Source: Pseudomonadota bacterium (lineage in GTDB: Bacteria; Pseudomonadota; Alphaproteobacteria; UBA828). From it: DNA of 64,000 bases. Position 1 is the stretch's first letter. Every line of letters starts with the position of its first letter. Shown one piece after another: positions 1 to 64,000 of this stretch. The stretch lies in assembly GCA_027624955.1 (NCBI GenBank), contig JAQBTG010000012.1, positions 1 to 64,000 on the forward strand, read 5' to 3'. The notes beneath the pieces are model-generated. The model ran no database searches, had not been told where the DNA came from, and saw only the letters and a list, made by a program, of their open reading frames with translations. Made by a program: the position numbers and the translations under genes.

Positions 1-95
1 CATCCAAATACCTCCTCATCTTCGTAAAATATCACGAATTACGTGGCACAGTTATAGGGGGGCAGGACAGGTCGGCATAGAGGGTCTGGAAACGG

Positions 96-215
96 ATGGG
101 CGTCGAATACGCTCTTCAAGAAACTATTGCGCCACATTGGCTACCATCGATCACGCCCGGCGATTTTCAGAGCTATCTGATGCTAGGCGCCGCCGACATG
201 CGGCAGGTGAAATGA
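96..215 (+). other. possible coding remnant, 39 codons
   Basis: A short open frame begins at an ATG and ends at a TGA at 213-215. Its composition looks protein-like (aromatic residues, an HWLPS stretch) rather than random, but it is closed upstream by a TAG at 78-80 and I recognise no family. It could be the tail of a decayed gene. The rest of 1-476 shows no other convincing gene; it presumably contains the promoter of the flavin-dependent oxygenase at 477, although no clear -35/-10 pair stands out. Low confidence. Confidence 0.2.
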
Positions 216-476
216 GCGGCACTCGAAATCTAATCCAGAATAGGACTATTCGGCACCGAAGGCGTTGGCGAGATGGTGACGAATAGTCCGATCCCGGCGA
301 TCGTGAACGCCATAAAAAATGTACACGGTGTGCGTATCACGTAGATCTTTGTGACGCCAAAAGTGATCCATCGCGTGCTCGATGAAAAAGCGGCACAAGC
401 CACCTGATCCCTCGGGCTTCTTCGGCTATGCTGCGGGAAGGAAGTGCGATAATTCAACATTTCGAAGTGGCAAATC

Positions 477-1661
477 ATGGCTGAATCAAAAACCGTTGTC
501 GGAACTCGCGAAGAATTGACGGAGCGCGCTCAGGGCCTTGTCCCGGCAATTCGCGCCCGCGCGGAACAAACGGACGGCCTGCGCCGGCTTCCGGATGACA
601 CACTCGACGAGCTGCGAACCGCCGGGCTGAACCGGGTCCTGCAGCCGGCCGCCTTTGGTGGTGCCGAGGCTCATTTCGGCGGTTTGGTGGATGTGATCAG
701 CACTGTTGCTGGGGCCTGTGCTTCAACTGGCTGGGTCTTGGCGCAGTACACGATCCACAATTACATGATCGGGCAATTTCCGGAAGAAACGCAGCGCGAC
801 ATGTGGGGGGAGAACCCCGGCGCGTTCGTCTGCGGCGTGCTAATACCGGGCTGCGGCAAGGCGGTGCCGGTGGATGGCGGATGGCGTCTCACCGGACGCT
901 GGCCGTTTGCCAGCGGTGTCATGGGCGCAGACTGGTGCATCCTCTCCGCCTTTGAAGAGAGCGAAGCGCGTGAATCCCTGATGTTCGCCCTTCCGCGTGA
1001 CCTTCTAACGATCCACGATACGTGGCACACCATGGGTCTCAAAGGGACCGGCAGCAACGATGTCTCGGTTGCAGACCTGTTCATTCCTACGCATCGCACG
1101 ATGACTGTGGATGAATCAAAGTTCGGAAGGGCGCCGGGCACCAAGCTGAATACAGGCCCGCTTTATCGCCTTGGTACTTTCGCCATGTTTTCTGTCGTTC
1201 AGTCCTCTACTGCTTACGGTCACGCAAGGGCGACGTTCGAAAGTTTCCTCGAACGGACGCGGGCGCGCACCGGTCGGGTTACGGGCCAACGGGTGATCGA
1301 CTACGGCACAACGCAAATCAAAATCGGCGAGGCCGCCGCGTCTCTCGATGCTGCGCGGGTACTGCTCTATGCCTGTGCCGATGAGGCGATGGCTGTGGCT
1401 ACGGCGGGCGAGGTACTTGATATCGAGAGCAAGAGCCGGATGCGAGGCGACGCCACATTTGCCGGCAATCTCGCGGCGCGCGCCGTCGAGATCATGTTTT
1501 CGCTTGCGGGCGGCGCCGGGCTTTATGACGACCACCCGATCTCGCGCGCCTTTCGGGATACAAAATGCGCTCAGGCGCACATGACCCAAAATTGGGATAT
1601 CAACGGCTCAAATTATGGCCGCGTGCTGCTCGGTCTGCCGACCCTCGACACCAGCATTTAG
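477..1661 (+). CDS. flavin-dependent monooxygenase, acyl-CoA dehydrogenase fold (HsaA/HpaB-like)
   Basis: 394 aa with the three-part acyl-CoA dehydrogenase architecture: helical N-terminal domain (about 10-120), beta domain (about 121-215) and C-terminal four-helix domain ending near RDTKCAQAH. The segments FASGVMGADW (144-153) and GLKGTGSNDV (188-197) are typical of the group D two-component flavin monooxygenases such as HsaA, which hydroxylate aromatic or polyketide substrates with FMNH2 or FADH2 from a separate reductase. The acyl-CoA dehydrogenase catalytic-glutamate context is not evident. No reductase gene lies nearby, so the partner and substrate are unknown. It converges with a RidA/DsbA-family gene pair 28 bp downstream. 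The start is the first ATG; its ribosome site is weak. Confidence 0.8.
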   Translation: MAESKTVVGTREELTERAQGLVPAIRARAEQTDGLRRLPDDTLDELRTAGLNRVLQPAAFGGAEAHFGGLVDVISTVAGACASTGWVLAQYTIHNYMIGQFPEETQRDMWGENPGAFVCGVLIPGCGKAVPVDGGWRLTGRWPFASGVMGADWCILSAFEESEARESLMFALPRDLLTIHDTWHTMGLKGTGSNDVSVADLFIPTHRTMTVDESKFGRAPGTKLNTGPLYRLGTFAMFSVVQSSTAYGHARATFESFLERTRARTGRVTGQRVIDYGTTQIKIGEAAASLDAARVLLYACADEAMAVATAGEVLDIESKSRMRGDATFAGNLAARAVEIMFSLAGGAGLYDDHPISRAFRDTKCAQAHMTQNWDINGSNYGRVLLGLPTLDTSI

Positions 1662-1689
1662 CAGCGCCAAGGCGGACAAAATTCAAGCG

Positions 1690-2148
1690 CTACTTCAGTT
1701 CGACGATCGCTTCGATTTCCACCGGAATTTGAAACGGCAGTGAGCCCATGCCGACCGCCGAGCGGGCGCAGCATCCGGCCTCGCCGAAGAGTTCGACCAT
1801 CAGGTCGCTGAAGCCGTTGATCACCTTTGGCTGTTGTTCAAAATCGGGCGCAGCATTGACCATGCCGAGAACCTTGACGAAGCGCCGCACCCGGTCCAGG
1901 TCGCCGATTTCGGTTTTCAACGTGGACAGCATATTAAGACCTACCATGCGCGCCGCTGCATAGGCCTCGTCAATCGACACTTCGGTTGGCACCTTACCCT
2001 TGCGGTAATTGCCGTTCGCGTCGCTCGGTCCGTGTCCCGCGAGATAGACGAGTTTGCCGTAAGTGATAGCGCCGACGTAGTTTCCGACCGGCGCGGGCGG
2101 TGGAGAAAGCACAAGCCCGAGGGCTTTAATCTTTTCTTCGATAAGCAT
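1690..2148 (-). CDS. RidA family protein (YjgF/YER057c/UK114)
   Basis: 152 aa. The segments YVGAITYGKLVYLAGHGP, a central LNMLSTLKTEIGDLDRV helix and a C-terminal ARSAVGMGSLPFQIPVEIEAI strand match the chorismate-mutase-like RidA fold. Classical RidA hydrolyses reactive enamines and imines; here the canonical arginine region reads CCARSAVGMGSLP, as in broader Rid subfamilies, so deaminase activity is plausible but not certain. An upstream in-frame ATG at 2202 exists, but AGGAG lies about 8 nt ahead of the ATG at 2148, which I take as the start. The gene follows a DsbA-family gene by 11 bp and is probably cotranscribed with it. Confidence 0.85.
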   Translation of the reverse strand: MLIEEKIKALGLVLSPPPAPVGNYVGAITYGKLVYLAGHGPSDANGNYRKGKVPTEVSIDEAYAAARMVGLNMLSTLKTEIGDLDRVRRFVKVLGMVNAAPDFEQQPKVINGFSDLMVELFGEAGCCARSAVGMGSLPFQIPVEIEAIVELK

Positions 2149-2159
2149 TTCGTCGTCTC

Positions 2160-2813
2160 CTAATTGGATTTTCGCAATCCTTGTTGTGACAATCGCCAGC
2201 ACAGAATGTCAAAGCGGTCCTGGCCGTAGAATGGCTCGCCGGCAAATACCATCAGCGGCACGCCCCAATGGCCGGCGGCACGCTGGGCTTCCTGATTTTG
2301 TTCGATCTCGGAATCGAGCACCACGGCCTCGCACCGCGCGCGGCCGTCTAGTGCGTCGAAATCCAAGCCTGCTTTCTGACACGCATTGGAAAGATGGCTG
2401 CCCTCGTGCCAATTGTCCGTCGCACCATTCCACAGAAGTTTCATAACCGCCGAGCTGTACGCGAGGCCAAAGCCCGATTCCGTCGCTGCTTGGGCCATGC
2501 GGGTGATGTGGCGTATGTAAGGCTGCTCAGCGGCGATCGTGCCGCTCGCCAAATCCTGGACGATGGGATCGGGTAGCGGGCGCCGATATGGGATACTTAA
2601 ATATTCCGCCAGCCGGTCCGAATCGCGCAGGTGATAGGGCCGATAAAGCGGATCAACCCGACGGAAAAATTCTGGATTGCGGACGGCGATCGGATAGACC
2701 GGCCGGATCACCACCCTGACGTCGTAATCGCGCGCTAGTACGGTCAAGCGATCAGTCAGCAAATAACAATACGGACTGCGGAACGAATAAAAGATTTCAA
2801 CTTTATGTGGCAT
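2160..2813 (-). CDS. DsbA-fold protein resembling 2-hydroxychromene-2-carboxylate isomerase
   Basis: About 217 aa (230 aa if the ATG at 2852 is used). The N-terminal EIFYSFRSPYCYL segment is the thioredoxin-fold entry of the DsbA/HCCA isomerase family. The CxxC is replaced by SPYC, as in glutathione-dependent kappa-class GST-like isomerases, and a cis-proline-type WGVPLMVFAGE segment follows near the C terminus. A small-molecule isomerase or GST role is therefore more likely than disulfide exchange; there is no signal peptide. The ATG at 2852 has AGGA directly abutting it, so the ATG at 2813 (AAGG 8 nt upstream) is preferred. It precedes the RidA gene in a two-gene unit. Confidence 0.75.
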   Translation of the reverse strand: MPHKVEIFYSFRSPYCYLLTDRLTVLARDYDVRVVIRPVYPIAVRNPEFFRRVDPLYRPYHLRDSDRLAEYLSIPYRRPLPDPIVQDLASGTIAAEQPYIRHITRMAQAATESGFGLAYSSAVMKLLWNGATDNWHEGSHLSNACQKAGLDFDALDGRARCEAVVLDSEIEQNQEAQRAAGHWGVPLMVFAGEPFYGQDRFDILCWRLSQQGLRKSN

Positions 2814-2852
2814 CGTCGCGGCCTTCATCCTGTCGACAAGCAATTGAGCCAT

Positions 2853-3192
2853 TCCTGGAGTCGCCCCTGTGGAGGCGGCGCGGAATTAAGTGTCTGGTTC
2901 GCGGTACAGCTAGCGCCATTTTTTGCTGGATTCTGTCTGCCGTCAAAAGTGAGGCCAGCATAGCTTAAGCGATCAGAAGCGTCAGCCACGACGGAGATGG
3001 ATAAACTCTGCCTTTGTTTTCGGTGCCACTACGCTTGGCAGCGAAGAAATATGATTGGCAGTTTTGTTACTCCATTTGTGCTGCTAAATTTCACCAATGC
3101 GGCCCTTCGACGGGTATCGCCTTTTTTCTTAGATAAGTCTTGTAACTAATTGAGCTAGTTAAATTTCATTTTCTAATTTGGGGGTATCAAAA
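2853..3192. other. intergenic region between divergent genes
   Basis: 340 bases, noticeably more A+T-rich toward the right end, with no supported gene on either strand. It must carry the divergent promoters of the DsbA-family gene and the YtoQ gene. A small inverted repeat, TAACTA-7 nt-TAGTTA, lies at 3143-3161 about 30 bp ahead of the ytoQ start and could be an operator or part of the promoter; this is a weak assignment. Confidence 0.3.
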
Positions 3193-3657
3193 ATGGCTAG
3201 TAGTGGCTGGACGGTCTATCTTTCCGGCGAAATCCACAGCGGATGGCGCGAGGATATTATTCAGGGCGCAATTTCTGCAGGGCTAGATGTTGAATTTCTC
3301 TCTCCTGTGACCGATCATGAATCGAGCGACGATTGCGGCGTGGTGATCCTCGGTGAAGAATCGCAAAGTTTTTGGCACGACAATAAAGGTGCCAAGGTCA
3401 ACGCCATTCGCACCCGGACATTAATCGATCGCAGCGATGTGGTGGTGGTGCGGTTTGGCGACAAATACCGCCAATGGAATGCCGCCTTCGACGCCGGATA
3501 TGCCGCCGCCAAGGGCAAATCTATCGTCACAATTCACGATCCTTCGCTCGGTCACGCTCTGAAAGAGGTTGACGGTGCGGCCATGGCGGTTGCCGAAACA
3601 CCGGCTCAAGTGGTGCGCATATTGAATTACGCTATTAATGGCCGTTTGGCAGGTTGA
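3193..3657 (+). CDS. ytoQ: YtoQ family protein
   Basis: 154 aa, the usual size of YtoQ proteins. The sequence begins WTVYLSGEIHSGWR and has SPVTDHESSDDCG, NAIRTRTLIDRSDVVVVRFGDKYRQWNAAFDAGYAAA and IHDPSLGHALKEVD segments typical of this family, whose fold resembles nucleoside 2-deoxyribosyltransferases. The biochemical role is not established. A TTG at 3178 extends the frame by five codons, but the ATG at 3193 has a GGGG ribosome site about 8 nt upstream and starts the conserved region, so it is chosen. It stands alone and converges with the methyltransferase gene at 3702. Confidence 0.85.
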   Translation: MASSGWTVYLSGEIHSGWREDIIQGAISAGLDVEFLSPVTDHESSDDCGVVILGEESQSFWHDNKGAKVNAIRTRTLIDRSDVVVVRFGDKYRQWNAAFDAGYAAAKGKSIVTIHDPSLGHALKEVDGAAMAVAETPAQVVRILNYAINGRLAG

Positions 3658-3701
3658 GCTGATGCCGCTGGCAGGCTGCTCGGGCTGCTAAGCTGAATTC
3701 T

Positions 3702-4502
3702 TCATTTGGCGCGCATGAAAGACCAGGGAGTGGGGCCTTGGCGGCCTTCCCAAAGCGCCAGAAACTGATCGAAGGAGCCGATTTTTTCGAGTTCCTCAAA
3801 AGCGTGGGGGTCACGGCTTTGGTGCCGAAAGCGCTCTATTCGATGACTTTCAGCAAAGCGTGCGATGACTGTTTCCGGCAGCGCTCTGTCCAGATTTTCA
3901 TGCAGTTCAACCAAAATATCAAAGCCCTTAAGCGCGGGAATGCGTTCCGGGTCGAGCAACTCGCGCTCACCGCCCTCGATGTCGCATATCACCAACACGT
4001 GGCGACCAGCGAGGGCGGTCAATTCTTCGGCACCGCATTCCGCACCGACTGATATCCGCTCACCGACGCTGTTTTCCTTGGCCGCATCTCTGCAAAGGGC
4101 GCGGCGACCCTTGTGGAGGTCATAAGCCCTAATCTCAGTGTTCGGCATGCAACGCGCCAGCCCGACAGCGTAGTAACCGTCGCCGCACCCTATATTTACG
4201 ACAAATTCATATGGCGTTTCGATGCAGCGTTCGATCACGCCATGCAGTTCCTGCTCGTAACAGCCGAGCAATTTAGGCGCCACGTTTCCTTCTGACGACC
4301 GGTTCAGCAGTTTCATGCCCTGAAACGGCCCAGATCGCACGAGCGAGCCGCCTTTGCCGTAGAGCGCGCCGCCGATTTCACGCGCCCGGTAGCGGGCGAG
4401 CAGGCTGAGACTATGACTTAGCTTAGCGCTGTTCGTGACACCTTCTCGGGACAGGGTTTGCAGAAGTTTCTGCATGACCTGCTCGCCTATATCTTGCGCC
4501 AT
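3702..4502 (-). CDS. class I SAM-dependent methyltransferase-like protein
   Basis: 266 aa from the ATG at 4502; a TTG at 4565 would give 287 aa. A Rossmann motif I, VVNIGCGDGYYAVGLA, is followed by an acidic loop (IRAYDLHKGRR) and a motif II/III-like VLVICDIEGGERELLDP, as in FkbM-like or small-molecule methyltransferases. The sequence before motif I (about 100 residues) is helical and not recognised. The substrate is unknown. The ATG at 4502 has AGGAT 9 nt upstream. It lies just downstream of acetoacetyl-CoA synthetase on the same strand and may be cotranscribed, but no functional link is obvious. Confidence 0.7.
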   Translation of the reverse strand: MAQDIGEQVMQKLLQTLSREGVTNSAKLSHSLSLLARYRAREIGGALYGKGGSLVRSGPFQGMKLLNRSSEGNVAPKLLGCYEQELHGVIERCIETPYEFVVNIGCGDGYYAVGLARCMPNTEIRAYDLHKGRRALCRDAAKENSVGERISVGAECGAEELTALAGRHVLVICDIEGGERELLDPERIPALKGFDILVELHENLDRALPETVIARFAESHRIERFRHQSRDPHAFEELEKIGSFDQFLALWEGRQGPTPWSFMRAK

Positions 4503-4575
4503 GCCAAATCGATCCTGAGGTGATTTTTCGGGAATTGCATTTCTGCTATCACGGACGCTGCCCAACGGGCCCCAC

Positions 4576-6528
4576 TCATTCCTTCAACTCTTCCAAGCCG
4601 GCGTAGAGATCCAGGGCACCGGGGTTGGCCAACGCTTCTTTGTTTTTGACCTCCTCGCCGTGAATAACGGCGCGCACCGCCAACTCTGTGATCTTGCCTG
4701 AGCGCGTGCGCGGTATGTCGGCCACTTGAATAACCTTAGCCGGCACGTGGCGGGGTGTGCATTCGGCGCGGATATGGTCGCGGATGCGCCGGGTCAGCAA
4801 TTCGTCAAGGGCGATGCCCGCCCGCAGGCGAACGAACAGCACCACTCGGACATCGCCCAGCCAGTCCTGGCCAACGCAAATTGCTTCTTCCACTTCAGGC
4901 AACTGCTCGACCTGGCGGTATATTTCAGCGGTGCCAATGCGCACGCCGCCCGGGTTTAACACGGCGTCGGATCGACCGTAGATGATCAAGCCATCATGCT
5001 CGGTCAGAGCCACATAATCGCCATGGTGCCATATGCCGGGAAAGCGTTCGAAATAGGCAGCGCAGTATTTTTCGTCGTCAACGTCGTTCCAAAACGAGAC
5101 CGGCATGGACGGGAAGGGAGCGGTACACACCAGCTCGCCCTTCTGACCGCGAATGGAATTGCCGTCATCGTCAAACACGTCGACCCGCATGCCAAGCCCG
5201 CGCGCCTGTAATTCCCCCGCCCATACTGGTCCGAGCGGATTGCCAAGCGCGAAGCAGGAGACAATATCGGTGCCGCCAGAAATGGAAGCCAAGTGAATGT
5301 CATTTTTGACCTCGGCGTATACATATTCAAAACTTTCCGGCGACAAAGGTGAGCCGGTCGAAGTCATGGTGCGCAGATTTTCCAATCGGTGAGTTTTGAG
5401 TGGCGCCAAGCCGGCTTTATGTGCGGCATCGATAAATTTTGCTGAAGTGCCAAACAGGGTCATCGCTTCGGCGTCCGCATAGTCGAACAGCACATTGCCG
5501 TCAGGCTGAAATGGCGCGCCGTCATAGAGCAGCAATGTCGCTTTGGAGGCCAACGCGCTGACCAGCCAATTCCACATCATCCAACCGCATGTGGTAAAGT
5601 AGAAAACGCGATCATTTTCTTTTATATCAGTATGTAAAACATGCTCTTTGATGTGTTGAATTAACGTCCCGCCGGCGCCGTGAACGATGCATTTGGGCAC
5701 GCCCGTGGTGCCTGAAGAGAACATGATGAAGAGCGGATGATTGAATGGCATGGACGCAAATTCGATATCTCCTCCAGGCTGTTCGGCGATGATGTCCGAA
5801 TAGTGTTCCGCGCCGGAGAGCCCATCGAGGCTCGCGCGCTCGCGGGTATAGGGAACGATGATGACAGTTTCGACACTTGGCAATTGTGGCAGCACCTCGC
5901 GTAATTTTTCTAGGCAATCGAGTTGCTTGCCGCCGTAAAAATACCCTTCGGCCGCGATCAGCGCTTTTGGTGCGATTTGGCCGAAACGGTCAAGCACTCC
6001 GTGGGCGCCGAAATCAGGCGAGCAGGAGGACCAGATCGCGCCGAGACTCGCCGTGGCCAGCATGGCGATGATTGTCTCCGGCATGTTTGGCAGATATCCC
6101 GCAACCCGGTCACCCACCCCGACGCCGCGAGCTTTGAGCGCCTGTGTCAGGCGCGAGACCTGGTCGTGCAATTCGCCGAAGCTTAGACGGCGCCGGACTC
6201 TTTCTTCTCCCCAAAAAATGATCGCGTCGCCTTCGTCGCGTCGGCGCAGAAGATTTTCGGCATAGTTCAAACGCGCGTCGGGAAACCATTGCGCGCCGGG
6301 CATTTTGCCACCGTCCACTAGGATACGTTTGCCCTGAGTCTCGGCGATTATCCCGGCGAAATCCCACAGGGACAGCCAAAATTGTTCCGGCTCCCGGATC
6401 GACCAGTCGTACAGCGTCTCGAAATCATCGAGGATAACGCCCCAGCGCTGGGCCGCTTGACTCATGAAGCGAGCCAGGTTGGCGGTTTCTTGCCGTTTTT
6501 TGCTAGGGCGCCAAAGTGGCTTGTTCAC
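4576..6528 (-). CDS. acetoacetyl-CoA synthetase (acetoacetate-CoA ligase)
   Basis: 650 aa, the family's normal length. This is an ANL-superfamily adenylating enzyme that makes acetoacetyl-CoA from acetoacetate, ATP and CoA, used in ketone-body or polyhydroxybutyrate carbon recovery. Evidence includes the N-terminal KPLWRPS and the [17 protein letters not shown] region, the P-loop-like [16 protein letters not shown], the [20 protein letters not shown] hinge region and the C-terminal catalytic lysine in [11 protein letters not shown]. The open frame reaches an ATG at 6624, but homologues start at xNKPLW; a GTG at 6528 with GGGAG about 8 nt upstream fits exactly and is used. The gene is followed by a methyltransferase gene. 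Confidence 0.92.
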
Positions 6529-6657
6529 GCTATTTCTCCCGTCGACCGAAAGCGATCGAAGTATTTTCCAGGCGTCGCCTGGAATGTCAAAATCTGCCAG
6601 AACTTTACGGCACTGTGGTGCCATCTGTCGGATTCCATGACGCTATATGCTTTTAAG

Positions 6658-7065
6658 ATGCCAAAGATAATCTTCTTTTTTCTGGGGTTTGCCAGTTTCA
6701 TTGTTGGTGGCGGCGTTTTGCCTTCCGCATCCGGAGCGCACGAGGTCACAGATGTCGTCATGATTTCTCCGGGCAAAGACATCCAGTGTGCTGTCGACGC
6801 GCATGTGCCCGGTACCAATTATTTGTTGCTGTCTGGTGTTCACAGCCATGAGATGTGCATTGGGCCTGGGGTGAGACGATAAAATGCCGCGCGCGATACC
6901 GCATCTGGCCAGAATTGCATAAAAATTGGCCAGGAAGAGGATGGGCAGTTGGATATTCAACCGTTCGAGTCTCTTGATCGAAAATGCGAGAATATGCTTG
7001 TCGGGCCGATACTTCAGCGCACCGCCGGATGGCCGGATTTGGCTACCGTCCAAGTCGGTGATTGA
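6658..7065 (+). pseudogene. exported beta-helix-like protein interrupted by an in-frame TAA
   Basis: From an ATG at 6658 the frame encodes a basic start and hydrophobic segment (MPKIIFFFLGFASFIVGGG, ending ...ASGAHE), a good signal peptide. Then comes ISPGKDIQCAVDAHVPGTNYLLLSGVH, which resembles the first turn of secreted right-handed beta-helix proteins. A TAA at 6880-6882 ends it after 74 codons, yet the same frame stays open for another 60 codons to a TGA at 7063-7065 and reads protein-like (QNCIKIGQEEDGQLDIQPF). Either a short exported peptide of 74 aa is made or the gene is a remnant of a longer one. The frame also extends upstream into the aacS promoter. No matching downstream domain is present. 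Confidence 0.4.
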
Positions 7066-7105
7066 CTGCCGCGCAATATCGTCTATTTAAAGGGTACGAA
7101 ATCAG

Positions 7106-7117
7106 TCCTATATAGGA
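7106..7117. promoter_or_regulatory. 12-bp palindrome ahead of the SUF regulator (possible operator)
   Basis: TCCTATATAGGA is a perfect 12-base palindrome ending 7 bases before the ATG of the Rrf2-family regulator gene at 7125. Its position over the expected promoter/leader of the suf operon suggests an operator for the Rrf2 protein itself, or for an iron regulator. The site was found by eye; binding is inferred, not shown. Confidence 0.4.
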
Positions 7118-7124
7118 TTCAGGT

Positions 7125-7604
7125 ATGATTCGGATTAGTAGAATGGCGGATTACGGCGTGGTCGCGCTCAGTTTCATGGCGCGCGATGCTGGCGCCTTTT
7201 ATAGCGCCGCGGTTGTCGCGGATCGCACGGGAGTCCCACTTCCGAGTGCGAGTAAGCTATTGAAGTTGCTGGTCAACAGCGGTGTTTTGGTATCCCGCCG
7301 CGGCGCCGCGGGGGGGTATGGTCTAGCCCGCTCACCGCAGTCTATTTCGGTTGCGGATCTGGTGATCGCCGTGGACGGACCGATCGCGCTTGCGGATTGC
7401 CTGCAAGAAGCGTCTGGAAGTGTTTGCGGCCTGGAAGGCTTTTGCGCTGTGCGCGGGCCCTGGCAAAAGGTGAGCGACGCCATTCGTGTGGCGCTAGAAG
7501 AAGTAAAACTGGCGGACATCGCCGGGTCATTTCCGGGTGAAGGCATGGCGATCCCGACCAAGGACGCTGATGCACCCGTACCGTTCTTAAACGACCAATC
7601 TTGA
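7125..7604 (+). CDS. Rrf2 family regulator of the SUF Fe-S operon (IscR/SufR-like)
   Basis: 159 aa. An N-terminal winged helix ([51 protein letters not shown]) is followed by a dimerisation helix and three cysteines at 92, 101 and 107. These sit where IscR holds its [2Fe-2S] cluster, although the first spacing is 8 rather than 5 residues. Such proteins sense Fe-S status and repress iron-sulfur assembly genes. The gene opens the suf operon, 19 bp before sufB, with a palindrome just ahead of its start codon, which suggests autoregulation. The C-terminal tail (about 135-159) is not conserved in character. Confidence 0.88.
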
Positions 7605-7623
7605 CGGGTTAGGCACAAATCTT

Positions 7624-9087
7624 ATGGCAGCTAACATTGAAACCGCACGGGCCGTGGAGGCGCTCACCGAAGAGCGCTACAAATATGGTTTTGTCACCGA
7701 TATTGAGAGCGATTCCGCGCCGCCCGGATTGAGCGAGGAAATCGTTCGCTTTATTTCAGCCAAGAAAGGCGAGCCCGAATGGCTCCTGGATTGGCGACTT
7801 CGTGCCTATCGCCGCTGGTTGGAAACCGCCGAGGATACACCCGGCTGGGCAAATCTCGACTATCCGGAAATCGATTATCAAGCCGCGAGCTATTATTCCG
7901 CTCCGTTGCGCGACGAAGACCGACCGCAGAGCCTGGATGAGGTCGATCCTCAGCTTCTCGAAACCTACGCGAAGCTCGGCATTCCGTTGCAGGAACAAGA
8001 GATGTTGGCTGGGGTTGCCGTCGATGCCGTGTTCGATAGCGTATCGGTGGCGACGACATTCAAATCCAAACTATACGAACTTGGCATTATTTTCTGCTCG
8101 CTTTCAGAGGCGGTGACTGAGCATCCGGAACTCGTGCAAAAATATCTCGGCACCGTTGTACCTTACGCCGATAACTACTTCGCCACCCTCAATTCGGCCG
8201 TCTTCACCGATGGCTCTTTCGTCTATATTCCCAAGGGCGTGCGCTGCCCGATGGAGTTGAGCACCTATTTCCGCATCAATGCCGCCAATACCGGCCAGTT
8301 CGAAAGAACATTGATAATCGCCGACGAGGGCTCCTATGTGAGTTATCTCGAAGGCTGCACGGCGCCGATGCGCGACGAAAACCAATTGCATGCCGCCGTT
8401 GTCGAGTTGATCGCATTCGATGACGCGGAAATAAAATATTCGACCGTGCAGAACTGGTATCCCGGCGATGAAAACGGTAAGGGTGGAATTTTCAATTTCG
8501 TCACCAAGCGCGGCGCTTGCCGCGGGCGGAATTCCAAGATCTCTTGGACACAAGTGGAAACCGGTTCCGCAATTACCTGGAAATATCCCAGTTGCTTGCT
8601 GTTGGGTGACGGATCGCAGGGCGAGTTCTATTCCATCGCCATTACCAACAACTGCCAGCAGGCGGATACCGGTACCAAAATGATCCATATCGGCAAGAAC
8701 ACCAAAAGCCGCATCGTCTCGAAAGGCGTATCGGCCGGCCGTGCCGATCAAACCTATCGCGGTTTAGTGCGCGTTCAGGGCAAGGCAGACAACGCCCGCA
8801 ACCACACCCAGTGTGATTCGCTCTTGATCGGCGAGAAGTGTGGTGCCCATACGGTGCCTTACATTGAATCACGCAATGCTTCGGCGCATCTCGAGCATGA
8901 GGCGACGACGTCGAAAATCAGTGAAGACCAATTGTTCTATTGCCGCCAACGCGGCATCGCTGAGGAAGAGGCCGTGGCCTTGATCGTCAATGGCTTCTGC
9001 CGCGAGGTGTTGCAGGAACTCCCGATGGAATTTGCTGTCGAGGCGCAAAAGCTTGTGGCCATTAGCTTGGAAGGGAGCGTTGGCTGA
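7624..9087 (+). CDS. sufB: Fe-S cluster assembly scaffold SufB
   Basis: 487 aa, full length. SufB forms the SufBC2D scaffold on which [Fe-S] clusters are built from persulfide sulfur. The conserved core [52 protein letters not shown] and [15 protein letters not shown] is present; Cys406 in the last segment corresponds to the E. coli SufB Cys405 used in cluster assembly. The C-terminal [13 protein letters not shown] segment interacts with SufC in homologues. It is the first structural gene of the operon, followed by sufC after 27 bp. Confidence 0.97.
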
Positions 9088-9114
9088 GCGCCGGCGCCGA
9101 TTGGGAAAGAAGAT

Positions 9115-9873
9115 ATGTTGGAAATCAAAGGCCTTTCAGTCTCGGTTGTGGGCAAGGAAATTCTGAAGAACTTCGACCTCTCGGTTGCGGCCGGCGAGGT
9201 GCACGCCATCATGGGGCCGAACGGCTCGGGCAAGAGTACGCTCTCTTATGTGCTAGCCGGGCGGGAAGGGTATGACATCACCGCCGGCAGCGTGAGCTAT
9301 CGGGGACAGGATTTGCTCACGCTCAAGCCGGAAATACGAGCGCGCGAGGGTCTCTTCTTGGCCTTCCAATATCCGGTCGAGATCCCGGGCGTCGGCAGTG
9401 CCACATTTCTCAAGACGGCGGTCAACGCGATACGCAAGCATCGTGGCGAAAAAGAATATGACGCCATGGAGTTTCTCAAAATCATGCGCGCAAAGCGCGA
9501 TGAGCTCGGCATCAGTGAAGAGATGATGCGCCGCGCTCTAAACGTAGGGTTTTCCGGCGGCGAGAAAAAGCGCAACGAAGTTTTACAAATGGCCCTACTG
9601 GAGCCCTATCTGGCCGTTCTGGACGAGACCGATTCCGGTCTTGATATTGATGCGCTGAGGGTCGCGGCGGACGGTATCAACTCACTGCGCTCGCCAGAAC
9701 GCGCGATGATCGTCATCACACATTATCAGCGATTGCTCGAATATGTCGTGCCAGATTATGTACATGTCATGGCCGATGGGCAGATTGTACGTTCCGGCGG
9801 CAAAGAGCTGGCGCTGGAGCTGGAGGAAAAAGGCTATACCGGCGTCGGTGATAAGGCCGAGGCGGCGGCGTAA
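9115..9873 (+). CDS. sufC: Fe-S assembly ATPase SufC
   Basis: 252 aa. An ABC-type ATPase that powers the SufBCD scaffold without being part of a transporter. The Walker A (GPNGSGKST, about 34-42), a signature reading GFSGGEKKRNE, and a Walker B followed by D-loop (YLAVLDETDSGLD) are intact, as is the H-loop histidine in VITHYQRLL. SufD follows with its ATG only 1 nt after the SufC stop, which points to tightly coupled translation. Confidence 0.97.
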   Translation: MLEIKGLSVSVVGKEILKNFDLSVAAGEVHAIMGPNGSGKSTLSYVLAGREGYDITAGSVSYRGQDLLTLKPEIRAREGLFLAFQYPVEIPGVGSATFLKTAVNAIRKHRGEKEYDAMEFLKIMRAKRDELGISEEMMRRALNVGFSGGEKKRNEVLQMALLEPYLAVLDETDSGLDIDALRVAADGINSLRSPERAMIVITHYQRLLEYVVPDYVHVMADGQIVRSGGKELALELEEKGYTGVGDKAEAAA

Positions 9874-9874
9874 T

Positions 9875-11236
9875 ATGGGCACAGTTTTACCAAGGGCGTC
9901 GCGCGCCGGCCGATCGATTGATCTGCCTTACGCGGCTAAATTCGCGTCGATTCGAGCGGACCTGCCCGGCCGGGATCTGCCTTGGATAACTTCCGGGCGC
10001 GACGCGGCGATGGCGCGCTTTTCGGAACTTGGCCTGCCCAGTCAAAAGGTCGAGGATTGGAAATATTCCAACCTTTCGCCGTTGGCGAAAACCGACTTTA
10101 CCGGACCTGACCGGAAAGCGGTTGAGGCGGCCCGCGACGAAGTGGCGCAACGGTTTCCTAAAGAAAGCACCGCAGGGCGCCTGGTGTTTATCAACGGCAT
10201 GTTGGATGGCCCGCTTTCCGCGATGGAGAACCTTCCCGTCGGCGTTCGCGTAATTGGCTTGGCCGATGCGATGACCGGTGAGAGTGATTTGTTAAAGGCC
10301 CAAATGGATGATGCGGTCCCGGCGTTGAACGGCCATGCCCTGGCTGCGCTAAATGCCGCCTTTATGGCAGATGGTTGCCTCATCCTCCTCGAGCCCGATG
10401 CCGAACTAGCGCTGGAACTGTTGTTTGTTGCGGCACCCGACGTCGGCGCCGTGGCCTATCACCCACATATTTCCATTGCTGTCGGGGCGGGTAGCCGGCT
10501 TCTCCTCGGTGAGCAGCATGCGTCGCTTGGCGATCTTGAATATTGGTCAAATCCCGTGACGGCCATGCGCCTTGGTGAAGCCGCTCAGGTGCGCCACTAC
10601 AAGCTCCAAGAAGAAAGTAGACGAGCCTGGCAAACCTCTCTGACCCAGGCACGCCTTGCAGCGGGCGCGACGTACGAGAATTTTATTGTCGCGACCGGCG
10701 GCCGATATGTACGCAATGAAATCGAGGTTGCGTTGAAAGGCTCAGGCGCATCATGCGAACTCGGCGGCAGCTTCTTGCTGGCCGGCGAACAGCAGGTCGA
10801 CAACCGCCTGCTGGTTGACCATGTTGCGCCCAATGGCACCAGCCGACAAACCTATAAGGGCGTGTTGGACGAACACTCGCACGGTGTATTCCAAGGCAAG
10901 ACGGTCGTCCATCGCGATGCGCAGAAGAGCGATGGCAATCAGCTCAGCCGGGCCTTATTGCTATCGCCCGATGCCATTATGGACGCCAAGCCGGAATTGA
11001 AAATCTACGCTGACGATGTGAAGTGCAGCCATGGTGCCACGGTCGGTGAGTTAGATGACGAGCAATTATTTTATCTGCGCGCACGCGGCATCGATGAAGC
11101 ATCAGCGCGCAACCTTCTGATCGCCGCGTTCATGGAAGAACATTTGCAGTCTATAACCGACGATGCCGCGCGGGATTGGCTGCGTGGAGCTGTCTCTGTC
11201 TGGCTTGCGCAGCGCCTTTCCGCGGGAGAGGGTTGA
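9875..11236 (+). CDS. sufD: Fe-S cluster assembly protein SufD
   Basis: 453 aa from the ATG at 9875; the open frame extends further upstream inside sufC but that part is out of family. SufD is the SufB paralogue in the SufBC2D complex, needed for iron acquisition. The beta-helix core (GASCELGGSFLLAGEQQVDNR, KGVLDEHSHGVFQGKTVVH) and the C-terminal GELDDEQLFYLRARGIDEASARNLLI match the family; the histidine in VKCSHGATVGEL corresponds to the conserved SufD histidine. Its stop codon overlaps the sufS ATG by one base (TGATG). Confidence 0.95.
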   Translation: MGTVLPRASRAGRSIDLPYAAKFASIRADLPGRDLPWITSGRDAAMARFSELGLPSQKVEDWKYSNLSPLAKTDFTGPDRKAVEAARDEVAQRFPKESTAGRLVFINGMLDGPLSAMENLPVGVRVIGLADAMTGESDLLKAQMDDAVPALNGHALAALNAAFMADGCLILLEPDAELALELLFVAAPDVGAVAYHPHISIAVGAGSRLLLGEQHASLGDLEYWSNPVTAMRLGEAAQVRHYKLQEESRRAWQTSLTQARLAAGATYENFIVATGGRYVRNEIEVALKGSGASCELGGSFLLAGEQQVDNRLLVDHVAPNGTSRQTYKGVLDEHSHGVFQGKTVVHRDAQKSDGNQLSRALLLSPDAIMDAKPELKIYADDVKCSHGATVGELDDEQLFYLRARGIDEASARNLLIAAFMEEHLQSITDDAARDWLRGAVSVWLAQRLSAGEG

Positions 11237-12486
11237 TGCAATCTGTTGCCGCCGTTCCTGAGAGTTCAGCCTTCGATGTAGCGCGTTGGCGCGCTGATTT
11301 TCCTATTTTGTCTGAGCGCGTTTACGACAAACCGCTGGTATTCCTTGATAGCGCTGCGAGCGCGCAAAAGCCGCAATGCGTCATCGATGCGGTTGCCCAT
11401 TGTTATGGGCATGAATATGCCAATATCCATCGCGGCGTTTATTGGCTGAGCCAGCGCGCGACTGAGGCCTATGAAGGTGCAAGGATCAAGGTTCAACGCT
11501 TCATCAATGCCGCGTCCGAACGTGAAATTATCTTTACCAAAAGCACGACCGAGGCCATCAATCTGGTGGCAACGAGTTATGGTGGCGCCTCGCTCAAGGC
11601 GGGCGATGAAATTATCCTCTCGCAGATGGAGCATCACGCCAACATCGTGCCTTGGCAACTTTTGCGCGACCGTGTTGGCATCGAAATCAAAGTCGTGCCG
11701 ATCGATGCGCGCGGCAACTTTCTGCTCGAGGAATTCGAAAAACTGTTAAACCCGCGCACGCGCCTGGTGGCCGTCACCCATACCTCCAACGCGCTCGGCA
11801 CGATTACGCCGGTCGACGAAATTGTCCGCTTGGCGCATGCCCAAGGCGCCCTGGTGTTGCTCGATGGCGCACAATCCGTCGTACACGGGCCAGTCGACGT
11901 CCAGGCGTTGGATGTCGATTTTTTGGTATTCTCCGGACATAAGCTGTACGGGCCGAGCGGCATCGGCGTGCTGTATGGTAAAGCGGATATTCTTTCCGCA
12001 ATGCCACCCTATCAAGGCGGCGGCGATATGATTCGGCGCGTCACGTTTGAGAAAACCGATTTCGCCGATATTCCTGGCCGGTTTGAAGCCGGAACGCCCC
12101 ACATCGCAGGCGCTTATGGCCTCGCGGCGGCGATCGATTATGTGAGTGCCATCGGTATGGAGGCGATCGCGGCGCATGAGAATGATTTACTCGAATACGC
12201 GACCGAGCGGCTTCAAGAAATTAACTCGCTTCGCCTCATCGGCACTGCCGACCACAAGGCGGGTATCGTTTCGTTCGAATTGGACGGCGTTCACGCCCAT
12301 GACATCGGCACCATTCTCGACCGTGAGGGAGTTGCCGTCCGGGTCGGCCATCATTGCGCCCAACCCGTGATGGACCATTTTGGCATCGCCGGTACGGTAA
12401 GGGCGTCGTTCGGCCTTTATAACGACAAGGCCGATATCGATGCCCTGGTTCGGGCCTTGGGCGCTGTCAGGGAGATATTTGACTGA
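11236..12486 (+). CDS. sufS: cysteine desulfurase SufS
   Basis: 416 aa, a PLP-dependent desulfurase that takes sulfur from L-cysteine as an enzyme persulfide. The PLP lysine is Lys236 in FSGHKLYGPSG, the PLP-contact histidine lies in MEHHANIVPW, and the catalytic cysteine is Cys374 in VGHHCAQPVM, the type II (SufS) arrangement. The open frame extends upstream within sufD, but the ATG at 11236 (overlapping the sufD stop, GGGAGAGGG upstream) matches family starts. sufU overlaps the end by one base, fitting a SufS-SufU partnership. Confidence 0.97.
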   Translation: MQSVAAVPESSAFDVARWRADFPILSERVYDKPLVFLDSAASAQKPQCVIDAVAHCYGHEYANIHRGVYWLSQRATEAYEGARIKVQRFINAASEREIIFTKSTTEAINLVATSYGGASLKAGDEIILSQMEHHANIVPWQLLRDRVGIEIKVVPIDARGNFLLEEFEKLLNPRTRLVAVTHTSNALGTITPVDEIVRLAHAQGALVLLDGAQSVVHGPVDVQALDVDFLVFSGHKLYGPSGIGVLYGKADILSAMPPYQGGGDMIRRVTFEKTDFADIPGRFEAGTPHIAGAYGLAAAIDYVSAIGMEAIAAHENDLLEYATERLQEINSLRLIGTADHKAGIVSFELDGVHAHDIGTILDREGVAVRVGHHCAQPVMDHFGIAGTVRASFGLYNDKADIDALVRALGAVREIFD

Positions 12487-12947
12487 TGTCGGCGCTACGC
12501 GAACTCTATCAAGAGGTCATCCTCGACCACGGTAAGACGCCGCGCAATTTTGGCAAGCCGGAACATGTGACATGTGAATCGAACGGCCATAATCCGCTCT
12601 GCGGCGACACGGTCACGATCTATCTGCGCCTGAATGACGGAATTGTTGAAGAGGCCGGATTTGAAGGCCGCGGCTGCGCTATTTCGATCGCCTCCGCATC
12701 CATGATGACAGAAATTCTCAGGGGCAAGCGGCTTGATGAAGTACGCGCCATATTCGAGCGCTTCCATCATCTCCTGACAGAAGACGAGGCGGTCTGTGAA
12801 AGCGGCTTTGACGGTGACGAATTTGAGAAACTTATGGTGCTTTCTGGGGTGCGTGAATTCCCCATGCGGGTCAAATGCGCAACCCTCGCCTGGCACACGA
12901 TGAAAGACGCGTTGCAAAGCGGTAGCGAAAAGGTCAGCACGGAATGA
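12486..12947 (+). CDS. sufU: SufU-type sulfur acceptor / Fe-S assembly protein
   Basis: 153 aa. NifU-N/IscU fold with Cys39, Asp41 (NPLCGDTV), Cys64 (GRGCAISIASASMM) and Cys131 (RVKCATLAW), the zinc-ligand pattern of Bacillus SufU. The insertion between the second and third cysteine (GFDGDEFEKLMVLSGVREFP) distinguishes SufU from IscU. SufU accepts sulfane sulfur from SufS by zinc-dependent exchange; in this operon it sits immediately after sufS where many proteobacteria have sufE. The next gene starts within its last codons. Confidence 0.93.
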   Translation: MSALRELYQEVILDHGKTPRNFGKPEHVTCESNGHNPLCGDTVTIYLRLNDGIVEEAGFEGRGCAISIASASMMTEILRGKRLDEVRAIFERFHHLLTEDEAVCESGFDGDEFEKLMVLSGVREFPMRVKCATLAWHTMKDALQSGSEKVSTE

Positions 12948-13471
12948 TGGGATTATTCAAGCGCAAGAAACGGGAAGAGCCCGCGGCGACTGTGGTCGTC
13001 GCCGAGCCTGAAGACAAATCGAGCACATACCAGGCATGGTCTCCGGATGGCAATGATGAGACGCATGCGCCGACGCACGATAGCAGGCCTCAATATGAAC
13101 CGCCGGAGCTTGTGATGGAAACGCCGCAGGCCAACGCGGAGGAATTGGAATCCATCGCCAATGCGGGAACCTTTGAAGAGCAAATCACAGCGGCGCTCAA
13201 GAAAGTCTACGACCCGGAAATACCAGTCGACATATATGAGATGGGATTAATTTACGGTGTTGCAGTATCGGAAACAAAAGATGTTTCCATCCAAATGACG
13301 TTGACTTCGCCGGGCTGCCCTGTCGCCGGGCAAATGCCGGGCATGGTGCAGCATGCGGTGCACAGTTTTGTAGAAGGCGTGGGCGATGTGGCAGTAGAGC
13401 TTGTTTGGGACCCGCCATGGACACAGGACCGGATGTCCGAGGCGGCGCAGCTTGAGCTTGGTTTCATATGA
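12944..13471 (+). CDS. sufT: SufT (DUF59/MIP18 family) with N-terminal extension
   Basis: 175 aa. Residues about 76-170 form a DUF59 domain (DPEIPVDIYEMGLIYGV, TSPGCPVAGQMP, VWDPPWTQDRMSE) with the conserved cysteine in the PGC motif. SufT proteins help maturation of Fe-S proteins. Residues 1-75 are an unusual charged, low-complexity leader (lysine/arginine-rich start, then acidic and His/Pro-rich) without a recognised fold; simple SufT proteins are about 100-130 aa. The start overlaps sufU by four bases. An internal start giving a shorter protein is possible but I see no strong internal ribosome site. Confidence 0.9.
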   Translation: MMGLFKRKKREEPAATVVVAEPEDKSSTYQAWSPDGNDETHAPTHDSRPQYEPPELVMETPQANAEELESIANAGTFEEQITAALKKVYDPEIPVDIYEMGLIYGVAVSETKDVSIQMTLTSPGCPVAGQMPGMVQHAVHSFVEGVGDVAVELVWDPPWTQDRMSEAAQLELGFI

Positions 13472-13501
13472 AACTAAATGCCGGGAATAGGAGATAAATT
13501 G

Positions 13502-13846
13502 GTGGCGAATCAAATTTTGACGTTAACGGAGTCCGCCAAGTCGCGGGTCCGCCACATTATGCAATTGCGTGATGAGGAGCCGCCGGCGATCGGCGTGCGT
13601 ATCGGCGTGCGCAATGCCGGCTGTTCGGGCATGACCTACAGCATGGATTACGCTACTGAAGTTGGCGCCCTTGACGAAGTGATTGATGCGGACGACGTGA
13701 AAGTAATGATTGATCCGGCAGCGATCATGTTTTTGATCGGTACGGAACTTGATTACAAAGAAGAGAAACTCTCGGCGGGTTTTGTCTTCAATAATCCCAA
13801 CGTCACATCGACCTGTGGCTGCGGCGAAAGTTTTACCGTGGGTTAG
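13502..13846 (+). CDS. sufA: A-type Fe-S carrier SufA (HesB/IscA family)
   Basis: 114 aa from a GTG at 13502. Cys41 (NAGCSGMTYSMDYA) and the C-terminal CGCGESF pair (Cys105, Cys107) are the three cluster ligands of A-type carriers that deliver Fe-S clusters to target proteins. An ATG at 13478 would add eight residues, but AGGAG at 13489-13493 lies between it and the GTG (8 nt spacing; a TTG at 13499 is also possible), so the later start is used. It is the last gene of the suf operon, followed by a bidirectional hairpin. Confidence 0.93.
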   Translation: MANQILTLTESAKSRVRHIMQLRDEEPPAIGVRIGVRNAGCSGMTYSMDYATEVGALDEVIDADDVKVMIDPAAIMFLIGTELDYKEEKLSAGFVFNNPNVTSTCGCGESFTVG

Positions 13847-13959
13847 TTCGGGTTAGTCCGTCCAAAGCATATTCGTTGATGTCTTTCGCCGTTTAGCGTA
13901 CCCGAACGCAGTCGTCCCCCCATGATGTTCTTACAAAATCTTGCTCCTGGAATCCGGCA

Positions 13960-13994
13960 ATTCAGCGCACCGCCTGCTTGGGCGGGCGCTGAAT
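13960..13994. terminator. hairpin between convergent sufA and glnA
   Basis: A near-perfect stem pairs ATTCAGCGC(A)CCGCC with GGCGGGCGCTGAAT around a TGCTTG loop, with one bulged A. It lies in the 180-bp gap between the 3' ends of the suf operon and glnA and could end transcription from both sides. No U-tract follows, so it may be weak or act together with Rho. Confidence 0.5.
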
Positions 13995-14026
13995 GCACAG
14001 AAGATGTTGCCGCCCGGTGGTTCAGA

Positions 14027-15436
14027 TCAGACGCTATAGTACATCTTGTACTCAATCGGATGGGGCGTCATTTCGAAGGCCAGAACCTCTTCGGATTTGA
14101 GCGCAATATAGCCGTCAATTAAATCGTCCGAGAACACTTCACCCTTTTTGAGGAATGCCCGGTCGTCGTCGAGCGATTCGAGCGCCTGGCGCAGGCTTCC
14201 ACAAACGGTGGCGACACCCTTGAGCTCCTCTGGCGGCAGGTCGTAGAGGTTTTTATCCATCGCGTCGCCGGGATGAATCTTGTTCTCGATGCCGTCAATT
14301 CCCGCCATGAGCATAGCGGCAAAAGCGAGATAGGGATTGGCCGTGGCGTCGGGGAACCGCACTTCGACACGTTTGCCGTTTGGCGACGCCGCGTAGGGGA
14401 TGCGGCAGGACGCCGATCGGTTGCGCGCAGAATAGGCCAGCAGAACTGGCGCCTCATAGCCCGGCACCAGACGCTTGTAACTGTTGGTCGAGGCGTTGGT
14501 GAAGGCGTTGAGGGAGCGGGCGTGCTTGATGATGCCACCTATATAGTAGAGCGCGCTCTCGGATAGATCGGCATAGCCGTTGCCGGCGAAGAGCGGCTTG
14601 CCGTCTCTCCAAATCGACTGATGGACATGCATACCGGAGCCATTATCATCGACCACCGGCTTTGGCATGAACGTCGCGGTCTTGCCGTATGAATGCGCCG
14701 TTTGATGCACGACATACTTATAGATCTGCACGCAATCGGCGGTGTGCAACATGGTGTCGAATTCGAAGCCGAGTTCGTTCTGGCTCGGCGCGACCTCATG
14801 GTGGTGCTTTTCCACTTTGATTCCCATGCCGCCCATATGGGTCAACATTTCGGCCCGCATGTCCGACATGGAATCGATTGGCGGAACAGGAAAATAGCCA
14901 CCCTTGACGCCGGGTCGATGGCCCGTGTTGCCGCCCTCATATTCGCGCCCCGAATTGTAGGGACCCTCTTCCTGATCGAGCAGATAATACATCTGATGCA
15001 TCGAAGTCTCGTAGCGCACATCGTCGAACACGAAAAACTCGGGCTCCGGTCCGAAATAAGCAGTGTCGCCGATACCGGAATAGGACAGATAGGCTTCGGC
15101 GCGCCGCGCCACGCCGCGCGGGCAGCGCCCGTAAGGCTGGCCGGTCGAGGGTTCGATCACATCGCAGGTCACGATCAATGTCGGCTGTGCGGTGAACGGG
15201 TCGACCACGGCGGAGGCGGCATCGGGCATAAGGATCATGTCCGATTCATGAATTTCCTTCCAGCCGTCGATGGACGAGCCGTCGAACATAATGCCGTCGC
15301 TAAATATGGCTTCGTTGATTGTGCGAAGGGCTTGCGCCGTGTGGTGCCACTTGCCGCGCGGATCGGTGAAGCGGAAGTCGACAAACTGAATGTCCTGTTC
15401 CTTGATGATTTTTAGAACCGTTTGAGCATCGCTCAT
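14027..15436 (-). CDS. glnA: glutamine synthetase type I
   Basis: 469 aa, the GSI-beta length. It condenses ammonium and glutamate to glutamine with ATP. The GS signatures are present: [10 protein letters not shown] near the N terminus, the ATP/glutamate site [18 protein letters not shown], and the adenylylation loop [11 protein letters not shown] with Tyr398 as the expected AMP-accepting residue. glnB lies 47 bp upstream on the same strand, and a sigma-54-type promoter precedes glnB, giving the classic nitrogen-regulated glnBA unit of alphaproteobacteria. Confidence 0.97.
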
Positions 15437-15483
15437 GAAAATTATCCTCTGTTAGGTTGGTTCTGCCACAACGGGTGAAAGGG

Positions 15484-15924
<441 letters not shown>

Positions 15925-16141
15925 TTATAATTGATTATAAGAGTAAGAGTGATTCCGCCTGGTGATATTGCAGCTTATTAATGCGCGCTGCCCAAAATAT
16001 AGGCAGGCGAGTGACGCTGTAATTTGCACTTCCGCGCCAGTCGATTTTGGCACGGCCGGCAAACCACAGGCTAAGTCTATGAGCGGCCGAAATTAGCTGG
16101 CATAGTGCGGGCCGTTTTCTCTACCATTTGGGACCATAGTA

Positions 16142-17317
16142 ATGAAAATCGCGGACCGTATGGCGCGGCTTGGCACCGAGACTGCCTTCGAAGTGCTGGC
16201 GCGCGCCAAAGCACTTGAAGCTGAAGGGCGTTCCATCATCAATCTCGGTATCGGCCAACCGGATTTTCAAACGCCGGAGAACATCGTCGAAGCGGCGCGG
16301 AAAGCCCTCACCGACGGACATCACGGCTATACTCCGGCGAACGGTATCCAGCCGCTACGAGAAGCGGTAGCGGCGGATATCGCCAAATACCGGGGCGCGG
16401 AAATTGATCCCGCCAGCGTCGTCGTGGTCCCGGGCGGCAAGGTCACCATGTTTTTCGCTGCACTCATGTTCGGTGAAGAAGGGGCGGAGATACTCTATCC
16501 CAATCCGGGCTTCCCCATATATCAATCGGCCATCGAATTTTCCGGCGCCACCGCCGTGCCGATACCGCTTTACGAGAAGACCGGTTTTTCCTTCAGCGCC
16601 GAAGAGGTGTTGTCGAAGATAACACCGCGCACGCGCCTCATCATGCTCAACAGCCCAGCCAACCCAACAGGCGGCGTCACGCCAAGAGCGGAATTCGACC
16701 GTCTGGTCGAAGGGTTGGAGGCGCACCCCGATGTCGCCATCATGAGCGACGAGATTTATTCGCGGCTGCTCTATGACGGCAACGAGCATGTCAGCCTGCT
16801 CAGCTACCCCTCGATCCGTGATCGCCTGATCCTGCTGGACGGCTGGTCAAAAACATACGCCATGACCGGTTGGCGCATCGGCTACGGCGTGTGGCCGGGC
16901 AAGCTTGCCGAGCAGGCAACGCGCCTCGCCGTAAACAGCAATTCCTGCGTCAATGCGCCGACGCAAATCGCCGCCATCGAGGCGTTGACGGGCCCACAAG
17001 AATCAGTCGAAACCATGCGTCTTGCCTTCAACGAACGGCGCAAGATCATCCTCCGCGAGCTCAATCAGATCGAAGGGTTCCGATGCGTCGAGCCGCAAGG
17101 CGCCTTCTACGCCATGCCCAACATCGAGGGCACCGGCATCAGTGCGCGAGAATTACAGGACGGTCTCCTGCAAGAGGCCGGAGTTGCTACCATTGCCGGC
17201 ACCAGTTTTGGCCAATACGGGGAGGGATATTTGCGCTTTTCCTACGCCGCCAGCACCGAACAAATCCTTGAGGCGATGACAAGAATTCGAGAATTCCTAG
17301 CTAATCGCGCGCTATAG
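16142..17317 (+). CDS. class I PLP aminotransferase (aspartate/aromatic aminotransferase-like)
   Basis: 391 aa. Fold-type I aminotransferase: PGGKVTMFFA glycine-rich phosphate region, NSPANPTGG (Asn173), the cofactor aspartate in MSDEIYSRLLYDG and the Schiff-base lysine Lys237 in DGWSKTYAMTGWRIGYG. These match the subgroup I-gamma aspartate aminotransferases common in alphaproteobacteria, but the exact amino acid specificity cannot be read from sequence. It is divergent from glnBA. No linked biosynthetic partner is adjacent; tRNA-His follows 112 bp downstream. Confidence 0.85.
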   Translation: MKIADRMARLGTETAFEVLARAKALEAEGRSIINLGIGQPDFQTPENIVEAARKALTDGHHGYTPANGIQPLREAVAADIAKYRGAEIDPASVVVVPGGKVTMFFAALMFGEEGAEILYPNPGFPIYQSAIEFSGATAVPIPLYEKTGFSFSAEEVLSKITPRTRLIMLNSPANPTGGVTPRAEFDRLVEGLEAHPDVAIMSDEIYSRLLYDGNEHVSLLSYPSIRDRLILLDGWSKTYAMTGWRIGYGVWPGKLAEQATRLAVNSNSCVNAPTQIAAIEALTGPQESVETMRLAFNERRKIILRELNQIEGFRCVEPQGAFYAMPNIEGTGISARELQDGLLQEAGVATIAGTSFGQYGEGYLRFSYAASTEQILEAMTRIREFLANRAL

Positions 17318-17429
17318 CGCCAGCCGACGAGGCTTGCCCGCCCGGCGCTTCAGGGAACAAACCCTGAGACCCTCCTTGACGCCCCTCAGGCCATGTACTA
17401 TTCAAAGTTCGCTCGAAAGAGCCCCTGTG

Positions 17430-17506
17430 GCGGGTGTAGCTCAGCCGGTTAGAGCACCTGATTGTGGTTCAGGGGGTCGGGGGTTCAAGTCCCCTCACTC
17501 GCCCCA
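17430..17506 (+). tRNA. tRNA-His (GTG)
   Basis: Complete cloverleaf: acceptor GCGGGTG paired with CACTCGC, D-arm GCTC/GAGC, anticodon GTG at 17464-17466, T-arm with GGTTCAAGT, and encoded CCA at 17504-17506. The base before position 1 is G (17429) and the discriminator is C, so the canonical G-1:C73 histidine identity pair is genomically encoded. A short T-run follows. Confidence 0.96.
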
Positions 17507-18306
17507 GTTTTTCAAATATTTAGCAGTCTGAACATAGGCGCCCGAGAGTCGATTGAAGTTCTAAGTTAACCCAGGGCTAACAGAAGAAGGGCAGGTCGGC
17601 CTCACTTTCCGAACATGGCGTCTCAGGGCCCATGTTCTCTGGCTCATGGTCATACAGGGACGTGACTAAGGCAAAGTAGACAACTTCTGTTCCGCACAAT
17701 CCGTCGCTTGCCGATCTCATTTTGGAGGGGGCGCGCGCGGGAATCCCAAAAATTGAGCGTCGGTTACAGGAGTCGAATGAAATCAATTTCGGTCTTCCCA
17801 GCCAAGGACTGCAGTCCGCGCTCGGGGGTCGCAATTGAAGATTGAATCGACACTCGTAGCGGTTTTTGGTTCGAAAACAATGGAACACCAGAAATATGAT
17901 GTGCCCGAGCACTGGTTTGTCGCAATGATAATGGGAGCGTCAGAGCGCCAAAAATACGCCGCTTGCCATGACGGCGTTAGAATGGCCAAAGCAAATCTAA
18001 ATGCTGCATTAATCGCCTTCCAAGGACAGCGTTAGAATTCAGGGGAGACGCAGACTGGTCGGTCTTTGCATTCCATCGACGGACTAGATCTTCGTCCAGA
18101 AATCCGCGCGCTCATAAGCTCATCGAAGATGATCCCGAGTGCGCAATCGAGTTCATTGCATTTGTGAATTTGTTGACGAAATTGATCGATCAAGCGGAAA
18201 AATCGCCTCGCCCGCCTGACGTGGCTAATTGCTAACGGCGTAAACGTCAGGAGCAGGACACGGAAGTGAGTCGCGGGGGCCCAACCGTGTTGCCCCGGCC
18301 AGCCGG
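17507..18306. other. 800-bp gene-poor region with possible coding remnants
   Basis: No recognisable gene. Two weak plus-strand signals exist: a frame at 17880-18035 (ATG, 51 codons, with a helical YAACHDGVRMAKANLNAALIA end) and another at 17978-18235 without a usable ATG, whose end (KLIEDDPECAIEFIAFVNLL...) also looks protein-like. They are in different frames and overlap, as would result from a frameshifted or decaying gene next to a tRNA. No integrase, direct repeat of the tRNA end, or insertion-sequence end was seen. Confidence 0.3.
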
Positions 18307-19014
18307 CTAGACGTCTTCGTAGCGGTCGTGATGGCGTATCCATGCCATCGGCCAAGGCAAGTCCGCTTCGCCCCGGCCCTCAGGCACGAGGTCCAGAAAA
18401 TTATACGTGCCGATGAGTGCGTCGAGCCCGCGCCCGTAGCAGGAATAGGTGTGGTAGATCGCGCCGGACTCATCTTTTAAGAAGACGCTGGCGCCGGGTG
18501 CTTCTTCGCTCGGAAATTTGTTTGGCCGGAAATTGTAGAAGACCTCGCCCGCAGCCAATTCGTCCTCGGTAAACGAGGCCTGATAATCGTAATTGAAATC
18601 GCTGCCGAAGGAAGACACCCATTTGAAAGACCAGCCCATGCGCGCCCTGAACGCGTCGATCTCGGCAAGCGGCGCCCGCGAGGCGGCAAGCAAGGTCACA
18701 TCCCGGTTCGCCAAATGCACGACGCTGCCGTCGATATGATCACACAGAAACGAACAACTCGGGCACCCCTGAGCCCAACCGGGACCGAACATGAAATGAT
18801 AAATGATCAACTGGCTGCGGCCGGCGAATAGTTCGCCAAGCGCCTCCTCGCCTTCTGGACCATTGAAAACGTAGGTCTTGTCGACTTCGTGGCAAGGCAG
18901 CTGACGTCGCTCCGCACTGATGCGATCTCGTAGATGCGTGAGTTCTTTCTCGCGCTCCAAATGGGCCTTGCGCGCTGCCAGCCACTCATCCGATGATACG
19001 ATTCTGTGCTTCAC
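18307..19014 (-). CDS. DUF899 family thioredoxin-like protein
   Basis: 235 aa. The family pattern is clear: VSSDEWLAARKAHLEREKELTHLRD at the N terminus, LIIYHFMFGPGWAQGCPSCSFLCDHIDG with a CPSC pair at 84-87 in a thioredoxin-like setting, then VTLLAASRAPLAEIDAFRARMGW and HTYSCYGRGLDALIGTYNFLDLVP. DUF899 proteins are cytosolic, peroxiredoxin/thioredoxin-fold proteins of unknown function, often called hypothetical dithiol-disulfide isomerases. It is monocistronic and divergent from the Cro/C1 regulator. Confidence 0.88.
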   Translation of the reverse strand: MKHRIVSSDEWLAARKAHLEREKELTHLRDRISAERRQLPCHEVDKTYVFNGPEGEEALGELFAGRSQLIIYHFMFGPGWAQGCPSCSFLCDHIDGSVVHLANRDVTLLAASRAPLAEIDAFRARMGWSFKWVSSFGSDFNYDYQASFTEDELAAGEVFYNFRPNKFPSEEAPGASVFLKDESGAIYHTYSCYGRGLDALIGTYNFLDLVPEGRGEADLPWPMAWIRHHDRYEDV

Positions 19015-19286
19015 GATTTGGCCCTCCTGTGGCGCGATATTGGTCGCACGCTGCGATCGGGAGTATAGCGCTGGCTGTGAACGAGCGGAACTGCTTCCGC
19101 GCTGGTGGGGTTTCTTGAACAGGCAATTGCGAAGCGTCTGCCAACGAAGGGACTACCGCATACGCCCGGGTATGACCGTGCGAAAATTATCTACACGTCC
19201 GGTAGGTCTCTATCGCCAACTTGCACGTCAAAATTGTATATTCGGAACGACTTCACTAGCCCTGTTGTTTATTGTATTTGTTGGCC

Positions 19287-19685
19287 ATGGCAAATGAACC
19301 AAATCCAATAGACATTCATGTGGGAAAGCGAGTCCGCGCGCGCCGTACTCTGATGGGCCTCAGCCAATCAAAACTCGGAGAAGCGATCAGTACGACGTTC
19401 CAGCAGGTACAGAAATACGAGCGCGGCATGAACCGCATCTCCTCGAGCCGGCTCTACCAAATAGCCGAAGTGCTCGGCGTTCCCATTCCATATTTCTTCG
19501 ACAATTTGCCGGCCGATATTTCCGGGCGCCGGACTCCCGGACTGTCCGATGTGACGCCCGCGCCCTTTGAAGGCGATCCAATGGCCGATCAGGAGACGTT
19601 AAAACTGGTACGCGCCTATTACCGCATCCAGAATCCACTGCTGCGCCAGCGGCTGCGTGAATTGGTGAAGGCTCTCTCCACCTAA
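19287..19685 (+). CDS. Cro/C1-type HTH transcriptional regulator
   Basis: 132 aa from the ATG at 19287 (the frame extends five codons upstream). Residues 10-73 form a helix-turn-helix of the Xre type (VGKRVRARRTLMGLSQSKLGEAI, TFQQVQKYERGMNRISSSRLYQIAEVLGVPIPYFFD). The C-terminal 60 residues are a short acidic then basic tail (LKLVRAYYRIQNPLLRQRLRELVKALS) characteristic of a widespread alphaproteobacterial subfamily with unknown targets. It has its own leader of about 270 bp shared with the divergent DUF899 gene and is followed by a terminator-like hairpin. Confidence 0.87.
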   Translation: MANEPNPIDIHVGKRVRARRTLMGLSQSKLGEAISTTFQQVQKYERGMNRISSSRLYQIAEVLGVPIPYFFDNLPADISGRRTPGLSDVTPAPFEGDPMADQETLKLVRAYYRIQNPLLRQRLRELVKALST

Positions 19686-19689
19686 ACTT

Positions 19690-19727
19690 AAAGCGTTGGT
19701 TACTGAAAATCCGATGTCACGCTTTTT
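19690..19727 (+). terminator. possible terminator after the HTH gene
   Basis: AAAGCGT pairs with ACGCTTT across a 22-base loop, and the right arm runs into a stretch of six T. It begins 4 bases after the regulator's stop codon. The long loop makes it a weak candidate. Confidence 0.4.
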
Positions 19728-19755
19728 TGCGTTTGGTGACGCGCGGGCGGACGCT

Positions 19756-19779
19756 GCTCTAGGACATTGTTCCTAGAGC
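19756..19779 (-). terminator. hairpin overlapping the end of the nickel/cobalt permease-like gene
   Basis: A perfect 9-bp stem, GCTCTAGGA and TCCTAGAGC, with a CATTGT loop. It overlaps the stop codon of the leftward gene ending at 19773 and lies between convergent genes. It probably terminates the leftward transcript, though there is no long U-tract. Confidence 0.5.
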
Positions 19780-20486
19780 CTAATCAGTCCACTTGTGAAA
19801 CCGATGTCGTAGATCAGCCAAATTCCAAAGCCGATCGTGGCGGTGCCGGTCACGGCGTTCAGGGCGTTGTGCGCCCAAGTGAGCGACCCGGCCAATTTCT
19901 GTAACGGCAGCGAGATCGCGACGGAGAGCAGCACCATGCCCAACATCGTGCCGACGGCAAACAGTCCGATATAAAGAAAGGCCGGCCACAGCGAATCGAG
20001 CTGGCCAAGGGTGAGAAGGATAAGCGCCGCCGAGCCGGCCATGCCGTGCATGAGACCGACGACAAAGGCGCGCGAGCGCATCCCGGCGTGGGGATGATCG
20101 TGCTGCGAGCGGCGGTGCGCGCCTTCGCCGGCATGTGAGTGGGCATGAAAATGCGTCACATCGCTGTCATGACGATGGGCGTGAAAATGAATGCGCTCCC
20201 GGATCAGTCGATTGAGGACGTCATAGCCGAGCCACACAAGCATCACGCCGACAGCCAGTTCGAGGTATTGGGCGACCTCTACCGACATAACGCTGTCTAG
20301 TGAAATCACCACGGAGCCCACAGCGAACAACATCAGCGTATGTCCGAGGCCCCAGGCGGCGGCAAGTCTCGCTGCCGCTGATAAGCTCTTGGAACGGGAT
20401 GTCAGGGAAGCGATGGCGGCGACATGATCCGCCTCAATAGCGTGGCGCAGTCCGATCACGAAACCTAGAAGGAGAACAGAACCCAT
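19773..20486 (-). CDS. nickel/cobalt permease-like membrane protein (UreH/NicO-NiCoT type)
   Basis: 237 aa with about six membrane segments. Helix I carries RHAIEADHVAAI, a variant of the HAxDADH metal-selectivity motif of NiCoT/UreH transporters (His15, Asp20, His21 kept; the first acidic residue is Glu). A second GLMHGMAGSAAL motif lies in the second half. A cytosolic-type histidine-rich loop (about residues 99-135, with some 14 His) separates the halves, as in metal exporters or nickel permeases. Direction of transport is not decidable. No urease, hydrogenase or cobalamin genes are nearby, and no B12 riboswitch was found in the 169-bp upstream gap. Confidence 0.78.
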   Translation of the reverse strand: MGSVLLLGFVIGLRHAIEADHVAAIASLTSRSKSLSAAARLAAAWGLGHTLMLFAVGSVVISLDSVMSVEVAQYLELAVGVMLVWLGYDVLNRLIRERIHFHAHRHDSDVTHFHAHSHAGEGAHRRSQHDHPHAGMRSRAFVVGLMHGMAGSAALILLTLGQLDSLWPAFLYIGLFAVGTMLGMVLLSVAISLPLQKLAGSLTWAHNALNAVTGTATIGFGIWLIYDIGFTSGLIRL

Positions 20487-20655
20487 CGGACCGCATCATG
20501 GTGTGCATGATTAAAATCTTATCGAACGGTTGTGCACGCGACGACGGGAGAAATCAATGCCTTCCCGGAAGGCTGGACCAATGCTTTCTCAGAAAGCAGA
20601 GCAAGCCCGTTGCAGGTTCGCGCCGGAAAATTTCGCCCGTCTTTACGTTGCGACT

Positions 20656-21048
20656 TCAGATCGGCGCCACGGCAACTGCGTCAATTTCGACCAGCCAACC
20701 CGGCAGCACCAAGCCCGATACCACAAGAGTGGTTGAGGCGCCGCGATGGTTTTCGCCGAGAAATTTCTTCCGCATTTTCGCCAAAATCGGAACGTATTCC
20801 CGATCCAGGATATAGCTGTTCGTCTTAACGATATCTTGCGGCGTCATACCGGCCTCGGCCAATACGGCACAGATATTTTGCCAGACTAATTCGGCTTGTG
20901 CCGCAATGCCGTCGGGCACAGAGCCATCGGCTGCGATGCCGATCTGCCCCGACACATGCAGGAGCCGCCCTGGCAGCGCCGTTTCGACACCATGCTCATA
21001 GTGACCGAACGGACCGGCGATCTGCTTCGGGTTGTGGAATGTATGCAT
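20656..21048 (-). CDS. RidA family protein (second copy)
   Basis: 130 aa, typical RidA length. ALPGRLLHVSGQIGIAADGSVPDGIAAQAELVWQNICAVLAEAGMTPQDIVKTNSYI is characteristic of the family; the C-terminal strand reads STTLVVSGLVLPGWLVEIDAVAV, lacking the arginine that archetypal RidA uses in its carboxylate-binding site, so this is probably another Rid subfamily. It is the last gene of a four-gene leftward unit (dialkylglycine decarboxylase-like, FrnE-like, MFS, RidA), 37 bp after the transporter, where it could remove imine products of the PLP enzyme (inference). Confidence 0.88.
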   Translation of the reverse strand: MHTFHNPKQIAGPFGHYEHGVETALPGRLLHVSGQIGIAADGSVPDGIAAQAELVWQNICAVLAEAGMTPQDIVKTNSYILDREYVPILAKMRKKFLGENHRGASTTLVVSGLVLPGWLVEIDAVAVAPI

Positions 21049-21085
21049 GTGGCGATTTCCCTACTGTTGATGCCGCGCGGTGTTG

Positions 21086-22303
21086 TTAGACATTTTCGGC
21101 TGTTCGCGTTTGGCGAAGGATGGGGCTGTCGGCGATAGGCCAATGCAGTATCGCTGCCAGCACACCGAGACCCACAGCGACGAGCCATACTTGGTCGTAA
21201 GAGCCCGTTAAGTCGAACATGTAGCCGCCGAGCCAGGCACCCAGGAAGCCGCCAATCTGGTGGCTGAAAAATACTATGCCAAAAAGCGCGCCGAGATAAC
21301 GCGGACCAAAAACCTGCGCCACAAGGCCGCTTGTCAGTGGCACCGTGCCCAACCACAGGAAGCCAATCGCCCCGGCAAAGATCAACACTGAAGTTTGCGT
21401 GACGGGAAAGACGAGAAAGCCGGCGATAATAATTGCCCGCGCCAAATAATAGTAACTGAGCACATGCTTTTGGCGGAATTTTCCGCCGAGCCAACCGGAC
21501 GCGATGGTGCCAAGTATATTAAAAAATCCGATCATCGCGATGGCCGTCGCGGCGAGCATCGGCGGCAAGTTATGATCGGATAGGAAAGGTGGCAAATGTG
21601 TCGCGATAAAAGCGACATGAAATCCGCAGACAAAAAAGCCGCCGCACAACAACCAATAACCTGAATGCCGGGACGCCTCCTTCAAGGCCTCGCGCAGGCT
21701 GTCGGCCGAAACGGTATCGGTTGTGCTCTTCCCTTTGACGCCAAGCGCCAGAGGAATGATCAGGGCGGCGATAACGGCCATGATCAAAAGCGCCGAAGCC
21801 CATCCCAGACTATCAAGCAAAGCGGCGCCGATGGGCGCCATGAATAATTGACCGGAGGATCCGCCGGCGCTTGCAATGCCCAGCGCCATGCTGCGTTTTT
21901 CCGGCGGAAACGCGCGCCCTACGGGGCCGAGAACCACCGCAAACCCCGCCGCGCTGACGCCCAGTCCGACCAGCACGCCGGCGCCACCATGCAGGCCCAA
22001 CGGCCCCGTCGCATTGGCCATCAGCAGCAGGCCGCCGGCATAAAACAAGCCGCCGAGCACTGCGATTCGCCCGGCGCCGTAGCGATCCGCCAACCCACCG
22101 AATATCGGTTGGCTGATACCCCAGACGATCATCTGAATGGCGATGGCGAGCGAAAAAACTTCGCGGGGCAACTGTAGGTCCAGGCTCATCGGCTGGAGGA
22201 ACAGGCCGAACGAATTCCGCATGCCCATTGCGAGCAGAAGAATCAGCGCGCCGCAAACGACCAGCACGTAGGGAGACGGAGAACGGGAGAGAACCTTCAG
22301 CAT
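21086..22303 (-). CDS. MFS transporter
   Basis: 405 aa with about twelve hydrophobic segments. The signature loop between helices 2 and 3 reads GGLADRYGAGRI, and the equivalent in the second half reads GWLGGKFRQKH. It resembles the oxalate/formate-antiporter-like and monocarboxylate-type major facilitators (GIVFFSHQIGGFLGAWLGGYMFD near helix 11). The frame can start at a TTG three codons earlier; the ATG at 22303 is chosen. Position between a FrnE-like protein and RidA suggests it moves the substrate or product of the operon's PLP enzyme; the direction is unknown. Confidence 0.85.
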   Translation of the reverse strand: MLKVLSRSPSPYVLVVCGALILLLAMGMRNSFGLFLQPMSLDLQLPREVFSLAIAIQMIVWGISQPIFGGLADRYGAGRIAVLGGLFYAGGLLLMANATGPLGLHGGAGVLVGLGVSAAGFAVVLGPVGRAFPPEKRSMALGIASAGGSSGQLFMAPIGAALLDSLGWASALLIMAVIAALIIPLALGVKGKSTTDTVSADSLREALKEASRHSGYWLLCGGFFVCGFHVAFIATHLPPFLSDHNLPPMLAATAIAMIGFFNILGTIASGWLGGKFRQKHVLSYYYLARAIIIAGFLVFPVTQTSVLIFAGAIGFLWLGTVPLTSGLVAQVFGPRYLGALFGIVFFSHQIGGFLGAWLGGYMFDLTGSYDQVWLVAVGLGVLAAILHWPIADSPILRQTRTAENV

Positions 22304-22351
22304 CGGATGCAAGTCTCAGCCGTCGCCGGGTCGAACGATGGGCGCATTAAC

Positions 22352-22966
22352 TTACTCAGCCACCGCAGCCAATTGTTCACGAAAAACTGATACCAAAGAG
22401 TCTTTCGGAACTAGGCCGGGAATGCCGAGGCGGTTGTCGATCACAAAGGTTGGCACCGAATTTATTTGCAGTCTGTCACGGCCGAGACTTAGTTGTTGTT
22501 CGCATTCCTGGCTGTGCAAGCGGTTGTCCAGCGCGACACGGAAGATCTCCCTGTCCAAGCCAATTTCCGCCGCGCAATCGCTCAGCACGTCGACGTTTCC
22601 GATATCCAGTTCGTCTTGAAAAAAGGCAGTGAACATACGGTGATTATAAGCAGCGGCTTTGCCTTGATCGCGCGCCTCGAGCGCGCCTTCGAAGGCAAGC
22701 CGCGTGTAGGGCTGGGGTGACACGCGCGGCAGCACGATACGGACGCCCATGCGCTCTGCCATAGGGTAAATCGATTGACGCCAGCCGCTTTGCAGGTAAT
22801 CGCCCTCGGGTTCCAACGTCGGCGTGGGATAGGGGCGCAATTCAAATGGCATCCACTCGACTTCGACTGCGCCCTCAAGCTCCGCCACGGCTTCATTGAG
22901 CGGGCCTTCCGCAAGGAAGCAATACGGGCAGACGTAATCGGAAAAAACTTGGACCTTGAGTGGCAT
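22352..22966 (-). CDS. DsbA family oxidoreductase (FrnE-like)
   Basis: 204 aa. The thioredoxin-fold N terminus VQVFSDYVCPYCFL holds an intact CPYC active site (Cys13, Cys16), and a cis-proline segment INSVPTFVID lies near the C terminus; the inserted helical domain (about 45-145) is that of FrnE-type proteins. There is no signal peptide, so it acts in the cytoplasm, probably in thiol redox chemistry or as an isomerase. The ATG lies one base after the stop of the upstream PLP-enzyme gene (TGAAATG), implying translational coupling. Confidence 0.87.
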   Translation of the reverse strand: MPLKVQVFSDYVCPYCFLAEGPLNEAVAELEGAVEVEWMPFELRPYPTPTLEPEGDYLQSGWRQSIYPMAERMGVRIVLPRVSPQPYTRLAFEGALEARDQGKAAAYNHRMFTAFFQDELDIGNVDVLSDCAAEIGLDREIFRVALDNRLHSQECEQQLSLGRDRLQINSVPTFVIDNRLGIPGLVPKDSLVSVFREQLAAVAE

Positions 22967-22967
22967 T

Positions 22968-24272
22968 TCAAACGACCTGTCTCATGGCGCTTTCAAGGAT
23001 ATCGGTTGCTTGGTCAATCTGGCTTTCGCTTGTCGTCACAGGCGGCACGAAGCGCACGACGTTGCCATGGGCGCCGCGCACCGAAAATAGTAGGCCCTGC
23101 TGGATACAGAGGCGGAAAATTTCGTTGGCTTCGTCAGCCGCCGGCTCCTTTGTGGCGCGGTCGCGGACAAGCTCAATACCTTGGAGGCAGCCGCGCCCGC
23201 GTACGTCGCCGATCAACTCATAACGTTGTTGCAAATCGCGCATGCGTGCCTGCCAATAGGTGCCGATGGCTGCGGCTCGGGCAGCGACATCTTCTTCGAG
23301 GATAACTTCAAGGCTGGCCAAGCCGGCCGTGCAGCCAATCGGGTCAGAGGAGTGGGAATGGCCGAACGAGAGGCCACCTGCCAGCGCCTTTTGCTCTATT
23401 TCGTCGGTGGTCACCATGGCGCTGATTGCCAGCCCGCCACCAAAATGCTTCGAGAGAGTAATGATATCAGGCATGACGCCGCATTGCTGATAAGCGTACA
23501 TATCTCCGAGTTTGCCCAGGCCAGTTTGCGCTTCATCAAATATCAACAACGCGCCACGCGCTTCAAGGCGCTCCTTCAGGGCGCGCAAATATCCGCTCGG
23601 CAGCTCAATAACCCCGCCTGCGCTCACCACCGGCTCGACGATGATGGCGGCCAGGTTGCCAGCGCATTGCCGGTCGAGAGTGTCGAACGAAATATCAAGC
23701 AGCGGGACCCACCAATCCTCCCGCTCGCTTTCGAACGGCGAACGGTAGGCATAAGGTGTGGGAATGGCATATAGATCGGGTATCGTCGGTCCATGGTTGG
23801 GCGCGGCCGCGATGTAGCTCATGGCGCGCGACACATCGGTGTAGCCATGAAAGCTGAGATGCAGTGCGGCGATTGCGCTCTTCCCGGTAGCCCGGCGCGC
23901 AAACAGGATTGCGGCTTCGTTAGAATCGGCGCCAGATTGAATGAATAACGAGCGCCTGAGCGGCGCATCTAGTGTTTCCGCAAGTTTTTTGGCCAGCCGC
24001 ACCTGCGGTTCATTGTAATAGACTGAAGACGCGTGGGTCAGTTGTGTGAGTCCTTGCTGCACAGCCTCGGTCACACGCGAATTGTTGTGCCCAAGCCAGG
24101 AGCACATTTGACCGGAATTGAAGTCGAGATAGGACTTCCCATCTCGGTCCCAAACCTGACTGTCTTGGGCGCGCACAAAAACCGGCCCGTCCGCCGCTGC
24201 GACGACGTCCGATAACAGAGAACTACGGATCAAATAGTCTTCGCCGGTCTGGCGTAGTTGTTCGCTGTCCAT
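22968..24272 (-). CDS. class III PLP enzyme, 2,2-dialkylglycine decarboxylase-like
   Basis: 434 aa. Fold-type I, class III aminotransferase: DEAQTGLGKLGDMYAYQQCGVMPDIITLSKHFGGGL with the PLP aspartate (about 246) and Schiff-base lysine (275). The segments YLDFNSGQMCSWLGH (with Gln55 where dialkylglycine decarboxylase has its key Gln52), EPVVSAGGVIELPSGYL and IGDVRGRGCLQGIELVRDR resemble dialkylglycine decarboxylase more than ornithine or GABA aminotransferases. That enzyme decarboxylates 2-aminoisobutyrate or isovaline with transamination to pyruvate. Substrate is inferred only. It heads a four-gene operon with a FrnE-like protein, a transporter and RidA. Confidence 0.75.
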   Translation of the reverse strand: MDSEQLRQTGEDYLIRSSLLSDVVAAADGPVFVRAQDSQVWDRDGKSYLDFNSGQMCSWLGHNNSRVTEAVQQGLTQLTHASSVYYNEPQVRLAKKLAETLDAPLRRSLFIQSGADSNEAAILFARRATGKSAIAALHLSFHGYTDVSRAMSYIAAAPNHGPTIPDLYAIPTPYAYRSPFESEREDWWVPLLDISFDTLDRQCAGNLAAIIVEPVVSAGGVIELPSGYLRALKERLEARGALLIFDEAQTGLGKLGDMYAYQQCGVMPDIITLSKHFGGGLAISAMVTTDEIEQKALAGGLSFGHSHSSDPIGCTAGLASLEVILEEDVAARAAAIGTYWQARMRDLQQRYELIGDVRGRGCLQGIELVRDRATKEPAADEANEIFRLCIQQGLLFSVRGAHGNVVRFVPPVTTSESQIDQATDILESAMRQVV

Positions 24273-24345
24273 GATGCGTTACTCCCTACGCGCTGCTCCC
24301 ACCCAGTGTAGGGGACCGCGCCGGAGCCTGCCTGTCAATTTTAGT

Positions 24346-25437
24346 TTATTGCAGAACCCAGGACGCGTTGTAAGAGAGCTTTGCGGCGCCCGGCACCATT
24401 TCCGCGGATGAACCGAGCGCGCAGCGACCTGCATCCAAATTGTCGTACCAAGTCTGGAAGTCGAGGAGCTGTGCCGGATTCATAACGCACGCAGATTGAT
24501 TGAAGGGATGGCCGAGGTGGAGGAGAAGATGGCCGATTTCATGTGCCAAATAGGCGCCGGCCAGTCGCGCGGCATGCTCCTCATCGTAGCGCGCACCGCC
24601 GCGTAACTGGACAATCGGAACATAATCATTGGTAAACGGAAATGTGCTGAGGAAGGCGTATGTGTGAAAAGGGCCGTCCCGGCTGTAGCTGGTCGTGCCG
24701 ACTGTGATTCCGCCGCGCAGCGCGGAATGCACATCCATGCCGTAATATTCGGCACTCGCCACCAATTGGTTGGTGATGACGATATCGTAGGGCAGGGCGC
24801 CATGCGCCAGCGTATCCCAATATGTCCACTCGTTATAGACCGAATCGTTTATCACGGCTTGCCGATCAATCGCCGGCAAGATGCGCCAGACATTGAGCCG
24901 ACTCAGCAGCGTTTCGGTCAATGCTTCGGCAAAACCCTCGGCGGTCAAGCTTCGCGGTGCCTTAGCCAAATGGGGCGCGGCAAAGGCAAATATTTCTTCT
25001 AATTGGCTATCGTTGATTTGCAGTCTTTCAAGCAGATCCGCCACAAGTTGCTCGCGTTTTCCACCGTCGCCTTTGAAATCAAATATCCATTCCAGAACGT
25101 CATCGTCAGCGAAGTTCGGGCGCAGGGCGAACAGTTCTGAAATGCTAATTTTTTTCGGTTGGTCGAACATTAATTCAATTCCGAAATGATCCAGCGTAAC
25201 CTGCCGCGCTGCAGCGAGAAGAATATCGAGCTGTGTATCTGACATGTTCGAAAAGCGAGGATTGTTGGCGTAAACCACTCGAAGCGCAGCTTTGTTCCCG
25301 ACTATTTGTGGGCGTGGTACGGGATACCAAATCTCTTCGGCGCGACTGGCATTTGCCGCGATGAGCCATGACGATGCCGAAATCGCGGCCAAAAACGTCA
25401 GCCCCGCAAATAATGCAATTGATCGAAAATTTACCAT
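24346..25437 (-). CDS. exported protein with HEXXH zinc-protease motif
   Basis: 363 aa from the ATG at 25437 (an upstream ATG at 25485 would add 16 residues). The N terminus is a signal peptide or membrane anchor (MVNFRSIALFAGLTFLAAIS...). Near the C terminus HEIGHLLLHLGHPFNQSACVMNP gives HEXXH at 299-303, further histidines at 307 and 310, and a downstream C-V-M-N-P that resembles a metzincin Met-turn, though the spacing is one residue longer than HEXXHXXGXXH. The middle (about 40-280) is unrecognised and includes a helical part and a GGARYDEEHAARLAGAYLAHE run-up. A periplasmic metallopeptidase is likely; the family is unknown to me. Divergent from parE. Confidence 0.65.
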   Translation of the reverse strand: MVNFRSIALFAGLTFLAAISASSWLIAANASRAEEIWYPVPRPQIVGNKAALRVVYANNPRFSNMSDTQLDILLAAARQVTLDHFGIELMFDQPKKISISELFALRPNFADDDVLEWIFDFKGDGGKREQLVADLLERLQINDSQLEEIFAFAAPHLAKAPRSLTAEGFAEALTETLLSRLNVWRILPAIDRQAVINDSVYNEWTYWDTLAHGALPYDIVITNQLVASAEYYGMDVHSALRGGITVGTTSYSRDGPFHTYAFLSTFPFTNDYVPIVQLRGGARYDEEHAARLAGAYLAHEIGHLLLHLGHPFNQSACVMNPAQLLDFQTWYDNLDAGRCALGSSAEMVPGAAKLSYNASWVLQ

Positions 25438-25509
25438 TTGGGCACTATATCTCGTTGTCAAATGAGCCACGCATACCCTATACATGAATAGGTTTGTAAG
25501 GGTGCGCGC

Positions 25510-27597
25510 ATGGCCAAGGCATTGGATCTATTTGATTACGCGACAAGCGAGGCGACGGATATGACCGTCGATACAAAAGACAAATCTTCCAAAAATGGCG
25601 AACAACCGTCTCCACGCCGGTCGCGCAAGCAGCCCAAGATAACGGTCTCCAAGGACAATGTAAACGGCGATTACACTGCCAACGATATTGAAGTTCTCGA
25701 AGGTTTGGAACCGGTGCGCCGGCGCCCGGGCATGTATGTCGGTGGTACGGACTTGCACGCGCTGCATCACTTGCTCGCGGAAGTGCTTGATAATTCCATG
25801 GATGAGGCGATCGCCGGTCACGCCACATGGATCGAATTGGCGCTGAATGCGGATGGCACGGCCTGCGTAAGTGACAACGGCCGGGGCATCCCGGTGGACC
25901 CGCATCCGAAATTCAAAAATAAGTCGGCTCTGGAAGTCATTTTGACGACGCTGCATTCGGGCGGGAAGTTCGGCGGCAAGGTATATGCGACCTCCGGCGG
26001 GTTGCATGGCGTCGGCCTGTCGGTCGTGAATGCCCTCTCAGATGACCTCATCGTTGAGGTGGCGCGCGACAAAAATCTCTGGCGCCAAACCTATTCACGG
26101 GGGGTAGCGAAGGACAAGCTGACGCATAAAGGAGAGGTCAGCAACCGCCGCGGAACATCGATCACCTTCCATCCGGACCCAGAGATATTCGGCAGCGATA
26201 TCGGATTTCGGCCGGCCACGGTTTATCGCATGGCGCGCGGCAAAGCCTATTTGTTCCGTGGCGTAGAAATTCGCTGGTCCTGTGCGCCAGAATTGCGTGA
26301 GCCTAAATCCGATGTACCAGAAAAAGACGTTCTGCATTTTCCACATGGCTTGAGCGATTTTCTGGCTGCGGAACTCGGTAAACGAACGACCGCAACTCAG
26401 CGGCCATTTTTTGGCGAAGCCAAACTCAACGGCGATTCCGGGCGGGTCGAATGGGCGATTGCGTGGCCTGAGGACGAAGACGGATTTTTTTCTTCACATT
26501 GCAACACAGTCGCTACTCCCGGTGGTGGCACGCATGAGGCCGGCCTGCGCTCGGGCTTGCTGCGCGGGCTGAAGGCTTACGGCGAATTGACAGCAAATCG
26601 ACGCGCCCAACAATTGAGTGCTGAGGATGTGACGGGCGCGGCCTGCATCGTGCTTTCAGTATTTTTGAAAGACCCACAATTTCAGGGGCAAACCAAAGAC
26701 AAACTGACAAACGCGGAGGCCAGCCGCTTAGTTGAAGTAGCCATGCGTGATCATTTTGACCACTGGTTGTCGGCTGATCCGGCCGCGGCCAATTTGCTTT
26801 TGGCATATGCGTTGGAGCGGGCGGAAGAGCGCTTGCGCCGGCGAAAGGAAAAGGAGGTCAAACGCAAAACGGCAACACGTAAGGCGAGGCTTCCGGGAAA
26901 ACTTGCCGATTGCAGCGACAAAACGGCAGAGGGGACGGAAATATTTCTTGTTGAGGGCGATTCCGCCGGAGGTTCTGCCAAACAAGCGCGCGATCGGAAA
27001 ACCCAAGCAATCCTGCCGTTGCGCGGTAAGATCCTCAATGTTGCCAGCGCCAGTAGCGACAAACTGAACGCCAATCAGGAATTGAACGATATCGTCCAGG
27101 CGCTTGGCTGTGGCACACGCGCGCGATACGACGAAAAAGCATTGCGCTATGAACGCGTCGTCATCATGACCGATGCCGATGTCGATGGCGCGCATATCGC
27201 CTCACTCTTGATGACCTATTTTTATCGTGAAATGCACGAACTGATCACCAACGGACATCTTTTCCTCGCGCAGCCACCGCTCTATCGCCTGTCTCAAGGC
27301 AACAAGACGGCTTACGCCCGCGACGACCAACACCGGGATGAATTGTTGCAGGATGAATTCAGTGGACGCGGGAAGGTCGAGATCAGCCGCTTCAAGGGAT
27401 TGGGTGAGATGCCAGCGGCGCAGCTTCGTGAAACCACAATGGACCGCACACGGCGAACTTTGTTGAAGGTGTCTATTCCGAACGGCGAGGAAAAGAACAC
27501 CGCGCGCCGCGTCGAGGAACTGATGGGACGAAAACCCGAGACCCGTTTTGCATTTATCCGCGAACATGCAGGTTTTGTTTCCGACCTCGATATTTGA
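25510..27597 (+). CDS. parE: DNA topoisomerase IV subunit B
   Basis: 695 aa. The GHKL ATPase motifs EVLDNSMDEAIAG, DNGRGIPVD and GGLHGVGLSVVNAL, the entry YTANDIEVLEGLEPVRRRPGMYVGGTD, and the Toprim elements LVEGDSAGGSAKQARDR and DADVDGAHIASLL are intact. YTANDIEVLEGLEPVR and the 695-aa length favour ParE over GyrB, which is longer in this class. It decatenates chromosomes with ParC, not in the window. The first 55 residues form a charged, probably disordered leader; an internal ATG at 25561 could be an alternative start. Confidence 0.93.
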   Translation: MAKALDLFDYATSEATDMTVDTKDKSSKNGEQPSPRRSRKQPKITVSKDNVNGDYTANDIEVLEGLEPVRRRPGMYVGGTDLHALHHLLAEVLDNSMDEAIAGHATWIELALNADGTACVSDNGRGIPVDPHPKFKNKSALEVILTTLHSGGKFGGKVYATSGGLHGVGLSVVNALSDDLIVEVARDKNLWRQTYSRGVAKDKLTHKGEVSNRRGTSITFHPDPEIFGSDIGFRPATVYRMARGKAYLFRGVEIRWSCAPELREPKSDVPEKDVLHFPHGLSDFLAAELGKRTTATQRPFFGEAKLNGDSGRVEWAIAWPEDEDGFFSSHCNTVATPGGGTHEAGLRSGLLRGLKAYGELTANRRAQQLSAEDVTGAACIVLSVFLKDPQFQGQTKDKLTNAEASRLVEVAMRDHFDHWLSADPAAANLLLAYALERAEERLRRRKEKEVKRKTATRKARLPGKLADCSDKTAEGTEIFLVEGDSAGGSAKQARDRKTQAILPLRGKILNVASASSDKLNANQELNDIVQALGCGTRARYDEKALRYERVVIMTDADVDGAHIASLLMTYFYREMHELITNGHLFLAQPPLYRLSQGNKTAYARDDQHRDELLQDEFSGRGKVEISRFKGLGEMPAAQLRETTMDRTRRTLLKVSIPNGEEKNTARRVEELMGRKPETRFAFIREHAGFVSDLDI

Positions 27598-27867
27598 CCC
27601 GGCGACCAATGCTATCTTCATTGGCAAGGTGATAAAGCGAGAACGGGTTGGCTTTTAAGGGTGATATGCGGTAATGCTTGCCGCCCCGCATTTTGGCTGG
27701 GCCTTGCAAGTGAGTTCAAAGACGCTGCGAACGAAATCCAATGCTTTTTCAAGCATTCTCCCAAATAATCGATCCGAATATTTGTCGGTCTATTGCATTG
27801 CAAGGCAAGGCAAGGCGGGTAAATTGCGCTTAATTTTAGGCCGAGACGGTCGGAGCGTTGAGCAACG

Positions 27868-29430
27868 GTGACAGAACAACCAATCAGTTTTGCCGATTTG
27901 GGCCTGAGTCCGGAACTGCTGAAGGCGGTCGCGGATGCTGGCTACGAAAATCCGTCTCCGATTCAGGAAAAATCGATTCCGTTGGTCCTTATGGGGCGGG
28001 ATTTATTGGGCTGCGCGCAAACCGGGACGGGAAAAACTGCCGCTTTTTCCTTGCCCATCATCGATATCCTGGCGCAAGGCATTGCGCGGGCGCGCATGCC
28101 TCGGGCCCTGATCATCTCACCGACCCGGGAATTGGCGCAGCAAATTTCTGAAAATTTCACCACCTACAACAAGTTTCACAAACTCAGCCAAGCAGTTCTG
28201 ATAGGCGGCGAATCCATGCCGGACCAGGAACGAACTTTGTCAAAGCACCCGGATGTGATCATCGCCACGCCGGGCCGCTTGATCGATATGGCTGACCGCG
28301 GCAAGGTGATGCTCGGCGGCATCAAGATATTGGTTATCGACGAGGCCGATCGCATGCTCGACATGGGATTTATTCCCGACGTCACGCGCATAGTGGAAAT
28401 GTTGCCACGTATTCGCCAGACACTCTTATTTTCCGCGACACTTGGCGCCGAAATTCGCGCTTTGGCCGAAGCATTTCTGATCAACCCGAAAGAAGTTACC
28501 GTAGCTCCTCCGGCTTCAATCGCTAAAGGCGTTACTCACACCATGATATCGGTGCCCAAACTCCCGAAAGACAAGCGCGCGGCACTGCGCCAAGTGATGG
28601 CGCTTGAAGACGTGCAGAGCGCGTTGGTCTTTTGCAATCGCAAGAAAGATATAACTGTCTTGCGAAATTCTCTGCGTCGGCACGGGTTTGAAGCGGAAGA
28701 ATTACATGGTGACATGGCGCAGCATCGCCGCACGGAAACGCTTGCCGCCTATAAGAAGGGAGACATCAAGCTGTTGATCTGTAGCGATGTCGCTGGGCGA
28801 GGGCTCGACATACAGGGTGTTTCACACGTCTTTAATTTTGATGTCCCGAACAATGCCGAATCCTATGTACATAGAATTGGCCGAACCGGGCGCGCCGGTC
28901 GCGAAGGCAGGGCCATTACTTTGGTGACCTCGGAAGACGCCAAATATGTAGATGCCATCTTCAAGCTTATCCGAGTTAATATTCCTATTCTCCCGCTAAA
29001 CGCTATCGGCACTCAGGCGCCAGCCTTGGCCGCGGTTGAGACCGCCGTTGAGATTCCGATTGAGACTTCAGTTGAGACTTCAGTTGAGACCTCAGTTGAA
29101 ACCTTAGTTGAGACCCCAGTTGCGACCCCAAAGGAAACTCTGCCGGCGGCCGAAAAGATCGCGCGCAAGGCGACGGAAAGCCGAAACAGGACACGGGGCC
29201 GCCGAACAGGAGGACGCACCGGAATAGAGGACAAAGGTTCGACGGAAAAGCCAGAACCTATTGCCTCGGACAATGATGCAAGGCGCCGGCGCCCGAGAGG
29301 TACTGAGCAGCGTGCCGGAGGATACGGCCGTGCGGAAAGCGGAGATGATGACAAAGTGATCGGGATGGGGGATCATTTCCCCGACTTCTTACGTGAGCCG
29401 TCCAAGCCAAAGCCTGGAGGTAGGGGTTGA
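27868..29430 (+). CDS. DEAD-box ATP-dependent RNA helicase
   Basis: 520 aa from a GTG. All core motifs are present: Q-motif ISFADLGLSPELLKAVADAGY, AQTGTGKT (50-57), PTRELAQQ, TPGR, VIDEADRML, SAT, SDVAGRGLDI and HRIGRTGRAGR. RhlE-like proteins have this layout and act in ribosome assembly or RNA turnover. After the core (about residue 385) comes a degenerate tetrapeptide repeat (VETS type) and then an arginine-rich, disordered tail (RGRRTGGRTG, ARRRRPRG) ending in MGDHFPDFLREP, a short terminal motif. Its stop overlaps the start of the downstream small gene. Confidence 0.92.
   Translation: MTEQPISFADLGLSPELLKAVADAGYENPSPIQEKSIPLVLMGRDLLGCAQTGTGKTAAFSLPIIDILAQGIARARMPRALIISPTRELAQQISENFTTYNKFHKLSQAVLIGGESMPDQERTLSKHPDVIIATPGRLIDMADRGKVMLGGIKILVIDEADRMLDMGFIPDVTRIVEMLPRIRQTLLFSATLGAEIRALAEAFLINPKEVTVAPPASIAKGVTHTMISVPKLPKDKRAALRQVMALEDVQSALVFCNRKKDITVLRNSLRRHGFEAEELHGDMAQHRRTETLAAYKKGDIKLLICSDVAGRGLDIQGVSHVFNFDVPNNAESYVHRIGRTGRAGREGRAITLVTSEDAKYVDAIFKLIRVNIPILPLNAIGTQAPALAAVETAVEIPIETSVETSVETSVETLVETPVATPKETLPAAEKIARKATESRNRTRGRRTGGRTGIEDKGSTEKPEPIASDNDARRRRPRGTEQRAGGYGRAESGDDDKVIGMGDHFPDFLREPSKPKPGGRG
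29047..29142 (+). repeat. 12-bp tandem repeat inside the helicase gene
   Basis: About eight consecutive 12-base units related to GTTGAGACTTCA, in frame, encode VEIP-IETS-VETS-VETS-VETL-VETP-VATP-KETL. The middle two units are identical and the others drift by 1-5 bases. The array forms part of the linker between the helicase core and the arginine-rich tail; such in-frame repeats can change in copy number by slippage without breaking the gene. Confidence 0.85.
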
Positions 29431-29669
29431 AAGCTATCTTCGTGATGGTGAAGTGTGAATTAGGTCGGGCCTATGAGGTCGCCGACCTCGCCATCGAATC
29501 GATCGAACAAATCTCGGAAATTTACTCGACATCGGGACAATATGATCTGCTCATCAAGTCCTATCTTGGTGAGGATCAGGACATCGGCCATTTCGTTACG
29601 GAAAAAATTCAGACCCTTGAGGGCGTCCGTGACACGTTTACCATCATTACCTTCAAGGCTTTTTCGTAA
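29427..29669 (+). CDS. stand-alone Lrp/AsnC ligand-binding (RAM) domain protein
   Basis: 80 aa with no DNA-binding domain. MKAIFVMVKCELGRAYEVADLAIESIEQISEIYSTSGQYDLLIKSYLGEDQDIGHFVTEKIQTLEGVRDTFT is the alpha-beta sandwich of the Lrp effector domain, which binds amino acids and oligomerises. Stand-alone versions can join Lrp-type complexes or act alone. The start is a TTG overlapping the helicase stop (TTGA) with GGAGGTAGGGG upstream, so translation is coupled to the helicase gene. Confidence 0.82.
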   Translation: MKAIFVMVKCELGRAYEVADLAIESIEQISEIYSTSGQYDLLIKSYLGEDQDIGHFVTEKIQTLEGVRDTFTIITFKAFS

Positions 29670-29690
29670 GCCGTTTTAGAATGGATGGAC

Positions 29691-29714
29691 CGGCTCTCTA
29701 GGGAGAGAGCCGGC
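29691..29714. terminator. hairpin between convergent Lrp-like gene and hsp20
   Basis: A perfect 10-bp stem, CCGGCTCTCT and AGAGAGCCGG, with an AGGG loop in the 70-bp gap between two converging genes. It has no U-tract, but position and stability suggest a two-way terminator. Confidence 0.6.
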
Positions 29715-29739
29715 CCGAAGTGATCCACTCGGCGGCGCG

Positions 29740-30198
29740 TTAGGCCGCCTTAGTTTCCAGCTGCGCCGCGCTGCCAATTTCAATTTTGCGCGGCTTTTTC
29801 TCTTCCGGCACCTCGCGCGCGAGAACGATGGTGAGCAACCCATCCTCAAGGCCCGCATTTACCACTTTGATATAGTCCGCCAACTGGAAGCGCCGCTCAA
29901 AGGCGCGTTTGGCGATACCCTGGTAAAGCAAACCCTTGTTATCATTTTCCGCTTGTTTGTGAGCCCGTCCGGTCACGGACAAGGTATTTTCGTGCACGAC
30001 GACATCGACGTCATCTGCCCTGAATCCGGCGACAGCCATGGTGACTCGGTAATCATCCTCGCCGCTTTGCTCTATATTGTAGGGCGGATAGGAAATGTCG
30101 CTATCGGCATATTGAGCCGAATTGTTGAGCATACGGGTGACGCGGTCAAAGCCGACGGCTGTGCGAAACAGGGGAGAGAGGTCATAAGCTGAACGCAT
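29740..30198 (-). CDS. small heat-shock protein Hsp20 (IbpA-like)
   Basis: 152 aa. The alpha-crystallin domain (about 38-130) reads YPPYNIEQSGEDDYRVTMAVAGFRADDVDVVVHENTLSVTGR and ends GLEDGLLTIVLAREVPEEKKPRKIEI, with the GLL/IEI elements that drive oligomer contacts; the N terminus MRSAYDLSPLFRTAVGFDRV is the class A (IbpA-like) pattern. It is an ATP-independent holdase. The start at 30198 has GGAGG 7 nt upstream; a longer frame starts seven codons earlier but would remove this site. Control appears to be dual: a sigma-32 promoter and a ROSE-like thermometer in the leader. Confidence 0.95.
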   Translation of the reverse strand: MRSAYDLSPLFRTAVGFDRVTRMLNNSAQYADSDISYPPYNIEQSGEDDYRVTMAVAGFRADDVDVVVHENTLSVTGRAHKQAENDNKGLLYQGIAKRAFERRFQLADYIKVVNAGLEDGLLTIVLAREVPEEKKPRKIEIGSAAQLETKAA

Positions 30199-30200
30199 TG

Positions 30201-30223
30201 GATATCCTCCATTGAGCAATATC
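30201..30223 (-). promoter_or_regulatory. ROSE-like RNA thermometer hairpin masking the hsp20 ribosome site
   Basis: In the minus-strand leader GAUAU-UGCUC-AAU-GGAGG-AUAUC folds so that GAUAU pairs with AUAUC and UUGCUC pairs with the Shine-Dalgarno GGAGG, with the G of UUGCU bulged. The conserved U(U/C)GCU opposite the SD, with a bulged G, is the hallmark of ROSE elements that control small heat-shock genes in alphaproteobacteria. Upstream leader sequence to about 30300 has further possible stems. Melting on heating would free the SD. Confidence 0.72.
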
Positions 30224-30308
30224 TTGGCGGGCCACTATGGCGCTTTGGACGAGCCATATTGGCCCCGCCTGTTAAAAGCAGCCCCATCATGGCGACTGCC
30301 TGAGTAGA

Positions 30309-30336
30309 ATGTGGGGAGTTTTTAGCGTCGTTCAAG
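30309..30336 (-). promoter_or_regulatory. sigma-32 (RpoH) promoter of hsp20
   Basis: On the minus strand CTTGAA (30331-30336) and CCCCACAT (30309-30316) are 14 bases apart, matching the heat-shock CTTGAA / CCCCATnT consensus. The predicted start lies about 105 bases ahead of the hsp20 ATG, leaving room for the ROSE-like leader. Confidence 0.65.
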
Positions 30337-30532
30337 ATGTGTCGAAGTCAGTTATCAGGGCCAATAATCGTTCGACATATCGGGCCGCTATTTTTCTGGC
30401 CAGACCGTAATGGCGCTCTGCAAAAGGTCTCTCCGCTAGGTACGGTATGCGGTACGGTCCCAGATTCAGTTCTACCGTATGCGAAAATCCCGGTATGCCA
30501 ACGCTGGGCGCAAATCCGACCGTGGGATACAC
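30332..30532 (-). pseudogene. unrecognised coding remnant downstream of the FIST gene
   Basis: A frame of 66 codons from a possible GTG; it is open further upstream, back into the 3' end of the FIST gene, with no ATG in frame. It encodes VYPTVGFAPSVGIPGFSHTVELNLGPYRIP..., followed by a helical RPFAERHYGLARKIAARYVERLLALI. This reads like the C-terminal part of an enzyme domain, and I do not recognise the family. The end overlaps the hsp20 heat-shock promoter on the same strand. It may be a decayed gene or a small protein; the leader region 30199-30331 is otherwise regulatory. Confidence 0.3.
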
Positions 30533-30579
30533 GCTTCGAGAGGAGATTCCCTGAGGAATGACTTCATCGTGGCATGGGG

Positions 30580-31701
30580 CTAGGTAAACAGGGTCAGCAC
30601 GCCGGTATAGGTGTAAAGGCGTCCGTGAGATATTTCGCCATTGCAGAAAAAACCCACCAAGGGCACGTCACCCAACTCGCGCTCGATTATTTTTAGTTCT
30701 TGCGACGCGTTGCCGAACATATTGGGACCGCGCGCCAAGCAGGAAAAATAAATACCGCCCTTCGGTGTCGTTGCCGTCCGTTTCTTTAAATCGGACAGCA
30801 TGCGCACGAGATCGGCCTCAGCCGCTTGCGCGTCGCGGCGGCAAAATTGCACCGATTGTCCGGTTTCGACGATTTCGCCGATGGCCACGAGCTGCCGCTC
30901 AACGTCGATTCCCGTAAGATTTCGAACCAGATAGTCGCCAGTATCGGAATTTGCGATGGGCAGGGCAGCAAAAATATATCCCGCGACGCGCTGCAGGTCG
31001 CGCGACAGGAGGTCGCCGACATCCTCCTTGAAAACTTCGAGTGCAGGGCGACCGTCCAGTTCGATGAGGACATTTTCTTCGCATGCCGTTATCTGATGGC
31101 GGGGCGCGATCGGCATGCAACTTTGGCTGAGGGCGGTGACGATGGGAACATCTTCAGCCAGCAAGACGCCCGATACCCCACCGTCGCACACATTACCGGA
31201 GATCTGTGAAAGCTCGCCACGGGAAGACGTCAGTCCGCCGACAAGAAATCCGTTCAATTGGTCAGCAAGCCCCGCGATGATCTCGGGAATTTCGCTATTG
31301 CGTGGGTCGCCATGTACGACCGCAAATCTGCTTTGCCGGGATTTAGCCCAACTGGCAATCGCGGGCGGCAAGGTATCCGGGCGGTTCAGCGAGTCCAGCA
31401 AGCGAAACCCATCTTGCGGCAATTCGGCCACCAGCACGGCCAATGCAGGTTGGTTAAAATATTCATGGCCGGTCGCGCATATGCCCATGCCGACGCTGCC
31501 GACCCAATCGGCGATGGCCGTCTTCTTGCGCAACAGAGCAAGAATGTTTTTCGCATCACCGGACAAACTGTCGGTCATGTAAATTAGGCCCAGATTTTCA
31601 AATCCAGGGCGATTTTCCAAGCCGCTCAATTCCGCAATGCACTGCTCGGTGATCGTTTTCCAATCCGTGCCGGAAGCATGGGCGAGTGTGAACCTATCCA
31701 T
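30580..31701 (-). CDS. FIST domain signal-sensing protein
   Basis: 373 aa. An N-terminal FIST region (ALLRKKTAIADWVGSVGMGICATGHEYFNQPALAVLVAELPQDGFRLLDSL, ... LADQLNGFLVGGLTSSRGELSQI) and a FIST_C domain (LIELDGRPALEVFKEDVGDLLSRDLQRVAG ... ARGPNMFGNASQELKIIERELGDVPLVGFFCNGEISHGRLYTYTGVLTLF) fill the protein. FIST proteins are thought to bind small ligands such as amino acids and often sit with signalling proteins, but no histidine kinase or cyclase is nearby here. The open reading continues in another frame after the stop. Confidence 0.88.
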   Translation of the reverse strand: MDRFTLAHASGTDWKTITEQCIAELSGLENRPGFENLGLIYMTDSLSGDAKNILALLRKKTAIADWVGSVGMGICATGHEYFNQPALAVLVAELPQDGFRLLDSLNRPDTLPPAIASWAKSRQSRFAVVHGDPRNSEIPEIIAGLADQLNGFLVGGLTSSRGELSQISGNVCDGGVSGVLLAEDVPIVTALSQSCMPIAPRHQITACEENVLIELDGRPALEVFKEDVGDLLSRDLQRVAGYIFAALPIANSDTGDYLVRNLTGIDVERQLVAIGEIVETGQSVQFCRRDAQAAEADLVRMLSDLKKRTATTPKGGIYFSCLARGPNMFGNASQELKIIERELGDVPLVGFFCNGEISHGRLYTYTGVLTLFT

Positions 31702-31759
31702 CGAACAGCGTCAACTCCTTCGCCAAATTTGATGACTGTGTATTGGCGAGATAACACAT

Positions 31760-33109
31760 TCAGGCGTCTGCCAAGAATTGTCCGAGCCAGGAAGCGGCGC
31801 GAAGGACGGTTGCATCATCGCCACCCCGGCCGACTAATTGAACGCCGAGCGGTAAGCCGTTGGCGCCGGCCAGGCCCGGCACATTGACTGCGGGCACACC
31901 GAGCGTTGTCCAGGCGAGGGTGAGGAGGCGGCTCCCCGTATTGTCCAAACCAAGCGGCGCTTCGCCCGGCGCGGGTGCCGTAATTGCGGCGTCGAAATCG
32001 GCCATGACCTCTGTGAATGCCATTCGCATGGCGTAAATCCGCGCCCGCATGTGCAGGTAATCGTCAGCGCCAATGCTTCGTCCTTTTACCAGCCTAGCGC
32101 GCAGCATCTCTGAAAGCATCGGACCACCACGTTGCATGAGTGGCCACATATTGTGCCCAATTTCTGCAAACATAACGATCTGATGCGCCTCGACGATATC
32201 GTCAAAATTTTTGCCCATGTCGCGTGGTTCGGCGCCGAGCTCAGCTGCCAGTTTTTCGTAGCGCGCCGCACAATCGGGTTCCATCTCACCCCATGTCGGG
32301 CCGCGCAGGAAGGCGAGGCGCGGGCGCGCAAGCTGCCCTTTGAGCGCCGCGCTGAGCCGTGTCGGTGCTTGCCCTTGAGCATAGGGGTCGCTGCCGTCAT
32401 CCCCAGACATCACATCTATCGCCAGCGCTAAATCGTTCGGCGAATTAGCGAAGGCGCCGACATGGTCCAGCGTTTCAGAGAGTTTCAGCACGCCGGTGCA
32501 GGGAATGGTCCCGAGACTTGGCATCATCGCCCAGACGCCACAAAAGGCGGCCGGGCGAATAATCGACCCGGCCGTTTGCGTCCCGAGCGCCAGTGGCACC
32601 ATGCCGGCCGCGACCGCCGCGGCCGACCCGCTCGAGGAGCCGCCCGGGGTGCGCCCTAAATCATGTGGGTTCCGTGTGCCGCGCGAAGCGCCGCAGGCGC
32701 ATTCCGTGGTGACGGTTTTGCCAAGGATAACGGCTCCGGCCAGTCGCAACCGCGTCACCACCGTCGCATCCGCCGCCGGCATCCGGCCGCGGTCAGCTTC
32801 TGTGCCGTTTTCGCTCGGCTGGTCGCAGGTATCAATAATATCTTTGACCCCGACCGGGACGCCGGCCAAGGCGCCACCTAAGGCATCCCCCACGCCATAC
32901 ACTGGGCCCGCCTGGTCGATAGCACCCGCCTGGCTCGCCGCAAGATCCCAGTCCAAATGCCGCCATGCCCCGATTTGCCGCTCGTTGGCGGAGATCCGGG
33001 TTTTGGCGTCTTGCACCTGCTGCTCTGCACTTGAAGCGCCCGATCTGACTTCGGCGGCTGTTTCCGCCGCGCTCATGCAGGAATGCCGGGCTATGGTACT
33101 TTTCTTCAT
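31760..33109 (-). CDS. amidase signature family enzyme
   Basis: 449 aa. The amidase signature Ser-cisSer-Lys triad is visible: lysine in GVPVGVKDIIDT, the GGSSSGSAAAVAAGMVPLALGTQTAGSIIRPAAFCG stretch with the cis-Ser and the nucleophile Ser in GSIIRP. Related to GatA-like and general amidases hydrolysing C-N bonds; it lacks the partners of GatCAB and is shorter than GatA in this class, so a catabolic amidase is more likely. An alternative start at 33076 (MSAAETAAEVRSG) better fits family N termini. A 160-bp gap separates it from the divergent methyltransferase gene. Confidence 0.88.
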   Translation of the reverse strand: MKKSTIARHSCMSAAETAAEVRSGASSAEQQVQDAKTRISANERQIGAWRHLDWDLAASQAGAIDQAGPVYGVGDALGGALAGVPVGVKDIIDTCDQPSENGTEADRGRMPAADATVVTRLRLAGAVILGKTVTTECACGASRGTRNPHDLGRTPGGSSSGSAAAVAAGMVPLALGTQTAGSIIRPAAFCGVWAMMPSLGTIPCTGVLKLSETLDHVGAFANSPNDLALAIDVMSGDDGSDPYAQGQAPTRLSAALKGQLARPRLAFLRGPTWGEMEPDCAARYEKLAAELGAEPRDMGKNFDDIVEAHQIVMFAEIGHNMWPLMQRGGPMLSEMLRARLVKGRSIGADDYLHMRARIYAMRMAFTEVMADFDAAITAPAPGEAPLGLDNTGSRLLTLAWTTLGVPAVNVPGLAGANGLPLGVQLVGRGGDDATVLRAASWLGQFLADA

Positions 33110-33269
33110 ATCGATCTTAACTTTGAATGTGCGGGATTATTAAGTGAGCCTAGTGCGTGCGTCCGTCGGCGGTAAACTGAAAAAGTCCGGTGGCGGCGAA
33201 TTATCTATGGCATCCGTTGCTGTGAAATCGGTGTAGGGTTCTGCTCCGGTTCGTAAAAGTCGGGCGCGA

Positions 33270-33983
33270 ATGACCTCAGAACATTTTCAGTTCGGCACTG
33301 ACATCGAAGCGTTGGCGCGCCTGGTTCCTCTCCAGGGCCGGCGCTTTGTCCATGTCGGGTGTGGCGATGGCGCGCTCTCGTTTGCGTTGGCGAAGCGTGG
33401 GGCGTCTATGTTGGGTGTTGAGAGCGATCCGGAACGGGCGCGGGAAAATCGTGCCTTGGGCAGCGTTCAGGGGGTGACTCTCGCCGAAGGCTACGCACAA
33501 AACCTGCCGCAAAACGACGGCACAGTTGACGGCGTGATTATGTTGGATTTTCTGAGCCGTGTGGATGCAGTTGATATGGATGACTGCCTGACGGAGGCGT
33601 GCCGCGTTTTAAAAGAAAATGATGGGCTTCTTTATGTCGGTGACAATGATTCGAGCGGTTTTTACGATGACATGGTGCGCATGTTTTATGACAACAGCGC
33701 CGAGCGGACATGGGCGCTGGATGCGTTGCGACGGTTGCCGCATGATGTCGCCTCCTCAGTGCGCGAAATTCACTATGTCTTAAAGCGCCAATTTACTGAT
33801 TTCGAAAGCTTCGCCGGTAGTTTCTTGGCCCTCAACGAAACTCGGTTAATGATCGAGAACATGAATAGTGCGCACGTCAGGACCGTGTTCGAGCAGGGCC
33901 GCAAAGGAAATATTTTCGAGTTTGAGCAGGCTAGGCGTGTCAATCTTTACCGCACTGGTACTTTTGCGCCCGTCGGCGCTTGA
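33270..33983 (+). CDS. class I SAM-dependent methyltransferase
   Basis: 237 aa. Motif I RRFVHVGCGDGALSFALAKRGASMLGVESD, post-I acidic residue, and motif IV-like GTVDGVIMLDFLSRVDAVDMDDCLTEACRVLKENDGLLYVGD match the Methyltransf_11/UbiE-like superfamily. Substrate unknown. It is followed within about 20 bases by the NAD(P)HX repair gene, so the three-gene run with malonyl-CoA decarboxylase is probably one operon. Confidence 0.82.
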   Translation: MTSEHFQFGTDIEALARLVPLQGRRFVHVGCGDGALSFALAKRGASMLGVESDPERARENRALGSVQGVTLAEGYAQNLPQNDGTVDGVIMLDFLSRVDAVDMDDCLTEACRVLKENDGLLYVGDNDSSGFYDDMVRMFYDNSAERTWALDALRRLPHDVASSVREIHYVLKRQFTDFESFAGSFLALNETRLMIENMNSAHVRTVFEQGRKGNIFEFEQARRVNLYRTGTFAPVGA

Positions 33984-34001
33984 TTGCGGGTTCACATAGC
34001 C

Positions 34002-35501
34002 ATGAGAAAATCCGAATTATTGTCCATTGAGCAACTATATGCCGCCGATGCGGAAACCATTGCGCTCGGCACGCCGGGTATTCAACTTATGGAGAATGCC
34101 GGGCAGGCCATTACCCGCGAGATACGCAAGCGCTGGCAGCCTTGCTCAGTATCGGTGCTCTGTGGCCCGGGAAACAACGGCGGCGATGGATTTGTTGTGG
34201 CCCGTATGTTGCAAGATGCCGGATGGCCCGTGCGTTTGGCGTTGCTCGGGGAAGTAGAGCGTTTGCAGGGGGATGCCGCGATTGCCGCTTCCCAATGGCA
34301 GGGCGCCACCGAAGTGCTCAACATGGGCATTCTCGACGATACGGAACTAGTCATAGATGCGTTGTTTGGCGCCGGGCTTGGTCGCGCTTTGGATGGCGAT
34401 GTGCGTGGGGTGGTGGAGGAAATCAACCGCCGCCACATCACGTGCGTAGCGGTGGATATACCAAGCGGTGTGCATGGCGACAGCGGATTAATTCTCGGCA
34501 CTGCCGTTCAGGCAACTTTGACCGTGACATTTTGCCGCCGCAAGCCGGGCCACCTTCTATTACCCGGCCGCTTGCGCGCCGGTGAAGTTGTTTGCGCCGA
34601 CATCGGCATTCCTGATTCGGTCGTCGACGGAAAAGGCATTATGTTGCATGAAAACAATCCTAGTGCTTGGCTGCAGAATTATCCGTGGCCGAGTACGGAT
34701 GGGCATAAATTTGACCGCGGCCACGCTTTAGTGATCGGCGGCCCTGCGGCCAGCTCGGGTGCCGCCCGTTTAGCGGCGCGAGCCGCCTTACGCGTCGGTG
34801 CAGGGCTTGTCACCGTCATCGCGCCTGAAGCGGCACTCGGGATTTACGCGGCGCAATTGACCGCCGTCATGGTCGCGCCGTTGGAAGAGTTGGGCAAACA
34901 ACTGCGCGACCTTCGCAAGAATGTGGTGCTGATCGGCCCGGGCTGCGGCGTTGGCTCCGACACCCGCCAACGGGTGTCGGACATCCTGGCCGCGAAACGC
35001 CGATGCGTTCTTGACGCGGATGCGTTGACTTCCTACAAAAACATGCCAAATCAATTGTTTGAACAAATAGATTCAGAAATGATATTAACGCCACATGAGG
35101 GCGAATTCAGCCGCCTGTTTAACGGCGGCAGTGACCACAATGACCGGGAGGAAATCGGCAAGGTATGTCGCGCCCGCGCGGCGGCGGCGCAAAGTGGGGC
35201 GGTAGTGATCCTAAAAGGCGGAGATACGGTCATCGCAGCGCCTGACGGCCGCGCCGCGATTAACGCCAATGCTCCGGCCGAGCTAGCTACGGCCGGGGCC
35301 GGAGATGTTCTAGCGGGATTCGCATTGGGACTGCTGGCCCAGGGCATGAAAACGTTCGAAGCCGCTTGCGCTGCGGTTTGGCTGCACGGCGCTACGGCCG
35401 GGCGATTCGGCCCTGGGCTCATCGCCGAGGACTTGTCTGAACAATTACCAGCCGAGCTTGCCGTTCTGAGACGAATGGCTGCGCAAGGACATACGCAGTG
35501 A
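34002..35501 (+). CDS. nnr: bifunctional NAD(P)HX epimerase/dehydratase (Nnr)
   Basis: 499 aa. The N-terminal YjeF_N epimerase domain (about 10-215; LSIEQLYAADAETIALGTPGIQLMENAG, GPGNNGGDGFVVARML) is fused to the C-terminal ribokinase-like ADP-dependent dehydratase (about 225-495; KFDRGHALVIGG, LTPHEGEFSRLF, AELATAGAGDVLAGFALGLLAQG). Together they repair hydrated NADH and NADPH. The frame begins at a TTG at 33984, but the ATG at 34002 fits the family. Its TGA overlaps the GTG of the next gene (GTGA). Confidence 0.94.
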   Translation: MRKSELLSIEQLYAADAETIALGTPGIQLMENAGQAITREIRKRWQPCSVSVLCGPGNNGGDGFVVARMLQDAGWPVRLALLGEVERLQGDAAIAASQWQGATEVLNMGILDDTELVIDALFGAGLGRALDGDVRGVVEEINRRHITCVAVDIPSGVHGDSGLILGTAVQATLTVTFCRRKPGHLLLPGRLRAGEVVCADIGIPDSVVDGKGIMLHENNPSAWLQNYPWPSTDGHKFDRGHALVIGGPAASSGAARLAARAALRVGAGLVTVIAPEAALGIYAAQLTAVMVAPLEELGKQLRDLRKNVVLIGPGCGVGSDTRQRVSDILAAKRRCVLDADALTSYKNMPNQLFEQIDSEMILTPHEGEFSRLFNGGSDHNDREEIGKVCRARAAAAQSGAVVILKGGDTVIAAPDGRAAINANAPAELATAGAGDVLAGFALGLLAQGMKTFEAACAAVWLHGATAGRFGPGLIAEDLSEQLPAELAVLRRMAAQGHTQ

Positions 35502-36931
35502 ATGCGGGCAACTCTTCCGGCGCTCTGGTGGACCGGACCCTAACAAATATACGCAACGCCTGGCGCGAGATGACGGATTCTGCCCGCGTCGCGCTGACCG
35601 GCTCCGTCCGGCCCGATCTGCCACCCGAAGATTTGGAGCGCATTGAGCGCCAAGTAACCGCCTGCCTGGAGGGCCGTGGCGGAGAAGTATCTGCTAGAAC
35701 CCGGGCTGCCGATTTGGGACGCACGTATTTATCTCTCGATCCCACCGGAAGAAAGCGATTTTTGAAGCTTTTGGCGCGCTTCGGTGTGAACGATTTAATC
35801 TTGGACGAAGCCGCCGAGGCATTGCTTGCGGCGCCTGATCTAATTGGCCGAGAGGTGGCGTCCCGTCGGCTAAAAACTGCTCTTGTGGCGCCGAGAACGA
35901 ATCTTCTCCGCCAATTCAGCGCCCTACCCAACGGCGTGAAGTTCCTTGTGGACATGAGGGCGGAACTGCGCGAGATCAAAGGCGACGATGCAGATCTCGC
36001 GGCGCTGGACGCGGATCTAAAGGATTTGCTGTCGTCTTGGTTCGATATCGGCCTCTTGAATTTGCAGCGGATTACTTGGAATGCACCGGCTGCGCTGTTG
36101 GAGAAATTGGCCGACTATGAGGCAGTCCACGCGATCCTCTCGTGGCAGGATCTGAAGCATCGTCTGGATTCCACGGACCGGCGGTTTTATGCATTCTTTC
36201 ATCCCAATATGGCGGAAGAGCCTCTCATTTTTGTCGAAGTGGCGCTGGTCGAAGGCCTGGCCGGAAATGTTCAGGAACTGCTCGATGTGAGCGAGCCGAG
36301 GAACGCCATAAAATCTGCGGATACCGCGATATTTTACTCCATATCCAACGCCCAACGTGGTTTGAACGGTATTTCCTTCGGCGGTTTTTTGATCAAACGG
36401 GTACTCGATGATGTGACACGGGAATTGCCGGCAATCAAAACGGCAGCGACGCTTTCGCCGATGCCAGGATTTAGAAAGTGGTTGGAGGACCTCATTGAGA
36501 CCGACAGTCAATCTGTGCTCACAACGGCTGAGCATCGCGCCCTAAAGGGCGTGGCCGGAGACCGTCTCGACGATGGCGAGGGATTGTCCACTCTATTGGC
36601 GTCGCCCTGGCAGAGTGACAAAAAGGTTGTGGAAGCCCTGCGGCAGCCGTTAACCCGGCTCGGCGCAACTTATCTGCTGACCGCGCGGGATTCGTTCGAT
36701 GAGCCGAGCGACCGAGTCGCGCGTTTTCATTTGAGCAACGGCGCGCGAGTCGAACGGCTTAATTTCCTCGCTGACAGTTCCCTACAGGGAATGAAGCAAT
36801 CTTATGGAATGATGGTAAATTATCGTTATAAACCAGGTGATATCGAGGCCAATCACGAGGCGTTTAAAGGCGCGAAACGTATCGTCGCGTCCAGCGCGGT
36901 GAAATCCCTTCTGTCCAGACGCGAAAGATAA
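35498..36931 (+). CDS. malonyl-CoA decarboxylase
   Basis: 477 aa, the normal length. It converts malonyl-CoA to acetyl-CoA and CO2. The helical N-terminal domain (about 1-150, ending FLVDMRAELREI) and the acetyltransferase-like catalytic domain (DLKDLLSSWFDIGLLNLQRITWNAPAALLEKLADYEAVH, FFHPNMAEEPLIFVEVALVEGL, AIFYSISNAQRGLNGISFGGFLIKRV, VARFHLSNGARVERLNFLAD) match the MCD family, including the conserved serine/histidine region. Starts at a GTG overlapping the nnr stop, so translation is coupled. No malonyl-CoA synthetase or transporter genes are adjacent. Confidence 0.93.
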   Translation: MNAGNSSGALVDRTLTNIRNAWREMTDSARVALTGSVRPDLPPEDLERIERQVTACLEGRGGEVSARTRAADLGRTYLSLDPTGRKRFLKLLARFGVNDLILDEAAEALLAAPDLIGREVASRRLKTALVAPRTNLLRQFSALPNGVKFLVDMRAELREIKGDDADLAALDADLKDLLSSWFDIGLLNLQRITWNAPAALLEKLADYEAVHAILSWQDLKHRLDSTDRRFYAFFHPNMAEEPLIFVEVALVEGLAGNVQELLDVSEPRNAIKSADTAIFYSISNAQRGLNGISFGGFLIKRVLDDVTRELPAIKTAATLSPMPGFRKWLEDLIETDSQSVLTTAEHRALKGVAGDRLDDGEGLSTLLASPWQSDKKVVEALRQPLTRLGATYLLTARDSFDEPSDRVARFHLSNGARVERLNFLADSSLQGMKQSYGMMVNYRYKPGDIEANHEAFKGAKRIVASSAVKSLLSRRER

Positions 36932-37058
36932 CGGTACCACGCCGTGGACTTGTTGTTGCCTTCATGGGTGCTTCGTATGTTATATGGCTCCCGCCGGGAC
37001 AGCTGGTTGAGCCGTTTCCGGCGAAGAATTGTAATAGATCGCCATGGGGTGAGCACGC

Positions 37059-37143
37059 GCGGGCGTGGCGGAATTGGTAGACGCGCGTGGTTTAGGACCA
37101 CGTGGTGAAAGCCTTGGGGGTTCGAGTCCCTTCGCCCGCACCA
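37059..37143 (+). tRNA. tRNA-Leu (TAG)
   Basis: Class II tRNA of 85 bases: acceptor GCGGGCG paired with CGCCCGC, D-arm with GGCGGAATTGGTAGACGC, anticodon stem CGTGG/CCACG with loop TTTAGGA (anticodon TAG at 37093-37095), an extended variable arm (TGGTGAAAGCCTTG) and encoded CCA. Confidence 0.97.
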
Positions 37144-37229
37144 CCTCTTTGTTTGGCGCGAATGGACTAAATTTAGTTAATAACGGTTGGCGTTGTTCGA
37201 ATGGATCGAGAAGCGAGAAACGGTGAGCC

Positions 37230-38762
37230 ATGCAGGTAAATGAGACCCTGTCAGAGGGGCTTAAACGCGAATTCACAATCATTGTACCGTCGTCCGACGT
37301 GGAAGCGGAGGTCGAAGGCCGTCTGCTCGAGCTGAGCAAGACGATAAAGATGAAAGGGTTTCGGCCCGGCAAAGTGCCGCTCGCCATCGTCCGGCGACAG
37401 TATCGGCCATCCGTCTTGGGGGAGGTTCTGGAACGCTCTATACAAAAGAGCTCGCAGAAAGCAATTGAAGAGCGGGAATTGCGTCCTGCTCTGCAGCCCA
37501 AGATCGAAATAACCGATTATGGCGACGGCAAGGATCTCGAATACAAGATGGATATGGAGATCTTGCCGGATATCGAAATCGGTAATTTGTCGGAAATCTC
37601 GCTCACTCGATTGGTTTCCGAAGCCGACGATGAAAAAGTGAACGAGAGCCTCAAACGGATCGCTGAAGCGGACAAACAGTTCAAACCCGCGGAAGAAGGA
37701 CGCGTCGCAGTATCCGGTGACGGCTTGTTGATCGATTTCAAAGGCAAGATCGATGGTGTCGATCTGGAAGGGACGTCTGCGGACGACTTCGAAATCGAAC
37801 TCGGGAGCGGCACTTTTATTCCAGGATTTGAGGAACAGCTGATCGGCGTCAAGAAAGGCGAACATCGCCAGGTTAATGTCGAGTTCCCAGCGGATTATCC
37901 GCAAGAGGATGCGGCGGGAAAAGCGGCGCTCTTTGAAGTCGATGTCAAGGAGGTGCGCGAGCGTACGGAAACGACGATCGATGATGAAATGGCAAAACGG
38001 CAGGGAGTGGACGACCTCGCCGCCCTGACCGGTCTGGTGCGTGAGCAATTGGAGCAGCAGTTTGAGGCGGCGTCCAAGGCGCAATTGAAACGCTCCCTTC
38101 TCGATGATCTGGCGGAACGCTATACGTTCGAAGTTCCTGCCGGCATGGTCGATCAGGAATTCGAGACAATTTGGACTCAGATCACGCGCGATTTGGAGAA
38201 GTCTAAATCAACATTCGAAGAATCGATGGACCAAAGCGAAGATGAGGCGCGCGCGGAGTATCGGCAAATTGCCGAACGGCGCGTCCGCCTGGGATTGCTT
38301 CTCTCCGAAATTGGCCGCGAGAATGAAATCTCGATCGAGCGTGACGATCTTCTCAAGGCCGCACTTGAATCTGCGCGCGGGTTTTCGAATCCACAACAGG
38401 TACTCGAATTCTATCGATCGAATCCCAATGCCCTGGAACGCTTTCGAGCGCCGGTATTCGAGGACAAGGTGGTCGCCTTCTTGTCGGAGCTCGCGGATAT
38501 CAAGGAAAGCGTTGTTGATCCGGAGGAGTTATTCCGCGATCCGGACGATGTAGCGGGCACGGAGAAGAGCGCTAAGGGCTCTAGCAAAAAATCTGGGACG
38601 CCGGCGGCCAAGAAAAAGGCGGTAAAAAAACCGGCTTCGAAAGCAGAAGCCACCGACGCGAAGGTGACGACGAAAAACACCGCTGCGAAAAGAAAAACTA
38701 CATCTGACAAGAGCGGGCAAAAAACGGCGAAATCGACCACCGCTGCAGCAAAAGAAAAATAG
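37230..38762 (+). CDS. tig: trigger factor with Lys/Ala-rich C-terminal tail
   Basis: 510 aa. The ribosome-binding N domain carries GFRPGKVPLAIVRRQY, then the FKBP-type peptidyl-prolyl isomerase domain (about 155-245; GLLIDFKGKIDGV, ELGSGTFIPGFEEQLIGVKKGEHRQVNVEFP) and the helical chaperone domain (to about 435). After that comes an extra tail of some 60 residues, lysine, alanine and threonine-rich (KKSGTPAAKKKAVKKPASKA and similar), which typical trigger factors lack. The tail is histone H1-like and likely disordered. Immediately followed by clpP (29 bp), the standard tig-clpP-clpX-lon order. Confidence 0.96.
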   Translation: MQVNETLSEGLKREFTIIVPSSDVEAEVEGRLLELSKTIKMKGFRPGKVPLAIVRRQYRPSVLGEVLERSIQKSSQKAIEERELRPALQPKIEITDYGDGKDLEYKMDMEILPDIEIGNLSEISLTRLVSEADDEKVNESLKRIAEADKQFKPAEEGRVAVSGDGLLIDFKGKIDGVDLEGTSADDFEIELGSGTFIPGFEEQLIGVKKGEHRQVNVEFPADYPQEDAAGKAALFEVDVKEVRERTETTIDDEMAKRQGVDDLAALTGLVREQLEQQFEAASKAQLKRSLLDDLAERYTFEVPAGMVDQEFETIWTQITRDLEKSKSTFEESMDQSEDEARAEYRQIAERRVRLGLLLSEIGRENEISIERDDLLKAALESARGFSNPQQVLEFYRSNPNALERFRAPVFEDKVVAFLSELADIKESVVDPEELFRDPDDVAGTEKSAKGSSKKSGTPAAKKKAVKKPASKAEATDAKVTTKNTAAKRKTTSDKSGQKTAKSTTAAAKEK

Positions 38763-38791
38763 CCAAAGGCTCTTAAGGAGACATAACGGCG

Positions 38792-39445
38792 ATGGCCGAT
38801 ATCATTGATACCTACGCAAATACGCTCGTTCCCATGGTTGTTGAGCAGACAAATCGCGGGGAACGTTCTTACGATATTTTTTCGCGCCTTTTGAAGGAGC
38901 GAATCATTTTTCTGACCGGTGCCATACATGACGAAGTGTCGAGCCTGGTAACTGCGCAGTTGCTCTTTCTCGAATCGGAAAACCCGAACAAAGACATTTC
39001 CATTTATATCAACTCGCCGGGCGGGGTTGTGACATCGGGATTGGCGATCTACGACACCATTCAATACATTCGCCCTGCCGTGGCGACTCTCTGTATCGGC
39101 CAAGCCGCTTCCATGGGCTCGTTGCTGTTGGCCGCCGGCGCTGAAGGACAGCGCTTTGCCCTGCCGAACTCGCGAATCATGCTGCACCAGCCGTCGGGTG
39201 GATTTCAGGGCCAGGCCACCGATATTGAAATTCATACGAGAGAAATTCTTGCTTTACGTAAAAGGTTGAATGAAATTTACGTTAAGCACACGAAGCAAGG
39301 CATTGAGATAATTGAAAAAAATCTCGAAAGAGATAATTTCATGTCACCAGAGGATGCGAAGGCGTTCGGCATCGTCGACGACGTGGTGGTTCACCGAGTT
39401 GTGACGGAGGACCCAGACGATCCGAAGCCAGAAAGCAAGTCTTAA
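38792..39445 (+). CDS. clpP: ATP-dependent Clp protease proteolytic subunit
   Basis: 217 aa. Serine protease barrel subunit; triad Ser107 ([11 protein letters not shown]), His132 (MLHQPSGG) and Asp181 ([11 protein letters not shown]) all present, with the family's INSPGG and IYDTIQYI segments. The N terminus [23 protein letters not shown] is the region that packs with ClpX/ClpA. Located between tig and clpX. Confidence 0.98.
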
Positions 39446-39642
39446 CCGTTTTTTATCTGCACAGCGCTAGAGTGGCACCAACCGCTGAGAAGGCGGGGGG
39501 CAGGGCAGAATAGGCTAGACAAATAGCACCAACGAGTGCGACCCTCGATTCGGATTAATGGCCATCGCGATTAGCTGCTGTCGCGGCTAGCGGTGGTAGG
39601 TGAGGGGCGGCGCCCCGCGCGGCTGAACTGACTGGAGTGGGC

Positions 39643-40911
39643 ATGAACAAGTCCAGCGGCAACGACTCGAAGAACACGCTTTACTGCTCTTTTTGCGGCA
39701 AGAGCCAGCATGAAGTGCGCAAGCTTATTGCCGGCCCGACCGTGTTCATCTGCGATGAATGCGTTGAACTCTGCATGGATATTATCCGTGAAGAGCACAA
39801 GAGCTCCCGCGTTAAAAGCCGGGATGGCGTGCCGGCACCAGCGGAAATATCCGAAGTATTGCAGGATTATGTCATTGGCCAGTATCACGCCAAACGGGTG
39901 CTTTCGGTGGCCGTGCACAATCATTACAAGCGTCTCGCCCATAGCGGCAACAGCAATGACGTTGAGTTGGCGAAATCGAATATTTTGCTGATTGGCCCGA
40001 CAGGCTGCGGCAAGACCCTACTGGCCCAAACTCTCGCTCGAATCCTGGATGTTCCCTTCACTATGGCCGATGCCACGACGCTAACGGAAGCGGGCTATGT
40101 CGGTGAGGATGTTGAAAATATCATTCTGAAGCTTTTGCAATCTGCGGATTACAATGTCGAACGGGCACAGCGTGGCATCGTCTATCTGGACGAAGTCGAT
40201 AAAATTGCGCGCAAATCTGACAATCCTTCGATTACCCGCGACGTTTCTGGTGAAGGTGTACAGCAGGCTCTGTTGAAGATCATGGAAGGCACCGTGGCTT
40301 CGGTTCCTCCACAAGGCGGGCGCAAACACCCGCAACAGGAGTTCCTGCAGGTCGATACCACAAACATATTGTTTATTTGTGGTGGCGCGTTCGCGGGTCT
40401 GGAAAAGATTATTGCGCAACGTGGCCGTGGGACATCAATTGGTTTTGGCGCCGATGTGCGTGCACCCGAAGAGCGCAAGACTGGAGAAATTTTGCGTGAA
40501 ATCGAACCGGAAGATTTGCTCAAGTTCGGATTAATTCCCGAGTTTGTTGGCCGGTTGCCGGTTATCGCGACTCTCGAAGATTTGGACGAGACCGCGTTAA
40601 TCGAAATTTTAACGGCGCCCAAGAACGCCTTGGTAAAGCAATATCAAAAGCTGTTCGAAATGGAAGAAGTGGAATTGAGCTTTACCGAAGACGCGTTGAG
40701 CGCCATTGCGCGAAAGGCGGTCGCTCGCAAGACTGGAGCGCGCGGATTGCGTTCAATATTGGAAGCAATTTTACTCGATTCGATGTTTGACCTACCTGGA
40801 TACGACAATGTTGAGGAGGTGGTCATTAACCGTGAAGTGGTTGAGGGTGGGGCAACGCCGCTGTTGATTTACGCTGATCGAACTGAAGACGCCAGTTCCT
40901 CGGCTTCATAA
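39643..40911 (+). CDS. clpX: ATP-dependent Clp protease ATP-binding subunit ClpX
   Basis: 422 aa from the ATG at 39643 (a GTG six bases earlier is in frame; GGAG lies about 5 nt ahead of the ATG). The zinc-binding domain has Cys15, Cys18, Cys37 and Cys40 ([19 protein letters not shown]). The AAA+ part has [15 protein letters not shown], pore loop GYVGEDVEN, Walker [10 protein letters not shown] and sensor/RKH region GFGADVRAP. It unfolds tagged substrates for ClpP. The 197-bp gap after clpP suggests a separate promoter. Confidence 0.98.
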
Positions 40912-40939
40912 GTGTCGTGCCACGGGTATTTTTTTGGGA

Positions 40940-40970
40940 CTTGACCGGACCCAGGTGGGCTCCCACCTAA
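40940..40970 (+). promoter_or_regulatory. possible heat-shock promoter and palindrome ahead of lon
   Basis: CTTGAC (40940-40945) and CCCACCTAA (from 40962) with a 16-base spacer resemble a sigma-32 promoter. The proposed -10 is the right half of a near-perfect palindrome, AGGTGGG-CT-CCCACCT (40953-40968), which may instead be an operator. lon is a heat-shock gene in many proteobacteria, so the promoter reading is plausible. Confidence 0.38.
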
Positions 40971-41031
40971 AAGCAACGCAGTTCGCTTATCCTGGGCGGC
41001 GCATAACATGACCGAGAAGTGAACAAATCTG

Positions 41032-43446
41032 ATGCCTGAAGCCACTGAACATCCACGCTATCCGGTTTTGCCTTTACGCGATATCGTCGTTTTTCCACAC
41101 ATGATTGTGCCGCTGTTTGTGGGGCGCGAAAAATCCGTGCGGGCGCTTGAAGATGTCATGAAGGACGACAAGCAGATCCTTCTGATCGCGCAAAAGAATG
41201 CGTCGCAAGATGATCCAACCACTGATGACATTCATAGCGTCGGAACAATCGGCACCGTTCTTCAACTGCTGAAATTACCCGATGGTACGGTGAAGGTGCT
41301 GGTCGAAGGCGGTGCGCGGGCGCGCGTTATCAAATTTTTTGACAATGAAGATTTTTTCCAGGCGACCGCTGAGCAAATGGCCGGCGATGACGGCGATCCG
41401 CAAGAAATCGAGGCCATGTCGCGCTCGGTTCTGTCCCAGTTTGAGCAATACGTAAAACTGAATAAGAAAGTGCCGCCGGAAGTTCTGGTTTCAGTCAATC
41501 AAATAGACGATCCGGCGAAATTGGCCGATACCATCGCTTCTCATCTGTCGATCAAGCTTGAGGAAAAGCAGGAACTGCTCGAAGTCGTCTCGTTGATGGA
41601 GCGCATGGAGCGTGTCTGTGGCCTCATGGAAGGCGAAATAGGCGTCCTGCAGGTCGAGAAAAAAATTCGCAGTCGCGTTAAGCGCCAAATGGAAAAAACG
41701 CAGCGCGAATATTATCTCAACGAGCAAATGAAGGCGATCCAGAAGGAGCTTGGCGAAGGCGAGGATGGCCGTGACGAGACCGCCGAATATGAAGATCGCA
41801 TCAAAAACACCAAATTGACCAAGGAAGCGCGCGAAAAGGCGGAAGCCGAAATTAAGAAACTGCGCACGATGTCCCCGATGTCGGCGGAAGCGACAGTGGT
41901 GCGCAATTATCTCGATTGGCTGTTGAACATTCCGTGGAAGAAACGGACTCGGGTCAACAAGGATGTGAACCAGGCCGAGAAGATCCTGAACGAGGATCAC
42001 TACGCCTTGAAGCTGGTCAAGGAACGCATTCTTGAATATCTCGCGGTGCAGCAGCGCACGAGAAAATTGAAAGGTCCGATCCTCTGTTTGGTTGGCCCTC
42101 CGGGCGTCGGCAAGACGTCGCTCGGCAAGTCCGTAGCGCGCGCGACGGGGCGGAATTTCGTGCGCTTTTCACTTGGTGGCGTGCGCGACGAAGCGGAAAT
42201 TCGTGGCCATCGGCGGACCTATATTGGCTCGATGCCGGGCAAAATTATTCAATCCATGAAAAAGGCGAAATCCTCCAATCCACTATTTTTGTTGGATGAG
42301 GTCGACAAGATGGGCGCCGATTTCCGTGGCGATCCCTCGTCGGCGCTATTGGAGGTTTTGGACCCCGAGCAGAATTCGACCTTCAACGATCATTACCTAG
42401 AGGTCGACTATGATTTATCCGACGTGATGTTTATCACGACGGCCAATACGCTCCGTATGGCGCCGGCTTTACTGGACCGCATGGAGATCATCCGCATTCC
42501 GGGTTACACCGAAGACGAAAAGGTGCAAATTGCACGGCGCCATTTGATTCCTAAGCAAATCAGCGAGCACAGTCTCAAAAAGAACGAATGGTCGATTTCG
42601 AATGACTCGCTGCTCGACCTAATTCGCTATTACACACGTGAAGCGGGCGTGCGGAATCTCGAGCGGGAAATTGCGCGGCTCACGCGCAAGGCAACGCGCG
42701 AGATCGTATCCAAAGGAGTCGAACGGGTACGGGTGACCAAACGCAATCTTGAGAAATACGCGGGCGTTAAGAAATATCGTTACGGCGAAGCTGAGTTGGA
42801 AGATTTGGTCGGCGTCACGACGGGCTTGGCGTGGACCGAGGTCGGCGGCGAGTTGTTAACCATCGAGGCAGTTCTCCTGCCGGGTAAGGGCAAGGTAATC
42901 GCGACGGGTAAACTTGGCGATGTCATGCGCGAATCGGTGCAGGCGGCGGAAAGCTATGTGAAGTCGCGTGCAGCGGAGTTCGGCATTAAACCGACCGTGT
43001 TCAGCAAACGCGACATCCATGTCCATGTACCCGAGGGTGCGACGCCAAAAGACGGGCCGTCCGCTGGAGTCGCAATGGCGACTTCCATTATCTCGGTGCT
43101 CACCGGCATTCCGGTCAGCAAGAGCTTGGCGATGACCGGGGAAATTACGCTGCGCGGCCGCGTATTGCCGATCGGCGGCCTCAAGGAAAAATTGCTGGCT
43201 GCTTTGCGCGGTGGATTGAAGACCGTGCTCATTCCTCGTGAGAACGAAAAGGATCTGGTGGAGATTCCCGACAATGTGAAGAAGAACTTGAACATCATTC
43301 CCATCGACACCGTCGACGACGTTCTGAAGCACGCACTTACCAAGCCAGTCGTTCCAATTGAATGGGACGAAGAAGAGCAAGAAAAAAAATCCGTTTCCAG
43401 TTCGTCGGATGACAAGGTCGATGCTGACGGAGTCGTCACACATTAA
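41032..43446 (+). CDS. lon: ATP-dependent protease Lon
   Basis: 804 aa. N-terminal substrate-binding LAN domain (PVLPLRDIVVFPHMIVPLFVGREKSVRAL), AAA+ module with LVGPPGVGKTSLGKSVA, arginine finger and sensor regions, and the C-terminal Ser-Lys protease domain (catalytic Ser in KDGPSAGVAMAT, Lys in the following ...LKEKLLAA segment). Removes misfolded and regulatory proteins, and in alphaproteobacteria controls cell-cycle and stress factors. The tail after about 770 is acidic and lysine/serine-rich. Followed by HU after 237 bp. Confidence 0.98.
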   Translation: MPEATEHPRYPVLPLRDIVVFPHMIVPLFVGREKSVRALEDVMKDDKQILLIAQKNASQDDPTTDDIHSVGTIGTVLQLLKLPDGTVKVLVEGGARARVIKFFDNEDFFQATAEQMAGDDGDPQEIEAMSRSVLSQFEQYVKLNKKVPPEVLVSVNQIDDPAKLADTIASHLSIKLEEKQELLEVVSLMERMERVCGLMEGEIGVLQVEKKIRSRVKRQMEKTQREYYLNEQMKAIQKELGEGEDGRDETAEYEDRIKNTKLTKEAREKAEAEIKKLRTMSPMSAEATVVRNYLDWLLNIPWKKRTRVNKDVNQAEKILNEDHYALKLVKERILEYLAVQQRTRKLKGPILCLVGPPGVGKTSLGKSVARATGRNFVRFSLGGVRDEAEIRGHRRTYIGSMPGKIIQSMKKAKSSNPLFLLDEVDKMGADFRGDPSSALLEVLDPEQNSTFNDHYLEVDYDLSDVMFITTANTLRMAPALLDRMEIIRIPGYTEDEKVQIARRHLIPKQISEHSLKKNEWSISNDSLLDLIRYYTREAGVRNLEREIARLTRKATREIVSKGVERVRVTKRNLEKYAGVKKYRYGEAELEDLVGVTTGLAWTEVGGELLTIEAVLLPGKGKVIATGKLGDVMRESVQAAESYVKSRAAEFGIKPTVFSKRDIHVHVPEGATPKDGPSAGVAMATSIISVLTGIPVSKSLAMTGEITLRGRVLPIGGLKEKLLAALRGGLKTVLIPRENEKDLVEIPDNVKKNLNIIPIDTVDDVLKHALTKPVVPIEWDEEEQEKKSVSSSSDDKVDADGVVTH

Positions 43447-43683
43447 TCTGCTGAAGCGAGTCGTGGTCGCGACTCGATAATGTGTTTCTTTTCCCAGACA
43501 ATTAGGTATCCGAACCTCCAGCGGGCCCTGTCATGTCCCTGTAAAGCCCGGATTCTTTGGTTTTGTGGCCTCGATGACGTTGACGTTTCTGAATCTCGCA
43601 CCTTACACTCGACCGGGTTGTATACGTATTCGAGAGCCGAAAGCGTTGCACAATTTATCTACGATTAATCATGGGGGCTGAGA

Positions 43684-43956
43684 GTGAATAAGAACGATCT
43701 GGTTAAATCCGTCGCTGACGCAACGGACATGTCGAGCGCTGATGCCGCACGGGCGGTGGAAGGGGTTTTCGACGCAATCACCAATTCTTTAAAGGGCGGA
43801 GAAGAAGTACGCTTGGTTGGATTTGGGTCTTTCAGTGTCGTCAAAAGAAAAGCGACGACAGGACGCAACCCGAGAACCGGCGAGGCAATCCAAATCCCCG
43901 CTTCAAATCAGCCAAAATTCAAAGCGGGCAAGGCTCTGAAAGAGGCAGTCAACTAA
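43684..43956 (+). CDS. HU family DNA-binding protein
   Basis: 90 aa, beginning at a GTG with GGGGG about 10 nt ahead. NKNDLVKSVADATDMSSADAARAVEGVFDAITNSLKGGEEVRLVGFGSFSVVKRKATTGRNPRTGEAIQIPASNQPKFKAGKALKEAVN is a textbook HU-beta sequence, including the GFGSF turn and the RNPRTGE DNA-intercalating arm. It bends and compacts DNA. Placed downstream of lon as in many proteobacteria, and followed by a strong terminator. Confidence 0.97.
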   Translation: MNKNDLVKSVADATDMSSADAARAVEGVFDAITNSLKGGEEVRLVGFGSFSVVKRKATTGRNPRTGEAIQIPASNQPKFKAGKALKEAVN

Positions 43957-43979
43957 GCATCTGTGTCGATAGCTTACCG

Positions 43980-44016
43980 GACGCCGGCCAATTTGGTGGC
44001 CGGCGTCAATTATTTT
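43980..44016 (+). terminator. Rho-independent terminator after the HU gene
   Basis: A perfect 11-bp stem, GACGCCGGCCA and TGGCCGGCGTC, with an ATTTGG loop, followed by an AATTATTTT stretch on the plus strand. It starts 24 bases after the HU stop codon. Confidence 0.85.
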
Positions 44017-44108
44017 GGCCTGGCAAGTCCGACTATATTTACTTGAATTCAAAAGAATCGAAACGGCGAGGCCGTTACGATGCTATGTTCTGTCCGTATC
44101 CAGTCAGG

Positions 44109-44184
44109 GGGCGATTAGCTCAGCTGGAAGAGCGTCTCGTTTACACCGAGAAAGTCGGCGGTTCGAGCCCGTCATCGCCCACCA
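44109..44184 (+). tRNA. tRNA-Val (TAC)
   Basis: 76 bases: acceptor GGGCGAT/ATCGCCC, D-arm GCTCAGCTGGAAGAGC, anticodon stem TCTCG/CGAGA with loop TTTACAC (TAC at 44142-44144), T-arm GGTTCGAGC and encoded CCA. Confidence 0.97.
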
Positions 44185-44309
44185 AATTTGAGCCAGGGAT
44201 CGCGCAGGAAACTCATAGGAGACAAGGGCAATTGCCTTGACCGGGCTTGCGCACTGCATTAAACAAAACCGCCCGGTTCGGCGCGGTTTTTAGCGACTTT
44301 CCGTAATTC

Positions 44310-44386
<77 letters not shown>

Positions 44387-44510
44387 TCTTATCGGATTCC
44401 CCCGCGGAGCATGCGGGGCCGGTCAGACGATATAGTTGGCGCCTTTGGACGATGTGTTTGTTTTGCGGCTTCCGGGGAAAGTTAAGAATAATGGATGGTG
44501 ACACCGCTCA

Positions 44511-44885
44511 ATGATCGCATCTCAATCATTCTTGCTCGAATATCTACCGATCTTGATATTTCTGGGGATTGCCGCGGTCATCGCAATGGGCGCGATTGCC
44601 GCGTCCTATATTGCCGCACCGCAAAACCCCGACGCGGATAAAGTATCAGCCTATGAATGCGGTTTCGACGCGTTTGACGATGCGCGTGGGCGCTTCGATG
44701 TGCGTTTCTATTTGGTCGCCATTTTATTCATCATTTTCGACCTGGAAGTTGCCTTCTTGTTTCCGTGGGCGGTCTCATTCAAGGATATTGGCCTTTACGG
44801 ATTTTGGTCGATGGTGATTTTCCTGGGCATCCTGACCATTGGTTTTATCTACGAATGGAAGAAAGGCGCTTTGGAATGGGATTGA
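44511..44885 (+). CDS. nuoA: NADH-quinone oxidoreductase subunit A
   Basis: 124 aa, three membrane helices. The conserved loop [44 protein letters not shown] is the NuoA signature, with the Cys used in redox-state assays. First gene of the nuo operon; its last codons overlap nuoB by 10 bases. Part of the membrane arm/hydrophilic junction of complex I. Confidence 0.97.
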
Positions 44886-45433
44886 GCAGTGACCGCACGC
44901 CGCATTTGGCTGATGCCCCGATTCCTCCTGGCGAGGCACAGACTGCCGCGCTGAAGCTCGTAACCGACGAGCTCGGCGATAAGGGCTTTGTTGTTGCCAA
45001 GCTCGATCGTCTCATCAATTGGGCGCGCACGGGTTCTTTGTGGCCGATGAGCTTCGGTCTTGCCTGCTGCGGCGTCGAGTTTATGCAAGTGATCGCCGCG
45101 CGCTATGACATCGACCGTTTGGGCATGATCCCCCGCGCCAGCCCGCGTCAATCCGACGTGATGATCGTTGCCGGCACCTTGTGCAACAAAATGGCGCCAG
45201 CATTTCGCAAGGTATACGACCAGATGCCTGAGCCGCGCTATGTCATCTCCATGGGCAGCTGCGCCAATGGCGGCGGGTACTACCACTATTCTTATTCTGT
45301 CGTACGCGGATGTGATCGGATTGTGCCGGTCGACGTGTATGTGCCTGGTTGCCCGCCTACAGCCGAAGCGCTTCTCTACGGCATCATGCAGCTTCAGCGT
45401 AAAATTCGGCGCACCGGAACGATCGCGCGCTAG
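44876..45433 (+). CDS. nuoB: NADH-quinone oxidoreductase subunit B
   Basis: 185 aa from the ATG at 44876 inside nuoA; the open frame extends upstream but out of family. It binds the terminal N2 [4Fe-4S] cluster: the adjacent cysteines in [10 protein letters not shown], the cysteine in [19 protein letters not shown] and the one in [16 protein letters not shown] are the four ligands. Located at the quinone site with NuoD. Confidence 0.96.
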
Positions 45434-45453
45434 AGCCCGCGAATTTAAAGACC

Positions 45454-46083
45454 ATGAATCAACAGGCGCTGAAAGAACTCGCAGCACATCTTGACGCGAC
45501 ACTTGGCGATTATATTCAGTCGTCCAAGATCGTGCATGGCGAACTGACTCTCGAAATTCGCGTCGCGTCAGTAGAGCGCATAATCAAATTTCTGCGTGAC
45601 GACAGTGCATGCCGCTTCGAGATGTTGATCGACATATGTGGCGTCGATTATCCGCAGCGCGACCCGCGTTTTGACGTGGTTTACCATCTGCTTAGCGTCA
45701 GCAATAACATGCGCATTCGCGTCAAGGCGGGCGTTGACGAAGAGGGCTCGGTCCCTTCCGTGTCGGCGCTTTACAGTACTGCCGGTTGGTTCGAGCGTGA
45801 AGTGTGGGACTTATTCGGCATCTATGTCACCGATCATCCGGATTTGCGCCGTCTGCTTACGGATTATGGCTTTGAGGGCCATCCACTGCGTAAGGATTTT
45901 CCGCTAACGGGTTATGTCGAGCTGCGCTATGACGACGAGCAAAAGCGCGTCGTCTACGAGCCGGTCAAGCTGACCCAGGAATATCGCAGCTTCGATTTCA
46001 TGAGCCCGTGGGAAGGCGCAGAATATATTTTGCCGGGAGACGAAAAAGCCGGAAATCCAGGAGGCGACGGCGGGGGGGCATGA
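45454..46083 (+). CDS. nuoC: NADH-quinone oxidoreductase subunit C
   Basis: 209 aa. The 30-kDa subunit signature [58 protein letters not shown] is intact. Separate from NuoD, unlike the NuoCD fusion of enterobacteria. The last codons are glycine-rich and overlap the nuoD start (ATGA). Confidence 0.97.
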
Positions 46084-47258
46084 GCGAACATCGCATCAAG
46101 AATATGACGCTCAATTTTGGCCCGCAACATCCGGCGGCGCATGGTGTGCTGCGCCTCGTTCTCGAAATGGATGGCGAGGTCGTAGAGCGGGCGGACCCGC
46201 ATATCGGATTGCTGCACCGCGGCACGGAAAAACTGATCGAGCATAAGACCTATCTGCAGGCGGTACCTTATTTTGATCGCTTGGATTATGTGGCGCCGAT
46301 GAATCAGGAGCACGCGTTCGCATTGGTGGTGGAGCGTTTGCTCGGCATCGAAGCGCCTCTGCGCGCCCAATATATTCGCGTGCTCTATAGCGAAATCGGA
46401 CGTATCACCAATCATCTTCTCAATATCTCGACGATGATTCTGGATATTGGCGCGTTTACGCCATTCTTTTGGGCCTTTGAAGAGCGCGAAGTTTTAATGG
46501 AATTCTATGAGCGCGCGTCGGGGGCGAGGATGCATGCCGCATATTTCCGCCCTGGCGGTGTGACCAGCGATTTGCCGCCGGACCTGCTGCGCGACATCGG
46601 CTTGTGGAACAATAAATTCCCTAAGATCATCGACGATATCGAAAACTTGATTACCGAAAACCGAATTTTTAAACAGCGTACCGTCGACATCGGCTCGACC
46701 AGCCCAGCGGAGGCGCTTGACTGGGGCTTTACCGGCCCGATGTTGCGGGCTTCCGGCGTAACTTGGGATTTGCGTCGCAATCAGCCTTACGAAGTTTATG
46801 ACGAACTCGAGTTTTCCGTACCCGTCGGTACCAGCGGCGATTGCTATGAGCGTTATTTGGTGCGGATGGAAGAGATGCGCGAAAGTGTGAAAATCATTGA
46901 TCAGTGCCTCGCGCGCATGCCCGAGGGTCCGGTGAAGGTCGCGGATAACAAGATCAGCCCGCCGACCCGCAGCGAGATGAAAAATTCGATGGAGGCTCTG
47001 ATCCATCACTTCAAACTCTTTACCGAGGGTTATCACGTGCCGGCGGGCGAGGCCTACGCCGCCGTCGAGGCACCGAAGGGCGAGTTCGGTGTTTATTTGG
47101 TGTCTGACGGTAGCAACAAGCCTTATCGGTGCAAGATCAGAGCGCCTGGATTTGCTCATCTACAGGCGCTCGATTATGTCAGCCGGGGTCATATGTTGGC
47201 CGATGCCGTGGCTAATTTGGCCAGTATGGATATCGTTTTCGGGGAGATCGACCGATGA
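46080..47258 (+). CDS. nuoD: NADH-quinone oxidoreductase subunit D
   Basis: 392 aa from the ATG at 46080 (overlapping the nuoC stop). The 49-kDa subunit motifs [49 protein letters not shown] and [27 protein letters not shown] are intact. It forms the quinone-binding cavity with NuoB; the conserved His/Tyr quinone ligands are in the first two segments. Confidence 0.97.
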
Positions 47259-47845
47259 ATGGAGAGAGTCGGAAGTTCGAATTCTCGCCCGAGAATCTTG
47301 AACTCGCGAACGCGCATATCGCGAAATATCCTGAGGGCCGCCAGGCGAGTGCGGTGCTGCCGCTCTTAGATCTTGCGCAGCGTCAGAATGGTGGCTGGGT
47401 GTCGCGCGAAGCCATGGTCTATATCGCCGATTTTCTGGATATGGCCGAAATTCGCGTTTATGAAGTCGCGACTTTCTACACAATGGTGAACCTCAACCCA
47501 GTCGGGAAACATCTGATCCAACTGTGCCGCACGACGCCCTGTTGGCTACGCGGCTCAGACGATTTGCGCGACGCCTGTACGAATGAATTGGGTATAGGCA
47601 TCGGCGAATCCACGGAAGACGGCATGTTCACGCTGGTAGAAGTGGAGTGTCTCGGCGCTTGTGTGAATGCGCCTATGGTGCAGATCAACGATGATTTCTA
47701 TGAGGATCTTTCGGCCGCGCGGATGATTGAAATTCTCGCCATGTTGCGGCGCGGCGAGCAGCCATCGGCGGGTTCGCAAACCGGGCGACAGACTTCGGCG
47801 CCGACGACCGGCTTGACCACATTGCTGGATGGCGGGACTGCGTGA
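47255..47845 (+). CDS. nuoE: NADH-quinone oxidoreductase subunit E
   Basis: 196 aa. Thioredoxin-like [2Fe-2S] (N1a) subunit of the NADH-oxidising module; cysteines in [11 protein letters not shown] and [17 protein letters not shown] are the four ligands. The first 25 residues and the glycine/threonine tail are less conserved. Overlaps nuoD by four bases. Confidence 0.96.
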
Positions 47846-49149
47846 TGCTGAATGATTCAAACCGCATCTTTACCAATCTTTACGGTGCCCATGATTGGCG
47901 CCTCGGCGGCGCGCGCAAGCGCGGCGCGTGGGACGGCACCAGCACTCTTATTGGCAAGGGCCACGAATGGGTCGTCGATCAAGTCAAGGAATCTGGATTG
48001 CGTGGTCGGGGCGGTGCGGGTTTCCCGACTGGTCTCAAATTCTCTTTCATGCCCAAAGAGCCAGATCCGAGGCGGCCGCATTACTTGATCGTCAATGCCG
48101 ACGAATCCGAGCCCGGGACTTGCAAGGACCGGGACATCATGCGTCACGATCCGCATCTTCTCATAGAGGGTTGTTTGCTCTCCGCCTTCGCCATGCGCGC
48201 CAACGCCGGCTACATCTACATTCGCGGTGAGTTTTATCGCGAGGCCGAGAATTTGCAGACCGCGATCGATGAGGCGTATGACGCCGGATTGATCGGCAAG
48301 AATGCTTCAGGTTCAGGATGGGATTTCGACCTTTATTTACACCGCGGCGCCGGCGCCTATATCTGCGGTGAGGAAACCGGCTTGCTGGAAAGCCTCGAAG
48401 GCAAGCCAGGTAAGCCGCGTTTGAAGCCGCCGTTTCCGGCCGGTGCCGGTCTTTATGGTTGCCCCTCCACGGTTAACAATGTTGAAACCCTCGCAGTTAT
48501 CCCAACCATACTAAGGCGCGGCCCGGAGTGGTTCGCAGGGTTGGGCAGACCAAAGAATAGCGGAACCAAACTATTCTGCATTTCGGGGCATGTGAACCAG
48601 CCCTGCAATGTTGAAGAAGAGATGGGAATTCCGCTGCGCGAGCTTATCGAGAAACATGCCGGTGGTGTGCGCGGCGGTTGGGACAATTTGTTGGCGGTAA
48701 TTCCCGGCGGCGCCTCGGTGCCATTGTTGCCGAAATCTATTTGCGATGACGTGCTGATGGATTTTGATTCGCTGGTTGCCCAAAAATCGGGTCTTGGCAC
48801 GGCGGCCGTCATCGTTATGGACAAATCGACAGATGTGGTTGAGGCGATATCCCGGCTTTCACATTTTTATATGCACGAAAGTTGCGGCCAGTGCACGCCC
48901 TGCCGCGAAGGTACCGGATGGGTTTATCGCATGATGCAGCGGATGGTCACGGGCGAAGCATCGGTGAAGGATATCGATCTTCTCTGGGATGTGGTGGGTC
49001 AGATCGAAGGCCATACAATTTGCGCGCTCGGAGACGCCGCAGCGTGGCCGGTCCAAGGCCTGATCCGGCATTTTCGCGGCGAAATGGAACAGCGCATTCT
49101 GGCGCGCCATGGCATCCCGACCGATGCCGGCGCACCGAAAGCCGCGTGA
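47845..49149 (+). CDS. nuoF: NADH-quinone oxidoreductase subunit F
   Basis: 434 aa from the ATG at 47845 (a GTG one codon earlier is also possible). FMN site [24 protein letters not shown] contacts [38 protein letters not shown], and N3 [4Fe-4S] ligands in [12 protein letters not shown] plus the cysteine in [13 protein letters not shown]. The catalytic NADH dehydrogenase subunit. Start overlaps the nuoE stop. Confidence 0.97.
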
Positions 49150-49161
49150 GGAATTTGGACT

Positions 49162-51219
49162 ATGCCGAAACTAACAATCGACGGCGTTGAAGTTGAAGTC
49201 GCGGACGGCTCAACGGTCCTGCAGGCTTGCGAGCAGGTTGGCGCAGAGGTGCCGCGTTTCTGTTACCACGACCGCCTGTCGATTGCCGGAAATTGTCGCA
49301 TGTGTCTGGTCATCATGGAAAGATCTCCTAAACCCATCGCTTCCTGCGCGATGCCGGCGGGCGAGGGAATGGTGATTCACACCAATACGCCAGAGGTCAA
49401 AAAGGCGCGCGAAGGGGTGATGGAGTTCCTGCTCATCAATCATCCGCTGGACTGCCCCATTTGCGATCAGGGCGGCGAGTGCGACTTGCAAGATCAGGCT
49501 ATGGCATATGGCCGCCATTTCAGCCGTTTCGATGAGCACAAACGGGCGGTTAAGGACAAAGATATCGGGCCGCTGGTCGAAACCATCATGACACGCTGCA
49601 TTCATTGCACGCGATGCATCCGTTTCGCCGATGAAATTGCCGGGGTCGAAGAATTCGGTGCAGTGTTCCGCGGCGAACATATGGAAATCGGCACCTATGT
49701 AGGGAAGGCGGTTTCTTCCGAGCTGTCGGGCAACATGATTGATTTATGCCCGGTGGGCGCGTTGACGTCCAAGCCCTACGCTTTTACCGCTCGCTCGTGG
49801 GAATTGCGCAAGACAGAGAGCATCGATGTGCTTGACGCCGTTGGCTCCAATATTCGGATCGATGCGCGCGGCGGTGAAGTCATGCGCATCGTCCCTCGCC
49901 TCAACGAAGACGTGAACGAGGAGTGGATTTCCGACAAAACCCGTTTCGCCTGCGATGGCCTCAAGAAGCGCCGCCTCGATCGTTGTTACGTGCGTAAAGA
50001 CGGAAAGCTAGAAGAGGCGGATTGGCCACAAGCGTTTGACGCAATACAGAAGGCGCTTCACGGTCTTGCCGGAGATCAGATCGCCGCCATTGCCGGTGAC
50101 CTCGCCGATTGCGAGGCGATGACGGCACTCAAAGATTTGATGGGCGATTTGGGCTCGCAGAATATTGATTGCCGCCAAGATGGCGCCAAGCTCAGCAGCG
50201 CGCGCGCCGGCTACCTGTTCAATACGACGATCGCTCAAATCGAAGACGCCGATGCAATCTTGGTAATTGGCGCCGATTTGCGCTGGGAGGCCTCCCTGGT
50301 CAATGCCAGAATCCGCAAGCGCTGGCGGCAAGGTGGGCTCAAGACCGGTGTCATTGGCCCGCGCCGAGATCTCACCTATCCCTATGATCATCTTGGCGCC
50401 GGGCCAGAAACGCTTAGTCAAATCGCCGCCGGAAATCACGAGTTTTGCCAAGTGCTCGAAGCGGCGGAGTGGCCCATGCTCATTGTCGGGTCGGGCGCGG
50501 TGGCGCGCCGAGATGGCGCCGCTATTTTGGCCGCCGCCCGTGCAGTGGCGGAAAAATATGCCATGGTGCGCGAGGGTTGGAACGGCTTTAACGTCTTGCA
50601 CCGTGCGGCTTCGCGGGTTGGCGGCCTTGATCTCGGTTTTGTGCCGAGTGGGGGCGGACGTGATGTCGCCGCTATTCTCGAAGGCGCAGAGAGCGACGCT
50701 GTCAAATTCGTTTGGCTGCTCGGATCAGACGAAATCGAAATGGCGCGATTGAACAACGCGTTCGTTGTATATCAAGGACATCACGGGGACGCCGGTGCGG
50801 CGGCAGCGGATGTGGTTTTGCCCGGCGCTGCCTACACCGAGAAAAATGCGACCTACGTGAATTTGGAAGGGCGCGTGCAACGGACCTATCGGGCGGTCCA
50901 TCCCCCTGGTGAAGCTCGGGAAGATTGGACGATTCTCCGCGCCTTCTCGGAATTGACCGGTACGACATTACCTTACGATACGCTCGATGCGGTGCGGGCG
51001 CGCATGACCAAGATCGCTCCGTCCTTTGGCGCCGCAAACAGCATCACTGCGGCCGAATGGCGGGACTTTGGAGCGCCGGGCGATATGTCGGGCGATGCGT
51101 TTGCTAACCCGGTTAGTGATTTTTATACGACCGATGTGATCTCACGGGCATCAGACACCATGGCCGAGTGCAGCGCGCTGTTTGTTGCCGGCGCGCAGAA
51201 GACCGGTACCGATGGCTGA
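49162..51219 (+). CDS. nuoG: NADH-quinone oxidoreductase subunit G
   Basis: 685 aa. N-terminal ferredoxin-like [2Fe-2S] region ([17 protein letters not shown]), the His-Cys3 [4Fe-4S] site ([24 protein letters not shown]), the second [4Fe-4S] ([23 protein letters not shown]) and a molybdopterin-oxidoreductase-like domain that has lost its cofactor. Length is normal for the alphaproteobacterial form, which lacks the extra C-terminal region of E. coli NuoG. Confidence 0.96.
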
Positions 51220-52228
51220 GTCTAACTTCTGGGCGGACTATATCTTGCCGCTGCTGTTGATCGTCGGCTATATCGCGGCGATCGTCGTGCCGATCTTGCT
51301 CGTCGTCGCGCTGGTCACGTACGGCGAGCGCAAGGTTTGGGCGGCCATGCAATACCGCAAAGGGCCAAACGTAGTGGGGCCGTTTGGGCTGTTCCAGCCG
51401 TTGGCCGATGGCCTGAAACTGCTGATGAAGGAAACCATTATTCCGACCGGCGCCAATCGCGTTCTCTTCATCATGGCGCCGATGATTATGTTTGCCCTTG
51501 GTCTCATCGGCTGGGCCGTCATTCCGTTCGATACCCATCTGGTTCTGGCCGATATCAATGTCGGCATACTTTATCTGTTTGCCGTGTCCTCACTTGGCGT
51601 GTACGGCATCATCATCGCCGGGTGGGCGAGTAACTCGAAGTATGGTTTCCTCGGTGCCTTGCGGTCGGCCGCCCAGATGGTTTCCTACGAGGTATCGATC
51701 GGCTTCGTCTTAGTCACCGTGATGCTCGTGGCTGGCTCATTGAATTTGAGCGACATCGTAGAAGCACAAAAAGGCCTCTGGTTCTTCATTCCGTTGGCGC
51801 CAATGTTCATCATCTATTTCATTTCAGCCCTAGCCGAGACCAACCGGACGCCGTTCGATTTGCCCGAAGCGGAAGGCGAATTGGTGGCCGGTTATCAGGT
51901 CGAATATTCGGCCATGACCTGGGGGCTGTTCATGCTCGGCGAATACGCCAACATCGTTTTGTTGAGCGGACTTTGCGTCATTCTGTTTCTCGGCGGCTGG
52001 TTGCCGCCGTTCCATGTCGAACCCTTCATATGGATTCCAGGTGTCGTCTGGTTTATCGCCAAAACGGCTTTTGTGATCTTTCTCTTCACTTGGGTGCGGG
52101 CGACAATGCCGCGCTATCGTTATGACCAACTCATGCGCTTGGGCTGGAAGGTCTTTCTGCCCGCGTCTCTAGCCTGGGTGGTCATCACCGCCGGCGCCAT
52201 GCACTTGTTTGGATGGATGCCGCAATGA
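51212..52228 (+). CDS. nuoH: NADH-quinone oxidoreductase subunit H
   Basis: 338 aa from the ATG at 51212. Eight or so helices; conserved [63 protein letters not shown] and the [24 protein letters not shown] loop form the quinone-entry chamber and the E-channel. Overlaps nuoG by eight bases. Confidence 0.97.
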
Positions 52229-52244
52229 GCAGGAAAGGTTAATC

Positions 52245-52733
52245 ATGTCGTTCATAGAGCAATCGGTGAAGTCTCTATTGTTGACCGAACTATTGAAGGG
52301 TATGACCATCACCTTTCGCCAGATGTTTAGTCCCAAGGCGACCGTCAACTACCCCTATGAAAGAGGGCCGATCAGCGCGCGCTTTCGTGGCGAGCACGCA
52401 CTTCGGCGCTATTCGAACGGCGAGGAGCGCTGCATTGCCTGCAAACTGTGCGAAGCGATTTGCCCGGCGCAGGCGATTACCATCGAGGCTGAGCCGCGCG
52501 GCGACGGCAGCCGCCGCACGACTCGCTACGACATCGATATGGTCAAATGCATTTATTGCGGCTTTTGCCAGGAAGCCTGTCCGGTGGACGCCATCGTCGA
52601 GGGGCCGAATTTCGAATTCGCCGCCGAGACGCGCGAGGAACTGCTCTACAACAAACAGAAACTTTTGGACAATGGTGAGCGCTGGGAGAGCGAAATCGCA
52701 GCGAACCTGGCGTCTGAAGCACCGTATCGTTGA
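52245..52733 (+). CDS. nuoI: NADH-quinone oxidoreductase subunit I
   Basis: 162 aa from the ATG at 52245, with AGGAAAGG upstream. Two [4Fe-4S] ferredoxin motifs, [19 protein letters not shown] and [24 protein letters not shown], hold clusters N6a and N6b. The frame has an earlier ATG in nuoH that is not supported. 39 bp before nuoJ. Confidence 0.97.
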
Positions 52734-52772
52734 GGAACATCGGCGGCTGAAGCCGAGAAATCGAATGAATTC

Positions 52773-53402
52773 ATGATTATCGAGACAATAGTCTTTTACC
52801 TTCTTTCCGTGGTGACCGTCGCCGCGGGGGTGATGGTTATTGCCTCGCGCAATCCAGTACAGTCCGTGCTTTTCCTGATTCTGGCATTTTTCAATTCAGC
52901 TGGCCTGTTTGTGCTGTTGGGCGCTGAATTCCTCGCCATGATATTGATCATTGTCTATGTCGGCGCGGTGGCTGTGTTGTTCCTGTTCGTCGTGATGATG
53001 CTCGATATTAATTTCTCCGAGCTGCGTGCGGGATTCCTGCAATATTTGCCGATTGGCGCCATTGTCGGAATCATTCTGTTAGCCGAACTCATCTTGGTGT
53101 TTGCTACCGGCGCCGTCGACATCCACGTTCCAGATATTGTTGCGGTGGCTATGCCGCCGGCAGAGGAAGTGAGCAACACGCGGGCGTTGGGCAATATTCT
53201 CTATACCCGCTATGCCTATTTGTTCCAGGGCGCTGGATTTATTTTGTTGGTCGCCATGGTCGGCGCCATTGTGTTGACCCATCGGCGGCGGGTCGAAGTC
53301 CGGCGCCAGAAAATCGCCGATCAGGTGGCGCGCGACCCAAAAGTGGCGGTGGTTCTCAAAGACATTAAATCAGGCGAGGAGGGGTCATGGAAATCGGACT
53401 GA
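52773..53402 (+). CDS. nuoJ: NADH-quinone oxidoreductase subunit J
   Basis: 209 aa, five helices, with the ND6-like [19 protein letters not shown] region in helix 3 that contributes to the pi-bulge of complex I. The C-terminal extension ([19 protein letters not shown]...) is cytoplasmic. The last 16 bases overlap nuoK. Confidence 0.96.
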
Positions 53403-53695
53403 CCCATTATCTGACCGTGGCCGCGATACTTTTCACGCTTGGCGTGTTCGGCATATTTCTCAATCGCAAGAACGTCATCATCATTTTGATGTCGATCGAG
53501 TTGATGCTGCTTGCCGTCAATATTAATTTCGTCGCATTCTCGGTTTTCCTAAATGACATGGCGGGTCAGGTGTTCGCCATGCTGGTCCTCACAGTGGCGG
53601 CAGCCGAAGCGGCCATCGGTCTTGCCATACTGGTTGTCTATTTCCGCAACCGCGGCTCCATCGCGGTTGAAGACGTTAATGTGATGAAGGGCTAA
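53387..53695 (+). CDS. nuoK: NADH-quinone oxidoreductase subunit K
   Basis: 102 aa, three helices (ND4L). The conserved [19 protein letters not shown] and [34 protein letters not shown] carry the two glutamates of the proton channel. Starts within the last codons of nuoJ. Confidence 0.97.
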
Positions 53696-53701
53696 ACCCT
53701 C

Positions 53702-55627
53702 GTGCTGCTTTATATTGCTCCCGTTTTTCTGCCGCTAATCGGCGCAGCAATCACTGGCCTGTTCGGCCGCGTGCTTGGCGATCGAGCGTCGCAGTACATC
53801 TCCTGCGGGGCGATGGGTTTGGCGGCGCTGGCGTCGATATTCGTTTTTAACAATGTGGTGATGCAAGGCGAAGTTCAGCAGATATACCTTTTCAACTGGA
53901 TGACCTCGGGCAGTTTCGTGGTCGATTGGGCGCTCCGCATCGACGAATTGACGGCGATGATGGTCTTCACCGTTTCGATTGTGTCGTTCCTGATCCATGT
54001 CTACTCGATCGGATACATGGCACATGATCCACACATTCCGCGGTTTTTCGCGTATCTGTCGCTGTTCACTTTTTTCATGTTGGCGCTCGTTACGGCAGAT
54101 AATTTCCTCCAGCTTTATTTCGGCTGGGAGGGAGTTGGCCTGGTTTCATATCTGCTAATCGGATTTTGGTATAAGCGGCCGGCCGCAAATGCGGCAGCGA
54201 TCAAGGCGTTCGTCGTTAATCGCGTTGGCGATTTCGGATTCGGTCTCGGAATCCTGGCGATTTACCAAACCTTCGGATCTGTCAGTTTTGATACCGTTTT
54301 CGCCGCCGCGCCCAACCTAGCCGGCTCAGAGTTCGATTTCCTCGGCCACAATTTCGATGCTCTGACGGTCATCTGCATTCTGCTGTTCGTCGGCGCCATG
54401 GGAAAGTCGGCGCAATTTTTGCTCCATACTTGGTTGCCCGATGCGATGGAGGGTCCGACGCCGGTATCGGCTCTCATTCATGCGGCGACTATGGTAACCG
54501 CTGGGGTCTTCTTGGTTGCGCGATGTTCGCCTCTATTCGAATATGCGCCGATCGCACTCGCCGTCGTCACCGTTGTCGGCGCCACGACGGCGATATTTGC
54601 CGCGACAATTGCGATCACCCAAACCGACATCAAACGGGTGATCGCCTATTCGACCTGTAGTCAGCTTGGCTACATGTTCTTTGCCTGCGGTGTATCGGCT
54701 TATTCGGCGGGCATGTTCCATCTGACCACGCATGCTTTCTTTAAGGCGCTTCTTTTTTTGGGCGCCGGCTCGGTAATCCATGCCATGTCCGACGAGCAAG
54801 ACATGCGCAAAATGGGCGGTATCTGGAAAGCCATCCCGTTGACTTACTTGCTCATGTGGATCGGCAGCTTAGCGCTGGCGGGTATACCGTTTTTCTCAGG
54901 ATTCTTCTCCAAGGATGTGATCCTCGAATCCGCCTTTGCGGCGGCAACTGGTTTGGGTTATTACGCCTATGCCGCTGGTATTGCCGCCGCTGTGCTGACG
55001 GCGCTCTATTCCTGGCGCCTCATCATCCTTACCTTCCATGGCAAGCCGCGAGCTGACGAAAAAGTTATGGCGCATGTTCATGAATCGCCGCCGATCATGA
55101 CTGTGCCACTCATTCTTTTAGCCGTCGGCGCGATCGTTTCTGGTTATTTGTTGATGCCGATGGTGGGATCACATTCGGATTTCTGGGGCACCTCAATACT
55201 TGTGTTGCCGCATCACCATGCTCTTGAGAGTGCGCATCATGTTGATTTCTGGGTCAAGGCATTGCCGACAATCGTTGCGGTTATCGGTATCTTGGCTGCC
55301 TATTTTCTCTACATGGCCAAGCCGCACCTGCCTGGTGTGATAGCGCAGCGCCTGCGGCCACTCTATTTGTTCTCTTACAACAAATGGTATTTCGATGAGT
55401 TCTATGATTGGGCGTTCGTCCGCCCGACCAAATATCTTGGCTATGGTTTGTGGAAACAAGGCGACGGCGGCGTCATCGACGGAATCGGCCCCGACGGCGT
55501 TGCGGCAGCGGCTGCCGCCATTGCCCGACGCGTCGTCAAGCTGCAGAGCGGATATGTCTATCACTACGCTTTTCTGATGTTGGTCGGTGTGGCCGTCATC
55601 ATCACCTGGTTTCTTATTCTGGGATGA
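53702..55627 (+). CDS. nuoL: NADH-quinone oxidoreductase subunit L
   Basis: 641 aa, starting at a GTG. ND5-type antiporter-like subunit with about 16 helices. Core motifs include YFGWEGVGLVSYLLIGFWY (with the key glutamate), PDAMEGPTPVSALIHAATMVTAGVFLVAR (key lysine region nearby), and the C-terminal lateral helix region. The largest proton-pumping subunit of complex I. Confidence 0.96.
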   Translation: MLLYIAPVFLPLIGAAITGLFGRVLGDRASQYISCGAMGLAALASIFVFNNVVMQGEVQQIYLFNWMTSGSFVVDWALRIDELTAMMVFTVSIVSFLIHVYSIGYMAHDPHIPRFFAYLSLFTFFMLALVTADNFLQLYFGWEGVGLVSYLLIGFWYKRPAANAAAIKAFVVNRVGDFGFGLGILAIYQTFGSVSFDTVFAAAPNLAGSEFDFLGHNFDALTVICILLFVGAMGKSAQFLLHTWLPDAMEGPTPVSALIHAATMVTAGVFLVARCSPLFEYAPIALAVVTVVGATTAIFAATIAITQTDIKRVIAYSTCSQLGYMFFACGVSAYSAGMFHLTTHAFFKALLFLGAGSVIHAMSDEQDMRKMGGIWKAIPLTYLLMWIGSLALAGIPFFSGFFSKDVILESAFAAATGLGYYAYAAGIAAAVLTALYSWRLIILTFHGKPRADEKVMAHVHESPPIMTVPLILLAVGAIVSGYLLMPMVGSHSDFWGTSILVLPHHHALESAHHVDFWVKALPTIVAVIGILAAYFLYMAKPHLPGVIAQRLRPLYLFSYNKWYFDEFYDWAFVRPTKYLGYGLWKQGDGGVIDGIGPDGVAAAAAAIARRVVKLQSGYVYHYAFLMLVGVAVIITWFLILG

Positions 55628-55631
55628 TGAC

Positions 55632-57173
55632 ATGACCGATTGGCCCATCCTTTCTACCGTCACTTTCCTGCCGCTGCTCGGAGCGGCTTTCATACTTCTC
55701 ATCCGCGGTGATGAAGCGACGATCGCGCGCAATTCCCGCCATGTGGCATTGTGGACCAGCATTGTAGCGTTCGCGATTTCTGTGTTGCTCATCGCCGACT
55801 TCGACACGACGACGGCGCAATTCCAGTTTGAGGAGTATGCGCCATGGCTGCCTGAGTTCGGCATTGGCTATCATCTCGGCGTCGATGGAATCTCGGTATT
55901 TTTTCTTTTGCTGACAACGTTCTTGGTGCCTATCTGCATTATCTCGTGCTGGGAAGCAGTGAAGACCCGAGTACGTGAATACATGATCGCGTTTCTGGTT
56001 TTAGAAACGATGATGATCGGCGTGTTCTCTTCTCTCGATATGTTGATGTTCTACATCTTCTTTGAGGGGCAGCTCATACCGATGTTCCTGATCATCGGTA
56101 TCTGGGGCGGCGCGCGGCGTGTTTATTCGGCGTACAAATTTTTTCTTTATACCTTGGTGGGCTCGGTGTTGTTTCTACTCGCCATCTTGTTCATGTATTT
56201 CCAAGCCGGTACGACTGACATCCCGGCCTTGATGAACGAGGTCTGGGCGCCGGCGGTACAGACTTGGCTCTGGCTTGCCCTGTTCGCATCGTTCGCCGTC
56301 AAACTGCCGATGTGGCCGTTTCATACCTGGTTGCCTGATGCCCATGTCGAGGCGCCAACGGCAGGCTCGGTAATCCTCGCCGGGATTATGCTGAAGATGG
56401 GCGGCTACGGATTTTTACGTTTCTCGCTGCCCATGTTCCCGGATGCCAGCGAATTTTTCGTGCCCTTCGTGTTCTCGCTATCCGTCGTTGGGGTGATTTA
56501 CACGTCCTTGGTTGCCCTCATGCAACAGGACATGAAGAAACTGATCGCATATTCCTCGGTCGCCCATATGGGAATTGTCACGATCGGCCTGTTCACCTTC
56601 AACGGCCAGGGCATCGAAGGCGGAATTTTTCAAATGCTTAGTCACGGTGTGGTCTCGGCGGCATTGTTCCTCATCGTCGGTGTGGTTTATGACCGTGTGC
56701 ACTCGCGCGAGATTGCATCCTATGGTGGGCTCGTTCACCGCATGCCGGTGTATGCTTTCGTATTTATGGTGATCATGCTCGCTTCGATAGGACTTCCGGC
56801 GACAAGCGGTTTTGTTGGCGAATTTTTGATCTTTGTCGGCGTCTTCCAGGTCAATACCTGGGTCGCCATGTTGGGGCTGACCGGCGTCATTCTCGGCGCC
56901 GCCTATATGCTTTGGCTCTATCGCCGTGTAATTTTCGGTGAATTGACGAAGGAAAACTTGAAGTCGATTAAGGACTTGAACGTGCGTGAAATCGGATTTT
57001 TCGCACCGCTCGTTGTGTTGGCTCTATTCATGGGTATTTATCCCAAGCCGTTCCTCGATGTCCTGCATGTCTCGGTAGAAAATTTGGTCGCGCAAACACA
57101 GATGGCGCGCGCGGGTGGCGCTGACGTTGTCGCCGATCTCTTGCCCGACGTGCTGGCCAGAGTGTTGAGGTAG
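55632..57173 (+). CDS. nuoM: NADH-quinone oxidoreductase subunit M
   Basis: 513 aa from the ATG at 55632, four bases after the nuoL stop. ND4-type antiporter-like subunit; signatures FEGQLIPMFLIIGIWGG, KLPMWPFHTWLPDAHVEAPTAGSVILAGIMLKMGGYG and AYSSVAHMGIV are present. The open frame runs upstream inside nuoL but that part is not coding. Confidence 0.96.
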   Translation: MTDWPILSTVTFLPLLGAAFILLIRGDEATIARNSRHVALWTSIVAFAISVLLIADFDTTTAQFQFEEYAPWLPEFGIGYHLGVDGISVFFLLLTTFLVPICIISCWEAVKTRVREYMIAFLVLETMMIGVFSSLDMLMFYIFFEGQLIPMFLIIGIWGGARRVYSAYKFFLYTLVGSVLFLLAILFMYFQAGTTDIPALMNEVWAPAVQTWLWLALFASFAVKLPMWPFHTWLPDAHVEAPTAGSVILAGIMLKMGGYGFLRFSLPMFPDASEFFVPFVFSLSVVGVIYTSLVALMQQDMKKLIAYSSVAHMGIVTIGLFTFNGQGIEGGIFQMLSHGVVSAALFLIVGVVYDRVHSREIASYGGLVHRMPVYAFVFMVIMLASIGLPATSGFVGEFLIFVGVFQVNTWVAMLGLTGVILGAAYMLWLYRRVIFGELTKENLKSIKDLNVREIGFFAPLVVLALFMGIYPKPFLDVLHVSVENLVAQTQMARAGGADVVADLLPDVLARVLR

Positions 57174-57180
57174 GTAGGCT

Positions 57181-58644
57181 ATGGCCGAATTTATTACACC
57201 GGATTATTTGGCCGCCTTGCCGGAAATGTTTCTCGCGGCGGTATCCCTCGTTCTTCTTATGGTCGGCGTTTTTCTTGGCAACCGGTCGACCAATTTGCTC
57301 ACCTGGCTGTGCGTCGTCGCTATGGGCGCGGCGTTCGTCATGGTGCTCGTCGGTTCGCATGCCCATAGCACTACATTTTTCGGGATGTTTGTGAGCGATA
57401 GTTTCTCCATATTCATGAAATGCTTGGTGCTGATTGGCGCTGCGGTGACTCTGATCATGGGCATGGGATACGTGAAGCGCGAAGGTATGAATCGCTTCGA
57501 GTTCCCCATTCTGATCCTGTTCGCGACGCTTGGCATGTTGCTGATGATTTCGGCAAACGACCTTATCGCGCTTTATGTTGGCCTCGAATTGCAGAGCCTA
57601 TCGCTTTACATCGTCGCCGCGTTCCGGCGTGATTCCCTGCGCTCCAGCGAAGCCGGCCTTAAATATTTCGTGCTCGGCGCGCTCTCTTCGGGGATGCTGC
57701 TTTATGGCTGTTCCATGGTCTATGGCTTTACTGGCTTTACAGGTTTCGACGAAATCGCCATCGCGATCGGTCACCAAGGTGCCGATGCGCATGGCGCCGC
57801 GCCGATCGGTATTTTGATCGGAGTGGTCTTTATCGCCGCAGCACTCGCTTTCAAAGTATCCGCAGTACCGTTCCATATGTGGACGCCGGATGTTTATGAA
57901 GGCGCGCCGACGCCGGTCACAGCTTTCTTCGCCGCTGCGCCTAAAATTGCGGCGATGGCGCTGTTTCTACGCGTCTTGCTCGGGCCGTTTCACGATTTGA
58001 TGGCGCAGTGGGACCAGATCATCGTTTTCATTTCCATTGCGTCGATGGCGCTCGGGGCGTTTGCGGCGATCGGCCAGAAAAATATCAAACGCCTTATCGC
58101 CTACAGCTCGATCGGTCATATCGGATATGCGCTGGTCGGGCTTGCCGCCGGGACACCGGAAGGTGTGCGCGGCGTTCTGATCTATTTGGCGATATATATG
58201 GTCATGTCGCTCGGTACGTTTGCTTGCATTCTCGCCATGCGCCGGCGCGGTCAGATGCTAGAGCGAATCGAAGACCTTTCTGGCCTTTCCAAAACCAACC
58301 CAGCTATCGCGTTGGCGATGGCAATATTTATGTTCTCGATGGCGGGAATTCCGCCCTTGGCGGGCTTTTTTGGAAAGCTCTATGTCTTCCTGGCCGCCAT
58401 AGAGGAGGGCATGTACGGGCTCGCGGTTATCGGTGTGCTCACCAGCGCGGTGGGCGCCTACTACTACATCCGTATCGTTAAAGTGATGTATTTCGATAAA
58501 CCAGTCGAAAGCTTCGATAAACCGATAGGAGCGGAACTATCCAGCGTCCTACTCGGTACGGGCGTTATCACGATGTTCTTTTTCGCTTATCCTACGCCCG
58601 TTTTGGAGGGCGCGCAGGCCGCCGCAGCACTGCTATTTCCCTGA
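57181..58644 (+). CDS. nuoN: NADH-quinone oxidoreductase subunit N
   Basis: 487 aa. ND2-type antiporter-like subunit; [49 protein letters not shown], and [32 protein letters not shown] are characteristic. Last of the fourteen nuo genes; birA follows after 13 bp and is likely on the same transcript. Confidence 0.97.
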
Positions 58645-58657
58645 TAGCGAGGCTGAA

Positions 58658-59422
58658 ATGAGAACGTTGCGGCTGCCGGATGAATTCCGGTTGGTAGAAA
58701 TGGATGAGGTCGACAGCACCAACGAGGAGGCTAAGCGCCTGGCCTGCTCAGGCGTTGCCGACGGAACACTCGTTTGGGCGCACAGCCAAACAGCCGGCAG
58801 AGGGCGGCGCGGCCGAGTGTGGATGTCTGATCCCGGTAACCTATATACGTCATTCGTTCTCCGCCCGGATTGCGCGCCGTTGCAGGCGGCGCAATTGACA
58901 TTTGTTGCCGCTCTGGCGGTCCGCGATATGCTGACCACATTCTTAGACAATTGCGACTCCATTGCGTGCAAGTGGCCAAACGATGTGTTGGTAGGGGGGC
59001 GGAAAATTTCCGGAATACTTCTTGAGTCTTCGACGGCGGGAGGCGGTATCGTTGACTGGCTAGTTCTCGGCATCGGCGTTAATTTGCGCCACCATCCCGA
59101 TATCGGCGGTCGCCACCCGGCGACTAATCTTTCTGCGGAGGGTGCCGGCGCGATAGAGGTATCTTCCGCCCTTGAAACTCTCGCAACTGCTTTTGCGAAG
59201 CGGCGGAGAGAGTGGTTTCAGGGCGGATTTGAAGCCGTTCGCAATGCTTGGCTAAAACACGCGTATGGACTGGGCAAGGCGGCGCACTTCAAACTGGAGG
59301 GCGCAGACCATAGTGGCTTGTTCATCGGCATTGATGAAAGTGGGGCCTTGCGGTTGAAGGGAGATGGCTGTGCGGAGCAGTTGTTCACTGCCGGCGAGGT
59401 AACTTTCGAGGGGAGTGGCTAA
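58658..59422 (+). CDS. birA: biotin-[acetyl-CoA-carboxylase] ligase (no DNA-binding domain)
   Basis: 254 aa. Biotinyl-5'-AMP synthetase/ligase with GRGRRGRVWMSDPGNLYTSFVLRP (adenylate loop), CKWPNDVLVGGRKISGILLE and a small C-terminal SH3-like domain. It starts directly with the catalytic domain, so it lacks the winged-helix repressor domain of E. coli BirA and is a pure ligase (class I). It biotinylates carboxylases. Gene order nuoN-birA-coaX-rnj is conserved in many alphaproteobacteria. Confidence 0.94.
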   Translation: MRTLRLPDEFRLVEMDEVDSTNEEAKRLACSGVADGTLVWAHSQTAGRGRRGRVWMSDPGNLYTSFVLRPDCAPLQAAQLTFVAALAVRDMLTTFLDNCDSIACKWPNDVLVGGRKISGILLESSTAGGGIVDWLVLGIGVNLRHHPDIGGRHPATNLSAEGAGAIEVSSALETLATAFAKRRREWFQGGFEAVRNAWLKHAYGLGKAAHFKLEGADHSGLFIGIDESGALRLKGDGCAEQLFTAGEVTFEGSG

Positions 59423-59425
59423 GTT

Positions 59426-60205
59426 ATGCTTCTGGCCATCGATGTGGGCAATACCAATACTGTGTTTGCGGTGTTCGACGGGGACACGATGCGCGGCCAA
59501 TGGCGCGCGGCGACGAACGCACAGCGTACCGCCGACGAACACGCCGTTTGGTTCAGCCAACTCATGGCTCGCCAAAAATTGGACCTTGATGATATTGATC
59601 ATGTCGTCCTGTCGACAGTAGTTCCGCAATGTTTGAGCGCTCTGAAATTATTGTGCGAAGAATATTGTGGTTGCACGCCCCTGGTTGTCGGCGAGCCGGG
59701 CATCGAACTTGGCATCGACGTTCATGTCGCACAGCCGGGCGAAGTCGGCGCCGACAGACTGGTTAATGCAGTCGGCGCACAAAAGCACTATTCCGGCCCC
59801 CTGATCATTATTGATTTCGGCACCGCGACCACGTTCGATGCGATCAATGAAGACGGCTCCTATGAAGGCGGCATCATCGCGCCGGGGATCAATCTATCAC
59901 TCGAATCACTGCACCGGGCCGCCGCGCAACTACCGAGAATCGCGGTTAGTCGCCCCGACAAAGTCATCGCCAAATCAACGGTTCCGGCGATGCAATCGGG
60001 AATCTATTGGGGGTACATCGGTTTGATCGAAGGCATCGTTCAGCGCATGAAGGAAGAATATGGCCGGCCGATGCAAGTGGTCGCCACGGGTGGGCTGGCG
60101 AGTTTGTTTTCCGACGGCACTTCGGCCATCGACAAAACCGATCCAGATCTCACAATTCGCGGCCTTCTAGAAATCTTTAGTCGCAACCGGCGAGACAGTG
60201 CATGA
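59426..60205 (+). CDS. coaX: type III pantothenate kinase
   Basis: 259 aa. ASKHA-fold kinase for the first step of coenzyme A synthesis. PHOSPHATE-type motif AIDVGNTNTVFAVFDG, pantothenate/monovalent-cation region GADRLVNAVGAQKHY, and IDFGTATTFDAINEDGSYEGGIIAPGINLS are diagnostic. It is feedback-insensitive and needs K+ or NH4+ in homologues. Three bases after birA; its stop overlaps the rnj start. Confidence 0.96.
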   Translation: MLLAIDVGNTNTVFAVFDGDTMRGQWRAATNAQRTADEHAVWFSQLMARQKLDLDDIDHVVLSTVVPQCLSALKLLCEEYCGCTPLVVGEPGIELGIDVHVAQPGEVGADRLVNAVGAQKHYSGPLIIIDFGTATTFDAINEDGSYEGGIIAPGINLSLESLHRAAAQLPRIAVSRPDKVIAKSTVPAMQSGIYWGYIGLIEGIVQRMKEEYGRPMQVVATGGLASLFSDGTSAIDKTDPDLTIRGLLEIFSRNRRDSA

Positions 60206-61878
60206 GTATACCCGTCGCGTCCGGGCCGATCATCGATTCTGAGGCGCTCCATTTCCTGCCGCTAGGCGGAACCGGTGAGATCGGCATGAATCTCAGCCTC
60301 TACGCTTGCCGCGGTAAATGGCTGATGGTTGATCTCGGCATTTCCTTCGCCGGCGACACCTTGCCGGGGGTCGATATCCTGGTGCCGAACATCTCTTTTA
60401 TCGAAAAGCATAGGGACAATCTGCTCGCCATTTTGTTAACCCATGCACATGAGGACCATCTCGGCGCGGTCGCCTATCTCTGGCCGCAACTACGTTGTCC
60501 CGTTTATGCTACGCCATTCACGGCTGCCATCCTGCGCGAAAAACTGCGGGAAGCCGGATTGATAAAAAAAGTTCCACTCAATGAAATACCGCTGCGCGCT
60601 AAATTCGACCTTGGTCCATTCGCGGTGGAATATGTATCGGTCACACATTCCATTCCGGAATCCAATTCCCTCATCCTACGCACGCCCGAGGGCGTCGTAC
60701 TACACACAGGCGACTGGAAACTCGATCCGGAACCTCTGGTCGGCGAACTCACGGATGAAACGACGCTGCGGAATATTGGCGATGAAGGCGTGCTCGCCAT
60801 GGTTTGCGATTCGACGAACGCCCTATCGGAAGGCGAAAGCGGCTCCGAGGGGACGGTCAGGAAGAAATTGATCGAATTGATATCCACTTGCGAGCGCGGT
60901 GTTGCGGTAACCCAATTTGCATCCAATGTTGCGCGTATGCAAAGCGTTGCGATGGCGGCAGAGGCCAATGGGCGTGAATTGGTGCTGGTTGGGCGCTCGC
61001 TCTGGAAATACGCAAGGGCAGCACAGGCGACCGGGTATTTCGATTCAGATATGCGCCTGCTCAGTGACAAAGAAGGCGCCGAACTTCATCCCGCGCAGGT
61101 GCTGTACCTATGCACTGGGTGCCAAGGGGAGCCACGCGCGGCGATGTCAAAAGTTGCCGCTCAGGGCCACCCGCGTGTTCATCTTTCGTCCGGCGACAGC
61201 GTGATTTTTACGTCCAAGATCATCCCTGGCAATGAATTGCCCATCAGCCGTTTGCACAGCCAATTGGCGGCCCGCGGAATTACCGTGATCGATGAAAAGG
61301 GTCACAAAGACATCCACGTTTCGGGACATCCACGCCGCGACGAACTGAGGCGCATGTATGGCTGGGTGAAGCCGAAAATTTCGGTTCCCGTCCATGGCGA
61401 GGCACGCCACCTCACCGCACATGCGGAATTGGCGCGCTCACTCGGTACGCCAGAGAGCTGGGTTATATCCGACGGCGATGTTTTGCGCCTCGGACCGGGG
61501 CCGGCGAAAGTAATCGGCACCGTATTTTCTGGCAAACTTGCGGTGGACGGCACGCGGCTCATCGCACCGGATCACACAGCTTTCGGTGCGCGCCGCCGAC
61601 TGATGCATGACGGCGCGGTGTTCGTTTCGCTGGTTGTTGATAAGGATGGCTGGTTGGTCGCACCGCCGGCCATCCAGGGGCAAGGCATCGTCGACGCGGA
61701 AAACGAGGCTGTCGTGGTGAAAGGGCTGGTTGAGGCAGTGCAAGAGGCGCTCGATTCCGACAAGCTGGATAATGCTGATGAGAAGCTGCGCGAGGCCGGG
61801 CGCCTGGCGGTGCGCCGGACCTTGGTGGCGCTCTACGGCAAACGACCGGTCATCGAAGTGCAGCTCGTTCGGGTATAA
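60202..61878 (+). CDS. rnj: ribonuclease J
   Basis: 558 aa. Metallo-beta-lactamase/beta-CASP RNase with both endo- and 5'-3' exonuclease activity. Metal-binding motif LTHAHEDHLGAVAYLWP, further zinc ligands in VTHSIPESNSLIL and HTGDWKLDP, beta-CASP motifs (VAVTQFASNVARM, CTGCQGEPRAAMSKVA, HVSGHPRRDELRRMYGWVKP) and HGEARHL are present. RNase J is shared by alphaproteobacteria and Gram-positives, an organism-level marker against Gammaproteobacteria. ATGA overlap with coaX. Confidence 0.95.
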   Translation: MSIPVASGPIIDSEALHFLPLGGTGEIGMNLSLYACRGKWLMVDLGISFAGDTLPGVDILVPNISFIEKHRDNLLAILLTHAHEDHLGAVAYLWPQLRCPVYATPFTAAILREKLREAGLIKKVPLNEIPLRAKFDLGPFAVEYVSVTHSIPESNSLILRTPEGVVLHTGDWKLDPEPLVGELTDETTLRNIGDEGVLAMVCDSTNALSEGESGSEGTVRKKLIELISTCERGVAVTQFASNVARMQSVAMAAEANGRELVLVGRSLWKYARAAQATGYFDSDMRLLSDKEGAELHPAQVLYLCTGCQGEPRAAMSKVAAQGHPRVHLSSGDSVIFTSKIIPGNELPISRLHSQLAARGITVIDEKGHKDIHVSGHPRRDELRRMYGWVKPKISVPVHGEARHLTAHAELARSLGTPESWVISDGDVLRLGPGPAKVIGTVFSGKLAVDGTRLIAPDHTAFGARRRLMHDGAVFVSLVVDKDGWLVAPPAIQGQGIVDAENEAVVVKGLVEAVQEALDSDKLDNADEKLREAGRLAVRRTLVALYGKRPVIEVQLVRV

Positions 61879-61911
61879 GATGATGCGTAGAGTGATGGTG
61901 GGCAAAAAGAC

Positions 61912-62316
61912 ATGATTGGGCGTTTGAACCATGTGGCGATCGTCGTGCCGGACCTCGCGGCGGCGGGGACGCTCTACCGGGACATGATGGGCGCGACGGT
62001 TTCGGTCGAACAGGACCTGCCGGAGCATGGCGTGACGACGGTGTTTGTCGAATTGTCCAACACAAAAATAGAACTCTTGCATCCGCTGGGTAAGAAGTCT
62101 GCCATTCAGGTGTTTCTCGACAAAAACCCCAGTGGCGGGATGCATCACATCTGTTACGAGGTGGCGGATATCGCCGCGGCCCGCGACCGGCTCGTTGCCG
62201 GCGGTGCGCGCATTCTGGGCGATGGCGAGCCGCGCACCGGCGCGCATGGCAAGCCTGTCCTATTTCTACACCCCAAGGACTTTTGCGGTACGTTGATAGA
62301 ACTTGAGGAATCTTAG
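61912..62316 (+). CDS. mce: methylmalonyl-CoA epimerase
   Basis: 134 aa, a single VOC-superfamily domain. IGRLNHVAIVVPDLAAAGTLYRDMMGA, HGVTTVFVELSNTKIELLHPLG, GGMHHICYEVADIAAARDRL and the metal/acid residues in LFLHPKDFCGTLIELEE match the family. It interconverts (2R)- and (2S)-methylmalonyl-CoA in propionyl-CoA catabolism. Located in the conserved rnj-mce-DUF1467-proS order. Confidence 0.95.
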   Translation: MIGRLNHVAIVVPDLAAAGTLYRDMMGATVSVEQDLPEHGVTTVFVELSNTKIELLHPLGKKSAIQVFLDKNPSGGMHHICYEVADIAAARDRLVAGGARILGDGEPRTGAHGKPVLFLHPKDFCGTLIELEES

Positions 62317-62325
62317 GAATTTGCC

Positions 62326-62559
62326 ATGAGCGTCTTAAACATCGCGCTGGTATTTCTTATCTCCTGGTGGCTCGGTTGGTTCTTGGCACTGCCCTTCGGC
62401 GTGAAGGCGCCGGACAAGGTCGAGCCCGGGCACGCATCGGGTGCGCCTGACAAGCCGCGATTGTTAATCAAGGCGGCAATTGCGACCGGTATTGGGTGTG
62501 TGATAACCGCCGTCGTCGTTGTGATTGTTTTGTCCGGGTGGATCGACTTACGGGAGTAA
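62326..62559 (+). CDS. DUF1467 family membrane protein
   Basis: 77 aa with two membrane helices (NIALVFLISWWLGWFLALPFGV and the second near residue 50-72). The WWLGWFLALPFGVK motif is the DUF1467 signature, a small protein almost always found between mce and proS in alphaproteobacteria. Function unknown. Followed at once by the TagI-like gene. Confidence 0.93.
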   Translation: MSVLNIALVFLISWWLGWFLALPFGVKAPDKVEPGHASGAPDKPRLLIKAAIATGIGCVITAVVVVIVLSGWIDLRE

Positions 62560-62563
62560 TATT

Positions 62564-63106
62564 GTGGCGCAGCACTATTGTGACGCCGCCTTCGGCGATC
62601 CGTTGCATGGCCCCTATCACGACCGGGAATACGGTTTCCCAATCGAAGATGACAATGAATTGTTCGCCCGCCTTGTGCTCGAGATTAATCAGGCTGGTTT
62701 GTCTTGGGCGACAATCCTGAAAAAGAAAGATAATTTTGCCTTCGCCTATGACGGCTTCGATATTGCCATCGTCGCGGCCTATGATGAGAACGCCCGCGCC
62801 CGCCTTCTGGCCGACGCCGGAATCATTCGCAACCGCCTCAAGGTGAACGCGGCGATCGAGAATGCCCGCCGCTTGCTTGATATCCGCGCCAACGAAGGGT
62901 CATTCAAGGCGTGGCTCGATCTGCATCATCCTGCTGAGCTTGAGAGCTGGGTTAAATTGTTTCGCGCCAATTTCAAGTTCACAGGGCCTGAGATCGTGCG
63001 CGAATTCCTCGTCAGTACCGGATATCTGCCGTGCGCGCACCGTCCGGAATGCCCAGTGTACGCCGTTGTCGAGGGATTGAACCCACCCTGGATGCAGACG
63101 CAATAA
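62564..63106 (+). CDS. DNA-3-methyladenine glycosylase I family protein
   Basis: 180 aa from a GTG at 62564 with CGGGAG 9 nt upstream (an earlier ATG at 62525 is inside DUF1467). The TagI pattern is clear: Cys6, YHDREYGFPIEDDNELFARLVLEINQAGLSWATILKKK, and the zinc-ligand pair near the C terminus (CAHRPECPV). Tryptophan of the usual EWG is Tyr here. TagI removes 3-methyladenine from DNA. The insertion between DUF1467 and proS is not the commonest order. Confidence 0.88.
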   Translation: MAQHYCDAAFGDPLHGPYHDREYGFPIEDDNELFARLVLEINQAGLSWATILKKKDNFAFAYDGFDIAIVAAYDENARARLLADAGIIRNRLKVNAAIENARRLLDIRANEGSFKAWLDLHHPAELESWVKLFRANFKFTGPEIVREFLVSTGYLPCAHRPECPVYAVVEGLNPPWMQTQ

Positions 63107-63142
63107 CCGAAGCTTAAGGCTTTTTCCTTAATCTCAGCTGCT

Positions 63143-63577
63143 ATGAAACATCTATTTTCTGCCGTTGTCTTTGCATTGTTGGCCGGGAATACGCTTTCCC
63201 TCGGCGCCCAACAAATTACCGTTACGCCGAGCGCTTGCCAGACTTTGACGGCCCATACGCCGCACGATGATGTAGCATATCGACCCGGCCTTGATGTTAG
63301 CGGAAATGCCGTCGCACCCGCCGACCTCAATGCACCCGGACAACTCGACTTCGACGCCGATCACGAGTTTCGGCTGCCCATAGAATTGCCCTTAGAGAAC
63401 GTCCTCGCCATCGCTGCCACCGATACGTTGAATATCATACGCGATTCCAATATTGGTGTCGGCCTGGTGACGGTCAAAAATGGCCAAGCTTATTTCAACG
63501 ATGAGCCCTTGAGCGGCGCCCAATCGCATGCGATCGCCGTTGAGTGTCAGAGGCGGCAGGACGCGACGACGCGCTAA
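63143..63577 (+). CDS. exported protein of unknown function
   Basis: 144 aa. An N-terminal signal peptide (MKHLFSAVVFALLAGNTLSLGA, likely cut after ALA-like LGA) is followed by a mature part of about 122 residues with a single Cys pair (CQTLTAHT, VECQRR). It reads HDDVAYRPGLDVSGNAVAPADLN, a motif seen in small hypothetical periplasmic proteins of alphaproteobacteria. Function unknown. A short hairpin TTAAGG-CTTTTT-CCTTAA lies in the 36-bp gap before it. Sits between the TagI-like gene and proS. Confidence 0.7.
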   Translation: MKHLFSAVVFALLAGNTLSLGAQQITVTPSACQTLTAHTPHDDVAYRPGLDVSGNAVAPADLNAPGQLDFDADHEFRLPIELPLENVLAIAATDTLNIIRDSNIGVGLVTVKNGQAYFNDEPLSGAQSHAIAVECQRRQDATTR

Positions 63578-63703
63578 CAAGCCTCTGCAACATCAATTGG
63601 TCGCCAACTTCCACCGGCTCTATCCTTGGGTCGCAACATTGCGCTTTGATGCAGCTTTGGGCATATAGTCCGGCACAGCAATTTCGTGCGAATCGGGAGA
63701 ACC

Positions 63704-64000
63704 ATGCGGCGATCCAAATTTTTTATGCCGACGCTAAAAGAAACGCCTGCTGAGGCGCAGATACCCTCGCATCGCTTAATGTTGCGCGCAGGCATGGTGC
63801 GGCAGACGGCGGCCGGTATTTATAGCTGGTTGCCGCTTGGCTACCGCGTTCTGAAAAGGATCGAGCAGATCGTGCGCGAGGAAATGGACGCGACCGGTGC
63901 GCAGGAAATCCTGATGCCGACAATACAGCCGGCAGAACTGTGGCAGGAAAGCGGCCGGTATGATGATTACGGCAAGGAAATGCTGCGATTTACCGATCGC
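63704..64000 (+). CDS. proS: prolyl-tRNA synthetase, N-terminal part (cut by window end)
   Basis: First 99 codons, open to the window edge. [93 protein letters not shown] is the class II core (motif 1) of bacterial-type ProRS. The ATG at 63704 has CGGGAGA 7 nt upstream. It closes the conserved mce-DUF1467-...-proS block. Confidence 0.96.

Follow-up and report, generated by a model that had tools for sequence, protein, structure and literature searches.

The window analysed here, a stretch of DNA of 64,000 nucleotides, holds a gene for a small heat-shock protein of the IbpA type (hsp20), and very probably this gene is controlled by a ROSE-type RNA thermometer lying behind a sigma-32 promoter, so that heat would act on both its transcription and its translation; the melting step is taken over from what is known of the ROSE family. 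We base this reading on the recurrence of the element next to hsp20 in relatives, on compensatory base changes in the leader, on the spacing between the CTTGA box and the element, and on the presence of rpoH in the genome. Dual heat control had been proposed in a sequence-only reading of the same DNA, and the comparison with relatives speaks for it, specifically through the recurrence before hsp20, the compensatory changes and the narrow promoter-to-thermometer distance. The features on which the argument rests are the following:

29740-30198, minus strand: hsp20, IbpA-type small heat-shock protein of 152 aa with an ATG start (Pfam HSP20, 69.3 bits; relatives)
30198-30299, minus strand: ROSE-type RNA thermometer, positions 1-94 of the RF00435 model (covariance match; class model R1)
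30201-30223, minus strand: hairpin III, the presumed melting hairpin (minimum-energy fold; covariation)
30206-30210, minus strand: Shine-Dalgarno sequence GGAGG (sequence)
30226-30269, minus strand: hairpin II (minimum-energy fold)
30276-30301, minus strand: hairpin I (minimum-energy fold; covariation)
30309-30316, minus strand: -10 box CCCCACAT (sequence, pattern count)
30331-30336, minus strand: -35 box CTTGAA of sigma-32 type (sequence, pattern counts, order-wide CTTGA)
30332-30537, minus strand: C-terminal remnant of a sirtuin gene (Sir2 family), ending inside the -35 box (tblastn to relatives; homology edge)
30583-31701: FIST gene (Pfam)

The two promoter boxes are separated by a spacer of 14 nt (30330-30317, minus strand). 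Counted from the hsp20 ATG at 30198, the -35 box begins 138 bases and the -10 box ends 110 bases upstream, which confirms CTTGAA-14 nt-CCCCACAT as a promoter-like sequence before hsp20 and moves it slightly from the roughly 105 bases given earlier. The consensus for sigma-32 is quoted as NNCTTGAA-N(13-18)-CNCCATAT in the available part of PMC3669281. CCCCACAT differs from the -10 consensus by one base, and both boxes and their spacing have the sigma-32 form, i.e. CTTGAA and a box resembling CNCCATAT 13-18 nt apart. The window contains the pattern CTTGAA-N(13-15)-CCCCAYAT a single time, and 100 shuffles do not contain it; CTTGAA-N(12-16)-CCCCAYAT occurs three times in the 3.58 Mb genome and the reversed pattern not at all. 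Another genomic site (G000:C2:118470-118499, minus strand; locus L170) is an exact match and lies 176 nt before a 158-aa ORF, the start of which we take to resemble that of an exported Spy/CpxP-type protein. At the remaining site no ORF of at least 70 aa starts within 300 nt downstream. The sigma factor gene rpoH is present in the genome: a profile search gave 366.6 bits, above the family cut-off, and the best match of this protein among solved structures is an RpoH chain (193.3 bits). A second RpoH-like factor scores 276.5 bits, below the family cut-off.

The leader has a length of about 100 nt and forms three hairpins in its minimum-energy fold. The folding energy is -48.6 kcal/mol as compared to a mean of -39.4 for shuffled sequences (z -2.58), and one of 200 shuffles folds as well. 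In hairpin III, GAUAUUGCUC is paired to GAGGAUAUC with a single G left bulged (30217), so that the Shine-Dalgarno site is covered; specifically, GAUAUU.CUC pairs with GAGGAUAUC in the minimum-energy fold, UUGCU at 30219-30215 stands opposite the Shine-Dalgarno sequence and the G at 30217 is the unpaired one. The pairing of the ribosome binding site that had been read from the letters is thus present in the minimum-energy structure. Hairpin II varies in length and sequence among relatives and is absent from the consensus structure of 35 leaders. Between 20 and 60 C the mean unpaired probability of the Shine-Dalgarno sequence is 0.06-0.26, and the known E. coli ibpA thermometer behaves alike (0.05-0.16), so that the site stays mostly paired in both and the calculation speaks neither for nor against melting; the isolated hairpin III is predicted to be stable up to about 61-67 C and its E. 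coli ibpA counterpart up to 69 C. The longest mechanically derived hsp20 ORF (29740-30219, minus strand) starts with a TTG at 30219, within the UUGCUC of the thermometer, and a gene caller choosing this start would mask the leader.

A cmscan search of 401 bases against all of Rfam found the ROSE family RF00435 at 30299-30198 over the full model length with 29.6 bits (E 0.012). The covariance match expected over the hsp20 leader is therefore there, but below the gathering score of 45 set for the curated family; it is important to note that this score is a curator's threshold and not a molecular feature. Across the whole window just four tRNAs score at or above their gathering scores. At E<=0.1, RF00435 matches 11 of the 22 genomes of the order, none above the cut-off, and none of 14 control genomes; by coordinates, the element adjoins hsp20 in all 11 cases. 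Among 289 genomes sampled from the class 45 match and a single one passes the cut-off, and 25 of the 27 best-scoring loci outside the order lie directly upstream of hsp20. Since the class loci mostly precede hsp20 and 1 of 289 genomes passes, the RF00435 cut-off leaves out elements that occupy the position of ROSE elements, and its strictness accounts for the low Rfam score. The two other best-scoring loci have no hsp20: in L141 a match of 35.2 bits (about 1501-1578) precedes an ORF of 20-22 aa, and in L146 one of 32.6 bits (about 1501-1573) precedes an ORF of 61-62 aa. These ROSE-like elements are possible thermometers on other genes.

A class model, R1, was built from 35 aligned leaders, namely 25 from the class and 10 from the order (all of its 11 except L091). 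Hairpins I and III are retained in the consensus, where 10 of 16 pairs have changed on both sides. At E<=0.1, R1 has matches in 100 of the same 289 genomes, the searches with both models having been run with the stricter filters for large searches. The matches fall in 108 places, 28 of them training sequences and 80 held out. When 68 of the 80 held-out places were examined (the other 12 are all at E 0.003 or weaker), 66 lay directly before hsp20, the exceptions being L228 and L248. The window leader scores 64.9 bits, but it is a training member; on 48 loci including controls, the best leader outside the training set scores 52.2 bits (L103). At E<=10 the known E. coli ibpA thermometer (L160) escapes R1, and in L110 the model has a match of 21.7 bits away from the hsp20 leader; R1 is therefore bound to the class and lacks specificity near 20 bits. 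With the Rfam cut-off as criterion, annotation would overlook most of the elements seen in the class sample (1 versus 100 of 289 genomes).

The same association is seen when hsp20 is taken as the starting point. An IbpA-type hsp20 (E<=1e-30) is present in 163 of the 289 class genomes, and 95 of these have an R1 match. From the 68 R1-negative genomes, 20 leaders were taken near the top of the hsp20 score list, neither at random nor consecutively. All 20 have U(U/C)GCU before an SD-like motif at most 48 nt from the ATG, and in 14 a CTTGA is found 70-150 nt upstream. The U(U/C)GCU-SD core is usual at hsp20 in the class, as far as sampled (20 of 68 R1-negative genomes). Within the order, T[TC]GCT lies at most 45 nt from the ATG in every one of 20 first-paralogue leaders. 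As a control, 113 leaders of other ORFs that carry an SD were scanned in the loci examined, and 3 have the motif before it. The SD hairpin with its unpaired G appears in the minimum-energy fold of 18 of the 20 first-paralogue leaders, not in G011 and G019 (65-nt piece), and the isolated piece from G012 folds otherwise. A mechanical scan found the motif in 50 of 57 hsp20 leaders and missed it in seven; here the ATG was chosen mechanically, both paralogues were included and many loci had been picked by the models. In one sister genus, g6 (L101, L102, L104, L106, L107 and L110), a variant GACUUGCUU...AAGGAGUC keeps the same bulged G in a different SD register. These g6 leaders have no RF00435 match at E<=0.1; against R1 four score 12-17 bits, L102 and L104 are unlisted at the leader, and membership is judged by the SD hairpin alone.

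The promoter recurs together with the leader. In the order, all 20 first-paralogue leaders have CTTGA 128-158 nt before the ATG; Ns follow it in G009 and G002, and a clear -10 box is not seen in G003. Of 57 class loci, 49 have CTTGA 28-52 nt ahead of the element, mostly at 36-40, as compared to 38 of 1327 control windows of the same size taken elsewhere in these loci. These 57 loci were required to have 100 nt upstream; L220 (too short), two loci without hsp20, eight longer ones and the training loci were left out. From this distance, which is 37 in the window, we infer that the transcript should begin at or just before hairpin I, and promoter geometry would place the start at about 30300-30303. 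In the literature covered, which includes few subscription journals and so gives weak evidence of absence, we found neither a class-wide count of ROSE elements nor a rule for promoter spacing.

Comparison of the aligned sequences indicates that the leader structure is kept in relatives by compensatory change. Hairpin III of the order was analysed in 18 distinct rows from 20 leaders: 95.7% of the cells are paired, and five of nine pairs have changed on both sides. There are 32 double-changed cells against 11.7 in shuffled alignments, and the covariation score is 0.555 against 0.221. None of 500 shuffles is as high on paired cells, double-changed cells or covariation score, and sliding the partner strand lowers the pairing to at most 63%. 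Two of the five measures, the number of double-changed pairs and that of further pair types, are not above the shuffles. In 69 sequences 94.0% is paired and 11 of 16 pairs have changed on both sides, with 179 double-changed cells (59.9 shuffled) and a covariation score of 0.564 (0.250 shuffled, no more than 0.117 with the partner strand slid); 28 of 500 shuffles have at least as many double-changed pairs. All six pairs of hairpin I carry changes on both sides in this set, and the C-G and U-A pairs that follow the unpaired G are invariant. Note that the alignment of 69 sequences (A4) was fitted to the structure model, which favours that structure, and that the shuffles in both comparisons ignore the relatedness of the sequences.

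Taken together, the mechanism could work as follows. Sigma-32 (RpoH) would transcribe hsp20 from the promoter described, and with a start at or just before hairpin I the mRNA leader would consist of little else than the ROSE thermometer. At normal temperature, hairpin III would hide the Shine-Dalgarno sequence by a weak helix that contains a U-G pair and the bulged G. On heating, hairpin III is expected to open and ribosomes to load, both the event and the size of its effect being assumed by analogy with the ROSE family. Heat would in this way act at two levels, on the synthesis of the mRNA through RpoH and on its translation through the leader.

The DNA upstream of the promoter had been described as an unrelated ORF remnant reading into it. 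The remnant is real; "unrelated" does not hold, since it is the tail of a sirtuin gene that reaches the same promoter in sister genomes. As an ORF it spans 30335-30532 and has no Pfam match of its own. The TGA stop of the sirtuin (30334-30332) lies within CTTGAA, and it is also inside CTTGAA in L084, L085, L087 and L088, judging by the printed tails and the upstream DNA. In the sister genomes a FIST gene is followed by a UPF0047/YjbQ gene and then by the sirtuin; this order is seen in L084 (UPF0047, 128.2 bits; SIR2, 153.4 bits, in an open frame of 301 aa), and L085 and L088 have the same order of frames. In the window, homology to yjbQ covers its first codons and ends at about 30546, and homology to the sirtuin resumes at about 30537, while L085 has about 950 bases between them. 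By this comparison, a deletion of about 0.94 kb relative to the sister genomes removed most of yjbQ (UPF0047) and of the sirtuin gene (30332-30546, minus strand). Neither SIR2 nor UPF0047 has a match anywhere in the genome at E<=0.001 (98.25% complete), and each is found in 10 of 14 control genomes. The junction was seen in one assembly and may be an assembly error.

The sirtuin tail bears on the question of where transcription of hsp20 begins. Since the sirtuin gene of sister genomes points the same way as hsp20 and extends to the promoter, where its stop codon shares bases with the -35 box, one could suppose that hsp20 is also transcribed from a promoter further upstream, through the sirtuin remnant, with the thermometer as the main heat control and the sigma-32 site in a minor role. 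We regard this as quite improbable, because other loci of the order, L083, L086, L089, L090, L091 and L092, have the CTTGA box as well, and no sirtuin tail was found upstream in them. The leader itself could be an ordinary SD hairpin, its ROSE likeness due to chance or to functionless homology of the hsp20 start region. The sub-threshold Rfam score and a computed folding that does not open on heating would fit such a view; the compensatory changes, the 66 of 68 held-out matches before hsp20 and the control rate of 3/113 speak against it and leave it hardly credible.

A different question is what the conserved structure is for. It could mainly serve binding by the Hsp20 protein itself, as in the self-repression of IbpA, with heat melting secondary. 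In E. coli, it is by way of Arg93 that IbpA holds down its own translation, and alanine at position 98 abolished this self-repression (both from the part of PMC10474464 available). The Hsp20 of the window keeps the residue set that E. coli IbpA needs according to that source: in E. coli numbering Arg 93, Arg at the basic positions 97 and 98, and Tyr 34. A sequence pattern shows Arg at 93 for 54 of 57 class loci and, within the order, for 19 of the 20 first-paralogue proteins, the remaining one not being matched by the pattern. However, this arginine is not specific to such leaders, being common in alpha- and gammaproteobacterial IbpAs (PMC10474464, as far as available), and RNA binding by the protein is a prediction here; moreover, in E. 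coli self-repression coexists with the thermometer, according to the accessible text of PMC8155344. As a main purpose of the leader structure, self-binding thus appears unlikely. Given that Arg93 in alphaproteobacterial IbpAs is already noted in PMC10474464, self-repression by this Hsp20 is a prediction and not a discovery.

Having preferred a ROSE thermometer behind a sigma-32 promoter, we can consider a wider and rather doubtful proposal, that promoter and thermometer form one inherited cassette of the class, in which a nearly constant distance of about 38 nt from the -35 box to hairpin I makes the transcript start at the thermometer, and that this cassette goes together with an Hsp20 retaining the RNA-binding arginine. 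If so, the leader would be under three-way control, by RpoH, heat melting and Hsp20 binding, and the strictly conserved UUGCU/bulged-G core together with the GCC...GGG of hairpin I would be kept both for recognition by the protein and for sensing heat. The wider set of leaders in any case enlarges the data for covariation and offers a rough guide to the promoter-to-thermometer spacing.

Regarding the gene itself, the best relatives of hsp20 include many from alphaproteobacteria, with Vibrio, Aeromonas and Photobacterium also listed, and a search of a plasmid collection gave 579 records, all below 60% identity. At the DNA level, 80 named loci from the search for relatives showed 66-78% identity over short stretches. 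We take the class to be Alphaproteobacteria, both from these hsp20 relatives and from the ParE encoded in the window, whose 20 best matches in the plasmid collection all come from alphaproteobacterial genera, with Azospirillum first at 67.7%. The genome has a second, more distant hsp20 on G000:C43 (L123, G000:C43:2500-6500), whose protein has Thr at position 98. The leader of this gene forms a UCGCU-SD hairpin (ACUCGCUC...GAGGAGU) enclosed by a longer helix in which the AUG is paired too, and it is unlisted by RF00435 and R1 at E<=10. Second-paralogue leaders of the order have T[TC]GCT at most 45 nt from the ATG in 11 of 17 cases. One more weak RF00435 match in the genome at E<=10 (G000:C8, 18.3 bits) was rejected as a second ROSE site, the first ORF downstream having no similarity to hsp20; 3 of 14 control genomes also match at this level. 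R1 has three further matches in the same genome, each with E above 3. UYGCUY-GGAGGA occurs nine times in the genome against five for the reversed control, and the leaders of both hsp20 genes account for two of these sites.

Compared to the known ROSE elements of rhizobial small heat-shock genes (RF00435), the element described here likewise forms the leader of a small heat-shock gene and ends at the start codon. It has upstream hairpins and a 3' hairpin in which U(U/C)GCU is opposite the SD around a bulged G, and the model is matched from end to end. It differs in the GAUAU/AUAUC helix, most leaders of the class having CAU-type pairs, in a longer hairpin II, and in that the outer helix drawn by Rfam around the SD hairpin is missing. 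The ibpA gene of E. coli shares the U(U/C)GCU-SD hairpin, Arg93 and Tyr34 (PMC10474464) and sigma-32 control (PMC8155344), so far as these papers were accessible. Different from the window, E. coli also has ibpB, R1 fails on its leader, and self-repression is predicted here.

Dual control by sigma-32 and a ROSE-like thermometer was measured for P. putida ibpA, as described in the available text of PMC3669281. The short ROSE-like thermometers of Pseudomonas ibpA resemble the present case in combining the two kinds of control on the same kind of gene. They belong to another bacterial group and are called "short", and their function was measured, whereas ours is read from sequence. Multiple regulation is also suggested in the accessible part of PMC3989490, in a discussion of M. 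loti, S. meliloti and E. coli. Dual control by sigma-32 and a thermometer is thus already published for other bacteria (PMC3669281, PMC3989490), and the arrangement before hsp20 is genuine but ordinary for its class: a known type of control that recurs before the same gene in relatives.
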